Shown here in pieces: positions 1-41,384 of a stretch of 41,384 nucleotides of DNA; positions within the stretch are counted from its first letter, which is position 1, and each line of letters starts with the position of its first letter. The notes beneath the pieces are model-generated. The model was given only the letters and a program-made list of their open reading frames with translations, had not been told where the DNA came from and did not search any database. Origin of the DNA: a virus; IMG/VR virus record IMGVR_UViG_3300048588_000157, positions 1-41,384 of that record. One strand, 5' to 3'. Position numbers and translations under genes: made by a program.

Positions 1-356
1 CGCGTCGTCGATCGTCCAGTTCAGCTGTCGCGGTTCCGGATCGTTGTGCCGCATGAACTCCACGGTGCAGCGTTCGTTGGTTTGCTCGATGACCCGAATG
101 TATCCACCGAACCGCTCGCAGTGCTTCTGGATCGCGCCGGCCAGGGCATCACTGGCAACGACCGGCTTGCCGCTGATCATGTACATGGAGCGAAGCGCCT
201 GGGCATGGCTCAGGCCGAGCTCCGTGCCGGTCATCAGGACCATGACCACATCGGCCGGGCTCTTGCACCCGCTGGGAGCGAAGTTGCCCCGAATGATCGC
301 GTCGGCAACCGGCAGCATCAGCTGGAAGTCAGCAACGAATCGCTCAGTGGCCGAAA
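1..356. repeat. Terminal direct repeat, left copy
   Basis: Bases 1-356 are identical to 41029-41384 by direct comparison of the first and last lines. The recT-like reading frame continues through the join, so the repeat is best read as overlap of a circular or circularly permuted genome. True short terminal redundancy of a linear virion is the alternative. Confidence 0.95.
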
Positions 357-444
357 CGTAGGAGGCGGTGACGGTGCCAAACGGCATCACCTCAGCGACC
401 TGAGCTGGCTCCACACGACTGACTGCGTTCTTTGGCTCTCCCAT
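1..444 (-). CDS. RecT-like single-strand annealing protein, N-terminal part (runs over the contig join)
   Basis: This is the 5' part of the gene that continues at 41028 and ends at 40480; together they make 330 residues. ATG at 444-442 is chosen because it overlaps the upstream stop as TGATG. The segment 'VLMTGTELGLSHAQALRSMY' followed by 'SGKPVVASDAL' is the conserved start of the phage RecT-type annealing family, which pairs complementary single strands in recombination and replication. It is the sixth gene from promoter PL and is followed by a metallopeptidase and replication genes. Family assignment is from recognised motifs; activity is inferred. Confidence 0.85.
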   Translation of the reverse strand, partial: MGEPKNAVSRVEPAQVAEVMPFGTVTASYVSATERFVADFQLMLPVADAIIRGNFAPSGCKSPADVVMVLMTGTELGLSHAQALRSMYMISGKPVVASDALAGAIQKHCERFGGYIRVIEQTNERCTVEFMRHNDPEPRQLNWTIDDA

Positions 445-674
445 CAGTTCATGCTCACTTTCATGGTTTCGCCCTCGAAGACGGGCTGCTTGGTCAGATC
501 GATCTTTCGGTATGCCTTGTGTTCGGCATTGAACCGGTGGTACTCACGGAGCCGTTGGATCGCGATCGCCACCCGGTACTGTTCGGCGAACTCTTCGCGG
601 CACCGGCGCTCGCCGTACCAGACGCCGGCCGCGAAGGTCAGAGCGGGAATCGCGATCGCCAGGGTCACAATCAC
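444..674 (-). CDS. Small single-pass membrane protein, unknown function
   Basis: It encodes 76 residues. The start is GTG at 674-672, which overlaps the upstream stop as GTGA; longer upstream readings would overlap the preceding gene heavily. Residues about 2-18 (VTLAIAIPALTFAAGVW) form one hydrophobic segment, followed by a charged, Arg/Glu-rich tail, so the protein probably sits in the inner membrane with the tail in the cytoplasm. It couples to recT by a TGATG overlap. I do not recognise a family. Confidence 0.7.
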   Translation of the reverse strand: MIVTLAIAIPALTFAAGVWYGERRCREEFAEQYRVAIAIQRLREYHRFNAEHKAYRKIDLTKQPVFEGETMKVSMN

Positions 675-1090
675 TGCTGTACCCCGGCGTCGAAGCCGGT
701 GCGGCGCTCGACTTCCAGCACCGCCACGCCGATCATTTCGGCGAGTTCGTTGCCGGTCACGCCCTGGCTGACGTAGACGGCCAGGCCATTGACGATCTGT
801 TCCCATGCTTCACCTCGTGCGGCCCAGTCGGGCTCGATGCCGGGCGCCGGGTCGGGGTCCGGAGCGATGCGCCGGCGCTTCAGCTCGTAGACATCGCCAT
901 CGAGGTGCGTGAGCGCGCTGACCGCGTGCTCAAGCTCCGCCTTCGTCGCCTCCAGGTCCTGACGCACCCGCGCCATTTCTTGCTGCAGATCCCAGAGGCC
1001 GTTCTTGAGTTCCAGAACTTGTCCTTCGGTGACACGGGCCGGCTGCGAAAGCCGGGCACCGCGTCCGAATGGGATAGGGCTGGTGTTCAT
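671..1090 (-). CDS. Coiled-coil early protein, unknown function
   Basis: It encodes 139 residues. ATG at 1090 is preceded by GGAAGG, nine bases upstream. Residues about 22-66 are rich in Glu, Leu and Arg with heptad spacing (LELKNGLWDLQQEMARVRQDL), predicting a coiled coil; the C-terminal half (about 85-139) is more globular. It lies in the early-left operon between an unknown gene and a small membrane protein. A dimeric or oligomeric accessory protein is likely, with no function assigned. Confidence 0.75.
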   Translation of the reverse strand: MNTSPIPFGRGARLSQPARVTEGQVLELKNGLWDLQQEMARVRQDLEATKAELEHAVSALTHLDGDVYELKRRRIAPDPDPAPGIEPDWAARGEAWEQIVNGLAVYVSQGVTGNELAEMIGVAVLEVERRTGFDAGVQQ

Positions 1091-1162
1091 GCTAGAATCC
1101 TTCCGTGGGGTTCCTGAGAAATCAGGGATTCGAGCGCCGTCCTGGTACCATCGGGTCGGCGC

Positions 1163-1441
1163 TCACCTGTTAAGGACGGGAATCGTTCCGGCCATGTCCC
1201 GGGTGTGCTCACGGGCTTTCCGTTCACACCAAGCACTCGATATGCCGGCCGCGAGATACGACCGCGTCACGCTGATCGTTCCGCACACTTCGTTGATCAC
1301 GGTCGTCAGCTCCGCCCATCCGACCGCGATCGCGGCAATTTCGGAGTTCGTCACGACGCCGTCCGCGATCGCGCCCCGCAGGGTGAGTTCGAAATCCTCG
1401 CGTTGTTCGTGAACAACCTGATCAATCGGGGTTCCTGCCAT
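1163..1441 (-). CDS. Early protein, unknown function
   Basis: It encodes 92 residues. ATG at 1441 is chosen over an in-frame GTG at 1450 because AGGAGG (complement of 1451-1456) stands eight bases before the ATG and would overlap the GTG. The protein has an acidic N-terminus and a middle rich in Ala, Ile and Val (GAIADGVVTNSEIAAIAVGW), probably helical, and no membrane segment strong enough to call. No family is recognised. It follows the excisionase-like gene in the PL operon after an 81-base spacer that holds a small hairpin. Confidence 0.75.
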   Translation of the reverse strand: MAGTPIDQVVHEQREDFELTLRGAIADGVVTNSEIAAIAVGWAELTTVINEVCGTISVTRSYLAAGISSAWCERKAREHTRDMAGTIPVLNR

Positions 1442-1498
1442 CTTCTTCACCTCCTTTCGGTGTGCATGTACGCAACTGGACTGTTGCCGCTAAGGTGG

Positions 1499-1518
1499 TC
1501 CGGGAAGCCCCTCCCGGA
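1499..1518 (-). terminator. GC-rich hairpin after the excisionase-like gene
   Basis: TCCGGGA and TCCCGGA form a perfect 7-bp stem around a 6-base loop, five bases past the stop at 1523. No run of T follows on the minus strand, so this is an attenuator, RNA-stabilising or weak termination site rather than a clear intrinsic terminator. Confidence 0.35.
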
Positions 1519-1522
1519 TCCG

Positions 1523-1906
1523 TCAGTCCGCGATCAGCGAACGCCTGGTGCGATCGCTAGCGGCTTCGAATTCATCGAGGGCAAGTTCATGTTCGATCGC
1601 ACGCAACGCTTCGTCGGCGGTTCGCTCGGCATCCTGCCATTCGGCCTTGAGCCGATCAGCCGCTTCCCGCTTGTCCCGGGCCTCGAGCACCAGCTTCCGC
1701 AGCCGACGGGTGCGCAAATCCGTGGCGGAGTCATCAGCAGGGAAAAGCTCAGTGCGGGGAATGCGGGCGCCCTCGAGCGTGACGCCGACCTTGATCGCCT
1801 TGATCCGGCCGGCGCGAATCGCCTCTCCAACCGTGGAGCTGGCTACGCCCAGAATCTCGGCGGCGTCCTTCACGCTGTAGAAGAGACGGTCTGGCGCGAC
1901 GCTCAT
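1523..1906 (-). CDS. Excisionase-like HTH DNA-binding protein
   Basis: It encodes 127 residues; ATG at 1906 overlaps the upstream stop as ATGA. Residues 9-55 (YSVKDAAEILGVASSTVGEA, then IRAGRIKAIKVG) are the MerR/excisionase-type winged HTH: an HTH that reads 'A.. LGV..sTV...I..G.i.a.kvG' followed by an arginine for a target strand. Residues about 65-115 are a charged, probably coiled-coil tail. It is the second gene from PL, where lambda-like phages keep their recombination directionality factor, so an Xis role with the integrase at 4588 is plausible. A plain transcription regulator is the alternative. Confidence 0.75.
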   Translation of the reverse strand: MSVAPDRLFYSVKDAAEILGVASSTVGEAIRAGRIKAIKVGVTLEGARIPRTELFPADDSATDLRTRRLRKLVLEARDKREAADRLKAEWQDAERTADEALRAIEHELALDEFEAASDRTRRSLIAD

Positions 1907-2139
1907 GGCTCAACGTCCGCAGGGCGCTCGCTGACCAGCCCGGCGATCACAAGATCGAAGCGCGGACCAAGCTGCTCTCGGAGATTGATCATCAGGCGAA
2001 CGCTGTCGCGAACCAGCCGGGATTCGTTGCCGTCAAAGTCGCGGTCGGCGACTCGTTTCACTCTGTTCTTGAGTGATGGATCAACGCGGGTGAACAGGAT
2101 CACTGCCTTTGTCTCGCGACTGGCGACTGCTTCAACCAT
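1903..2139 (-). CDS. Ribbon-helix-helix type DNA-binding protein
   Basis: It encodes 78 residues. ATG at 2139 lies seven bases after AGGAGG (complement of 2145-2150); the longer reading to 2193 would run through promoter PL and is rejected. Residues 8-50 (TKAVILFTRVDPSLKNRVKR, then DFDGNESRLVRDSVRLMI) show a short beta strand followed by two helices, the Arc/MetJ-like RHH pattern. As the first gene from PL it may regulate PL, the repressor promoter or later genes, acting as a Cro-like counterpart of the repressor. The target is not known from the sequence. Confidence 0.75.
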   Translation of the reverse strand: MVEAVASRETKAVILFTRVDPSLKNRVKRVADRDFDGNESRLVRDSVRLMINLREQLGPRFDLVIAGLVSERPADVEP

Positions 2140-2162
2140 CGATGACCTCCTTTCATGGACAT

Positions 2163-2183
2163 GAGCATACACGGTGAATGCAC
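2163..2183. promoter_or_regulatory. Operator OL, near-perfect dyad
   Basis: GAGCATACAC, one central base, then GTGAATGCAC. The half-sites agree as GWGCATWCAC. The same dyad, differing only at the central base when read on the other strand, is at 6011-6031. It covers the -10 and most of the spacer of PL, so binding would block PL. The XRE protein at 2221 is the likely ligand. Confidence 0.85.
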
Positions 2184-2193
2184 GTCGTGTCAA
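2164..2193 (-). promoter_or_regulatory. Promoter PL (early left)
   Basis: On the minus strand TTGACA (2193-2188) and TATGCT (2169-2164) are separated by 18 bases. Transcription would begin near 2157, just ahead of the ribosome site and start (2139) of the RHH gene. It matches PR at 6001-6030 in both boxes and spacing. Confidence 0.85.
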
Positions 2194-2220
2194 ACAGGGG
2201 ATAGCCCTACGATTACGGCC

Positions 2221-2610
2221 ATGAGTGCTAAGACGTTTGGCGACTGGTTATCGGTGAAACGGAAGTCGGCTGGTATGACACAGGCCGAGCTGGCCTCGGC
2301 TGTCGGCCGTGATCGCACATACATCGTCAAAATCGAGCGCGGGGCAATTAGGCTCCCACAGCCGGAACAGCGTGACGACTTTCACAAGGTGCTTGGAACC
2401 AGCGAGGACGAACTCCGATTCCTTGGCATCGTCCCGACGCCTGGAACCGGCTGGGCATTCTCTTATGAGGCAAACGTAAGCGGAACCACTGTCAGTCCGA
2501 GCCAGGCCAGAGCCGACGTTGCGGCATTGGCACGGGATCCGCGAATCCCCGACGATGCCATTGAGGGGATAAGGCGGGTGCTACTGGGTTATCTAGAGCG
2601 GTCGGAGTGA
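2221..2610 (+). CDS. XRE-family repressor (CI-like)
   Basis: It encodes 129 residues. ATG at 2221 is chosen because the earlier in-frame ATG at 2155 would place coding sequence across PL and its operator. Residues 4-65 are an XRE/lambda-Cro HTH: 'MTQAELASAVGRDRTYIVKI' is the core, with Gln18 and Glu20 starting helix 2. The rest (about 66-129) is a short C-terminal region with no peptidase motif, so autocleavage is not expected. It is divergent from the early-left operon and sits beside operator OL, as a lysogeny repressor would. There is no good ribosome site; TACGAT at 2208-2213 ends seven bases before the ATG, so the message may be leaderless, as for lambda cI from PRM. Confidence 0.85.
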   Translation: MSAKTFGDWLSVKRKSAGMTQAELASAVGRDRTYIVKIERGAIRLPQPEQRDDFHKVLGTSEDELRFLGIVPTPGTGWAFSYEANVSGTTVSPSQARADVAALARDPRIPDDAIEGIRRVLLGYLERSE

Positions 2611-2689
2611 GTTGACCGTGAGGAGACTGAGGAATTGCGTTGTTGAATCGAGATGTGTTTGAACGTCGGGTCGTGAGGAGGCTCCCGCA

Positions 2690-3196
2690 ATGTGGCCCTT
2701 TGGACGCAAGAAGAAACAGAAAACGTTTTCACAGCGTGAGGTCACGGGCCTCATGCGCGAATCGTGGCCGAACTACGACCTTACTGAGCGGCATCGCAAG
2801 GAATGGGAACGCTTCGAAAAATCCGCTCAAAAGAAAACGATCACACGGCACTTTGATCTACTCGCCCGAATGCAAGCGGTCCCCGCCGCTGAACAGGAAC
2901 CACTTGCCAGGGATCTGGTGAGCATCGCCGGGGACGTGGCCGCTGCGTTTCGGGCCCAGGAGGAGATGCTGGTCCGTCACTCCCGAGAGATGAAACAAGC
3001 CACCAAGAAGGGGACAGTCTACAAAGAGCGCATGCCTTCTCACCCCGGATACAAGCGACTAACGATCATGCTCGAAAAAGAGGGAAGTCACTCCGAGGCA
3101 ATCGCGCTGTGCAAAAAGGCACGATCGCAGGGATGGTCTGGAGATTGGGACACTAGGCTCGCACGTCTCGAAACGAAGAGTCGAAAGGGTCAATAA
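2690..3196 (+). CDS. Lysogeny-region protein with TPR-like C-terminal motif
   Basis: It encodes 168 residues. ATG at 2690 follows GAGGAGG at eight bases. The N-terminus is strongly basic (MWPFGRKKKQK); the middle is charged and helical; residues about 124-150 (YKRLTIMLEKEGSHSEAIAL, then CKKARSQGW) resemble one tetratricopeptide repeat, a helix-turn-helix used in protein binding. It lies between the repressor and a small membrane protein, two bases upstream of the latter, in the position where temperate phages often carry genes expressed in the lysogen. A defence or superinfection role is possible but unproven. Confidence 0.75.
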   Translation: MWPFGRKKKQKTFSQREVTGLMRESWPNYDLTERHRKEWERFEKSAQKKTITRHFDLLARMQAVPAAEQEPLARDLVSIAGDVAAAFRAQEEMLVRHSREMKQATKKGTVYKERMPSHPGYKRLTIMLEKEGSHSEAIALCKKARSQGWSGDWDTRLARLETKSRKGQ

Positions 3197-3197
3197 A

Positions 3198-3602
3198 GTG
3201 CTCTACCTCGCCGATGCCATCTTATGGATCCGACGACATCCGCTCATTTCCGCAATCATCTTCATTGTTGCCGCAGCGGGCACGATCGCGATGTTCATCG
3301 ACAAGGGTGCAATTCACGCGGCGGCGCTATTCGTGACTTGGGTCGCCGCAATCGTCTTTCTCGTTTGTCTCATTGAAGCGATTAGGACCAGTCGGCGACG
3401 CGACTTGACCTGGTCGCCCAGGAACTTGATCGCTGCAGCCGTTGTTTTTTTCGCGATCGGAATGTTCCCCTATAGCGATCCGATCACGATTTCGGATATC
3501 GGTGATTGGGCACTATTGGTTGTCATCGTTGTGGCGATTGGTATCGGGGTTAGAAAACTGGCAAATCGCCGGCGTGTGGCGATGACTCGAGATCACGCAT
3601 GA
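3198..3602 (+). CDS. Four-helix membrane protein in the immunity region
   Basis: It encodes 134 residues. GTG at 3198 begins two bases after the preceding stop. Hydrophobic segments at about 15-34, 40-63, 79-94 and 104-120 predict four membrane helices, with a basic C-terminus (KLANRRRVAMTR). It overlaps the next gene by ATGA. No family is recognised. With its neighbours on both sides it forms a co-transcribed trio next to the repressor, which fits a lysogenic-conversion or superinfection-exclusion membrane component by position only. Confidence 0.7.
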   Translation: MLYLADAILWIRRHPLISAIIFIVAAAGTIAMFIDKGAIHAAALFVTWVAAIVFLVCLIEAIRTSRRRDLTWSPRNLIAAAVVFFAIGMFPYSDPITISDIGDWALLVVIVVAIGIGVRKLANRRRVAMTRDHA

Positions 3603-4006
3603 CCCGCCTCGGCCGTGCCGGCCGTCCTGACTCCGAGCTCACGCCCTTCGGCCGGTGGCTGATGGATCGGCTCGAAGAGCGGGACATGACCCGGGCTGAT
3701 CTCTCTCGTGCCTCAGGCGTCCGGAGCGGCCACATCTCCCGGATGATCTACACGGCACCGCCCGAAACTTGGGTCTGCGCGCAGATCGCGCACGGGCTAA
3801 TGATCCCGGTCGATGAGGTGTTGGTCGCCGCCGGCCATCGCCCGGCAGATGCCGCACCAGACACACCGATCAGGAAGGAGCTGATGAGCTTGATCGCTGA
3901 TCTCCCGGATCCGCTCCTGGCGCCACTGGTGCCGATGCTGCGGGCACTGAAGGCGCAGGAGCGGGCGGTCCTGATTCGAATCTCGGAGGCGATGGAAAGG
4001 GAATAG
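3599..4006 (+). CDS. Second XRE-type HTH protein
   Basis: It encodes 135 residues; ATG at 3599 overlaps the membrane gene stop as ATGA. Residues about 15-65 (TPFGRWLMDRLEERDMTRAD, then LSRASGVRSGHISRMI) form an XRE HTH, and residues 105-135 are a helical, Leu-rich C-terminus. It could control its own cassette or act as a second immunity regulator. It converges on the zinc-finger gene at 4028 with 21 bases between the stops. Confidence 0.75.
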   Translation: MTRLGRAGRPDSELTPFGRWLMDRLEERDMTRADLSRASGVRSGHISRMIYTAPPETWVCAQIAHGLMIPVDEVLVAAGHRPADAAPDTPIRKELMSLIADLPDPLLAPLVPMLRALKAQERAVLIRISEAMERE

Positions 4007-4027
4007 TCCGGGCGTCGATCACGTCTG

Positions 4028-4429
4028 CTATCCAGATCGATACGCATTCGCTGTTTTCGGCGGGACCTCACCCGCTCCGTTGCACAGGCAGCACTCTTCC
4101 CAGCCGGCGCCGTCGCACGCCGGGCAGCCAACGAGTTCAAGCGGATTGAACCCGCGCGACTTTTTCGGGCCAACCTGGGCCGCCTTCGTGTAAGGGACAA
4201 TCGGCGGGTCGGACGTGGCCCGCGCAGCCGCGTCGGCGTCAAGAAGGAACCGGCGAACATGGGCGGATCGTGTCGCGAACTCGGCCACCAGCCCGGTCCC
4301 CATGCCCTCGACTCGATACCGGACGTCTTCACCGACCACAACCGTCGTCCGGTTCACCAGGTTCCGATCGCTCCCGCTCCGCGACGATTCCAAGAACTGG
4401 ACGCCGCGAGACCGCAATTCTTCATCCAC
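4028..4429 (-). CDS. Small protein with DnaJ-type zinc-finger motifs
   Basis: It encodes 133 residues. ATG at 4429 is preceded by AAAGGGG about 12 bases upstream. Residues 102-122 carry two copies of the DnaJ-like CxxCxGxG pattern (CPACDGAGWEECCLCNGAGE), which would bind one zinc ion or serve in protein binding. The N-terminal 100 residues show no known domain. It is the only minus-strand gene between the repressor and the attachment region, convergent with the XRE gene and divergent from the integrase. The function is unknown; the Cys motif supports this frame over plus-strand alternatives. Confidence 0.65.
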   Translation of the reverse strand: MDEELRSRGVQFLESSRSGSDRNLVNRTTVVVGEDVRYRVEGMGTGLVAEFATRSAHVRRFLLDADAAARATSDPPIVPYTKAAQVGPKKSRGFNPLELVGCPACDGAGWEECCLCNGAGEVPPKTANAYRSG

Positions 4430-4534
4430 GCTATAGCCCCTTTCACCCTAGACGATCATCCATGTCGGCCACTTATGCTCTTCACCCACTATCGACGCGG
4501 CCCTCCTTGACGATTCAGGATTTGTTAGACAGAC

Positions 4535-4550
4535 TAGAACATGCGTTCTA
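4535..4550. promoter_or_regulatory. LexA-type SOS box upstream of the integrase
   Basis: TAGAAC-ATGC-GTTCTA is a dyad with perfect 6-base arms and contains GAAC-N4-GTTC, the SOS box of Gram-positive and several other bacteria. It lies 37 bases before the integrase ATG. TTGACG at 4507-4512 is a possible -35 box, with no convincing -10. A phage regulator with the same half-site is the alternative. Confidence 0.55.
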
Positions 4551-4587
4551 ATCTGGCAAGATGTGACGATAAGGCAAGGGGCAGGAG

Positions 4588-5709
4588 ATGAGTAGGCACT
4601 ACATCAGGAAACGGGAGGGGAAGACCGGAACGACCTGGTACGCGACAGTGAATCTCAGCCGCGATCCCGTCACCGGGGAGCGTCGCCAAAAGCATGTGAG
4701 TGGTCCGACTCGGAAGGCGTGTGAGGCCGAGATCGCCCGGTTGCTCGAACGGGATGATCGCGGCGAGATCACCAGCGCATCCCGTATGACCATCGCCGAC
4801 TATCTCGAACGATGGCTCGAAGCGATTGCGCCCAATGTGCGTCCGAACACGCTGGCTGGGTATCGCCACAAATGCACGGCCCACGTGATCCCGCTGCTCG
4901 GCCACCGGCAACTGGACAAGCTCACTCCGCTGCATGTGCAGACCATGAACGCCACGTTGCTGGGGCGGGGACTGTCGCCAACCAGCGTGCACCACTCGCA
5001 CACGATCCTGAGCTCGGCGCTCAGCCAGGCGGTCAAATGGGGAATGCTTACCCGCAACGTCTGCCAGGCGGTCGATCCACCACGCAAGGCGCGGCCGGAG
5101 CTGAAGACGTGGACTCGCGATGACGTGGCGCGAGTGCTGAACGCGGCCGAGGGCGATCCGCTGGAAACGCTTTGGCGATTGGCGCTCACCACGGGGATGC
5201 GGCGGGGTGAACTGCTCGGCCTCCGCTGGATCGATGTTGACCTGCACCGCGGCGTGATGGCGATCCGGCACACGCTGGTGCGCGGCAGCGGAACCGCCTA
5301 CATAGCGAGCACGCCAAAATCAGCCGCCGGCCAACGCAGCATCGCCTTGGGCGCCGACGATATTGAATCGCTCACCCGGCACCACGATCGGCAACGGTTG
5401 AGCCGCACGCCGAACCCGGGCGGGCTGGTATTCGTGAGCGCGAACGGCAACCCGATCCACCACCAGTCGTTGCAGAAACACTTCAGCCGGCTGATCGAGC
5501 GGGCCGGCGTTCCGACGATCCGGTTTCACGACTGCCGGCACACCAGCGCCACCCTACTCATGGAATCGGGCGTGCATCCGAAGATCGTGCAGGAACGGCT
5601 CGGACACAGTTCGATTGCGATGACGCTCGATCGGTATAGCCATGTCTCGGAATCGGTGCAGCAGGGTGCGGCGGATCGCCTGAATGAGCTTCTGAAGGCC
5701 AGTTCTTAG
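4588..5709 (+). CDS. int: Tyrosine-family site-specific integrase
   Basis: It encodes 373 residues. ATG at 4588 is preceded by AAGGGG at six bases. Residues about 10-60 are an AP2-like arm-binding domain (GTTWYATVNLSRDPVTGERR), 65-160 the SAM-like core-binding domain, and 170-365 the catalytic domain. The catalytic set is visible: Arg205 (TTGMRRGE), His314-x-x-Arg317 (HDCRH), His340 (LGHSS) and nucleophile Tyr350 (DRYSHV). It joins phage attP to a host attB. The attP-like region follows directly downstream, and an SOS-like box lies upstream. Length and motif order are normal, so it should be active. Confidence 0.95.
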   Translation: MSRHYIRKREGKTGTTWYATVNLSRDPVTGERRQKHVSGPTRKACEAEIARLLERDDRGEITSASRMTIADYLERWLEAIAPNVRPNTLAGYRHKCTAHVIPLLGHRQLDKLTPLHVQTMNATLLGRGLSPTSVHHSHTILSSALSQAVKWGMLTRNVCQAVDPPRKARPELKTWTRDDVARVLNAAEGDPLETLWRLALTTGMRRGELLGLRWIDVDLHRGVMAIRHTLVRGSGTAYIASTPKSAAGQRSIALGADDIESLTRHHDRQRLSRTPNPGGLVFVSANGNPIHHQSLQKHFSRLIERAGVPTIRFHDCRHTSATLLMESGVHPKIVQERLGHSSIAMTLDRYSHVSESVQQGAADRLNELLKASS

Positions 5710-5715
5710 GTCGGT

Positions 5716-5943
5716 TGTGAGAACAATGTGAGAACGTCGCGTTGAGGCCTCTAAAAATCCCGGAGATTCCGCACATATTTTTAAGGGGAGCGGGTGATGG
5801 GATTGGATCGAGCGCCCTACCGCTGACGCCGCTCACATCGAACACACCCGACTGACACGGATCGAACCTGCGCCGACGAGCTCGCCTACGCACCGCTGAC
5901 ACCGATACCGCAACCAGCAAAAGTGAGAAAACCGGTGAGAAAC
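5716..5943. other. Candidate attP: four arm-type repeats around a tRNA-like core
   Basis: GTGAGAA occurs at 5717-5723, 5728-5734, 5923-5929 and 5935-5941, as a close pair on each side (11 and 12 bp apart). Between them, 5787-5804 reads, on the minus strand, like the T-arm and acceptor 3' end of a bacterial tRNA of the tRNA-Gly type (CCCATCACCCGCTCC). Next to it, 5809-5826 resembles a D-arm (CAGCGGTAGGGCG on the minus strand), and there is no anticodon arm. Placement just after int is standard for attP. The tRNA match is from memory of the family and needs a search. Confidence 0.6.
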
Positions 5944-5966
5944 GGGGATCACCCGACTCACCGGTT
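5930..5966 (+). terminator. Hairpin terminator-like structure after int/attP
   Basis: AACCGGTGAG (5930-5939) pairs perfectly with CTCACCGGTT (5957-5966), with an inner CGGG/CCCG stem (5943-5946, 5952-5955). ATCTTGTGTCTTTC follows, a broken T-rich tail. It would insulate int from PR at 6001. The left arm contains part of the arm repeats, so recombination and termination signals overlap. Confidence 0.5.
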
Positions 5967-6000
5967 ATCTTGTGTCTTTCGACGGCACGCTATGTGTTGT

Positions 6001-6030
6001 TTGACAACAGGTGCATTCACGGTGTATGCT
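6001..6030 (+). promoter_or_regulatory. Promoter PR (early right)
   Basis: TTGACA (6001-6006) and TATGCT (6025-6030) are separated by 18 bases. This is the same architecture as PL. It lies 50 bases before the first gene of the rightward operon. Confidence 0.85.
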
Positions 6031-6031
6031 C
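6011..6031. promoter_or_regulatory. Operator OR, twin of OL
   Basis: GTGCATTCAC, central G, GTGTATGCTC. It is identical to the minus-strand reading of 2163-2183 except for the central base, and occupies the same place inside the promoter (spacer plus -10). Repressor bound here would shut the early-right operon. Confidence 0.85.
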
Positions 6032-6079
6032 TTTTCAACACCAGACGGTGACACGCGTTTTCGAGAAAGGGAACCCCAC

Positions 6080-6505
6080 ATGCCCGACTCGCCCATCGTC
6101 ATCAACACCGAATGTCGCTACTCACTGGCGAAGCTCGGTGGCCCCAACGGGACGACCATCGTCCAGCTCGAGCACAGCGATGACCTCGAAGGCTTTCTCC
6201 CCAAGATCAACGCCGGCGGCGGCACGTTCTCGCTGATCGATCACAGCATCGACGCAGTACTGGCCGATCGCGACCGCCAGTACGTCACGTTCCTGGCCGG
6301 CTTCGAGATCGCCCGCTTCACCTACACGCCGATCAGCTTGGTCACCGGCGTCGATCGCGGCAACGGCCGCAGCTACACCGGCCGCTTCACTCCGAACTAT
6401 CGCTTCTCGCAGGTCAACCGCATGACGCTCGAAGACCTGCAGGCCGGGATTGAGAGCTACTACCGCTCCGGTCTCGCCGATGAGCCGGCCGCCCAGGCGG
6501 TCTGA
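6080..6505 (+). CDS. First early-right protein, unknown function
   Basis: It encodes 141 residues. ATG at 6080 follows AAAGGGAA at about nine bases; the longer reading to 6011 would begin inside PR and is rejected. The protein is mixed alpha/beta with no recognisable motif; the C-terminus (VNRMTLEDLQAGIESYYRSG) looks helical. Being first from PR it should be the most strongly made early protein, so roles such as host takeover or anti-repression are possible but not visible. A GC-rich hairpin-like stretch (6512-6540) follows the stop. Confidence 0.75.
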   Translation: MPDSPIVINTECRYSLAKLGGPNGTTIVQLEHSDDLEGFLPKINAGGGTFSLIDHSIDAVLADRDRQYVTFLAGFEIARFTYTPISLVTGVDRGNGRSYTGRFTPNYRFSQVNRMTLEDLQAGIESYYRSGLADEPAAQAV

Positions 6506-6559
6506 TCAGGATCGCGGCCCGGCCAGTCGCCGGGCCGCGCATTCCCCAAAGGAGACACG

Positions 6560-6901
6560 ATGGCCCTCACGTCAACCGTCACCTACTACTACGCCTTCAC
6601 CGAAGAAGAGACTGTAACGGTCCCGCTCATGATCCACCCGCACCAATGGAACAACCGGCGCGCGCTGGTGCTCCGGAAGATGAAGAACAACACCGAGATC
6701 TCGAGCGCGGTGCTCGCCACCGGCGAGCGGATGGAGACCGTCGAGAGCCCTCACTACGCCTACCGCGAACCGCAGCCTGCTTGTTCGGTCTGCGGATGCA
6801 CGGATGAAGACTGCTCAGGCTGCGTTGAGCGAACTGGCGATCCCTGCTACTGGATTTCCCCTACCCTCTGCAGCGCCTGCGCCCCGGTGCCGGCCCGATG
6901 A
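6560..6901 (+). CDS. Cys-rich zinc-ribbon-like phage protein
   Basis: It encodes 113 residues; ATG follows AAAGGAG at six bases. Residues about 75-108 (CSVCGCTDEDCSGC, then PCYWISPTLCSAC) match a Cys pattern seen in many phage proteins of unknown role (CxxCG...C...PCxW...LCxxC) and should bind zinc. The N-terminal 70 residues are beta-rich. It overlaps the next gene by ATGA. Its role is unknown. Confidence 0.75.
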   Translation: MALTSTVTYYYAFTEEETVTVPLMIHPHQWNNRRALVLRKMKNNTEISSAVLATGERMETVESPHYAYREPQPACSVCGCTDEDCSGCVERTGDPCYWISPTLCSACAPVPAR

Positions 6902-7140
6902 CCGAACCACATCCGACGATCCCCGGCGTAACCATCCGGCAGCACCGCATCTCCCCTCGTTGGAGAGTCATGGAATGTAAGGACTTCGACAACACCGAGG
7001 TGATCGCTGATCCCGATGACCGAGAAATCAACCTGGTCGTTTACGGTGAATGGATCCCCGTTGATGAAGCTCGCGTATTGGCCGAAATGATCCTTGACGC
7101 CGCCAATTGGATCGACCTCCAGAAGAGCGAGGCGACGTGA
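6898..7140 (+). CDS. Small early protein, unknown function
   Basis: It encodes 80 residues; ATG at 6898 overlaps the upstream stop as ATGA. The sequence is acidic in the middle (KDFDNTEVIADPDDREINLV) and ends in an amphipathic helix (VLAEMILDAANWIDLQ). No family is recognised. It overlaps the following gene by one base (TGATG). Confidence 0.65.
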   Translation: MTEPHPTIPGVTIRQHRISPRWRVMECKDFDNTEVIADPDDREINLVVYGEWIPVDEARVLAEMILDAANWIDLQKSEAT

Positions 7141-7385
7141 TGGCCGGAAAGCCGATCACCCTGATCCCCTACGACGAAGCTCTGCGCCGCTGCCGGCCCG
7201 GTGGCGGGGAAGACGGCTACTGCCTCGCCTGCCGGGTCTACGCGCCCACCCTGCCCTTCGGTGGTGAGGATGAAGCGCTCTGCTGGGCGTGCGCGTTTCG
7301 CCTGGCGCCGGCGCATCCCCGGTTGGCCCGGGCGCTGGAAGCGCGGCGACCGGTGATCGACCCGCGCCCTGATCTGGCGTTCTAA
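7140..7385 (+). CDS. Small protein with two CxxC motifs
   Basis: It encodes 81 residues. ATG at 7140 overlaps the preceding stop as TGATG; an earlier in-frame ATG at 7107 lies inside the previous gene. CLAC at residues 28-31 and CWAC at 46-49 make a likely zinc knuckle. No further domain is seen. It is one of a run of small Cys-pair proteins in this operon. Confidence 0.65.
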   Translation: MAGKPITLIPYDEALRRCRPGGGEDGYCLACRVYAPTLPFGGEDEALCWACAFRLAPAHPRLARALEARRPVIDPRPDLAF

Positions 7386-7402
7386 CGCGAAAGGAACCAA
7401 CG

Positions 7403-7852
7403 ATGAGCGATTCGATCTCGAATCCGCTGACCTATGAGGTGACGGATCACGAGGACCACTGGATTTTCGTTCGAGCTGCGAACGCCGAATGGGCACTCAA
7501 AGAGGCGTGGCGAATCAGCGATACCGACTTCAGGGAAGACGAGTTCATGGAGGTCATGGAAGTGATCTCTCGCCCGGAATTCTCCGGCGATCGATTCACC
7601 GAGGCGGCGCTGGTCGAAGCGGGGCACATGATCGCCGATTGCCCCGGCTGCGGTCGCCAACTCAAGTACGGCGTTTGGTATGCGGAAGAGGGGGACGTTG
7701 GAGACGGCGATCCCGACGATGAAGAGCAGCCAGTGTTCTCCGCTCCCGACCTGCGGGCTTGGTGTTCATCGCATTGCTGGAAGGACCACGGATCGCCGAC
7801 CGAACCCGAGGGCGCAATCAAGACCGGCATCTTCCTGTGTTCGGAGTTTTAG
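7403..7852 (+). CDS. Early protein with a Cys-pair motif, unknown function
   Basis: It encodes 149 residues; ATG follows AAAGGAA at seven bases. Residues about 15-50 form a beta-hairpin/helix region (HWIFVRAANAEWALKEAW). CPGCG at 80-84 and CSSHC at 121-125 could together bind one zinc. The stretch between is acidic (DVGDGDPDDEEQ). I do not recognise the family. Confidence 0.7.
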   Translation: MSDSISNPLTYEVTDHEDHWIFVRAANAEWALKEAWRISDTDFREDEFMEVMEVISRPEFSGDRFTEAALVEAGHMIADCPGCGRQLKYGVWYAEEGDVGDGDPDDEEQPVFSAPDLRAWCSSHCWKDHGSPTEPEGAIKTGIFLCSEF

Positions 7853-7876
7853 GAGTCCGCGAAAGGAGCCTCTGTC

Positions 7877-8272
7877 ATGTCGATCACGATCGTTCGGCAG
7901 TCCCTCGCGGACATCGCGGCTGAGCTCGAGTACGCCAAGCGCGAGGCTGCCGATGCCGCAGCCTTCGCCCGCCTGCAGCGCGAAAAGGTCACCCAGATCA
8001 AAAACAAGATGCGGAACCGGATGGCGAACGATGGCATCGAAGGATTCACCGATGCCCAGACCGGAATCCGCTACTGGGTTGCGACCAACCGCGACATTGA
8101 GATCACGGACGTCGATCGCGTCTATGCGGACCTGTACAAGCGCGGCAAAACCGCCGATTGCATCCGGCTCGATGCCCGAGCCGTGAAGAAGGAAGCGAAG
8201 GTCGATCTGCTCGAAGGAACGGTGGAAGTCGTCGCTCGCAGCCTGCGGTCCCGGCGAACCCGGGAACGGTAG
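7877..8272 (+). CDS. Coiled-coil early protein, unknown function
   Basis: It encodes 131 residues; ATG follows AAAGGAG at nine bases. Residues 8-50 (LADIAAELEYAKREAADAAA, then FARLQREKVTQIKNKMRNRM) are helical with heptad character; the rest is mixed, ending in a basic tail (RSLRSRRTRER) that could contact nucleic acid. In some phages proteins of this shape accompany recombination functions, but I cannot assign one. Confidence 0.7.
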   Translation: MSITIVRQSLADIAAELEYAKREAADAAAFARLQREKVTQIKNKMRNRMANDGIEGFTDAQTGIRYWVATNRDIEITDVDRVYADLYKRGKTADCIRLDARAVKKEAKVDLLEGTVEVVARSLRSRRTRER

Positions 8273-8276
8273 CGAT

Positions 8277-8579
8277 GTGACCGGTCCCTTCCTTTTCGAT
8301 CCGCTGGAAGAGTCCTGGTTCGATCTCCCGCTCTCCCTGCAGGAGCGATTGAAGTGCGAACGCAAGGATCGGTTCGTCCGCTGGGACATCGCCAGCAAGG
8401 CTGCGAAGCGGGCTCAACGGTCACGCCGGCACGACGACGTGGTGATCGAGGTCTTTGCCTGTCACATCTGCGGCGGGGCCCATGTCGGCGCCCGGCCGAA
8501 GGGAACCGAGAAACCGCTGAAACGAAGCGACCTGCATCGAGCGAAGCGCAGCTATCGCAAACGGAACCGACAACGTTGA
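8277..8579 (+). CDS. Basic protein with CHIC zinc-knuckle motif
   Basis: It encodes 100 residues. GTG at 8277 starts four bases after the preceding stop. The C-terminal half is very basic (LKRSDLHRAKRSYRKRNRQR) and residues 62-69 read CHICGGAH, a half zinc-ribbon common in small phage nucleic-acid-binding proteins. Nucleic-acid binding is inferred. No recognised family name. Confidence 0.6.
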   Translation: MTGPFLFDPLEESWFDLPLSLQERLKCERKDRFVRWDIASKAAKRAQRSRRHDDVVIEVFACHICGGAHVGARPKGTEKPLKRSDLHRAKRSYRKRNRQR

Positions 8580-8591
8580 AAGGAGCTATCT

Positions 8592-8843
8592 ATGAGCGAC
8601 AAGACATGCCGCAGCTGCGGCGCGAAGGTTGTGTGGGCTCACCATGAACAGACCGGCAAGCCGGCTCCGATCGACGCCGATCCGTCCGACGCCGGCAACG
8701 TCGTCATGCTGCCGGCCGACATATTCGGCGCGCCGCGGTATCGGGTGCTGGGGCCGGCTGCGGTCAGCATGGAAGCTGGTCCGAAACACACCAGCCACTT
8801 CCAGACGTGCCCCCAGGCGAAGCAGTGGCGGGGTGGCGAGTGA
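8592..8843 (+). CDS. Phage zinc-ribbon protein
   Basis: It encodes 83 residues; ATG follows AAAGGAG at six bases. CRSCG (residues 6-10), then 'TGKPAPIDADPSDAGNV', then 'SHFQTCPQA' near 68-76 is a pattern shared by many small phage proteins in which two Cys, a His and a further Cys bind zinc. Function is unknown in that family. It overlaps the next gene by TGATG. Confidence 0.75.
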   Translation: MSDKTCRSCGAKVVWAHHEQTGKPAPIDADPSDAGNVVMLPADIFGAPRYRVLGPAAVSMEAGPKHTSHFQTCPQAKQWRGGE

Positions 8844-9175
8844 TGAACGAACTGGTGGAACGGGTGGCGCGGGCGCTTCTGCGTGCGGACCACGAACACG
8901 CAGACGGCCCAACGCAGCACTGGGACGACGCCGAACCGCTAGAGCGCATCTACTTTCTTGCCGGGGCTGAAGCCGCCATTGCTGCGGTGCGTGCGTGGGA
9001 CGTGGAGCAACAAGCGCGGATTCATCGGAGGGTCGGCCCTGGAAAGTGCTCGTGCGGATTCGACGCCTACCAGCAAGCGCACTACGTCTACGACTACGGC
9101 GATGAACTCAGGTGGCACATAAACAAAGCGAAGGCCGCCGCCGTCGAGCGGGCGCGTGGGGAGGGGGTGGGATGA
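8843..9175 (+). CDS. Early protein, unknown function
   Basis: It encodes 110 residues. ATG at 8843 overlaps the upstream stop as TGATG; the ATG at 8807 would lie inside the preceding gene. The sequence is helical and charged, with a CSCG pair at about 71-74. It overlaps the ASCH gene by ATGA. No family is recognised. Confidence 0.65.
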   Translation: MNELVERVARALLRADHEHADGPTQHWDDAEPLERIYFLAGAEAAIAAVRAWDVEQQARIHRRVGPGKCSCGFDAYQQAHYVYDYGDELRWHINKAKAAAVERARGEGVG

Positions 9176-9606
9176 AAGCCATTACGCTCATTCAACCGTG
9201 GGCCAGCCTGATTGCGCTCGGCGAGAAGCAGTTTGAAACCCGCTCCTGGGCGACCCCCTATCGCGGCCCGATCGCCATCCATGCTGGGCGGCGAACGAAG
9301 CAGGCTGAAACGTTCATTGATGAGCTGGTCTACGATTTCCCTGACCCGTTCTATAACCAGCAGCTCTACAAGGCCGATGACTTCCCGTTCGGGGCGATCA
9401 TCGCGGTCGGGGTCCTTGAAGAATGCTATCGAACTGAGTCGAAGCGGCCATACATCAGCGAACAGGAGCGATCGCTCGGCGACTGGTCACCTGGCCGGTT
9501 CGCCTGGCAGATCAGCGGGGTATATGCGCTCGATGCTCCGATTCCAATGAAAGGGGCACAAGGACTCTGGGATCTGCTGGCCGATCTACTCAAGGACATC
9601 CGGTGA
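9172..9606 (+). CDS. ASCH-domain protein
   Basis: It encodes 144 residues. ATG at 9172 overlaps the preceding stop as ATGA. Residues 1-40 (MKAITLIQPWASLIALGEKQ, then FETRSWATPYRGPIAIHAG) are the signature of the ASCH domain, a PUA-like beta barrel thought to bind RNA or modified nucleotides; phages and their hosts carry many free-standing copies. The rest (DDFPFGAIIAVGVLEECYRT, GRFAWQISGVYAL) fits the same fold. The substrate is unknown. Confidence 0.85.
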   Translation: MKAITLIQPWASLIALGEKQFETRSWATPYRGPIAIHAGRRTKQAETFIDELVYDFPDPFYNQQLYKADDFPFGAIIAVGVLEECYRTESKRPYISEQERSLGDWSPGRFAWQISGVYALDAPIPMKGAQGLWDLLADLLKDIR

Positions 9607-9767
9607 TGTCCACGCTCGCTCTGATCGGCGCTGCCCTGTACGTGATCATCAGCGTTGTCCTTATGGCGTTGGTGCTCTATTCGCTCTGGGCGACGTTGAA
9701 GGACCAGATTGAACGGCAACGTGAGAGATACGATCACGAAGAAGCGAACCAAGAGGTGAAGCGATGA
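9606..9767 (+). CDS. Short single-pass membrane protein (53 residues)
   Basis: ATG at 9606 overlaps the ASCH gene stop as TGATG, and the stop overlaps the next ATG as ATGA, so the gene fits the operon exactly on both sides. Residues 4-28 (LALIGAALYVIISVVLMALV then LYSLW) form one long membrane helix, followed by a highly charged tail (DQIERQRERYDHEEANQEVK). It is probably N-out, C-in. Role unknown; a small early membrane toxin or exclusion peptide is possible. Confidence 0.7.
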   Translation: MSTLALIGAALYVIISVVLMALVLYSLWATLKDQIERQRERYDHEEANQEVKR

Positions 9768-10156
9768 CCGATAACGCCCGAGAAGTGATCGCGGCTGACC
9801 TGGTGGAAACGTGGCGCAATGCAGACAAGATCAAGGTTACGAAGGGCACGCTCTGGTGTCTGCCAGAAGACATGCACAAAAATCTCGTGCCGGGTGGGTT
9901 TCTCTACGAAAAGTTCGAGGTCATCCTCGCCGCCCTGCGCGATGCCGGGTACGACGTGGTGAAGCGGGACGCGGAACCGTCTGATGCACAGATCGATGCG
10001 GCGGCCGTCGCCATGTACTTCCGCCGAGCAATGCCCGTCTCGCAGGAGTCCATCGATCGATTCAAGGGGTCTGATGCGTGGCCGGTCTGGCGCGAACAGG
10101 CACTGGCCGGATTGACTGCAGCGAATTGCGAAAGAGGTGGCTCCATTGCCCGGTGA
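9764..10156 (+). CDS. Early protein, unknown function
   Basis: It encodes 130 residues; ATG at 9764 overlaps the preceding stop as ATGA. No motif is evident. The middle and C-terminal region (PSDAQIDAAAVAMYFR ... WPVWREQALAGLTAA) resembles phage proteins that repeat 'p.de.v.aAa.a......w....R.AL.AA' and have no known function. It overlaps the next gene by about 11 bases. Confidence 0.7.
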   Translation: MTDNAREVIAADLVETWRNADKIKVTKGTLWCLPEDMHKNLVPGGFLYEKFEVILAALRDAGYDVVKRDAEPSDAQIDAAAVAMYFRRAMPVSQESIDRFKGSDAWPVWREQALAGLTAANCERGGSIAR

Positions 10157-10622
10157 ATACGCCTCTTACACCACTGTTCCCGTCAGCCGATCGCGAGATG
10201 AGATCGAGCACACGCTCGCCCGCTTCGGCGCCACCGGCTTCGCCTACTTCAACCAGATGCCGAAGGTGGCGATCGCGTTCGAGATCCGCGGGATCCGCGT
10301 GGTCATGAACATGACCCTCCCGGACCGGAAGCGCTTCGAGCTCGATACCCGGGGCAAGCGCCGCACCGAATCAGCGATCGACAAAGACCACGAGCAGGCT
10401 TGCAGGCAACGCTGGCGCACCCTGGCGAACGCGATCAAGGCGAAGCTGGCGATGGTCGATGACGGGATCTCCACAATTGAGCGAGAGTTCCTGGCGGATA
10501 TCATGACGCCTAACGGGGAGACCGTTGGCGATCGCCTGATTCCACAGCTCGATGAGATCAGCCGAGGCGGGATGCTACCGCCGCTGATTCCGGGACGGAG
10601 CACGCCGGCACTCCCAGGCTAG
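10146..10622 (+). CDS. Conserved phage protein, unknown function
   Basis: It encodes about 158 residues from TTG at 10146, which lies eight bases after AAAGAGG (10131-10137); an in-frame GTG at 10137 overlaps that ribosome site and is less likely. The sequence 'VPVSRSRDEIEHTLARFGAT', 'YFNQMPKVAIAFEIRGIRVV' and 'CRQRWRTLANAIKAKL' matches a widespread siphophage protein of about 150 residues found among early genes, with no assigned activity. This is the best conserved member of the rightward operon. Confidence 0.8.
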   Translation: MPGEYASYTTVPVSRSRDEIEHTLARFGATGFAYFNQMPKVAIAFEIRGIRVVMNMTLPDRKRFELDTRGKRRTESAIDKDHEQACRQRWRTLANAIKAKLAMVDDGISTIEREFLADIMTPNGETVGDRLIPQLDEISRGGMLPPLIPGRSTPALPG

Positions 10623-10636
10623 TGGAGGTCGCGTAG

Positions 10637-11080
10637 ATGCTCAATTCACTGAGAGAGATGTTCGATGGAAGCGATATTGTTGGTTTCGCCGCGTTGTTTC
10701 TTTCAATCCTTGGGCTCGCGCGTCCCGCTTACAAAGAATGGCGACACTCTAAGACTGCCGACGTCCGCTGTAGCTTGGTTTCCCTGCCGAGATCTGACGG
10801 TCGAAGATCTTACCTGATCCAAATTACAAACAATGGCCCGGGTCAAGCACGAAGCATTGTCTTACGGGATCCAGAACCGCTTCTTAACCGAGATCCGGGC
10901 TCGGAGGTAAGGCTTCACTCCGGTGCGTTGTTTCCGATTGAAGTCGTTCTTCCAGGAGACTCAGTAACCTGCGCGGTGGGCTTCTATGGCTCATCGGGAA
11001 TTGGCTGCGTGGTGACAGTCGAATGGATTGACGGGAGAGGCCAGAGAAGCGATATCCGGGCTCTCACGCCTCTTCCCTAG
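10637..11080 (+). CDS. Membrane-anchored beta-rich protein, unknown function
   Basis: It encodes 147 residues; ATG follows GGAGG at eight bases. Residues 12-30 (DIVGFAALFLSILGLARPAY) form one membrane segment; residues 45-140 alternate as beta strands (LIQITNNGPGQARSIVLRDP, IEVVLPGDSVTCAVGF), an immunoglobulin-like pattern. The codon choice is visibly less G/C-ending than in upstream genes, suggesting a separate origin. It is the last gene of the rightward operon and converges with the nuclease gene. Confidence 0.65.
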   Translation: MLNSLREMFDGSDIVGFAALFLSILGLARPAYKEWRHSKTADVRCSLVSLPRSDGRRSYLIQITNNGPGQARSIVLRDPEPLLNRDPGSEVRLHSGALFPIEVVLPGDSVTCAVGFYGSSGIGCVVTVEWIDGRGQRSDIRALTPLP

Positions 11081-11094
11081 CTAGTTGTCCGACT

Positions 11095-11895
11095 CTACCC
11101 TCTTTCACACCCGATCCCATTCCCATCCCCGTCGAAGTTGTGCGGATCCGGCGGTAACACCTGAAACCGCCGATGCGGAATGTCCGCGCAGTCCAGGTCG
11201 CCGCCCGGGTTGAGCGGCCGGATGCAGACGGTCGGATAGGCGGGATCACACGAGCTCGAGGCGATGCCCATCGAAGCGGCTGACGTCGGCTCGTCACACG
11301 CTGACCACATGCCGTGCCCGGCTGCTCGAGCTTGCGATTCTCTGAGCATCAGCCAGTCGGCGTACCGATCGTCGGGCGGGTAGATCCTTACCTCGCCGGC
11401 GCCGGCCGAAACGATCGCATCCTGGAGCAGCTGCCACGTTCCCGGCTCCACCTCGATCCAGATCCAGTAGAGCGACCGGTCGTAGCGATCGAGCTGCACC
11501 TCGCCGCGTTCGAACCAAACGACGGAACCGATGGGCGCCAGCTCGGCCAGCAGGGCCGTGGCCTCGATGCCATAGCACTCGATCGGGTTGAGTTCCGGAG
11601 TGTTGACCGCGAACATCCGAATCTTCTCAGTTTGGTCGCCAAAGGTTGCGTGAAGGGTGTCGCCATCAACGATGTGCGAGACGCGGCCGCGCCGGCCGGT
11701 TGGTTCCGGTCGCAGAATGCCGGTTTCGGTGACTGATGGCAGTCCGCACTCCAGACCAGTGCGTTCGGCGTCTTCGACGAAAAGGAACAGATCGCAGCTT
11801 GCCTGGGCGTTGGCCGGTCCTGAAGGGGAAACCAGTAAGGACAGCAAGAGGGCGACGACCAACTTAGTCGTAGCCAAGCGTGACCCACCAGTCAT
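11095..11895 (-). CDS. Secreted thermonuclease-like (SNase) protein with excalibur motif
   Basis: It encodes 266 residues from ATG at 11895 (TTG starts at 11919 and 11877 are alternatives; this ATG overlaps the upstream gene by 32 bases). Residues 9-31 are a signal peptide (TTKLVVALLLSLLVSPSGPA then NAQA). Residues 70-200 are a staphylococcal-nuclease domain: Asp77-Gly-Asp79, and the catalytic trio Arg93, Glu101 (IRMFAVNTPE) and Arg140 (DRYDRSLYWIW). The end carries the calcium-binding excalibur pattern (FDGDGNGIGCE). It should be exported and cut DNA or RNA outside the cytoplasm, perhaps as a lysogen-expressed accessory gene; it pairs with a lipoprotein gene. Confidence 0.85.
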   Translation of the reverse strand: MTGGSRLATTKLVVALLLSLLVSPSGPANAQASCDLFLFVEDAERTGLECGLPSVTETGILRPEPTGRRGRVSHIVDGDTLHATFGDQTEKIRMFAVNTPELNPIECYGIEATALLAELAPIGSVVWFERGEVQLDRYDRSLYWIWIEVEPGTWQLLQDAIVSAGAGEVRIYPPDDRYADWLMLRESQARAAGHGMWSACDEPTSAASMGIASSSCDPAYPTVCIRPLNPGGDLDCADIPHRRFQVLPPDPHNFDGDGNGIGCERG

Positions 11896-12268
11896 CACGA
11901 CCGCCGATTGAACCGTCAATGGTGGCTTTCGGTTTCGTTTGCGGCATTCTTCCGCCGACCTCGAAAACGTAAGAATCAGCCTCTGGGATCGTGGCCGTGA
12001 ACTTCAAACGGCAGTTGCCCTCAGGCGTAATTGTCCCGACGGTCAGCGACGTAAATACCGGGTCTTTGCCCTCAGGCGTGATCTTGACTGGCGAGTCGTG
12101 TGCCAGGTCCCAGAACTCCCCGGTGCCTGTACACGATCCGTCTTGACTTACAAAGTTCTCGCTCTGCAAGATGAGTACGCTGCCATCGAGCGAGTGCTCT
12201 TTTGCCGCGCCGTTGCATCCGGACAAAACAACCACAGCGGCCAGCCCAGCCATCAAAACCTTCCACAT
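11864..12268 (-). CDS. Predicted lipoprotein
   Basis: It encodes 134 residues. ATG at 12268 follows GGAG at about seven bases; the ATG at 12289 has no ribosome site. Residues 1-17 are a signal peptide ending in the lipobox VLSGC, so Cys18 should be lipidated and the protein anchored outside the membrane. The mature part is beta-rich with a Cys pair (SCTGTGEFWDLAHDSP, TITPEGNCRLKFTATI). It overlaps the secreted nuclease gene. Superinfection-blocking lipoproteins are known in temperate phages, but nothing here proves that role. Confidence 0.75.
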   Translation of the reverse strand: MWKVLMAGLAAVVVLSGCNGAAKEHSLDGSVLILQSENFVSQDGSCTGTGEFWDLAHDSPVKITPEGKDPVFTSLTVGTITPEGNCRLKFTATIPEADSYVFEVGGRMPQTKPKATIDGSIGGRDDWWVTLGYD

Positions 12269-12390
12269 CACGCTTCTCCATAGCCCCATATATTGATCAG
12301 ACGACGCTCGCCGCCTGAACTACCCGCTACTTGTTCCGATCACTCTCCGTGAACTGCTGCGGAATCATACGTTGCTTCTGGACAAACGCC

Positions 12391-12696
12391 CTACCACTCC
12401 TGCGTAACGAGCTGCCCCGACCTCTTGTCGATCGCCACGGAAACGCGGCCAAACTGAGTCATTCCGGACGCCTCGTAGAACACGTACCCGACCAGCACAG
12501 TGCTCAACGATTGTTGCCAGTTCCGCACGATCTCGGCTGGCGTCGCCCGCTTGGTCCCGACTTGATTGTGTGTTTTCTCTCGATGCTGAGCGATCCCGGC
12601 GAGCAGATTCCCGATGCCAGGGTAGAGCGTCAACAGAGCGGCGGCGTCTGCTTCGATGATTGAATCAGCGTTGAGGATTCGGCGGGGATCGTTCAT
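12391..12696 (-). CDS. Small protein, unknown function
   Basis: It encodes 101 residues; ATG at 12696 has only a weak ribosome site. The N-terminus (NDPRRILNADSIIEADAAALLTLY) is helical. The C-terminus is beta-like (VSVAIDKRSGQLVTQEW). It begins 35 bases after the strong terminator at 12731-12763, leaving little room for a promoter, so it may be expressed by read-through. No family is recognised. Confidence 0.6.
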   Translation of the reverse strand: MNDPRRILNADSIIEADAAALLTLYPGIGNLLAGIAQHREKTHNQVGTKRATPAEIVRNWQQSLSTVLVGYVFYEASGMTQFGRVSVAIDKRSGQLVTQEW

Positions 12697-12730
12697 GCGG
12701 GCAGTCTAAACCCATCGAATTCAAAGGAAC

Positions 12731-12763
12731 AAAAACCGCCGGCGGATTACCCCGCCGGCGGTT
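12731..12763 (-). terminator. Intrinsic terminator of the late operon
   Basis: AACCGCCGGCGG (12734-12745) pairs perfectly over 12 bp with CCGCCGGCGGTT (12752-12763), loop ATTACC. On the minus strand the stem is followed by TTTTTGTTCCTTT. It sits 34 bases past the stop of the last lysis gene (12797). Confidence 0.9.
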
Positions 12764-12796
12764 CTCATTCTTGCATTCAAGCAAATAGCAAGAGTG

Positions 12797-13174
12797 TCAG
12801 CCCGTCTGCTGCTCAATCGCCGGCGCAATGCCAGACGGCTTCCAGAGTGTCTGATACGTGATCGATGCCATGACCAGAATGATCAGCGCCGCTGACAAGA
12901 AGTCTCCACGCTCGAACTCGCCGGCGAAGTAGGACGTGCCTGCCGCGGCAAGCACCGAGAAGACGAAGACCGCGCCACCCTTCACCTCAGAGCGCCACCG
13001 CTGCCGGATTACCGCTGCGGCTGCGAGTGGCAGGAACGTGCCGACCAGAAACGCCCATCGCCCGACGTTGGTATCGGGCAGAACCGCCGACTCCTGGGCG
13101 CTCGCCGTGGCGACCAGTCCCACGGTCAGCACGAACGCCAGCCAGATGCTTCGAATGATCTTGAGCTTATCCAC
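12797..13174 (-). CDS. Multi-pass membrane protein, holin candidate
   Basis: It encodes 125 residues from GTG at 13174, preceded by AAGG. Hydrophobic segments lie at about 8-27 (possibly a cleavable signal, ending ATASAQE), 39-57, 66-85 and 91-109. Small size, several membrane helices, and position beside the endolysin at the end of the late operon fit a holin that makes the lesion releasing or activating endolysin. The membrane protein at 14863 is a second candidate. Confidence 0.6.
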   Translation of the reverse strand: MDKLKIIRSIWLAFVLTVGLVATASAQESAVLPDTNVGRWAFLVGTFLPLAAAAVIRQRWRSEVKGGAVFVFSVLAAAGTSYFAGEFERGDFLSAALIILVMASITYQTLWKPSGIAPAIEQQTG

Positions 13175-13253
13175 GGTCCTTGTCCCTTCTGCCGGCCCAC
13201 ACGATGTCGCCGACGACGATCACGATGAACATGACGCGCAACACATCCTCCAT
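13167..13253 (-). CDS. 28-residue membrane peptide between endolysin and holin candidate
   Basis: ATG at 13253 lies five bases after the endolysin stop, and the stop overlaps the next gene by eight bases. The peptide has one hydrophobic stretch (VLRVMFIVIVVGDIVWAG) and a charged end (RRDKDRG). A longer in-frame reading upstream overlaps the endolysin and looks like a shadow. Coding is supported only by fit and hydrophobicity; it may be a lysis helper or not translated. Confidence 0.4.
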   Translation of the reverse strand: MEDVLRVMFIVIVVGDIVWAGRRDKDRG

Positions 13254-13258
13254 AGGCG

Positions 13259-14866
13259 CTACCCGGTCGGGGCAGCGCGGCCAATCTCGGGCTCGCCGCC
13301 CTGCTTGCGTCGGACGCTGATCGTGCCGCCCCTGGTGATCTGAATCTTCGGCAGCAGCGCCGATGCCCGGACGCGAGTTCCGAACGGAGTCAATACCCAT
13401 GAGACATTCCCGGACCGGAACACGTAATCCGCGCCGAATCTGACGCCCGGCTCGATCACCGGCCCGATCTCCGGCGCATCCTTGCCGGCGTGCTGAAGCC
13501 GCGGCACGTCCTCGATGGCCGTGTAGACCTGCGGGAAGTAATAGACGGTGGTGCGACCGATCTTCTGATCCTCGCCCATTGCTGCGGCGACCTCACGCGC
13601 CAGCCACGGATACGTCAGCGGAGCGGCGTAGGTGGCGCCGTCGGGCGTGTCTGGCTTCTTCTCGGACTCGGTCTGGTAGCGCTTCATGATTGCCCGGGTG
13701 CGCTCGATCAGGTCGTTCGTTTCCGCGATGACCACCGCGCCGGGGCAGACCTTCTCTTGCGGCCCGGTGAACTCCTGATGCCATCGGACGAAGCTGAAGC
13801 CATCCTGCGGGGCGATCGGAAACACGTCCCACGGAATCCCGTACTGATCGGCGTAGTAGGCGGTGAGCGCGGCAATGGCGTCCCGGCTCGGGTCCGTGAG
13901 CGCCGTGCCGTACTGCCCACTGATTTCAACGCTCACCTGATCGCGGTTGACAGCGTTGATGCCGTATTTGTTGATGAACGCCGCACCGTCGCCCCACGGT
14001 GCGATCACCTTGCCGGACGCCCAGCCGGACTGATAGCCGAGTGGATCGTTCCAGCGATAGATGACGCCGTTGAGCGTCTTGCCGTCAGTGGACTGGACGC
14101 CGATGCCGTAGTCGGTCAGGCCGTCAACATCGCCGCGTCGAAACCAGCCGTCCGTGCCGGTCAGCGAACCGAGCATCCGGTGCCAGACGACGCCCTTGAC
14201 GGTGCGCTTGCCGAGGTTGTTCTGTCCCTTCCCTTCTGCCTTCCAGATCGGCCGATCATGGTAGGCGGGGTGTGGCACGTTGCCGTAGGTGATACTCACG
14301 GGCTTGTCACTCTCTCCCGTTGCCGGGAACAGCCGGCTCATAGTGGCCAGCAATTTGGTGTGATAGGCGGGATCGGTCGCCCAGGTGGCGCGATCGCCGC
14401 TGTAAACGCGGTTCAGATCCTCGACGCTGTTGACCAGGGGGCAGGCTTCGTCGCGGTACTTGGCTGCCCAGCGCCGGATCCAGCCGATCGCCGCTGGCGG
14501 CAGGATGATGCGCTCCGCCTGGCCCCACTCGCGCAGCGCCACGAGCATCGACCAGACGTGGAGCGCGGCCGCTTCGGTGCCATCGAGGAGCTTGTAGGGC
14601 GTCTGATCGGCTGAGCTGGTAATGCCGAGCCCGGCTGGGTTGAGCTCACGCCAGCGGCCTTCCGGCCCTCCCCCGCCGGTTTCGTGGTGCCATTGGGCGA
14701 GCAGCACCGTATGTCGCAACCCAAATGCGCCACAGAGGGTGACGAGCTCGCGAACGTAGTCGGCGGTATCGGAGGGCCGCACATCGCGGGGAGAGGCCGA
14801 GCGGATCTTCTGCAGCACTTCAGCTGCCGTGATCGTGTCGCGGCCGCGGATCGGGGTGAGCTTCAT
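13259..14866 (-). CDS. Two-domain endolysin: glucosaminidase-like plus amidase
   Basis: It encodes 535 residues; ATG at 14866 overlaps the preceding stop as ATGA. Residues 30-180 look like a glucosaminidase/lysozyme domain (TVLLAQWHHETGG, with Glu62 the likely acid, and WRELNPAGLGI). Residues 222-395 are an N-acetylmuramoyl-L-alanine amidase (amidase_2-type): zinc ligands His229 (VVWHRM), His363 (WHQEF) and Cys374 (VCPGAV). Residues about 460-520 are a beta-rich, SH3-like wall-binding tail. It would cut both glycan and peptide bonds of peptidoglycan at lysis. There is no signal peptide, so release should depend on a holin. Confidence 0.85.
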   Translation of the reverse strand: MKLTPIRGRDTITAAEVLQKIRSASPRDVRPSDTADYVRELVTLCGAFGLRHTVLLAQWHHETGGGGPEGRWRELNPAGLGITSSADQTPYKLLDGTEAAALHVWSMLVALREWGQAERIILPPAAIGWIRRWAAKYRDEACPLVNSVEDLNRVYSGDRATWATDPAYHTKLLATMSRLFPATGESDKPVSITYGNVPHPAYHDRPIWKAEGKGQNNLGKRTVKGVVWHRMLGSLTGTDGWFRRGDVDGLTDYGIGVQSTDGKTLNGVIYRWNDPLGYQSGWASGKVIAPWGDGAAFINKYGINAVNRDQVSVEISGQYGTALTDPSRDAIAALTAYYADQYGIPWDVFPIAPQDGFSFVRWHQEFTGPQEKVCPGAVVIAETNDLIERTRAIMKRYQTESEKKPDTPDGATYAAPLTYPWLAREVAAAMGEDQKIGRTTVYYFPQVYTAIEDVPRLQHAGKDAPEIGPVIEPGVRFGADYVFRSGNVSWVLTPFGTRVRASALLPKIQITRGGTISVRRKQGGEPEIGRAAPTG

Positions 14867-15360
14867 GATGCAGCTCCTCCCGTGTCGCCTTTGACCTCGG
14901 CGTGAATGTCGCGCTGGATGTCCCTTGCCCGATCGCGTTCCAGATCCCGCTCAACGTCGCGTTCGATGTCGCGCTCGGCATCCCTGGCGGCATCGCGTTC
15001 CGCGTCACGGATGGCGTTGGCACGTTCGAGTTCCTGCACGTCGCGCCAGAGGTTGTAGGACGCGACGATCGCAGTCAGGTAGAGGGTGCCGATCATCAAC
15101 CGCATGATCTGACGAGTCCGCAGGAAATCGGTTTCGATCAGCGCGTAGCGGTCGGACACGGTGAGCAGGTAGGCGGTGCCGATGATGAACGTGAGGACCG
15201 CCACGATCGAGTAGAGCCGGATCAGCCAGGTGCCGATGCCGGTGCGGACTCGCGTGCCCCGGACCATGACCAGCGCCAGCCAGCCCTTCCAGAGCGCGAA
15301 CAGGACGGCCGGAACGCCGACCGCCGCGAACGTCAGGGTGTCGAACAGGTAGGCGTTCAT
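14863..15360 (-). CDS. Membrane protein with long Arg-Asp/Glu repeat tail
   Basis: It encodes 165 residues; ATG at 15360 overlaps the upstream stop as ATGA. Three membrane segments lie at about 8-34, 43-68 and 84-103. Residues 112-155 are a near-regular four-residue repeat (RDAERDAARDAERDIERD and on), predicting a long, straight charged single helix projecting from the membrane. DNA repeat units of 12 bases are visible at 14905-15010. By position (just before the endolysin) it belongs to the lysis cassette, as a holin, antiholin or spanin-like part. The family is not known to me. Confidence 0.7.
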   Translation of the reverse strand: MNAYLFDTLTFAAVGVPAVLFALWKGWLALVMVRGTRVRTGIGTWLIRLYSIVAVLTFIIGTAYLLTVSDRYALIETDFLRTRQIMRLMIGTLYLTAIVASYNLWRDVQELERANAIRDAERDAARDAERDIERDVERDLERDRARDIQRDIHAEVKGDTGGAAS

Positions 15361-15610
15361 CGCGGCCCCCTTCGATGCACGGCGTCAACCAGGGCATCGG
15401 CCGCAAAGTTGCCGGTCGGTTCCGGCGCGATCATGTGGGCGTACGATCGGTTGGCGATGGCGCGGGCTTCGTGCGGCCCGACCTCGGCGACGATGAGCGG
15501 GTCCGTCGCCGTCGCTTCGCGGGCGGCCGGGAGGGAACGGCCGGCCCGGTGGTAGAACCAGAGCGAAATCCATCGGAGAATTCCTGATTTCGCATTTCCT
15601 CGATGGCTTT
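15357..15610 (-). pseudogene. Downstream coding segment in a shifted frame, no standard start
   Basis: The frame ending at 15357 has strong coding character (for example RSLPAAREATATDPLIVAEV and SYAHMIAPEPTGNFAADALV) and its stop overlaps the next ATG as ATGA, so it is probably translated. No ATG or TTG, and no credible GTG, opens it near 15600; the only GTG (15656) precedes shadow-like sequence. It is in the -1 frame relative to the gene at 15817. Frameshift, sequence error or a non-standard ATT start are the options. Confidence 0.5.
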
Positions 15611-15817
15611 TCGTCGGGCCAGCGCCTCCTTGTATGCCCGGTTGTCTGCCTCGCACGATTCGAGGTCGATGATCAGCGCCCCGAGGTCGAACACGCCGCG
15701 CTTGATCGCCCTGATTCGAGCGATAGGCCGCAACCCGAGCATCCGCCCGATCGCGGTCGCCAGGGCCACCGCCCCGCCCGTTACCAGTTCCGGCAACCAT
15801 TGTCGCCATGCCTCCAC
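15431..15817 (-). CDS. Small membrane-anchored protein, frame may shift near its end
   Basis: The open frame gives 128 residues from GTG at 15817, preceded by AAGGTG. Residues 9-28 (PELVTGGAVALATAIGRMLG) form a weak membrane segment; 35-85 are a charged helix (SCEADNRAYKEALARRKAIE). After about residue 88 the frame becomes an Arg/Ser/Pro-rich string (SRPPAKRRRRTRSSSPRSGR) typical of non-coding frames, while the -1 frame takes on coding character. The real product may therefore be a fusion of about 155 residues ending at 15357. Confidence 0.55.
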   Translation of the reverse strand: MEAWRQWLPELVTGGAVALATAIGRMLGLRPIARIRAIKRGVFDLGALIIDLESCEADNRAYKEALARRKAIEEMRNQEFSDGFRSGSTTGPAVPSRPPAKRRRRTRSSSPRSGRTKPAPSPTDRTPT

Positions 15818-15843
15818 CGCCCATCACCTTACGCCCCGAACCT

Positions 15844-16245
15844 TCATGGGACCCTTTGCGCTTCTGCGCTGTCTTCGACCCCTTCGCTGTCCGAGCCGGC
15901 GTAGGAGTCCCAGAGACTTGCCACGACGAAGCTGACATCCCCGTCAGGGATCTCTTCTCCGGTGGCGTACTTCTGATTGATCGTGCCGTTGACCGCCACC
16001 GCCAGCGCCATCAGCTCGCCCCACCGGCGCGGGCTCATCAGCACCCTGCGGGCCAGCGAAACGCGGTTCGCGTGGTTGGCAGTCGTGCGTTCTTCCGACG
16101 TGACGTTGATGGCGGCTTCCACTGCGGCCACCGTGACGCGATCGATGAACGCGGCGTTGACGCTGAGCTCGCGGGCAGATCGGAGCGGCGACACGTCCGG
16201 CTCGATCGCTTGCGTGCGGGTGGTTGTCATGCTGGTCCGTTCCAT
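15844..16245 (-). CDS. Late protein between tail tip and lysis genes, unknown function
   Basis: It encodes 133 residues. ATG at 16245 follows AAGGGGG at seven bases and starts one base after the upstream stop; the reading to 16275 overlaps the previous gene. The middle is helical (FIDRVTVAAVEAAINVTSEE, RRVLMSPRRWGELMALAVAV) and the C-terminus acidic. Position suggests a tail-fibre accessory or assembly protein. No family is recognised. Confidence 0.65.
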   Translation of the reverse strand: MERTSMTTTRTQAIEPDVSPLRSARELSVNAAFIDRVTVAAVEAAINVTSEERTTANHANRVSLARRVLMSPRRWGELMALAVAVNGTINQKYATGEEIPDGDVSFVVASLWDSYAGSDSEGVEDSAEAQRVP

Positions 16246-16246
16246 A

Positions 16247-16921
16247 TCAGGCCCCCTTGTAGGTGAGTGCGGCAAAGATGGCCGGGTTGCGGGCTGAGAT
16301 CGTTCCCGACCCCCCGTTCAACTTGTAGGCCAGCGTCACGGTCAGTCCGCCGACAATCGCGACGTTCGAGAATGCCCGGGTGTACCGGATGTATTCGCGC
16401 GCAGTGGTCAGGCTCAGGGAGAGTTCAGAGTCATTGACCCCGTTGACGGTCAGCCGGCTGTGCACGGATCCGCTCGAGCTGTGCGAATAGGCGAGTCCGA
16501 AATCGATCACCACGTCATAGGTGCCGTCCGGGATGTCGCTCCACGTTGGAGAGAGCGCCGTGTCGTAAACCGACGTGCTGGTGTTGCTGCCGTCCGACGC
16601 TGCACTGGCGGATGACTGGCGCACGAACACCTGGCCGATCGTCGGCGCGCCCAGATCGATCTCTTCCACCTCAGCGGCCGAGATCACGCCCAGCACGAGC
16701 GCAGTCCCGCCCACCTGGGCGATCGCTACCCGGTCACCGGTCGCCGGCGCCTTCGGAATCAGCCGCGCATACCCGCCTTCCGGCTCGGTGCTGCCCGGTC
16801 GGATCAATGACACGAGGCCGCTGGCTTCCGAACTGACTTCGCCGGTCCGGATCCGGAGACCGCGAAGCCGCTCCTTGATCAGATCCTCGATCGCGTCAGC
16901 CAGGGGAATGTGATCGGTCAT
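16247..16921 (-). CDS. Tail-tip / spike-like protein
   Basis: It encodes 224 residues; ATG at 16921 overlaps the upstream stop as ATGA. Residues 1-85 resemble an OB-fold baseplate/spike entry (RTGEVSSEASGLVSLIRPGS, ARLIPKAPATGDRVAIAQVG). Residues 100-224 are Ser/Thr-rich beta strands (GTYDVVIDFGLAYSHSSSGS, VHSRLTVNGVNDSELSLSLT), fitting a jelly-roll receptor-binding domain. It follows the hub-like and fibronectin-like tail proteins and is likely at the distal tail tip. Host-receptor binding is inferred. Confidence 0.65.
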   Translation of the reverse strand: MTDHIPLADAIEDLIKERLRGLRIRTGEVSSEASGLVSLIRPGSTEPEGGYARLIPKAPATGDRVAIAQVGGTALVLGVISAAEVEEIDLGAPTIGQVFVRQSSASAASDGSNTSTSVYDTALSPTWSDIPDGTYDVVIDFGLAYSHSSSGSVHSRLTVNGVNDSELSLSLTTAREYIRYTRAFSNVAIVGGLTVTLAYKLNGGSGTISARNPAIFAALTYKGA

Positions 16922-18006
16922 CGATCCTCACCCCTTCCGAAGCGCACAAGGCGATTGAGCGAGAAGGTCATCGCGGCATCGCGCGGTGTGAAGCCGGCGC
17001 TCCAGTCGCGAAGCCAATACTTGCCGCGAAGGTGGGCCCCTGAGCTCGTGCTGATGTTGAGATCGAGGGTCCGGAACATGCCCAGGAGACGCACGTCCGG
17101 GTGAACGCGGGCCGTCACGACCCGCTCGTAGCTGCGGGCCTGTTCAAAAAGCCGGTCGGCAATGGCATCGACGTCATCCTGCGTCTCGGCATCGCTGACT
17201 TCGTACGGACCGCCGCCGAAGACGCGCGGTCCGATCTTGACGGTCGATGTCGGTGAGCTCGGATCGTCATTGACCCTGATCGCCTCGAGCGGCGCTTGAT
17301 CGGCCCGGTCGCGCACGACAACGACGATATTGGCGACCTGGTCGGGATCGTTCGGAACGACCTGCAGCTCGCCGGTCAGGTTCGCTTCAGTGAGCGTGGT
17401 GATCGGCGTGGTCTCGCTGAGCAGTTGCTGAGGTCGCGTCGTGAGCTTCCCATCAAGGCCCATCCAGCCCGGATACCAGCCGAACGCCTCACAGAGTTTG
17501 TTGAAGATCTCGATCCATGCCGTGCCGGCCGGAAAGGTGCGCTTGTAGCCGGTGGTCCGCGAGCTGGCCGGAAAGGCAACCCTCGTGATCCCGGCCAGCG
17601 AGGCGACCGTGGTAAGCGCGGTGACGATATTCGTGCCGCTTTCCACCACGTACGGCTCCTGGCTGGCGCCGCGGGCAAGCAAAGCGGTCAGATCGCGCAG
17701 TTCGTACGTCGGTTCCGCCCGGCGCGGCAAGTGGCGTTCTGAGGGGATCGAGGCCTGGTAGATGCCCATACGCCGGCGGCTGATCGTTCCATCCTCCTCG
17801 ATCAGGATCAGGTAGGGCGAAACGAACGAAACCATCGGTTCGAGGAGATCGGCCCGCTTGAGCGTGAATCGCCCCAAGAGCGGCGTGCTGCCGCTGCGCT
17901 GCGCGCTGTAATCGACGTTGCCGGCGAGAACCTGCGTGCTCAGATCCTCGAGGATCACGCCGTTAATGTCGGTGCGATAGAACTCGCCGTAGATCGTGCG
18001 GCTCAT
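16918..18006 (-). CDS. Tail hub-like protein
   Basis: It encodes 362 residues; ATG at 18006 overlaps the upstream stop as ATGA. The pattern of beta-barrel segments with 'YELRDLTALLARG', 'FNKLCEAFGWYPGWMGLDGK' and 'IADRLFEQARSYERVVTARV' resembles siphophage tail-associated hub proteins of the gp27/Gp44-like group, which form the ring closing the tube. It sits between the Fn3-like tail protein and the spike-like protein, where a hub is expected. Assignment rests on fold-like features and order, not on a catalytic motif. Confidence 0.65.
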   Translation of the reverse strand: MSRTIYGEFYRTDINGVILEDLSTQVLAGNVDYSAQRSGSTPLLGRFTLKRADLLEPMVSFVSPYLILIEEDGTISRRRMGIYQASIPSERHLPRRAEPTYELRDLTALLARGASQEPYVVESGTNIVTALTTVASLAGITRVAFPASSRTTGYKRTFPAGTAWIEIFNKLCEAFGWYPGWMGLDGKLTTRPQQLLSETTPITTLTEANLTGELQVVPNDPDQVANIVVVVRDRADQAPLEAIRVNDDPSSPTSTVKIGPRVFGGGPYEVSDAETQDDVDAIADRLFEQARSYERVVTARVHPDVRLLGMFRTLDLNISTSSGAHLRGKYWLRDWSAGFTPRDAAMTFSLNRLVRFGRGEDR

Positions 18007-20651
18007 TCGAGCACCTCGTAATCCAGATCGAGCACGCGGTAACCCTCGAAGTAGTCCTCTTCGATCAGACCAAAGGTGGCGTCCTCTCGCATCACCCGGG
18101 CGTCGGCCACAGACTCACGATCGAAGGTCACGAAGTATTTGCGGCCACGCTCATCGCGGTAGCACATCGTTTCGTCAGCGAGCAGCAGCACCTCGAACTC
18201 GGCCGCTTGCTCGAGCGCCGTCAACACTGAGTGCCCGATGAGGCGAAGAAAAAGATCTACTTCCCAGTAATCTGCCAGACCCTTGTATCGGGTCGGCTTG
18301 CTCGCAGTCCATCCGGTGAGGCGCTCACGATCGCGCACCAGGGCGCGATCCCTTGATTGCACCGAGGTCAAGTACGATCGCCGGCCCGCGGGATCATTCA
18401 CGCTCGCCAGCACCGACCCCCTGAGCTCGACCACCGCCGAGACGGTGACGCCTGGGCTCTCAATCATTTCGGCCTCTGAGGCGTCGGCGAAGAAGACATC
18501 CCGCCACGTGTAGGTGTGGAGGCGCCCGCTGATCGGGAATGGATCGATGAAGGCGGTATCGGAGGCCGATGCCAGCTTGACCAGCGGCCGATCGGTCAGA
18601 TCGTCGCGGTAGATGAAGCGGCCAACGAAGAGATCTCCGCCGGTCGCGGCGTCAGCCTGCACGAGGATCGCGCTGGGGAACGGATCGGTGCCGAGCGCGT
18701 AGGGCAGCGCCTGCACTCCCGTTGGGTCATCGGGCGCGGTGTAGTCAGTGTTGAAGGCGATGCGGCCGCTCGAGCCCTGCAACGGCGCCGTGTCCTCAAC
18801 CTCGACCTCGAGCTCGTAGGCGGTGCTGTTGCGCAGGAATCCGGCCGGCACGGTCCATTCGTCGGTTGACGGCGAGGTGATCCAGCCCCGCTGATAGGCG
18901 ATCGTGTCCGTGCCGGCGTAGTAGATCGTGATTCGATAGCGGTTCTGATCTTCCCCGGTCCATTCGATCGTCGGGGTCGAACTGGTAATGACATCTTCAT
19001 CTTCCGGAACAGCAACCGTGACGGTCGGACCGTCCGCATAGACAAAGACGGCCTCCGCCGATTTGGTGGCGTTGGCTTCAACGGTCTTCGCGCCACTGTA
19101 GAGCGCGCCATCGTAGCCGTAGGATCGCCAGCGATAGGTCGCGTAGGTCGCCAGATCGGTACCGGTGGTCTGGTACTCGAACCGGCCCGTGACGGCGTTG
19201 TAGGTAGCGGTGCGGGTGAAGAGCACACTGCCGCCGCTATCCATGATGTCGAGCTTCCCGATCAGGTCGCCGGCCGGCGTATCGTCGGGATCGATCAGGG
19301 TGAAGCTCAGCAACGGGTAAGACGTGACGATCTGGCTGCTCGCCGGCGACAGGCCGTCTGGAATCCCTGGAGGTGCGTTCGTCTTGAACTGACGCTGTTC
19401 GCTCCAGTCGGTCCACTGATCACTCGTGTCTTTGCCGCGCACGCTGTAGTACCAGGTCTGACCCCACGTCAGGCCGCTCGCGTACGGCGTCCCGGCGCCG
19501 CTTTCCGCCCATGAGATCGTTCCATCTGCGCCTGAGGCCACCGTCTTCGCGATCTCAGCGCTGGTGTGGACAAGCGTCGTGTCGCGGTAGAGCCGCAGCT
19601 GCACCCCTTCCGTGGAGAGGGGCGTCGCGTGCTCCCATGAGAAGTCAAAATCAGGCGTGTTGTCTTCGACTTTGCCGGTCGGGTCGCCCTCGAGTGTAAC
19701 GGTGCCTAGCTCGGATACGACGAAGTAGAGCCACGCCGAATCGGTAGACCAGTCCCACCAGGCTCCGAAGTGATCGGCGGTCTGAACGCGCCACCGGTAA
19801 TTGGCGTTACGGGTGAGGGTGCTGGGATAGGTCACAGAAAAGTGATTGCTTGCCCGTTCCTCCGAACTCGCATCGAACGTCGGCTGCCAGATCGTGCTCC
19901 AACTGCCCGAGATCTGCTGTTGAAGCTGAATCCGGTACTGGCTCATGTAGTCGCCGGCGTCATAGCCGTCGTTTGCCGTGCCCCATGATCCATTGCGATC
20001 ACGGTGGTCGCCAGCGAACACCGGACTCTGTTCCTGAATGGCCTGCGGGGTGAGTGAGCTGCTCGAGCCGGGGGTGCGATTGTTGCAAATGACCGGCGCT
20101 TCGTTGGTCCAGCACTTCAGGCCGATCGTCAGATGCCCTTCATTGGCGATCGACGGCGTTCCATACGGGTCCGGTGGCGGCTGAGAGAGACCGGCGCGCC
20201 AGTAAAAGGACGTGTTGTGCGGCGCCGGCACGATCGAGCCTGCCGCGATCATGCCCAGGCTGGCGCTCGCCCCGGTCACGAGGAGGGCGAGAAGGGGCTG
20301 TGTGCCGCTCGTAATCGGAATGGCGCTGCCAGACTCACCATCGACCACAGAGACGGCGCTGGTGACCCATTCTCCGCCGCTGGCGGTCGTCATGGCCGTG
20401 GCGAGGGTGGCGGCTTCGCTGTAGCCGAGCTGGCCGGACGCCACCCCACTGATCATGCGGTAGAGCGCGGCTCGAGCGGTGGCGTTGCTACCGCCGCTGC
20501 GGCCGGCCCGATATCGGAACTCCACCGCCCAAAGATGCTGCGATGTCGATGCGATCGGCACGAAGCCGAGCATGTTGCCGCCCGAAAGAGAAGCAAACTG
20601 CGGATCCGGGCTGGAAGGATTGCGGCCGAGCCAAACAACAGAGGGAGGCAT
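18003..20651 (-). CDS. Large tail protein with fibronectin-III-like repeats
   Basis: It encodes 882 residues; ATG at 20651 overlaps the tape-measure stop as TGATG. Residues 1-190 are a beta-rich N-terminal domain. Residues about 195-640 contain four Fn3/Ig-like modules, each with the Y/W-R/S pattern (NANYRWRVQTADHFGAWWDW, QTWYYSVRGKDTSDQWTDWS, YATYRWRSYGYDGALYSGAK, STAYELEVEVEDTAPLQGSS). The C-terminal 200 residues look like a Dit- or hub-type attachment domain (LGTDPFPSAILVQADAATGG ... FLRLIGHSVLTALE). It probably forms the distal tail or side fibre contacting the cell surface. Length is normal for such proteins. Confidence 0.7.
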   Translation of the reverse strand: MPPSVVWLGRNPSSPDPQFASLSGGNMLGFVPIASTSQHLWAVEFRYRAGRSGGSNATARAALYRMISGVASGQLGYSEAATLATAMTTASGGEWVTSAVSVVDGESGSAIPITSGTQPLLALLVTGASASLGMIAAGSIVPAPHNTSFYWRAGLSQPPPDPYGTPSIANEGHLTIGLKCWTNEAPVICNNRTPGSSSSLTPQAIQEQSPVFAGDHRDRNGSWGTANDGYDAGDYMSQYRIQLQQQISGSWSTIWQPTFDASSEERASNHFSVTYPSTLTRNANYRWRVQTADHFGAWWDWSTDSAWLYFVVSELGTVTLEGDPTGKVEDNTPDFDFSWEHATPLSTEGVQLRLYRDTTLVHTSAEIAKTVASGADGTISWAESGAGTPYASGLTWGQTWYYSVRGKDTSDQWTDWSEQRQFKTNAPPGIPDGLSPASSQIVTSYPLLSFTLIDPDDTPAGDLIGKLDIMDSGGSVLFTRTATYNAVTGRFEYQTTGTDLATYATYRWRSYGYDGALYSGAKTVEANATKSAEAVFVYADGPTVTVAVPEDEDVITSSTPTIEWTGEDQNRYRITIYYAGTDTIAYQRGWITSPSTDEWTVPAGFLRNSTAYELEVEVEDTAPLQGSSGRIAFNTDYTAPDDPTGVQALPYALGTDPFPSAILVQADAATGGDLFVGRFIYRDDLTDRPLVKLASASDTAFIDPFPISGRLHTYTWRDVFFADASEAEMIESPGVTVSAVVELRGSVLASVNDPAGRRSYLTSVQSRDRALVRDRERLTGWTASKPTRYKGLADYWEVDLFLRLIGHSVLTALEQAAEFEVLLLADETMCYRDERGRKYFVTFDRESVADARVMREDATFGLIEEDYFEGYRVLDLDYEVLE

Positions 20652-23600
20652 CAGGACACCGCCTTCGCTTTGCGAACCGCGAGTTCACGGGCGAGGTTGA
20701 GATCGATGTTCTCGCCGCGCTCAACAGAACGCGCCAGCGAGACCCACTCATCTGGCGGGATCGTGATGATGTTGACCGTCGTGCCGCCGCCTTGGCTTCC
20801 ACGCCCCCGTCCAGTGGCCGGGACTGGCCCGTTCAACGTGCCGGACAACGCGGCCATCCCCACCTCAGCGTCCCGGGCCATGCCGCGCATCGCTGACTTC
20901 AGGGCATCGCCGATGTAGCCGAAACTGATCGGTCGGGCCAGCGGTCCCTTCTTGGCTGGTGACCGTGGAAGCAGATCAGAGATCTCCTGGGCAATCTCGC
21001 GCGTGCGATTCAGCGCCGTTTCGAGCGGGCTAATGTCCACCGAGAACCGCGCCGTGAAGACCGACCCGGCCCAGTTCATCCCCGACAGGAACGCAGCCGA
21101 CTTTTTCGCGACGGCGTCTGAGTCGTTGATGTTGAACGCTGACGAGTATTCAGAGCCGGCCCAGGTGGTTCCCCAGATAAACGCCTCGGCCTGCTTGGTC
21201 TGGGCTTCGCTGGTATCAAGTTCGAACGTGGCCTTGAACGCGCCCTCACCGGCTCCGTAGGCTTGCTTCGCGCTCCCTCCCCCTACCCCGAGCGCCATGA
21301 GCTTGGCTTGCGCATCAGACGTGTCGAGATCGAGGCGAGCGGGAATGACCCCCTCCTCAGGGATGACTCCGGGCGTGTTCCATGGTGAGCCGTGTACAAA
21401 GTTGTTCCCGCCGACGTTGGTGCCCCCGAATCCGTAATTCACTCCGCCGGGAGGGTTATTCTTCGCATTCTGAACCTGCTCATTCGTCATGCCGCCGTTC
21501 TGTTCCCGTTCGGTTTCGTCTTTCCAGAACTGCAAGTCTGCCCAAAGCTCTTTGATGTCACCGATCCAGCCACCGATCTTGGCCAGGATGCCGTCCACGA
21601 CTCCTTGAATCGGCCCAAAGTCAATGTCGAACGCGCCCTTGATCAGGCCTCCGAGATCATCCTTGAAGTCAGAGGCAGAGCCGGTCAGGTCGCCGATGAA
21701 GATCTCGAAGCCACCGGTGATGTCGGCGAGGATGCCGTCGAACATGCCGGACGAATCGCCGGTGGCGAAGATCTGATCGCCAAACTCATCAAACAGTCCG
21801 GTCGCTTGAGGTGTGGCGCCACCACCGCCAAACAGTCCGTCCTTGACCCAGCTCATGAGATCGCCGCCCCAGTCGAGCGGCTGATCCCAGAAGAGAAGCT
21901 TCATGTTGCTGGTGAAGTTGTTCTTGAGGGTCGTTGCTACGCCGGCGACGAACCCGGCGATATCGGCCTCAAACCTCAGGTAGTGCGGAGAAGCGAGCCA
22001 TTCTGCCGCGCCACCGATCCAGCCGAAGGCACCACGGATGAAGCTGCCACCGCCGCCTGCATCACCATCGCTACCGCCGCCGCGCCCAAAGACGGAATTG
22101 AAGCCGGCCGTCAGTCCTGCGGTGAAGTCTTCGGCCCAGCTTTCGCCGGTTTCCTGCCCGGATGAAAACGCGGCATCGTTCTCATCAGTATTGACGGTCA
22201 CCGCCGCGTCTACGCTTGCGGCCAGCTTGCCGACAGAGTTCTTGAACCACCCCGCAAAGTCACTTCCGTAGCTGCCCCAGATGGTCTCCCCATATGAGGC
22301 CGCGATGTCGATCAGCGCCCCAACGGTGAACGGCGTTGCAGAGGTTCCGGCCGGACCTTCGGTGCCGTCGCCGGCGGTAGCACCACCGAGACCAGCAGGA
22401 AGGTGGCTCGTTATCCAACCCCACAGGTCGCCAGCCCCTCCCCAGATCCACTCGCCGAAGTTCGCCGCGAGGTCCATCAAAACCGGCACGGTGAACGGCT
22501 TTGTCGATGCGTCGAACTCTGGTCCGCCAGTGCCGTCGCCTACCTGTGGCGTACTCACCCCCGGGATCTTGCTCCAAAGCCAGCTGGCCATGTCGGTGCC
22601 GGTGTCCCAGAGCCATGCGCCGAATCGCGGCACCGCGTCAACCACCAGGTCAACCGCCGCATTGACGATCTGCCGTCCTTCACTGCCGAAGAGTGAGTCG
22701 ATCGCCCCGCTGATTCCGTTCTCTCGATACGCCCGGTAGATGTCGCCGAAGCCTTCAGCGACCGTTCCCGCGTATCGAGCGCTCTGTTGGAGCCAGCCTG
22801 GCAGCTGGCGAAAGAACTGTTCGCGATCCCCCTCGAAGAAGGCCGCTCCGATGCCGAACCCGACGTTCTTGAGGCCGCTGGCAACGTCAATAAGCTTGCG
22901 GCCACCGGTGCCGATCATCCCGAACATGCCTTCCATGCCGCCCCAGATCTTGTTGACCGGCCCTTTCCCGAAGATGTCCTGGAGGGTGAACTTGAGCGCG
23001 CGAGCACCGGCCTGAAACGGACTCAGACCCATATCGAGGCCGACATTGAAACGATCAAAAAAGAGATTGGCGTGCGTGAGACCGACCTTTGCAAAGTCGA
23101 ATACGCCCTCGCCCATGCGCTGCATGGTCATGGACCAGTTATCTCGCAGGGTAGACATCTTGCCGGCGAAGGATCGCGATTGCTTTTCCATCGCGCCTTC
23201 GTACTTGTCGTTCCAGATCCCGGCGATGGTGGAGGCGATCATCTCCTGACTGTTGCGATCGGCGAAGGCGGTCATCTCCTTGCCGTTCTTCATGTAGGTG
23301 TATTTGATCTTGTCGCCTTCAATCGACTGCCGGACGCCGAGCTCCTTCAGGCGCTCGCCCTCGCCCATGACGGCATCGGTAACGGCCTGGGTGACCTCGT
23401 CATAGCTCTTGCCCATCGCGGCCGCGGTATCACCGATGATTTCGGTCCAGTTGCGGCCGACGCCCTTGATCACTTCGTTCGACTTGATGCCGAAGTTTTC
23501 CAGCAAAACGGTGCTTTGCACGATCTCAGGAAACTCAAACGGGGTAAGGGCGGCGAACTTCTGCAGATCCGCGTAGACCTGCTTCGCCCGATCACCAACC

Positions 23601-23866
23601 GCCGTTTCGAGCATGAGCCCCAACGTTTCGGCCTGAGCGCTGGTGGTGATGATGGAGCTCCCAAGCCCCGTGACCATGCCGATGCCCCGGGTGATGGCCT
23701 GACCGATCAGGAAACCGCCAGCGGTGCCCACCGCGGTTCCGAGCAAGTTGAAGCCGCCAGTCGCCCGGTTGACCGCCTGATTCACCTGATTGATGTCTCG
23801 GATCGTCGCATCAGCGCCAGTGGCGCCGAATTCCGTCATGAGACTCGCTGCGGTTACGGTCATCAT
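20651..23866 (-). CDS. Tape measure protein
   Basis: It encodes 1071 residues; ATG at 23866 directly follows the chaperone stop. The N-terminus has phage tape-measure features (LLGTAVGTAGGFLIGQAITR, PFEFPEIVQSTVLLENFGIK, AAMGKSYDEVTQAVTDAVMG). Hydrophobic helices occur near 40-75. Residues about 405-560 hold three imperfect copies of a Trp-rich module (PRFGAWLWDTGTDMASWLW; FTVPVLMDLAANFGEWIW; FTVGALIDIAASYGETIW), and two shorter repeats lie near 930-985. It sets tail length, roughly 150-160 nm if 1.5 angstrom per residue holds, and is ejected with DNA. It is the longest gene, in the expected place. Confidence 0.92.
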   Translation of the reverse strand: MMTVTAASLMTEFGATGADATIRDINQVNQAVNRATGGFNLLGTAVGTAGGFLIGQAITRGIGMVTGLGSSIITTSAQAETLGLMLETAVGDRAKQVYADLQKFAALTPFEFPEIVQSTVLLENFGIKSNEVIKGVGRNWTEIIGDTAAAMGKSYDEVTQAVTDAVMGEGERLKELGVRQSIEGDKIKYTYMKNGKEMTAFADRNSQEMIASTIAGIWNDKYEGAMEKQSRSFAGKMSTLRDNWSMTMQRMGEGVFDFAKVGLTHANLFFDRFNVGLDMGLSPFQAGARALKFTLQDIFGKGPVNKIWGGMEGMFGMIGTGGRKLIDVASGLKNVGFGIGAAFFEGDREQFFRQLPGWLQQSARYAGTVAEGFGDIYRAYRENGISGAIDSLFGSEGRQIVNAAVDLVVDAVPRFGAWLWDTGTDMASWLWSKIPGVSTPQVGDGTGGPEFDASTKPFTVPVLMDLAANFGEWIWGGAGDLWGWITSHLPAGLGGATAGDGTEGPAGTSATPFTVGALIDIAASYGETIWGSYGSDFAGWFKNSVGKLAASVDAAVTVNTDENDAAFSSGQETGESWAEDFTAGLTAGFNSVFGRGGGSDGDAGGGGSFIRGAFGWIGGAAEWLASPHYLRFEADIAGFVAGVATTLKNNFTSNMKLLFWDQPLDWGGDLMSWVKDGLFGGGGATPQATGLFDEFGDQIFATGDSSGMFDGILADITGGFEIFIGDLTGSASDFKDDLGGLIKGAFDIDFGPIQGVVDGILAKIGGWIGDIKELWADLQFWKDETEREQNGGMTNEQVQNAKNNPPGGVNYGFGGTNVGGNNFVHGSPWNTPGVIPEEGVIPARLDLDTSDAQAKLMALGVGGGSAKQAYGAGEGAFKATFELDTSEAQTKQAEAFIWGTTWAGSEYSSAFNINDSDAVAKKSAAFLSGMNWAGSVFTARFSVDISPLETALNRTREIAQEISDLLPRSPAKKGPLARPISFGYIGDALKSAMRGMARDAEVGMAALSGTLNGPVPATGRGRGSQGGGTTVNIITIPPDEWVSLARSVERGENIDLNLARELAVRKAKAVS

Positions 23867-24477
23867 CTATGCCTTCGACTTGGCGGCGTCCCAATCGGCC
23901 TTGATCGATTCGGCCTCGAGCATCACGCCCGCGGCTCGAATCCAGTAGGGGTGCATCCGTGGAACTTCGTGAACCGGGATGCGGAGCTTCTCAGCAAGGG
24001 CGAAATAGCTCACGTACTCGGGTAGTGGCTCAGCTCGGCCCGCCTCGAACTCCATCGTGTAGACGTCCCACATTCCCCACGCCTGGGCTAGTCGTTCAGC
24101 GTCTCCGGGTTCTCCGGCTGTGCCGATTTTGGGAAGCTCTCGGTCACCAATCCCCGAGCGATGCCGAGCAAGAGCTGGGGAGGAATGCGCTTGACGATCT
24201 CCGGATCGAGCGGGATCGGCTTGCCGGCCTTGACCAACTCACCGGCCTTCAACGTGCCGATGTCCGAGAACGGAACCGGACCAACCAGATCCCATTCCTT
24301 CACCACCTGGCAGATCACCGCGGCCGTGTCCCGATCCAGCAGCACGCCATCCGTATCCGCCGGGATCGAGGTCGGATCGAACGTCGCCTTGAAGGTGAAG
24401 CCCCAGCCCGGGTCGATATCCCGGGTGATCGTGAGCCCGCTCTTCTCTCCGCCCATCAGCTCTGCAAGGTTCGTCAT
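23867..24477 (-). CDS. Tail assembly chaperone, long form by -1 frameshift (G-T type)
   Basis: The heptamer C-CCA-AAA in register lets ribosomes slip -1 at codon 117 of the short protein and continue to 23867, giving 203 residues. The downstream frame (LAQAWGMWDVYTMEFEAGRA, then YFALAEKLRIPVHEVPRMHP) is the T-like part and ends directly at the tape-measure ATG. Paired G and G-T proteins coat the tape measure during tail assembly in most siphophages. The in-frame ATG at 24073 is probably not used alone. Confidence 0.85.
24088..24477 (-). CDS. Tail assembly chaperone, short form (G-like)
   Basis: It encodes 129 residues; ATG at 24477 lies 12 bases after AGGAGG. It begins with 'MTNLAELMGGEKSGLTITRD' and includes a beta-rich region and a helical, Pro-rich end (PQLLLGIARGLVTESFPKSA). 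It sits between the tail tube gene and the tape measure, the invariant place for this pair. The unshifted stop is TAG at 24088. Confidence 0.85.
   Translation of the reverse strand: MTNLAELMGGEKSGLTITRDIDPGWGFTFKATFDPTSIPADTDGVLLDRDTAAVICQVVKEWDLVGPVPFSDIGTLKAGELVKAGKPIPLDPEIVKRIPPQLLLGIARGLVTESFPKSAQPENPETLND
24127..24133 (-). promoter_or_regulatory. Programmed -1 frameshift site CCCAAAA
   Basis: The minus strand reads TTC CCA AAA TCG in the zero frame, so the slip heptamer is C-CCA-AAA, a canonical X-XXY-YYZ site. The -1 frame opens without a stop to 23867. GC-rich sequence follows that may fold, but no strong stimulatory hairpin is obvious by eye. Confidence 0.85.
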
Positions 24478-24503
24478 GTTTCCCGGTATCCTCCTGTTGT
24501 CTG

Positions 24504-24526
24504 GGGAGGGCGCGATCCGCCCTCCC
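24504..24526 (-). promoter_or_regulatory. Hairpin between tail-tube and chaperone genes
   Basis: GGGAGGGCG and CGCCCTCCC form a perfect 9-bp stem with a 5-base loop. There is no T run on the minus strand. It is placed just after the highly expressed tail tube gene, so attenuation or mRNA 3'-end protection is likely. Confidence 0.6.
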
Positions 24527-24546
24527 GTCGGCTATCGAGATGCGGC

Positions 24547-25539
24547 TTAGGCCGCGACCGCGTTGATCAGCGTGATCTCGGCCACCTTGAGGGTCACCGG
24601 GTCCGGAACCAGCTCATAGGTGAACGGAAGCACCCACGTCGGCGACATCGGCGCCGCGGTGAACTCGCCGGGCATGACGATGGCGGTAGAGAGGTCAATG
24701 AGAAGCTCGTAGTTTTGGCCCGCCTCGATCAGCCCGCCGACGCTCTCGATCCGGAAATACTTCCGGGTGCCGGCCGTCCAGGCACCGAGCTCGGTGACCA
24801 TGCCGGCGCTCATGCCGATCTGTGCGTTGAACGTGTGCTCGGTGTTCTCGGTCTCGATGATCGAATCGAAACTCGCGTTCGATGCGTTGATCGGCCAGTC
24901 AGGCGCCCACCGCTCAGGGAAGGTCAGCCCCATGTCATACACGTTGAGCAGCTTGGTGTCGCCAAGATCAGCCCACGCGGCGTCTGAGTAGGCGCTGTAC
25001 GACCGGGCCGGGATCGGCGCGGCCGGAACGAAGGTGGTGCCGGACGATGGCAGCGTTGCCCCGGTGGCGGCCATCCGGGCGAGGAAGCTGGTGGTGAAGC
25101 CGAGGGTGCCGCGATTGATCGTCAGCCCGAAACTGTTGAACACACCGTAAAGGAGCTTCAATGCCTGGCTGGCGTTGCCGTAGACGACGGTCCACGTTTC
25201 GGGCGTGATTGCGCCGGTCGCGTAGAGGGTCCAGGTGCGCGATCGGGCCAGGGTCGCCCCGTCTGGCGTGGACGGAGTCGCCAACCCGAGCACCGAATCG
25301 AACACGGCGGTCAGGGCGTTGTAATCCTGAATCGAATTGATGGTGAGCCCGCCCATCTCGGTTCCGGGGATGATCGCGTCGGTGACGCGAGAACCGGCCG
25401 AGCTGAACTTCGTCTGCGTCGTCACGTACGTCGGGTGACCGTCGATGCCGCCGAAGCGGATCATCGCGTCTTCGTCCGCAACGCCGGCGACGGCCTCGCG
25501 GCCAAACCAGAGCTGCTGATTCTTGCGTCCCGTAGCCAC
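24547..25539 (-). CDS. Major tail (tube) protein
   Basis: It encodes 330 residues from GTG at 25539, nine bases after GGGAGG. Features of phage tube proteins are visible: Gly/Thr/Ser-rich beta strands (SRTWTLYATGAITPETWTVV, TLGFTTSFLARMAATGATLP) and a C-terminal strand pair. It precedes the frameshifted chaperone pair and tape measure, as in nearly all siphophages. The length is at the long end, leaving room for an added Ig-like domain. It stacks in rings to form the tail tube. Confidence 0.85.
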   Translation of the reverse strand: MATGRKNQQLWFGREAVAGVADEDAMIRFGGIDGHPTYVTTQTKFSSAGSRVTDAIIPGTEMGGLTINSIQDYNALTAVFDSVLGLATPSTPDGATLARSRTWTLYATGAITPETWTVVYGNASQALKLLYGVFNSFGLTINRGTLGFTTSFLARMAATGATLPSSGTTFVPAAPIPARSYSAYSDAAWADLGDTKLLNVYDMGLTFPERWAPDWPINASNASFDSIIETENTEHTFNAQIGMSAGMVTELGAWTAGTRKYFRIESVGGLIEAGQNYELLIDLSTAIVMPGEFTAAPMSPTWVLPFTYELVPDPVTLKVAEITLINAVAA

Positions 25540-25559
25540 GATGGCTTCCTCCCTGGCGG

Positions 25560-26021
25560 TTAGCCCGCCGCTGTAATTTCCAGTTCGTAAAGACCACCGA
25601 TCGTCACGTACTCGACGCCGTCGTCAGGGGTCGCGATGTCGTCATTCGGCAGTTCGCCGATCCGATGACAGGTGATGTGGAAGGTTCCGTACTCGGTGTC
25701 TTCCTCGTCGATCAGCAGGTGATCGGCTTCCTGCCCGTGGAGTGCCTGGTGCGCTGCCGTCGCCGCCGCCAAGAGCGCGAACTTGTCGCTGCCCGCGGCC
25801 ACGATCGCGACCGTGTAGACGAGCCGCTCCATGCCGACTTCGATGCCGACGCCGATCGCCGTGCTGTCCTCGGCTGCGCTGCGATAGAAGACGGCGAACG
25901 GGGCGACCGTCCCCTGCGGCGCGTAGACCGCGTGAATCTCTTCGCCGACGAGCTCCTCGAGCGCCTCCACCAGCGCGAGCTCCTGATAGATCCATTGCTC
26001 AGCGGCCAGTGATCCAAACAT
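25560..26021 (-). CDS. Tail terminator / completion protein
   Basis: It encodes 153 residues; ATG at 26021 overlaps the upstream stop as TGATG. The sequence 'APFAVFYRSAAEDSTAIGVG' and 'MERLVYTVAIVAAGSDKFAL' fits the gpU/DUF3168-like fold that caps the tail tube. Position between the gp10-like protein and the tube protein supports this. The C-terminus carries the beta strand pair 'TFHITCHRIGEL' and 'YVTIGGLYELEI'. Confidence 0.7.
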   Translation of the reverse strand: MFGSLAAEQWIYQELALVEALEELVGEEIHAVYAPQGTVAPFAVFYRSAAEDSTAIGVGIEVGMERLVYTVAIVAAGSDKFALLAAATAAHQALHGQEADHLLIDEEDTEYGTFHITCHRIGELPNDDIATPDDGVEYVTIGGLYELEITAAG

Positions 26022-26362
26022 CAGAGCTTCGCCTCGAGCGCACCCATGTAGGCGAGAAGGCCTCGGCTTGCCTGCGTATGACCTTGCTCGGCGAATCGCT
26101 TCGGCCGAATACCGGTCCGCGTTCCGAGCTCCTGATAGGGCGCGTAGGGCGCCATCCAGTAGACCCGCGTGCGCAGTCGTTCAACGCGCATCTGAGCGCT
26201 GTTTCGAAGGTGCCCCTTCCGGAATGGCGTGAGTGGGCTACTGAGCCGGATGTTGTCCGCCGCGGCCTTCACCAGTCCCGCCTGAACCGCCGGCTCAAAG
26301 CGCTTGGCGATCCTGGGGAAGTTGTTGATCGGTGCGGTGATCCGAATCGGCGCTTCTGCCAT
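26021..26362 (-). CDS. HK97 gp10-like head-tail / tail completion protein
   Basis: It encodes 113 residues; ATG at 26362 is preceded by GGGTAGGG, and the longer reading to 26452 overlaps the previous gene. The motif set 'NNFPRIAKRFEPAVQAGLVK', 'LTPFRKGHLRNSAQMRV' and 'WMAPYAPYQELGTRTGIRPK' is the HK97 gp10 family signature (a Pro-x-x-Tyr-Ala-x-x-x-Glu-x-Gly-type loop). It works at the head-tail junction during tail joining. Confidence 0.85.
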   Translation of the reverse strand: MAEAPIRITAPINNFPRIAKRFEPAVQAGLVKAAADNIRLSSPLTPFRKGHLRNSAQMRVERLRTRVYWMAPYAPYQELGTRTGIRPKRFAEQGHTQASRGLLAYMGALEAKL

Positions 26363-26366
26363 CGCC

Positions 26367-26738
26367 CTACCCTTGCCGCCGCGCGATGACGGTCTTGACG
26401 AACTCCACACTCGCCGGCATCGAGACATTGACGACATCGAACCGAACATCATCGATTTCGAGCTTGTCAGTGGCCTGCACGTCGGCTTCGAGCGGCAACG
26501 TCACCTGCTGATCGGCCGTCGTGACCACGATCCCGCGGGCGGCGAGCGCTTCAGCCTGGCGGCCGCGCACCGGACTTATGGCGCACGAGTAGGTGGCAAC
26601 AACCGAATCGGACGTCACCGAACCACCTGCGTTGTTGCTTGCGCGGGTGATCCGGATGACATCGCAGCTCCGGTCGAAGAGCAGAGCCAGCATCCCCTTG
26701 CCCTGCGTGGACAGCCAGTCGGGAATCGGCACAACCAT
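26367..26738 (-). CDS. Head closure / stopper-like protein
   Basis: It encodes 123 residues; ATG at 26738 follows GGGAG. The protein is beta-rich (CDVIRITRASNNAGGSVTSD, TYSCAISPVRGRQAEALAAR, DKLEIDDVRFDVVNVSMPA), a pattern seen in SPP1 gp16-like head-tail joining proteins. Its place between the adaptor-like gene and the gp10-like gene agrees with that role. Confidence 0.7.
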   Translation of the reverse strand: MVVPIPDWLSTQGKGMLALLFDRSCDVIRITRASNNAGGSVTSDSVVATYSCAISPVRGRQAEALAARGIVVTTADQQVTLPLEADVQATDKLEIDDVRFDVVNVSMPASVEFVKTVIARRQG

Positions 26739-26742
26739 CTGG

Positions 26743-27096
26743 CTAACTCCCGACCGAAACGCTGCCGGCGCACTTCGCCCGGTATCGCCGGGCCATCGTC
26801 AGAAACTGCTTGTGCAGTTCGCCGGCGCTGAAGGTGCCCTGAAACGGAACGACGATCGAAGAGAGATTGGCGACCCGCCCCGCCTTGCGCTCGAACGCCT
26901 CAGCCGCGGCGAAGTGCAGGCGGTTCCGGCTGTAGGTCGGTTCCCAGTCCTCGTCAGACGGGGGCCGATCCTCTTCGTCCGGAACCGCCATGAACGCCAC
27001 CAGATCATCGAGGTCGTCCTCATCGAGTACGGGCTCGGCTGCCACCGGCACTTCGCGACCCAGGAGGGCGAGCGCCTCAGCCTTAGTCAGCGCCAT
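26743..27096 (-). CDS. Head-tail adaptor-like protein
   Basis: It encodes 117 residues; ATG at 27096 follows GAGGAA and overlaps the upstream gene by 14 bases. The N-terminus is a short helix, then a very acidic stretch (EPVLDEDDLDDLVAFM, PDEEDRPPSDEDW), then helices (LHFAAAEAFERKAGRVANLS, GELHKQFLTMARRYRA). The helical end resembles head completion proteins bound under the portal. The first connector gene after the capsid genes is the expected place. Confidence 0.65.
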   Translation of the reverse strand: MALTKAEALALLGREVPVAAEPVLDEDDLDDLVAFMAVPDEEDRPPSDEDWEPTYSRNRLHFAAAEAFERKAGRVANLSSIVVPFQGTFSAGELHKQFLTMARRYRAKCAGSVSVGS

Positions 27097-27346
27097 CGCC
27101 CTGTTCCTCGGGGGCCGGTTCGTTGACCGGCGGAGCGATCTTGGCGGCCTTCGCGCGCGGCTTGCGCGGCGCGGCCTTACGCTTCGGCTTTGGAGCGGAG
27201 GCCGGCTTGGCGTCGTAGGGAGTGCCGTCGGCGTAGCTGATCACCTTGGCGTCCGGATAGAGGCGCTCTTTGACTGCGAGGCTCTTCACCCCGTAGCGCG
27301 CTCCATCCGGCGTCTCGATGATCAGCTCGGTGCTAGGGCCGGCCAT
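27083..27346 (-). CDS. Small virion-region protein with basic Lys/Pro/Ala tail
   Basis: It encodes 87 residues; ATG at 27346 overlaps the upstream stop as TAATG. Residues 1-50 are beta-like (TELIIETPDGARYGVKSLAV). Residues 50-72 are histone-H1-like (PKPKRKAAPRKPRAKAAK), followed by an acidic end (EPAPEEQGDGAD). The basic part could bind DNA or the inside of the capsid. Similar small proteins between capsid and connector genes are common but of unknown role. Confidence 0.65.
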   Translation of the reverse strand: MAGPSTELIIETPDGARYGVKSLAVKERLYPDAKVISYADGTPYDAKPASAPKPKRKAAPRKPRAKAAKIAPPVNEPAPEEQGDGAD

Positions 27347-27768
27347 TACTCAGGGGCCTCGCCAAGATCGCGGGTGAACTCAACGATGATCAGTCCGCCT
27401 GGATCGGCAACGCCGCCGCCCACCGCATCGCTGTGCAGGTGGCAGTAGTCGCCCTCCTCCATATAGCGGTGAAGGTCAGCGTTGACTTCGCTGAACGCTA
27501 TTTCGTGCTGCGGCTCGGCATTCACACCAGCCAGAAATTGGATCTGCAAGCCGTTGTTGCCGAGCATCCCGTCGGGAGAGCCGCGGTACAGCTTGAGATC
27601 GCGGCGAACGGTGGCATGCCCGGTGATATCGCCGTTCGACATGAACGTCGCCGCCGTGTAGTAGCCCGCAAACGGAGCCTTGAAGATGGTGAGATAACCG
27701 TCAGTGTTTTGTGCGAACCCCGAGTAGGAGAGACTGAAATAGCGCTTCAGCGGAAATTCTTCAGCCAC
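27346..27768 (-). CDS. Candidate head decoration / capsid-associated protein
   Basis: It encodes 140 residues from GTG at 27768, eight bases after AAGGAG; the GTG at 27801 lies in a hairpin and lacks a ribosome site. It is beta-rich (LKRYFSLSYSGFAQNTDGYL, TIFKAPFAGYYTAATFM), Gly- and aromatic-rich, compatible with a jelly-roll or beta-tulip capsid protein. It follows the major capsid gene directly. No known family is recognised, so decoration is inferred from position and composition. Confidence 0.6.
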   Translation of the reverse strand: MAEEFPLKRYFSLSYSGFAQNTDGYLTIFKAPFAGYYTAATFMSNGDITGHATVRRDLKLYRGSPDGMLGNNGLQIQFLAGVNAEPQHEIAFSEVNADLHRYMEEGDYCHLHSDAVGGGVADPGGLIIVEFTRDLGEAPE

Positions 27769-27787
27769 GATGTTTGCTCCTTGGACT

Positions 27788-27812
27788 GCGGGCCGCGTCA
27801 CTCGCGGCCCGC
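27788..27812 (-). promoter_or_regulatory. Hairpin after the major capsid gene
   Basis: GCGGGCCGCG and CGCGGCCCGC form a perfect 10-bp stem with a 5-base loop, between the capsid stop (27837) and the next start (27768). There is no T run on the minus strand. It is probably an mRNA stability or attenuation element. Confidence 0.6.
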
Positions 27813-27836
27813 GCTCATGCTTCGACGTTCAGCCGA

Positions 27837-28763
27837 TTACGGCCGGGAGACGATGGCCCACGGGTAACGGGTCGCTTCAGTGGCGTTGGCGTAGTTGATG
27901 GTGTTGTCCACCTGGAAGGCGAACCGGCCCACGACGCGCAGCGCCGTCATGTCCTGCTGGGCGAGCGCGTACAGCACTTCGCTATCTGGGCCGTAGATCG
28001 TCGCCTCGGTCAGCACCTTGTAGGTGAGGTCCTGGCGAACGCCCAGAATGGCGTGCGAGAAGTCGCCGGCGATGAGCTCAGCGGATCCGCTCGTGGTCGG
28101 CCAGAGCCCAGGCGAGGCGTAGTTGATCGGAACCCCATAGATCGAGGTCGGCGTGACCTCGGTGAGCTGCCGGCCTTCGGCATCGCGCGCTCCGCGAAGC
28201 AGCGCGCGTACGTTGGAAGCCGCGGCCGCTCCAGTAACCGAGAAGCCGTCGTTCTCCACGAAGGCGAACGCTTCGCTGATGTCCTCGGCGTATCCGCCCT
28301 GTGCGGCCGTGTTGGCGCCACGCTCAATGTCGTGACCGGCAGCAATCGCGCCGGCGGCGATCGAGGTCGGGAAGCTTGCCGGACTTTCAACACCGAACAG
28401 CACCGCGGCATCGAGCTTGCGCGCGATCGCGTCAGCGATCAGTGGCCGCACATAGGCCCAGATGTCGTAATCGGCGTCGTCAATGACCGCGTCGGGAATC
28501 GGCACGATAACGGCCAGTTCCTCGGCAGTGAGGTACTTGTTGGTCCAGTCAACTTTCGTGGTGCCCTTGAGGCCGGTGTCACCGGAAACCCAATTGGCGG
28601 TCGGCAGACTGCCGAGCACTGGAAGCCGGGTCTGGCTGGTGCCCATCGAGACTTGCCGGAACATGGTCATCGCCGCGGACGTGTTGGCGACTTCCTTGAG
28701 GAGGATGTTGGAAACGTCCTGGTTGATGAGTGCGCTTGCGCCGCTGCGGTCAATTCCCGCCAT
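27837..28763 (-). CDS. Major capsid protein, HK97 fold
   Basis: It encodes 308 residues; ATG at 28763 follows AGGGGG at ten bases. The sequence has HK97-type landmarks: an N-terminal arm, 'MFRQVSMGTSQTRLPVLGSL' with 'ANWVSGDTGLKGTTKVDWTN', the P-domain and spine helix (PIPDAVIDDADYDIWAYVRP) and 'LLRGARDAEGRQLTEVTPTS' followed by 'IYGVPINYAS'. Hundreds of copies build the icosahedral shell. It follows a separate scaffold gene, so no delta domain is needed; no protease gene is seen. Confidence 0.92.
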   Translation of the reverse strand: MAGIDRSGASALINQDVSNILLKEVANTSAAMTMFRQVSMGTSQTRLPVLGSLPTANWVSGDTGLKGTTKVDWTNKYLTAEELAVIVPIPDAVIDDADYDIWAYVRPLIADAIARKLDAAVLFGVESPASFPTSIAAGAIAAGHDIERGANTAAQGGYAEDISEAFAFVENDGFSVTGAAAASNVRALLRGARDAEGRQLTEVTPTSIYGVPINYASPGLWPTTSGSAELIAGDFSHAILGVRQDLTYKVLTEATIYGPDSEVLYALAQQDMTALRVVGRFAFQVDNTINYANATEATRYPWAIVSRP

Positions 28764-28784
28764 TGCCGTAATTCCCCCTGGTTA

Positions 28785-28809
28785 GAGGCCGGCGCAATCG
28801 CCGCGCCTC
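28785..28809 (-). promoter_or_regulatory. Hairpin between scaffold and capsid genes
   Basis: GAGGC-CGGCG, loop CAAT, CGCCG-(C)-GCCTC gives ten pairs with one bulged base, overlapping the scaffold stop. It is another U-tract-free hairpin in the late message. Confidence 0.5.
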
Positions 28810-29434
28810 ATTTCCTGCTTCGTCCAGCTGCTTGCCGGATGGCTGCGTTCATGTCGGTTCCAGCGGATTCGCCGCCGCCGGCTCCCGCGCCGGGATTCCC
28901 GTTGCTCGAGATCCCGAACAGCTCGGGCGCGTCTTTCTTTGCCTGGGCGATCACGTCCTTGACGTTGGTGATCGACCCGTCTTCTCCGTAGGTGACCTTG
29001 GTCTTCACGAGCTCGAAGATCACCGCCGGCCGCTTGCCGCCCGCCTCGAGCGCTGCATCCCGGATCACATCCTTCGCCGCCAGCTCGCGCATTCGAGCGG
29101 TGGAGTCCGCGACGGCCTTCTCAGCCGCCTCGGCCCGCTCCTGGGCTTTCTGCAGCTCGGATTTGTCGCGATCCTCGATTTCCTTGAGGCGCTTTTCCGC
29201 CGCTTCAGCGCGTTTGCGCTCAGCAGCGAGAGCCTTCAACGCATTCTTTGCGTCGTCCTGCTCTTCACCCTCACCGGAACCGGCGCCTTCGCTCCCGCCC
29301 TTGCCTTCACCGGCCGCTCCGCCTTCACCGCCGCCCTCTTCACCCGACCCGCCCCTGATCAGGGGAGGAACGCCGTAGCGGGCAACGAACTCATCGAAGT
29401 CAGCCTGCGAAACACCCTTTGGCAGCGTAGGCAT
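28808..29434 (-). CDS. Capsid scaffolding protein
   Basis: It encodes 208 residues. ATG at 29434 follows AAGGAG at about 12 bases; the reading to 29476 would enter the hairpin region. Residues 28-65 are Gly/Glu-rich and flexible (GGSGEEGGGEGGAAGEGKGG). Residues 72-135 are a long coiled coil (ALAAERKRAEAAEKRLKEIE, DRDKSELQKAQERAEAAEKA). The end (AIRQAAGRSRK) is basic, as in scaffolds that contact the capsid shell. It directs procapsid assembly and is then released. Position before the capsid gene is standard. Confidence 0.85.
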   Translation of the reverse strand: MPTLPKGVSQADFDEFVARYGVPPLIRGGSGEEGGGEGGAAGEGKGGSEGAGSGEGEEQDDAKNALKALAAERKRAEAAEKRLKEIEDRDKSELQKAQERAEAAEKAVADSTARMRELAAKDVIRDAALEAGGKRPAVIFELVKTKVTYGEDGSITNVKDVIAQAKKDAPELFGISSNGNPGAGAGGGESAGTDMNAAIRQAAGRSRK

Positions 29435-29466
29435 TGATTTGAAAGCTCCTTGGGATTCAGTCGGTT

Positions 29467-29544
29467 GGGGAATCACTCCCCGGCCTTAGTGGCTATCCCT
29501 GGAATCACTCCAGGTGGAGAATCACTCTCCGCGATAATGCCACT
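29467..29544 (-). promoter_or_regulatory. Cluster of three hairpins with identical GTGAT loops in the scaffold leader
   Basis: On the minus strand: GGAGA-GTGAT-TCTCC (29530-29516), CCTGGA-GTGAT-TCCAGG (29514-29498) and GGGGA-GTGAT-TCCCC (29481-29467). The stems differ in sequence but remain paired while the loop stays the same, a sign of selection on structure. An outer pair AGTGGC/GCCACT (29488-29493, 29539-29544) encloses two of them. The last hairpin ends 15 bases before the scaffold ribosome site. Confidence 0.75.
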
Positions 29545-29614
29545 TTAGCACCGCTGGTAGTGATTATAGGGACATGGAGATGTCAAGTCAATTAAGCGCG
29601 GATTCGAGCCGAGG

Positions 29615-31699
29615 TTAGCGCCATGATCCACGTTTCGCGGCTAGCTCCTTGGCTCGACTTAGACTGCCTTCACTCCGACTTAGACCCCAGTCTTCAGAGC
29701 GCCGCTCTTGCACCAGATCTTCGAGCTGGATGAGCCCGTCTACGAACGCCTGGAACTTGCCGGGGCCAAGCACGCTCCGTTGCTGAGCGGCCGGAAGTCG
29801 GTCGAACGCCTCTGCCCCGGTTGGTTCCTTTGGCGGGTCGTAGTCGCCGGCGGGCATTTCTATTCCAAATTGAGCCGCAAGATCGTCCCACGAGACCGTG
29901 GCGGGAATCATGGAACAACGACAAGCAACATGACTTCCCATAGGTTCCTCTACATCGTGCTCTGTTCCATCCATTGCCCAGCAGTTGTGTACAATTACAC
30001 CATCGGCGATGTACCAGCCGGTTTCCGTTTGGAGGTTGTAAACATGCCCGCTAAAGCGACTGATGCTGACATTGAGGATGCGATCCGCGACTACGTCGCC
30101 GGCGAACGGGCGAAGGTCGTCGCTCGTCGGTATCACATCGACGACAAGCGATTGCTGAGAATCCTGAGCGAACGCGGGGTGGTCAGGCCCGTTGGTTCGG
30201 GTGGATTCAAGGCCGGCCCAAAGGTCGGGGCTGAGCGACATGCGGTCCTCAATCTCCCCGATGCCGAGATTGCCGCCCGCTACGTCGCCGGCGAAACCGA
30301 ATACGGACTCGCCAAGGCGTTCGGGGTCAATCGCACCACGATAGCCACTTGCCTCAAGAATGCCGGTGTTGCTCGGAGAACCGCTGCCGAGTCCTATGCG
30401 GTTCGATCCGGCTCCATTCCGCTCAAGCCCCGCGATCCCGTTTTCAAGGATCATCCCGGCCCGTATGTTCATGACATCGAGAAGCGGATCAGCGCCGCCA
30501 AAGAGTTCCAAGCCCGCGCCGCTGAGGGAATGCCCTCGCGGGCCTCTGACGCCGAACGCATCTTGCTCGATACCCTCCGCAATCGGGGAATTGCGGTCAC
30601 CCCGCAACAGGCGGTCGGTCCATACAACGTAGACATCGGAGCCTTTCCCATCGCCGTGGAAGTCTGGGGTGGCGCATGGCACTTCAGTCGGGACCATTCC
30701 GAGCGAAACCGCTACCTCCTCGATGCGGGTTGGCATTTGCTGGTGGTCTACGTCGATAAGCGCAGCAGCCCCCTTACGTCCGGAGCCGCTGATCACGTGA
30801 TCGCCTTCCTTGAGGACGCCCGCCGCAACCCATCCACTCCCCGTGAGTATCGGGTGATTTGGGGTAGCGGTGAGCTCTTTTCCTCCGGCCGTCTTGATGG
30901 TGACAACGTCGCCAACGTAGTGCCGCGAAAACACTTTCTCGACACGCGGGCCTGACACGATCGTGCCGGCCGGGAAGCAAACCGCGCAGGTGCTCGAGGT
31001 GCGGCCCGATCGCCAGATCCACTTCGGCGTGATCTCCTTGTTCTGGCGCCACGTCTCGCGCAGCGATTCCTGGTACGCCCGGTTGATTTCCGTGCGGGCG
31101 ATCTGCGCGCCCTTCCAGAGCGGCACAGCAAGCGTGTCGCTTAGTCGCCGGCCGATCACGTCAGAGTGCGTGCCCAGGACGATCGCTTCGGTCAGGATGT
31201 TGCCCGCTCGAGTTGCGGCTTCGGATCCGTAGCGGTTCAGGAGTTCGGCGACCGGGCCGCTCGACTTCGCCGCGGTGATGACTTCGAGCGCTTCCTGCGG
31301 AAAGGTCATGAAGCTGCTGGCGTTCGGGAAGTTTGGGGGTGGAGGGCTGGTCGTATCGATGAACTCTTGCGCCGCCTGGTACGCCGTTCGGGCAACTTCT
31401 CGCTGTTGCTGGGCGATATAGGCCGTTCCGTTCTGCGCGTACCGTTGGAGCAAATCCTCCGCCTGCTTCGCCAGATCGAGCGCCCGCTGCAGCCGAAAGG
31501 TGTTTTCGTTGACGCCGCGATCGCGGGCCGATGCCACGCCCTGCTGCGCCGCCTCGAGTTCGCGTAGCAGCGCCTGATGTGCGGCCCGAAGTTGCCGAGC
31601 GAATTGCGCCTGAGCGGCCTTGTCGCGGTCGATCAGCTCACGTCGGTACTTGCGTACCGACCGGGTGACCCGCGCCTCGAACACGGCCACATCAGTCAT
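29615..31699 (-). CDS. MuF-type head morphogenesis protein interrupted by an intein
   Basis: The 694-residue frame starts at ATG 31699 (TAATG overlap with portal). Residues 1-240 are the N-extein: coiled-coil N-terminus and the MuF-type core (QIARTEINRAYQESLRETWR, WIWRSGRTSSTCAV). Residues 241-572 are the intein and 573-694 the C-extein. Joining the exteins gives TCAV-CWAMDGTEH...HVACRC, the intact MuF Cys/His motif, so splicing should restore a 362-residue protein. MuF proteins sit inside the head near the portal and are needed for assembly or DNA ejection. A separate gene lies antisense inside the intein DNA (30044-30955). Confidence 0.93.
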   Translation of the reverse strand: MTDVAVFEARVTRSVRKYRRELIDRDKAAQAQFARQLRAAHQALLRELEAAQQGVASARDRGVNENTFRLQRALDLAKQAEDLLQRYAQNGTAYIAQQQREVARTAYQAAQEFIDTTSPPPPNFPNASSFMTFPQEALEVITAAKSSGPVAELLNRYGSEAATRAGNILTEAIVLGTHSDVIGRRLSDTLAVPLWKGAQIARTEINRAYQESLRETWRQNKEITPKWIWRSGRTSSTCAVCFPAGTIVSGPRVEKVFSRHYVGDVVTIKTAGGKELTATPNHPILTGSGWVAAGVLKEGDHVISGSGRKGAAALIDVDHQQMPTRIEEVAVSLGMVPTEVPCATPDFHGDGKGSDVYVVWTDRLLRGDRNSPIAEGIEQDAFGVRGPRGHSLSGAGLELFGGADPLLDVMNIRAGMILENGIAGLERNGAGSNRIGLGSGSPSNTGILEASGYRGAIDPERLGESVFGFAGDVAGGNLGIGEIEDRMSLSPDLWAGLESTRTNGPDHPAFAQDSQQSLVVDVIPTSDDLRPFAGDVVADRILNVSISRFSGHVYNLQTETGWYIADGVIVHNCWAMDGTEHDVEEPMGSHVACRCSMIPATVSWDDLAAQFGIEMPAGDYDPPKEPTGAEAFDRLPAAQQRSVLGPGKFQAFVDGLIQLEDLVQERRSEDWGLSRSEGSLSRAKELAAKRGSWR
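29990..30035 (+). promoter_or_regulatory. Candidate expression signals of the antisense endonuclease gene
   Basis: TACAAT at 29990-29995 is a good -10 box (no convincing -35 is seen), and GGAGG at 30031-30035 is a strong ribosome site eight bases before ATG 30044. On the other strand the same bases encode Ile-Val of block G and Asn-Leu of block F of the intein. Confidence 0.55.
30044..30955 (+). CDS. Putative Vsr/DUF559-like homing endonuclease, antisense within the intein
   Basis: It encodes 303 residues; ATG at 30044 has GGAGG at eight bases. Two helix-turn-helix repeats come first (residues 6-50, VAGERAKVVARRYHIDDKRL; residues 71-112, YVAGETEYGLAKAFGVNRTT). A PD-(D/E)xK nuclease domain of the Vsr / very-short-patch-repair-like group follows at 167-262: Glu171 (AERILL), Asp197 (YNVDIG), Glu206 and His213 (VEVWGGAWH), then 'LLDAGWHLLVVYVD'. 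This combination is that of homing endonucleases associated with phage introns and split inteins. The gene lies wholly in intein DNA on the opposite strand, codon for codon complementary to the intein frame. DNA cutting at the empty MuF site is inferred. Confidence 0.85.
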   Translation: MPAKATDADIEDAIRDYVAGERAKVVARRYHIDDKRLLRILSERGVVRPVGSGGFKAGPKVGAERHAVLNLPDAEIAARYVAGETEYGLAKAFGVNRTTIATCLKNAGVARRTAAESYAVRSGSIPLKPRDPVFKDHPGPYVHDIEKRISAAKEFQARAAEGMPSRASDAERILLDTLRNRGIAVTPQQAVGPYNVDIGAFPIAVEVWGGAWHFSRDHSERNRYLLDAGWHLLVVYVDKRSSPLTSGAADHVIAFLEDARRNPSTPREYRVIWGSGELFSSGRLDGDNVANVVPRKHFLDTRA

Positions 31700-33129
31700 T
31701 AGCTATCCTGAGCGGTCCCGGTTGGATCAGTCCCGGATTCCCCGTCCTCATCGTCTGGAGGCTGGCTGTTGAGCGCACGCTGCATCTGCCGGGCCATCTC
31801 CGCTTCGCGCTTCTTCTTGGCTGCGCTCCACGCGGCGATTTCCTCAACGGTGTAGCCGGCTTCCTCCCAGACCTGCTCTTCCGGAACGCCGGCGTTGAGC
31901 TTGAGCGTGGCGGTGTTCCAGAAGTCCACGTCGGACCGCGGCTCGGCCGGCTCCCAGATCGCCTGGAGTTCAACGTCCTCGAGCTCGAGTCCAGCCAATC
32001 GGAGCGAAAAGTGCATCAGATCGATCCAGTCGTTCCCCCGAACCGTCTGCAGCTTCTCCAGCTTGCGGGTGAACGGGGATTCCGCCGTCTTGAGACTCTC
32101 GCCGCTCGGGAAGTTCCCACTCATGCCGAGATAGTGGGCCGGCACGGTGGATACCCGCGCCATCTTCGTATCGAGACTCTCCTGCTCATTCGTGTACTGG
32201 GTGTTGTCGCCCGGGGCGAACTGTCCGAAAGCCGGCGTAGTGCCGTCAGCATCGCCGGGCGCCATCCAGAGCTGATTCGGCCCGGATTTGAACGGGCTGG
32301 TCATCTCACCAGTTTCGGTGTCGTACGTCGGTTCGATTCCGACGGCCCACCGCTGGGGGAAACTGGTGAACTCATCGGCGATCGCCATATCGACCAGGCT
32401 CTTGTTCAGGAGGTTTTGGATCGGGATCAGATCATCGAGTTCGCTGATGCCGAGTCCTCCGAGGCGCGCCCGATTCAGGAACGGGAAAACCGGGATTCCT
32501 TCGTCCCACGGGTAGCGCAGCGGCCAGGCCGTGTCGCCTTCATCCTCCCGTTGTTCCCAAGCGGTGTCCTTTGCGCTGAGCTGGTCGCTGCTCTGTTTGG
32601 CGATGTACTTCTCGAGGCGATCCGGGTAGTAGAGGTTGAGGTGCCACTTCGGCTTCTCTGTACCAGTCGCGACCGGTTTCCATATCTTCGCCGCGACCGC
32701 GATCTTGCGAGGATCGTCATCGTCCCAACGGATCATCATCCGATCGCCGCGCTGAGGGTACACACGCGGGAAGTTTTCTTCATCGGGCCAGACGATCGCG
32801 AACGCTGCGCCCAGCACGAGCGCTTCGGTTTCGATCTCCACCTGGTAGCGTTCCATGCGGTTACGCTGCCAGATCTCGGCCGTCCGATCGGCGACTTCCT
32901 TGCGGCCGGCTTTATCCGCGAACCCCTTGATCTTCAGCCGGTCGGTGTGGGCATCGATGATGGTGCGGCAACGGTTGTATTTGATCTTACGAAGGTACTT
33001 GCCAAAGACGCTCCGGTATTCGTCGGTCGATACGAGCGGGATGTGATCGCCGTCGTAATACTGTTGCGCCTCCTGGTAGTCAGGCAGCCGCTTGCTCAGC
33101 TCAGTGATGAGAAACGTGATGTCGCTCAC
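31699..33129 (-). CDS. Portal protein (SPP1 gp6-like)
   Basis: It encodes 476 residues from GTG at 33129, seven bases after GGAGG. The N-terminus (LPDYQEAQQYYDGDHIPLVS), 'YNRCRTIIDAHTDRLKIKGF', 'IPVFPFLNRARLGGLGISEL' and 'TVPAHYLGMSGNFPSGESLK' are typical of the SPP1-Gp6-like portal family, whose dodecamer forms the DNA entry and exit channel. The C-terminal region is charged and helical (EEIAAWSAAKKKREAEMARQ). It lies between the terminase and MuF genes, as expected. Confidence 0.92.
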   Translation of the reverse strand: MSDITFLITELSKRLPDYQEAQQYYDGDHIPLVSTDEYRSVFGKYLRKIKYNRCRTIIDAHTDRLKIKGFADKAGRKEVADRTAEIWQRNRMERYQVEIETEALVLGAAFAIVWPDEENFPRVYPQRGDRMMIRWDDDDPRKIAVAAKIWKPVATGTEKPKWHLNLYYPDRLEKYIAKQSSDQLSAKDTAWEQREDEGDTAWPLRYPWDEGIPVFPFLNRARLGGLGISELDDLIPIQNLLNKSLVDMAIADEFTSFPQRWAVGIEPTYDTETGEMTSPFKSGPNQLWMAPGDADGTTPAFGQFAPGDNTQYTNEQESLDTKMARVSTVPAHYLGMSGNFPSGESLKTAESPFTRKLEKLQTVRGNDWIDLMHFSLRLAGLELEDVELQAIWEPAEPRSDVDFWNTATLKLNAGVPEEQVWEEAGYTVEEIAAWSAAKKKREAEMARQMQRALNSQPPDDEDGESGTDPTGTAQDS

Positions 33130-33182
33130 GGGCCATCCTCCATGTCTCTGCCATTATGCCAGAATTGCACCGATATTTGTTA

Positions 33183-34529
33183 TTACGTCGGCCTGACGGT
33201 GTATCCTGTTTTCTTGCCGATCATCAGCTCGGAGACCCCATACACCATCGCATCGAGGCGGTCGGGGCTGACCTGCCCTTCTCCCGTATCCGCCTTCCGG
33301 CGCTGAGCCTGCTCTTCTGGCAGGTACGAACACATCTGATCTTCGAGCTGAGGGAGGGTTTCTACGTGATGGACACGCCCTTGCTCGTAAAGGGCGGCGA
33401 CCGGCTCAGCGCGCAGGATCTTGCCCTTCGTCGCCCGGACCGCGATCATGCGGCGTGGCTTGCCGGTTTTCGGACGGGCCGTCTGGAGGGTGTGGCGCAC
33501 CATCGCCCCGCCCTGGTTGATCTCAAACACCAGCGCATCGGCGTCGAACTCGTCAGCTGCACGCCACGCTGCGGCTGCCCACTCCGCCGGTGATGCTTTG
33601 AGGCTTCGATCCGCGATCACGTAACCGTGGCTATCGTGCCCCGTGCCGGCCACGATGATTCCGCACTCGGCCGAGGTTGGACCATCGCTCGCCGGCGGAT
33701 CGATCGCGACCACGATGCGCCGGTAAGCCCGCTTCTCATCGAACTCAACCCGCAGGTCATCGAGCTGCTTGTGATTCCAGAGCGCGCCCTCGAGCGCGTT
33801 GAGAAGCTCGCCCATCAGCTCCTGCCGGCCGAGTCTCGTGCCTTCGTAGTCGGTGATGATCTCGGTGAAGAAGTCCTCAGCCAGATTCACCCGGTTGTCG
33901 TAGGTGGTGCCACTGGTGAGGATCATGCCCTTGCGCTTGAGAATCGCCTGCACGGTCGCGGTCGGTCGTGGCGTCATGGTCACCACGCCGCGCGGGCCGT
34001 CACCCTTTGGCCCGTAGAGCCGCATCCCGAACATGAGGTTTGACCAGGTGCCCGGCTTGATCCATGTGGACACCTCGTCAGCCCAGTAGCCGTCGTGCTG
34101 GGGGCCGCGCAGGAGATCCGGCTCGCGGCTCGAGTAAAGCATCGCGATCGCGCCGTTGCCGAAGACGACGCGTCGGCGAGACGGCTGGTACTTGGCGCTG
34201 AACTTGTAGCGCTCGCAGACAGCGAGGATGCCCGATTCGCCCTCAACCATGATGTCGCGAACATCGGCCTCGGTGCGGCCCACGAACGCGAGACGCTTGC
34301 GGCGCCCGGACATCACCTCTTCGCGGATCCACTCGGCTCCTGAGCGTGTTTTTCCGAACCCACGGCCGGCCATGATGACCCAAACGGTCCAGTCGCCTTC
34401 AGGTGTGACCTGGGCGGGTCGCGCCGTCTTGCGCCACGGGTCCTCAGCTCGAGCGGCCTTCACCCGCGCCCGTGCCGCCGTTGCGACCGCCTGGGCAACC
34501 TCCATGCTCATGACCGGCCGGGTTGCCAT
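33183..34529 (-). CDS. terL: Terminase large subunit
   Basis: It encodes 448 residues; ATG at 34529 lies two bases after the small subunit stop. The ATPase domain has Walker A GRGFGKT at 55-61 and Walker B-like WADE at 149-152. The RNase H-type nuclease domain has Asp277 (VVAIDPPAS) and later acidic residues (DALVFEINQGG). It cuts concatemeric DNA and pumps it into the procapsid through the portal. Length and motif order are normal for the Terminase_6 group, which suggests headful packaging. Confidence 0.93.
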   Translation of the reverse strand: MATRPVMSMEVAQAVATAARARVKAARAEDPWRKTARPAQVTPEGDWTVWVIMAGRGFGKTRSGAEWIREEVMSGRRKRLAFVGRTEADVRDIMVEGESGILAVCERYKFSAKYQPSRRRVVFGNGAIAMLYSSREPDLLRGPQHDGYWADEVSTWIKPGTWSNLMFGMRLYGPKGDGPRGVVTMTPRPTATVQAILKRKGMILTSGTTYDNRVNLAEDFFTEIITDYEGTRLGRQELMGELLNALEGALWNHKQLDDLRVEFDEKRAYRRIVVAIDPPASDGPTSAECGIIVAGTGHDSHGYVIADRSLKASPAEWAAAAWRAADEFDADALVFEINQGGAMVRHTLQTARPKTGKPRRMIAVRATKGKILRAEPVAALYEQGRVHHVETLPQLEDQMCSYLPEEQAQRRKADTGEGQVSPDRLDAMVYGVSELMIGKKTGYTVRPT

Positions 34530-34531
34530 CG

Positions 34532-35158
34532 CTAGAGCTTCGCCTCAGTGCGATTCCACTCGGCTTCGGCAACCTCCTCGAACTCGCGCATCAGATCTTC
34601 GATGTCGATTCCAATCTCGGACGCGACGTTTTCGAGGTAGCGCTTCACGTTGAGGTGCACTTCCTTGGCCGCATAGAGTCCATTGACTTTCGCCAGTTGG
34701 TCGTACGCGCCGAGGATCATCTCGGCGTACTTGTAGTTCCCAGAGGAGTAAAACGATTGCTTGCTGATCGAGGTGGTGATCATCTCGCCGGGCTGTTCAA
34801 CGTCGGGCGTAAACGCACCATCGATCACGATGCCGGGATCCGGCGATGAGAACACCGGCGATCCGGGCTTCTGCCGCTCGAAGAGCTTGATCTGCAGCCC
34901 CTTCGAATCGAACCACGCTTCCCACATTTCACGGATGAAGCGCACCAGACGCGCGCTCTGTTGAGCCCGCGCCTGATCGAGTGCTTCATTCCGTGAGGCC
35001 AGCCAGTCGGCTTTGATTTCCTGAATGTCCTTGTGGGCCTGCGATTGCGATATTCCGTGCCTGGCCGCGATCTGGCGCTCAGTCATGTCGAGCGCCAGAT
35101 CCTCGGCCATCAGCGCCAGGCGTTCAGCGCGGGCGCCGCTCCTACGTTTGTTCGCCAC
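34532..35158 (-). CDS. terS: Terminase small subunit
   Basis: It encodes 208 residues from GTG at 35158, nine bases after AGGAGG. Residues 12-60 are an HTH domain (LDMTERQIAARHGISQSQAH) for recognition of the packaging start site. Residues 55-90 are a helical oligomerisation region, and the C-terminus (NVASEIGIDIEDLMREFEEV) is acidic and helical, likely contacting the large subunit. Direct adjacency to terL supports the call. Confidence 0.8.
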   Translation of the reverse strand: MANKRRSGARAERLALMAEDLALDMTERQIAARHGISQSQAHKDIQEIKADWLASRNEALDQARAQQSARLVRFIREMWEAWFDSKGLQIKLFERQKPGSPVFSSPDPGIVIDGAFTPDVEQPGEMITTSISKQSFYSSGNYKYAEMILGAYDQLAKVNGLYAAKEVHLNVKRYLENVASEIGIDIEDLMREFEEVAEAEWNRTEAKL

Positions 35159-35188
35159 GGCTGATCACCTCCTGTGATTACGCTTCTA

Positions 35189-36109
35189 CTACCCCCGCAG
35201 CAGATCCACGACCTGATCGGCCGTGTCGATTCCGAACGTCCGCACCAGCAGCCGGAACGCATCGAGGTTGTCGCGGATTTCTGGGGAGAGAACCCGAACC
35301 GGGAAGGCGCGATCGAACTCCACCTCATCGAGCCGGGCTTGCAGCGCGTCGGCCCGATCCTCAGCGCGAAGGGCCCGTTTGTAGAAGTCTTCACATACCT
35401 GTGATTTGTCTTCAGGCTGTACCCAGTCTGGCATCAGCGCGACGTTGCCGGGGAAGTCCGGGAGGATCACCGGTTCCGGCTCTTCGTCCGTCAGATTCTG
35501 GGCTTCTGCCAGCCGCCGGGCGTCGGCATCAAAGACCGCCGGCGACTCGGGCTCCGGGGTCGGCAACGTGGCCGCCGCTTCAGCGGCCTTCTTCGCGCGG
35601 TATTCGGCAAGTTGCGCCCGCGTTTCGGCGGGGTCGGGAATTGGATAAGGTGCGGGTACGGGTTCCGGCACCGGTATCGGTTCCATCGCTTCGAGTTCCA
35701 GCAACTGGCGAACGAACGGAACCGACGGTGTGGTCTTTCCAGTCTCCCAGAGACTAATGGTCGGATTCGATACGTTGAGGCGCGCACCCAAGGCGCCCTG
35801 CGTCATACCGTGTTTCAGTCGGATTTCCTTGATCCGGGCTGGATCGATCGAAGGCTTCTGGTTCGTCGCGGTTGATGTGGTCACGGGCTTCTTCTCCTCC
35901 TTCGGGTCCGGCTTTGGTCGGGTGGCGGTCATCTGGTAGCGCAGCGCTCGACATGCATCGCAATACGGAGGGTCGATTGCCGGTTGTTTACACGTCAGGC
36001 AAGGAGGGTGCTCGGGTCGAGACGTGGTTGTCGCCACTGCCGTAACCGGGCAGTTGCGGCGCTCTAGATCGCGCTTCTCAGCCAGCCGCTCTTTCAAGCT
36101 CTTCACCAT
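35189..36109 (-). CDS. Zinc-finger + XRE HTH protein with proline-rich linker
   Basis: It encodes 306 residues; ATG at 36109 follows GGAGAGGG. Residues 37-53 hold CxxC...CxxC (CLTCKQPAIDPPYCDAC). Residues 88-145 are an XRE HTH (RIKEIRLKHGMTQGALGARL, NVSNPTISLWETGKTTPSVP). Residues 145-165 are a Pro-rich linker (PIPVPEPVPAPYPIPDP), followed by coiled coil and a helical C-terminus. It stands between the early nuclease genes and the terminase, so it could be a late-gene activator or a packaging helper. I know no family with this exact build. Confidence 0.7.
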   Translation of the reverse strand: MVKSLKERLAEKRDLERRNCPVTAVATTTSRPEHPPCLTCKQPAIDPPYCDACRALRYQMTATRPKPDPKEEKKPVTTSTATNQKPSIDPARIKEIRLKHGMTQGALGARLNVSNPTISLWETGKTTPSVPFVRQLLELEAMEPIPVPEPVPAPYPIPDPAETRAQLAEYRAKKAAEAAATLPTPEPESPAVFDADARRLAEAQNLTDEEPEPVILPDFPGNVALMPDWVQPEDKSQVCEDFYKRALRAEDRADALQARLDEVEFDRAFPVRVLSPEIRDNLDAFRLLVRTFGIDTADQVVDLLRG

Positions 36110-36113
36110 CGCG

Positions 36114-36497
36114 CTACCCTCTCCGGCCGTTATGGCTTCGGCGGAAGTCGGCTTCGTAGGCGTCCTGCAGGTCGTTCATGATCTCGTCGAAGTCCGAGTC
36201 GATGGTGCTGTAGGCGAACCGGGCCGAAACGCCCGCCCGTTGCAGCTCCTCGATCCATTGCTTCTGCTCGTCGCTGATGACGCCGCGCGGCCCTTTGGTT
36301 TCGATGGCGAACATGGCGCCGAAGCCGACGATGATCAGGTCAGGGAAGCCAGGCCGGGAACCGATCGAGACTTTGGCGTGATAGACCAAGTAGCCGAGTT
36401 GGCGAGCGTTGTTTGCAATCGCGTTCATCAGCTGTGCTTCGGTGGCGAAGCGGTGGTACTCAGTCGCGGCAACCGTGGCCGGGCGTGGCCGGGTCAT
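36114..36497 (-). CDS. VRR-NUC-type nuclease
   Basis: It encodes 127 residues; ATG at 36497 overlaps the HNH gene stop as ATGA. The PD-(D/E)xK site is visible: Asp53 (RPGFPDLIIVG), Glu65 and Lys67 (MFAIETKGP), then 'DEQKQWIEELQRAGVSARFA', the VRR-NUC signature. Phage members are stand-alone nucleases thought to resolve branched DNA in replication or recombination. It neighbours HNH and DnaQ-type nucleases. Confidence 0.88.
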   Translation of the reverse strand: MTRPRPATVAATEYHRFATEAQLMNAIANNARQLGYLVYHAKVSIGSRPGFPDLIIVGFGAMFAIETKGPRGVISDEQKQWIEELQRAGVSARFAYSTIDSDFDEIMNDLQDAYEADFRRSHNGRRG

Positions 36498-37129
36498 GGA
36501 TTTACCTTTTTCCGCGCTCGGTACTCGCGGCTGTCCAGAACTTTGTGACAGCGATAGCAGAGCTGGCCGTCTATCCCAAACTTCCTGCCTGTGCAGCGAA
36601 ATGGCGTCAAATACCCCGGAACTATTTTCCCGTCCGGGTCGCCGCACCGAACGCAAGGCAGCCAACTCGTTTTTGGGTTGAGTTTCGGGTGATGCACGCC
36701 TATTTCGTAGTCGTACTTGAGATGATCTGATGGCGACTTGAGTTCTAGGTTCGATCGAACACTTCGCTCTTTATTGCCATCAAGGTGAGCGACGTGGCGC
36801 CCCTTTACCGCCTCAGCTCCCCAAACCTTCACCCCGATCATCCGATGCACTCGAACCGGACGCATTACTGCGCCGCTGTATGCGAGAGTCACGGATGGAT
36901 AGCCGGAAGAATCGATCAGTGGTTTTAGCCTATGCCCGGTCTGGACGTTGAACACTGTGCCAGAGTCCACATCAACGTCGTATCGACCTTGCTCGATCAT
37001 GAGCGCAATGAACTTGAGCAGGGGCATGGATAAAACGTTCCGTTCGTCCTCGCTCATGCGTTGTTGGCGGCGATGGTATCGAGTCTCAGTGTCGAGTGAG
37101 GATGAATTGAACGAGGCTGTTCCCGCCAT
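36494..37129 (-). CDS. HNH endonuclease with C-terminal zinc ribbon
   Basis: It encodes 211 residues; ATG at 37129 follows GAGGGGG and overlaps the upstream stop as TGATG. Residues 60-140 carry an HNH_3-type core (VRVHRMIGVKVWGAEAVKGR, HVAHLDGNKERSVRSNLELK: His, Asn and His present). Residues 158-200 hold CVRCG ... CTGRKFG ... CYRC, a zinc ribbon. Free-standing phage HNH proteins of this type are usually homing endonucleases; its somewhat lower G/C codon use supports separate origin. Confidence 0.85.
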   Translation of the reverse strand: MAGTASFNSSSLDTETRYHRRQQRMSEDERNVLSMPLLKFIALMIEQGRYDVDVDSGTVFNVQTGHRLKPLIDSSGYPSVTLAYSGAVMRPVRVHRMIGVKVWGAEAVKGRHVAHLDGNKERSVRSNLELKSPSDHLKYDYEIGVHHPKLNPKTSWLPCVRCGDPDGKIVPGYLTPFRCTGRKFGIDGQLCYRCHKVLDSREYRARKKVNP

Positions 37130-38112
37130 CACTTGCCCCCTCGCCGCGGCGCGACCACGAGCCGCTCCTCGGAGATCAGCTCAGCCCCAGGCACCTTCAT
37201 GCCGCGCCGGCGCATCGCCTCGCCGAGTGCCTTCATGTCCACGGTCTCGGTGATAAATGACGCGCCGAGGGGGTCGGACTTCGCCCACAGTAGGAATTGA
37301 TCCTGATCGATCACTTTCGGTCGGGTGAGGGTGTCGATGCGGGCGACCAAGTTGGTGGTCGTGCTCTCGGCGTTGGTGATCTCGTCGGCGAGCAGGTGGT
37401 GCTCGATCACCCCGCGCAGGTGCTTGATCTGAAAGTCTGTTTCGGCCTGGAGGGCCATCTGCAGTGCAAGGATCCTGAACGCTCCCTCGAGGGTGAGCTC
37501 GAGGTCTTCGGGTTCGATCGGGGGAGCGCCTTCGTGGGCCATCGCCTTGACCACCTGGCGGGCCGTATCGGCATCTGCGAGCGCCCGGTGTCCGCCCGGC
37601 GGGATTCCGAACCGCTCGGCCGCGGCATCGAGCTTGTGCCACTTGCGTCCGTTGCCCCACTGGTTCGGGGAGCCGTCGAAGTCCGAGTAGGCCAGCATCG
37701 CGCATTGGAAATCAGCGCCGGCCGGGAGATCCTCGATGCCGATCAGCTCGTAGTGGCGCTTGATGAGCGGGAGGTCATAGCCGCGGTTGTAGATCACCAC
37801 GGTGCGGCCGGCGAGGACGCCGGCGAGCTCGTCGGCGATGTCGCTCCATTGGGGCGCGGCGAAGACCATCGCGTCGGTGATGCCATGGACGGCGCTGGCG
37901 CCGGCCGGGATCGGCACCCCGGGGTTCACCAGCGTGTCGAGGAGGACGTTCCCGACCTGGTCAACCACCGCGATATCGCAGATCCGCGCATCAGGGCCGA
38001 GTCCGGTGGTTTCGGTATCGAGGTACACGGCGTTCGGTTCGCGGGCAACCTTCACCGCCCAGGCGATCGCGTTCGCTCGAGCTTCAGTCACGGGATCGAT
38101 CGTTGTCTGCAC
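37129..38112 (-). CDS. DnaQ-like 3'-5' exonuclease
   Basis: It encodes 327 residues from GTG at 38112, seven bases after GAGGAG. DEDDh motifs are complete: Asp32 and Glu34 (LDTETTG), Asp113 (YNRGYDLPL), His175 and Asp180 (GHRALADAD). The exonuclease domain spans 25-190; residues 195-327 are a helical extension with no known domain (LRGVIEHHLLADEITNAEST). It probably trims or proofreads DNA in phage replication or recombination with the RecT-like protein. Confidence 0.9.
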   Translation of the reverse strand: MQTTIDPVTEARANAIAWAVKVAREPNAVYLDTETTGLGPDARICDIAVVDQVGNVLLDTLVNPGVPIPAGASAVHGITDAMVFAAPQWSDIADELAGVLAGRTVVIYNRGYDLPLIKRHYELIGIEDLPAGADFQCAMLAYSDFDGSPNQWGNGRKWHKLDAAAERFGIPPGGHRALADADTARQVVKAMAHEGAPPIEPEDLELTLEGAFRILALQMALQAETDFQIKHLRGVIEHHLLADEITNAESTTTNLVARIDTLTRPKVIDQDQFLLWAKSDPLGASFITETVDMKALGEAMRRRGMKVPGAELISEERLVVAPRRGGK

Positions 38113-38702
38113 TAGCTGGCTCCTCTCATGCGCTCGATGACGGCGCTAATTGGCTGAGGTTCGGTTTCGGGGGCGGGTCTCGCAACGGCGCGATCGGGCC
38201 GTGGGAGCGAACGCAGCGCGTCAGCAACCCCGCCCAGCTGCGCCTCTTTGATCCGGCGTTGCTGCGCGTTTCGGTAAGCGTCCCGGAACTGGGCTCGCAG
38301 GACGCCGAGCTGATCGATCTCGCTCTGGCAGACCTCGAGGTAGCCGATATGGCGGACCGCGGCTTCGACGTCAGGCGTACTCCACCCGGCCCACGTCGCC
38401 GGCGGCGAGTCGAAGGCGAACAGGTAGCTGCCGTAGCGCCGCACGGCGGTCATGAGTTCATCCCAGGCAGATTCCCATGACTCACCGCCGACGGTCGCTT
38501 CTGCGATCAGCTCGAGTAGCTCCGCCGGTTTGGGTGACCACTTCGAGGTGCGGCAATGGGCGTAGAACGCCAGTTCAATCGACTCGTACGGAACATCGCC
38601 CAGGACGATCGCCCACATCTTGATCGTGTCGTCCGTGATGACCGTGTCAGACCACTGGCTGCGCATCAGAAAAAGCAACTTGGAGGCTTCGTTGGTCGTC
38701 AT
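38112..38702 (-). CDS. Helicase-loader-like replication protein
   Basis: It encodes 196 residues; ATG at 38702 overlaps the initiator gene stop as ATGA. Residues 15-65 (TDDTIKMWAIVLGDVPYESI, ELAFYAHCRTSKWSPKPAEL) match the loader-and-inhibitor-of-G40P type domain, which brings host replicative helicase to the phage origin. The C-terminus is Arg-, Pro- and Ala-rich. The next gene upstream is the initiator, giving the usual initiator-loader pair. Confidence 0.8.
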   Translation of the reverse strand: MTTNEASKLLFLMRSQWSDTVITDDTIKMWAIVLGDVPYESIELAFYAHCRTSKWSPKPAELLELIAEATVGGESWESAWDELMTAVRRYGSYLFAFDSPPATWAGWSTPDVEAAVRHIGYLEVCQSEIDQLGVLRAQFRDAYRNAQQRRIKEAQLGGVADALRSLPRPDRAVARPAPETEPQPISAVIERMRGAS

Positions 38703-39568
38703 ATCGCTACCCTGCCTTCAATCCGGTCACGTACCTCTGCGTCGGTCAGGTTTCCTTCGACCTGCCGCATTGGAGGTCGTGAGCGAGGCGATGAAAGATC
38801 AGCGGCGGTCGCCGGCGAAGGGATGTCGTCTTCCCATCGGCTTTGGTTCAGCCAGGTAGCTGGCATCGGAACGTATTGGCCGTTGTCTCGCTGCCATTGC
38901 AGCGACCGTTTCCAGCCATCAATCGATGCGAGCATCAGATCGACCAGTTCCGCCGGCGGCTTTTTCTTCGCCCACCACGATCGAGCGGCGCCCTTGCCTT
39001 CTTTCCGGGGATACGTAGACCAAAACGACTCGAACTGGGTCTCTTGCTGCTTGCTCATCTCCCCCCGTGGGGGGTTGGGGGGTGCTTCAGCATTCAGGTA
39101 TCCGGTATCAGGTTCTAGGTATCCGGTATCAGTTACGCCCGCGCGCGTGGATTGCCATGGTGAGCCGTCCTGCTCACCATGGTTAGCAGCCGTTGCTTTG
39201 TGCGGAGATTCCGGGGATTTTTCAGACAGGGTGCTATCGCAGCCAGGGATCGGCGGGATGATCGATGCAGCTTCATTGCTGTGCGGCCGCTGGTGCTTCG
39301 TAAAATTGATGATCTCGATGTACCGTGCACCATCGACTGCGTAGCGTTGGATGAAAGCACTGCTCACCAAGGTAGACAGTGCTTCATCGACGTCAATATC
39401 GTCGGCTGGAAAGATCTCCATCTTGATCTTTTTGGGTCGATCCTCTAACCGCCCTTCGCGATCGGCCAGGCACCACAGGCCGACGAAGAGGAGCCGTGTC
39501 GCCATCGGCAATTCCACCAACTCCTCATTCGTAAAGAACCCCGGCTTGATGTTGCGTGCTCTGGCCAT
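38699..39568 (-). CDS. Phage replication initiator (O/DnaD-like)
   Basis: It encodes 289 residues; ATG at 39568 has a weak ribosome site. Residues 8-105 are a winged-helix domain found in phage initiators (PGFFTNEELVELPMATRLLF, VGLWCLADREGRLEDRPKKI). Residues 105-175 are a low-complexity linker that includes the repeat DTGYLEPDTGYL, encoded by DNA iterons. Residues 175-235 (FESFWSTYPRKEGKGAARSW) are a second domain common in such proteins. It should bind the origin inside its own gene and recruit the loader. Confidence 0.85.
   Translation of the reverse strand: MARARNIKPGFFTNEELVELPMATRLLFVGLWCLADREGRLEDRPKKIKMEIFPADDIDVDEALSTLVSSAFIQRYAVDGARYIEIINFTKHQRPHSNEAASIIPPIPGCDSTLSEKSPESPHKATAANHGEQDGSPWQSTRAGVTDTGYLEPDTGYLNAEAPPNPPRGEMSKQQETQFESFWSTYPRKEGKGAARSWWAKKKPPAELVDLMLASIDGWKRSLQWQRDNGQYVPMPATWLNQSRWEDDIPSPATAADLSSPRSRPPMRQVEGNLTDAEVRDRIEGRVAI
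39061..39182. other. Candidate replication origin inside the initiator gene
   Basis: AGGTATCCGGTATCAG occurs at 39096-39111 and 39117-39132, exactly 21 bp apart; each copy holds two GGTATC, four in all. A C/G run pair (CCCCC/GGGGG near 39061-39074) lies on one side. A perfect 11-bp inverted repeat (CCATGGTGAGC at 39155-39165, complement at 39172-39182) lies on the other. Iterons within the initiator gene recall the lambda O arrangement. Confidence 0.6.
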
Positions 39569-39573
39569 ACCCG

Positions 39574-40422
39574 CTACCGCCCCGCCGTCATCGGTCGCGG
39601 CACTTCGAACGCATCGAGGTACTCGCCCGTCTCGGTGTTCACGTAGCGGCCAAGGTCGTCACGCTGAAAGGTTTCTCCGTTGATGGTCCGCTTGGTGGGT
39701 CCGATGGTCGCTGACTGGCCGTTCCACGAAACCGTCGTGGTCATGCCGTGCTTGTCGGATGTCGATTGCATGGCTTCGAGGGCCGAATCAACGGAGTACG
39801 GATCGACATCAATGTCTTCGGCAGCGTCACGATCAGCCTGGCGTTGGTCGTGCGCCGCGAGATCCTTCTGGATTCCCCGGCTCTGATCCTCCCAGAGTGA
39901 TCGTTGTGTGAAGGCGTTCTGGCTTGGCAGCAGGTGCATCGACCACGCGCCGTAGGTCTGAATCTCGGAAGTGAAGAAACTTGCATCGTGGGGGAGCTTC
40001 TTGAGCTTGAGCGTCCCGTCATCCTGCTCCTCCACATCGATGTGACTGATCTCGTGGAACAGCAATGCCTCCATCTGGAGGTTGGTGAACTCGTAATACT
40101 CCGCCGCCTTGAGGTTCACGAAGATCACCCAATCCACCTTCGCCAGGTAACGGGTGAGGTTGTTTTGTTTGACCGATCCGCCGAGCTTGATTCGGCCGTC
40201 TTCTGTGCCGGCGTCCTTCTGCCAAAGCGTCCGGATGTTGAGCTCGGTCAGAACGTCGAAGTCCGCGTAGTGGCTGATGATTTTTCCAACGAGCCGGTTG
40301 AGCGCATCGTCTTCGAGAAACTCGGCAAGGAAATCATCAGGTCGAGGCAGCGGGAATCGATCGGCCGCGATCAGTCCGGCCGCTGGCGTTCGGTTGGACA
40401 TGGACCTGAGCGCATTTTCCAC
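39574..40422 (-). CDS. Putative phage metallopeptidase
   Basis: It encodes 282 residues from GTG at 40422, seven bases after CAGGAG; ATG at 40428 would be only one base from that site. HEISH at residues 123-127 is the zinc-binding HExxH motif, within 'MEALLFHEISHIDV', as in the phage putative-metallopeptidase family that often sits near recombination and replication genes. The N-terminal part (VDWVIFVNLKAAEYYEFT) fits that family. The C-terminus (DDLGRYVNTETGEYLDAFEV) is an extra domain. The substrate is unknown. Confidence 0.8.
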   Translation of the reverse strand: MENALRSMSNRTPAAGLIAADRFPLPRPDDFLAEFLEDDALNRLVGKIISHYADFDVLTELNIRTLWQKDAGTEDGRIKLGGSVKQNNLTRYLAKVDWVIFVNLKAAEYYEFTNLQMEALLFHEISHIDVEEQDDGTLKLKKLPHDASFFTSEIQTYGAWSMHLLPSQNAFTQRSLWEDQSRGIQKDLAAHDQRQADRDAAEDIDVDPYSVDSALEAMQSTSDKHGMTTTVSWNGQSATIGPTKRTINGETFQRDDLGRYVNTETGEYLDAFEVPRPMTAGR

Positions 40423-40443
40423 GTTCATGCTCCTGACGCGAAT

Positions 40444-40474
40444 CAGGGTGCCCCGGTCAACCCGGGACACCCTG
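40444..40474 (-). promoter_or_regulatory. Hairpin between metallopeptidase and recT genes
   Basis: On the minus strand CAGGGTGTCCCGG and CCGGGGCACCCTG pair over 13 positions with one G-U pair, loop GTTGA, in the 57-base gap between the recT stop and the peptidase start. The G-U pair makes it complete only in minus-strand RNA. There is no T run; it is likely an RNA processing or attenuation element. Confidence 0.5.
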
Positions 40475-40479
40475 CCGTA

Positions 40480-41384
40480 CTACTTCGCCTGTGCGACCTG
40501 CTGCTCGCGTGCGCTCTCTTCCATCGCGGCTTGCTGATCAAGCCAGGCGTTGACCGCCTTGGTGACTTCCCACATCGCCTGCGACAGATCGTCTTCGGTG
40601 ACATCGCGGAGCCAACGGAAGAGATCTCGGCCCTGAGCAACGGTCAACCCAGTGGGCGAACCGAGCCCCTGGAACCGGTGCCAGACCAGATGATCGAACT
40701 CGAGATCGACAACGCCGCGCTCTGCCGCCTTCTCGCGGATCTTGGTAAGCGCGTCTTCGGAGATCGGGTCCCCGTCGTTGGCTCTTGGCTCAGCAGGCGC
40801 CTCGATCGCGGCCGGCGTCATCGGTTCGGGTTGAGACACCGATACGCTCGAAGTGGTGCGAACTGGGCGCGTCTCAGGGTGGGCAACGGCGGTGATTTCG
40901 TCGGGGTCGTAGACGCCGCCGAGCACGTCGGGCCAACCGGTGCGCGCCGCCCTGGCGATCGCACGCGCCTTGAGCATGTCGGCCGGGTAGTTCTTCCAGT
41001 TGTCTTTCACCAACAGGCCGGCGCGCTTCGCGTCGTCGATCGTCCAGTTCAGCTGTCGCGGTTCCGGATCGTTGTGCCGCATGAACTCCACGGTGCAGCG
41101 TTCGTTGGTTTGCTCGATGACCCGAATGTATCCACCGAACCGCTCGCAGTGCTTCTGGATCGCGCCGGCCAGGGCATCACTGGCAACGACCGGCTTGCCG
41201 CTGATCATGTACATGGAGCGAAGCGCCTGGGCATGGCTCAGGCCGAGCTCCGTGCCGGTCATCAGGACCATGACCACATCGGCCGGGCTCTTGCACCCGC
41301 TGGGAGCGAAGTTGCCCCGAATGATCGCGTCGGCAACCGGCAGCATCAGCTGGAAGTCAGCAACGAATCGCTCAGTGGCCGAAA
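40480..41384 (-). CDS. RecT-like annealing protein, C-terminal part (begins beyond the contig end)
   Basis: This is the rest of the gene whose start is at 444. From 41028 downward it contains 'NWTIDDAKRAGLLVKDNWKN', 'YPADMLKARAIARAARTGWP' and 'DVLGGVYDPDEITA', the conserved RecT-family segments, then a Pro/Ala-rich linker and a C-terminal helical region. Bases 41029-41384 repeat the left end, so this entry and the one at 1-444 describe one 330-residue protein. Confidence 0.85.
   Translation of the reverse strand, partial: SATERFVADFQLMLPVADAIIRGNFAPSGCKSPADVVMVLMTGTELGLSHAQALRSMYMISGKPVVASDALAGAIQKHCERFGGYIRVIEQTNERCTVEFMRHNDPEPRQLNWTIDDAKRAGLLVKDNWKNYPADMLKARAIARAARTGWPDVLGGVYDPDEITAVAHPETRPVRTTSSVSVSQPEPMTPAAIEAPAEPRANDGDPISEDALTKIREKAAERGVVDLEFDHLVWHRFQGLGSPTGLTVAQGRDLFRWLRDVTEDDLSQAMWEVTKAVNAWLDQQAAMEESAREQQVAQAK
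41029..41384. repeat. Terminal direct repeat, right copy
   Basis: Identical to 1-356. The unit genome is therefore 41,028 bp. Confidence 0.95.

Follow-up and report, generated by a model that had tools for sequence, protein, structure and literature searches.

The stretch of DNA analysed here, hereafter "the window", covers positions 1 to 41,384 of IMG/VR virus record IMGVR_UViG_3300048588_000157, i.e., 41,384 bases of a virus whose terminase, portal, MuF, scaffold, and capsid genes lie on the minus strand. The MuF-like gene contains an intein, and the DNA of this intein contains, on the opposite strand, a second complete gene, called below the nuclease gene. The features discussed here are the following:

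29615-31699, minus strand: ORF of a MuF-like minor head protein gene (Phage_Mu_F, E = 9e-4; phageSPP1_gp7, E = 6e-4; Intein_splicing, 46 bits)
29984-30979, minus strand: intein of 332 aa, from Cys1 to His-Asn / Cys+1 (NCBIfam intein_Nterm and intein_Cterm above cut-off; HINT fold resembling RecA mini-inteins)
29984-30001, minus strand: intein block G, GVIVHN, a splicing motif
30026-30046, minus strand: intein block F, HVYNLQT, whose complement holds the ribosome-binding site and ATG of the nuclease gene
30031-30035, plus strand: GGAGG ribosome-binding site of the nuclease gene (Shine-Dalgarno match of at least 4 bases in 29/35 loci, 17.1 expected)
30044-30955, plus strand: antisense nuclease gene of 303 aa, open from ATG to TGA, wholly within the intein and in exact complementary codon register with it
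30062-30187, plus strand: first helix-turn-helix, nuclease residues 7-48 (AlphaFold helices; helix-turn-helix families)
30260-30367, plus strand: second helix-turn-helix, nuclease residues 73-108 (AlphaFold; helix-turn-helix family matches)
30548-30892, plus strand: Vsr/EDxHD-like nuclease domain, residues 169-283 (E171, Y194, N195, D197, E206, H213, R221)
30650-30664, both strands: island conserved in the two frames in the per-column test, intein DFHGD (minus) over nuclease (I/V)AVEV (plus)
30854-30865, minus strand: intein block B, TPNH (T39 and H42 invariant in 19 inteins)
29553-31279 (approximate): putative co-conversion tract, departing from the closest empty allele in the comparison of flank identities

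The MuF ORF is continuous and not split, as are the host genes of all the relatives that we read; its 694-aa precursor is predicted to be reduced to 362 aa once the intein is excised. With the junctions SSTCAV/CFPAGT...GVIVHN/CWAMDG, all the features of a class 1 HINT intein are present, namely Cys1, the TxxH of block B, block F, the penultimate His, the terminal Asn, and a Cys/Ser/Thr at +1. In the AlphaFold model of the intein, pLDDT is about 90 at the ends, residues 1-69 and 294-332 being of high confidence and matching RecA mini-inteins, and below 50 for residues 109-293. An in-frame nuclease in the sense middle was rejected, as the family scan of the window matched no nuclease family in the sense frame of the intein and AlphaFold predicted no fold there. 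From the model, we infer that this middle of about 200 residues is a disordered linker, of which the absence of stop codons would be the chief demand; since it must stay stop-free, the nuclease gene avoids the codons TTA, CTA, and TCA.

In Pfam, the plus-strand product of the window has only one, sub-threshold, restriction-endonuclease match (MTES_1575, E = 4e-4), and the cut-offs of MTES_1575, DUF559, and Vsr are not reached: MTES_1575 matches 17 of 31 family members at E <= 0.01, and the window protein scores 20.8 bits against the required 38.2; it is, therefore, a relative of this Pfam family rather than a filed member. A profile built from the alignment of 31 relatives retrieves the homing endonuclease I-Bth0305I (3r3p, E = 1.6e-6) and the endonuclease-like protein 3hrl (E = 1e-4), while its N-terminal part matches helix-turn-helix proteins. 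The AlphaFold model (pLDDT 79) is paired by Foldseek with I-Bth0305I (probability 0.99) and Vsr (1cw0, probability 1.00), although the E-values exceed 0.001 despite these high probabilities. Y194, N195, D197, E206, and R221 are found in 31/31 sequences, E171 in 30/31, and H213 in 19/31; it is conceivable that some copies without H213 are inactive or use another residue. No conserved column corresponds to the second Asp of the EDxHD set. The product is thus a relative of Vsr/EDxHD-type nucleases with helix-turn-helix domains, the exact EDxHD motif not being established and cleavage being inferred. The initial annotation, made without database searches, had proposed the intein and nuclease coordinates, their frames, the splicing motifs, the GGAGG site, the complementary register, and an intein middle devoid of endonuclease (no family match, no fold), all of which held; its "Vsr/DUF559-like nuclease" holds as a Vsr/EDxHD relative, on the I-Bth0305I profile match and Foldseek, without reaching the DUF559 or Vsr cut-off of Pfam.

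The signals that start the nuclease gene are written in the splicing blocks of the intein. The start codon is complementary to the His codon of block F, which is CAT in 31/34 loci, the remaining three having CAC and, hence, GTG starts; an ATG is found at block F in 32/35 loci when 17.5 are expected. Observed against expected counts, for this codon and for the ribosome-binding site, show that both signals are maintained in block F through a non-random choice of codons. Upstream of the nuclease, at 34-60 bases, TATAAT boxes occur in 15 loci where 5.1 are expected (P = 3e-4, the loci being related), some of them accompanied by a perfect TTGACA or an extended -10. Block F thus carries control signals of the nuclease, as does block G in some family members, transcription itself being inferred. 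The promoter part of this does not extend to the window: the TACAAT box at 29990-29995, which had been put forward as its promoter, is no better than in synonymous reshufflings of the same protein sequence (P = 0.79), and no sigma-70 match was found on the plus strand of the window. A window promoter is, thus, weakly founded and not supported, and the promoter claim is restricted to the family level.

We searched phage records by tblastn with the plus-strand protein, which yielded 117 of them at E <= 1e-3, including about 65 Salmonella phages and many Pseudomonas, Gordonia, Vibrio, and Escherichia phages; those listed lie within MuF, head, or unnamed genes. About 60 other loci, mostly MuF genes, were read one by one; in every one of them the nuclease gene is antisense, the complementary register is preserved, and the sense frame stays open. 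They come from IMG/VR contigs, phage isolates, a Chloroflexota plasmid, and MAGs; the isolates infect Salmonella, Escherichia, Shigella, Pantoea, Cronobacter, Klebsiella, Pseudomonas, Vibrio, Idiomarinaceae, Aggregatibacter, Edwardsiella, Gordonia, Rhodococcus, and Mycobacterium. One has to keep in mind that these loci are not all independent; nuclease identity goes down to about 21% and GC content ranges from 38 to 70%, the loci at 38-45% GC likewise retaining an open antisense nuclease. Among the listed phage matches (E <= 1e-3), no free-standing or sense-oriented homologue was found, every locus that we opened being antisense. None of the phage records examined annotates the nuclease; the intein is annotated in two (Snoke and fEg-Eco06), and two contain unnamed antisense "hypothetical" fragments. 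In a scan of bacterial genomes from the phylum of the Chloroflexi locus, the element was found in 1 of 301, the seed genome itself, and is therefore mainly phage-borne.

Some copies depart from this common situation. In Virus Rctr197k, an antisense-nuclease intein lies in a deoxycytidylate (dCMP) deaminase gene (L027:745-1641); at another locus (L012:1187-1984), the host gene has no Pfam match on either side of the intein; and the Chloroflexi-associated inteins (L002 and L040) are far longer (451 aa in L040) and inserted at a different MuF position.

Overlapping frames raise the question of which one is under selection. The complementary register sets position 1 of each intein codon opposite position 3 of a nuclease codon. 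For these intein residues and with the codon usage of the gene itself, the antisense frame of the window alone would be open by chance with a probability of 0.013; this value rises to 0.3 in some high-GC loci, and the product over 46 loci is about 1e-108, loci that are related and hence not independent. In seven ungapped relatives (83-100% identical), the variable sites in nuclease codons 31-180 number 41 at first and 120 at third positions of the nuclease; in the MuF extein of the same seven relatives, used as a control, 62 are at extein position 1 and 157 at extein position 3 (Fisher P = 2e-19 for the contrast of codon positions between nuclease overlap and extein). The signal reverts at both ends of the nuclease, where it overlaps the splicing blocks, and five other groups show the same flip, including the one formed by the window, L001, and L038. 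A per-column test on 40 loci agrees: across nuclease residues 76-200, conservation of the intein scarcely exceeds what the nuclease imposes on it, and that of the nuclease is about double what the intein imposes; over residues 251-300, which face intein blocks A-B, the pattern is reversed, and the intein is the conserved one. This codon-level substitution analysis shows that purifying selection protects the nuclease in the middle of the intein and the intein at its ends. A chance antisense ORF was rejected on the low-GC loci, the codon-position and per-column tests, and the open-frame probabilities.

The island at 30650-30664 stands apart, as it is conserved in both frames beyond what each coding constraint imposes on the other; it contains the invariant Glu of the nuclease. 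On the intein side, DFHGD falls in the region predicted to be disordered, and why the intein needs it is unexplained.

Antisense coding within inteins is not restricted to this nuclease. In the Gordonia phages Nordenberg, Sitar, Lennon, Thing3, SchottB, and Barsten, a MuF intein carries an antisense gene for a 196-aa LAGLIDADG-like protein:

L077:2486-3076, minus strand: Nordenberg-type LAGLIDADG-like gene, in complementary register inside the plus-strand intein L077:2375-3199

This protein matches no Pfam family; it matches PHROG 5046 (E = 2e-15) and I-MsoI (E = 1e-3), and it resembles annotated phage endonucleases. Between Nordenberg and SchottB, differences at the first, second, and third sense positions number 49:7:14 in the overlap and 12:7:70 in the N-extein; those of the overlap pile up at sense position 1, and the antisense protein is therefore conserved and under purifying selection. 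A scan of viral contigs found no more relatives of this type. The gene is unrelated to the window nuclease, and the antisense design has, in all likelihood, arisen at least twice.

The search for alleles of the window locus returned, besides relatives with the same arrangement, five IMG/VR relatives (L014-L018) with an empty site, which reads TCAV/CWAMDG without insert. Identity between the window and L014 is 92-100% at -1500 to -400, falls to 80-86% between -300 and the site, and is only 67-76% over 0 to +300, where L014 and L016 share 84-95%; similarity returns at about 29553. These divergent flanks look like a foreign tract co-converted with the intein, which is our favoured reading, homing being inferred; ordinary phage mosaicism remains possible. 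In the Guernseyvirinae, fEg-Eco06 and Snoke have exteins that are 89% identical and carry different antisense inteins at different sites, each site being empty in the other phage; the nearly identical MuF genes of L035/L082 and of L019/L024/L026 have their intein sites 66 bases apart.

A side observation concerns the neighbouring scaffold gene (28808-29476), at the start of which three adjacent hairpins (29467-29530) differ in their stems but share a 7-base loop, which reads AGUGAUU in the minus-strand RNA. All three are conserved in L014-L016 and two in L017/L018 (fold z-score -4.2), and a TTGACT-17-TATAAT match lies just upstream (29591-29563, minus strand). They may form an RNA-binding regulatory leader, a suggestion that we make tentatively.

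The two frames, the selection on both, the homology of the nuclease, the splicing motifs, the empty alleles, and the foreign flanks were computed directly. We think it very likely that they belong to a mobile intein with a separate homing endonuclease gene on the opposite strand, keeping in mind that transcription, cleavage, splicing, and homing are inferred, without RNA, protein, or cleavage data. Sense reading, as part of the late head operon, would yield the MuF precursor, whose N- and C-terminal HINT pieces would fold, excise the intein, and ligate MuF, the middle serving as a linker. Antisense reading, from the start and ribosome-binding site in block F (and, in many relatives, from a promoter in or beside block G), would yield the nuclease, which is inferred to cleave MuF alleles lacking the intein, at their insertion site, during mixed infections; repair would then copy the intein, the nuclease gene, and their flanks jointly. 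Two further proposals of the initial annotation did not fare as well: no locus with a split host gene was seen, leaving an intermediate toward split inteins unsupported, and, in the absence of expression data, nothing was found in support of mutually antagonistic expression of MuF and nuclease.

Four other explanations have to be considered. In the first, a genuine nuclease has no part in homing; it would serve the phage, by cutting competitors' DNA or in packaging, with the intein as a mere shelter. Phage nucleases of the Vsr and HNH types may indeed have other roles, and the gene is intact across many lineages instead of decaying, as would be expected under a homing cycle alone. However, its sporadic presence, the differing sites in near-identical genes, the copy in a dCMP deaminase gene, and the exact empty sites fit selfish homing, and the exclusion of competitors would rely on this very cleavage and does not conflict with homing; we regard this explanation as unlikely. 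Equally improbable, in our opinion, is that the differences in the flanks reflect ordinary phage mosaicism around an old, immobile element with a fixed nuclease. The downstream edge of the divergent tract is close to a gene boundary, as this would predict, but the upstream edge is inside MuF, about 300 bases from the site, and the nearest relatives (92-100% at -1500 to -400) are without intein. Still less likely is an antisense gene that mainly regulates MuF by transcriptional interference, its protein being secondary: the gene is convergent with the late operon and has promoter-like boxes upstream in many relatives, but selection acts on the protein, with third positions of the nuclease free and first and second ones constrained, which a regulatory RNA would not give. 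Finally, a meaningless plus frame arising as a by-product of high GC over a conserved sense middle, for which the open-frame probabilities of the window (about 0.013) and of some high-GC loci (up to 0.3) could be invoked, is all but excluded by the 38-45% GC loci that retain the frame, by substitutions in the middle that track nuclease codons, and by a plus-strand product having a nuclease fold and invariant catalytic-type residues.

The mobile intein with an antisense homing gene that we favour resembles several known systems without matching any of them. Like canonical LAGLIDADG/HNH inteins, it has a HINT domain interrupted where the coding information for the nuclease sits; in those inteins, however, the nuclease is an in-frame part of the intein polypeptide, whereas here it is a separate protein from the opposite strand. 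Dassa et al. (2009) reportedly described, mainly in phages, fractured genes in which split inteins occur with genes for Vsr-like (EDxHD) nucleases; both systems combine an intein splicing domain with a separately expressed Vsr-like homing nuclease gene, but in fractured genes the intein is split with the nuclease gene between its halves, while the window has a continuous intein ORF and an antisense nuclease overlapping blocks A, B, and F. The EDxHD homing endonuclease I-Bth0305I (PDB 3r3p; PMC3943268) has a nuclease domain homologous to that of the window family (the profile match at E = 1.6e-6) but is encoded in a phage group I intron and not in an intein; the window family has N-terminal helix-turn-helix domains and a motif E...D...E...(H)...R that is not a demonstrated EDxHD. 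The ShiLan domain and other "hidden" out-of-frame HNH endonucleases of phage methylases (PMC11855218) are likewise homing-type nucleases read in a different frame of an insertion, the host frame itself staying open; they are, however, HNH enzymes on the same strand, in insertions without detectable splicing function, whereas the window has the opposite strand, complete splicing blocks, and no HNH match. Lastly, the nuclear group I introns Didymium L2066 and Dir.S956-2 (PMC9548176) contain homing endonuclease genes on the other strand from both the self-splicing element and the gene that hosts it, but these are RNA introns of eukaryotic rDNA, in which the nuclease gene is an extra insertion in a peripheral helix without double protein coding. 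We found no report of an antisense homing gene in an intein in the open-access literature searched; Gosselin et al. (2025; 10.1101/2025.01.02.630785), on non-canonical inteins of actinobacteriophages, was not covered and may overlap with our findings.

A bolder reading has two parts, which we hold jointly to be likely. The first is that antisense-encoded homing endonucleases are a general, convergent architecture of mobile inteins, involving at least two unrelated nuclease families, the Vsr/EDxHD-like one in many phage groups and the LAGLIDADG-like one in Gordonia phages, both maintained codon against codon with the intein. The second is that the splicing blocks also encode the start, the ribosome-binding site, and, in some family members, the promoter of the nuclease, so that the loss of one function would inevitably affect the other. 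Such an arrangement would be a third way to couple protein splicing and homing, beside in-frame fusion and insertion in a split intein, in which the two strands of a stretch of about 900 bases each encode a full protein. This architecture provides a large natural data set of antisense overlapping genes with clean codon-level signatures, would explain the long "featureless" middles of phage inteins, and makes testable the idea that a promoter of its own may free the nuclease from the late expression of its host gene.
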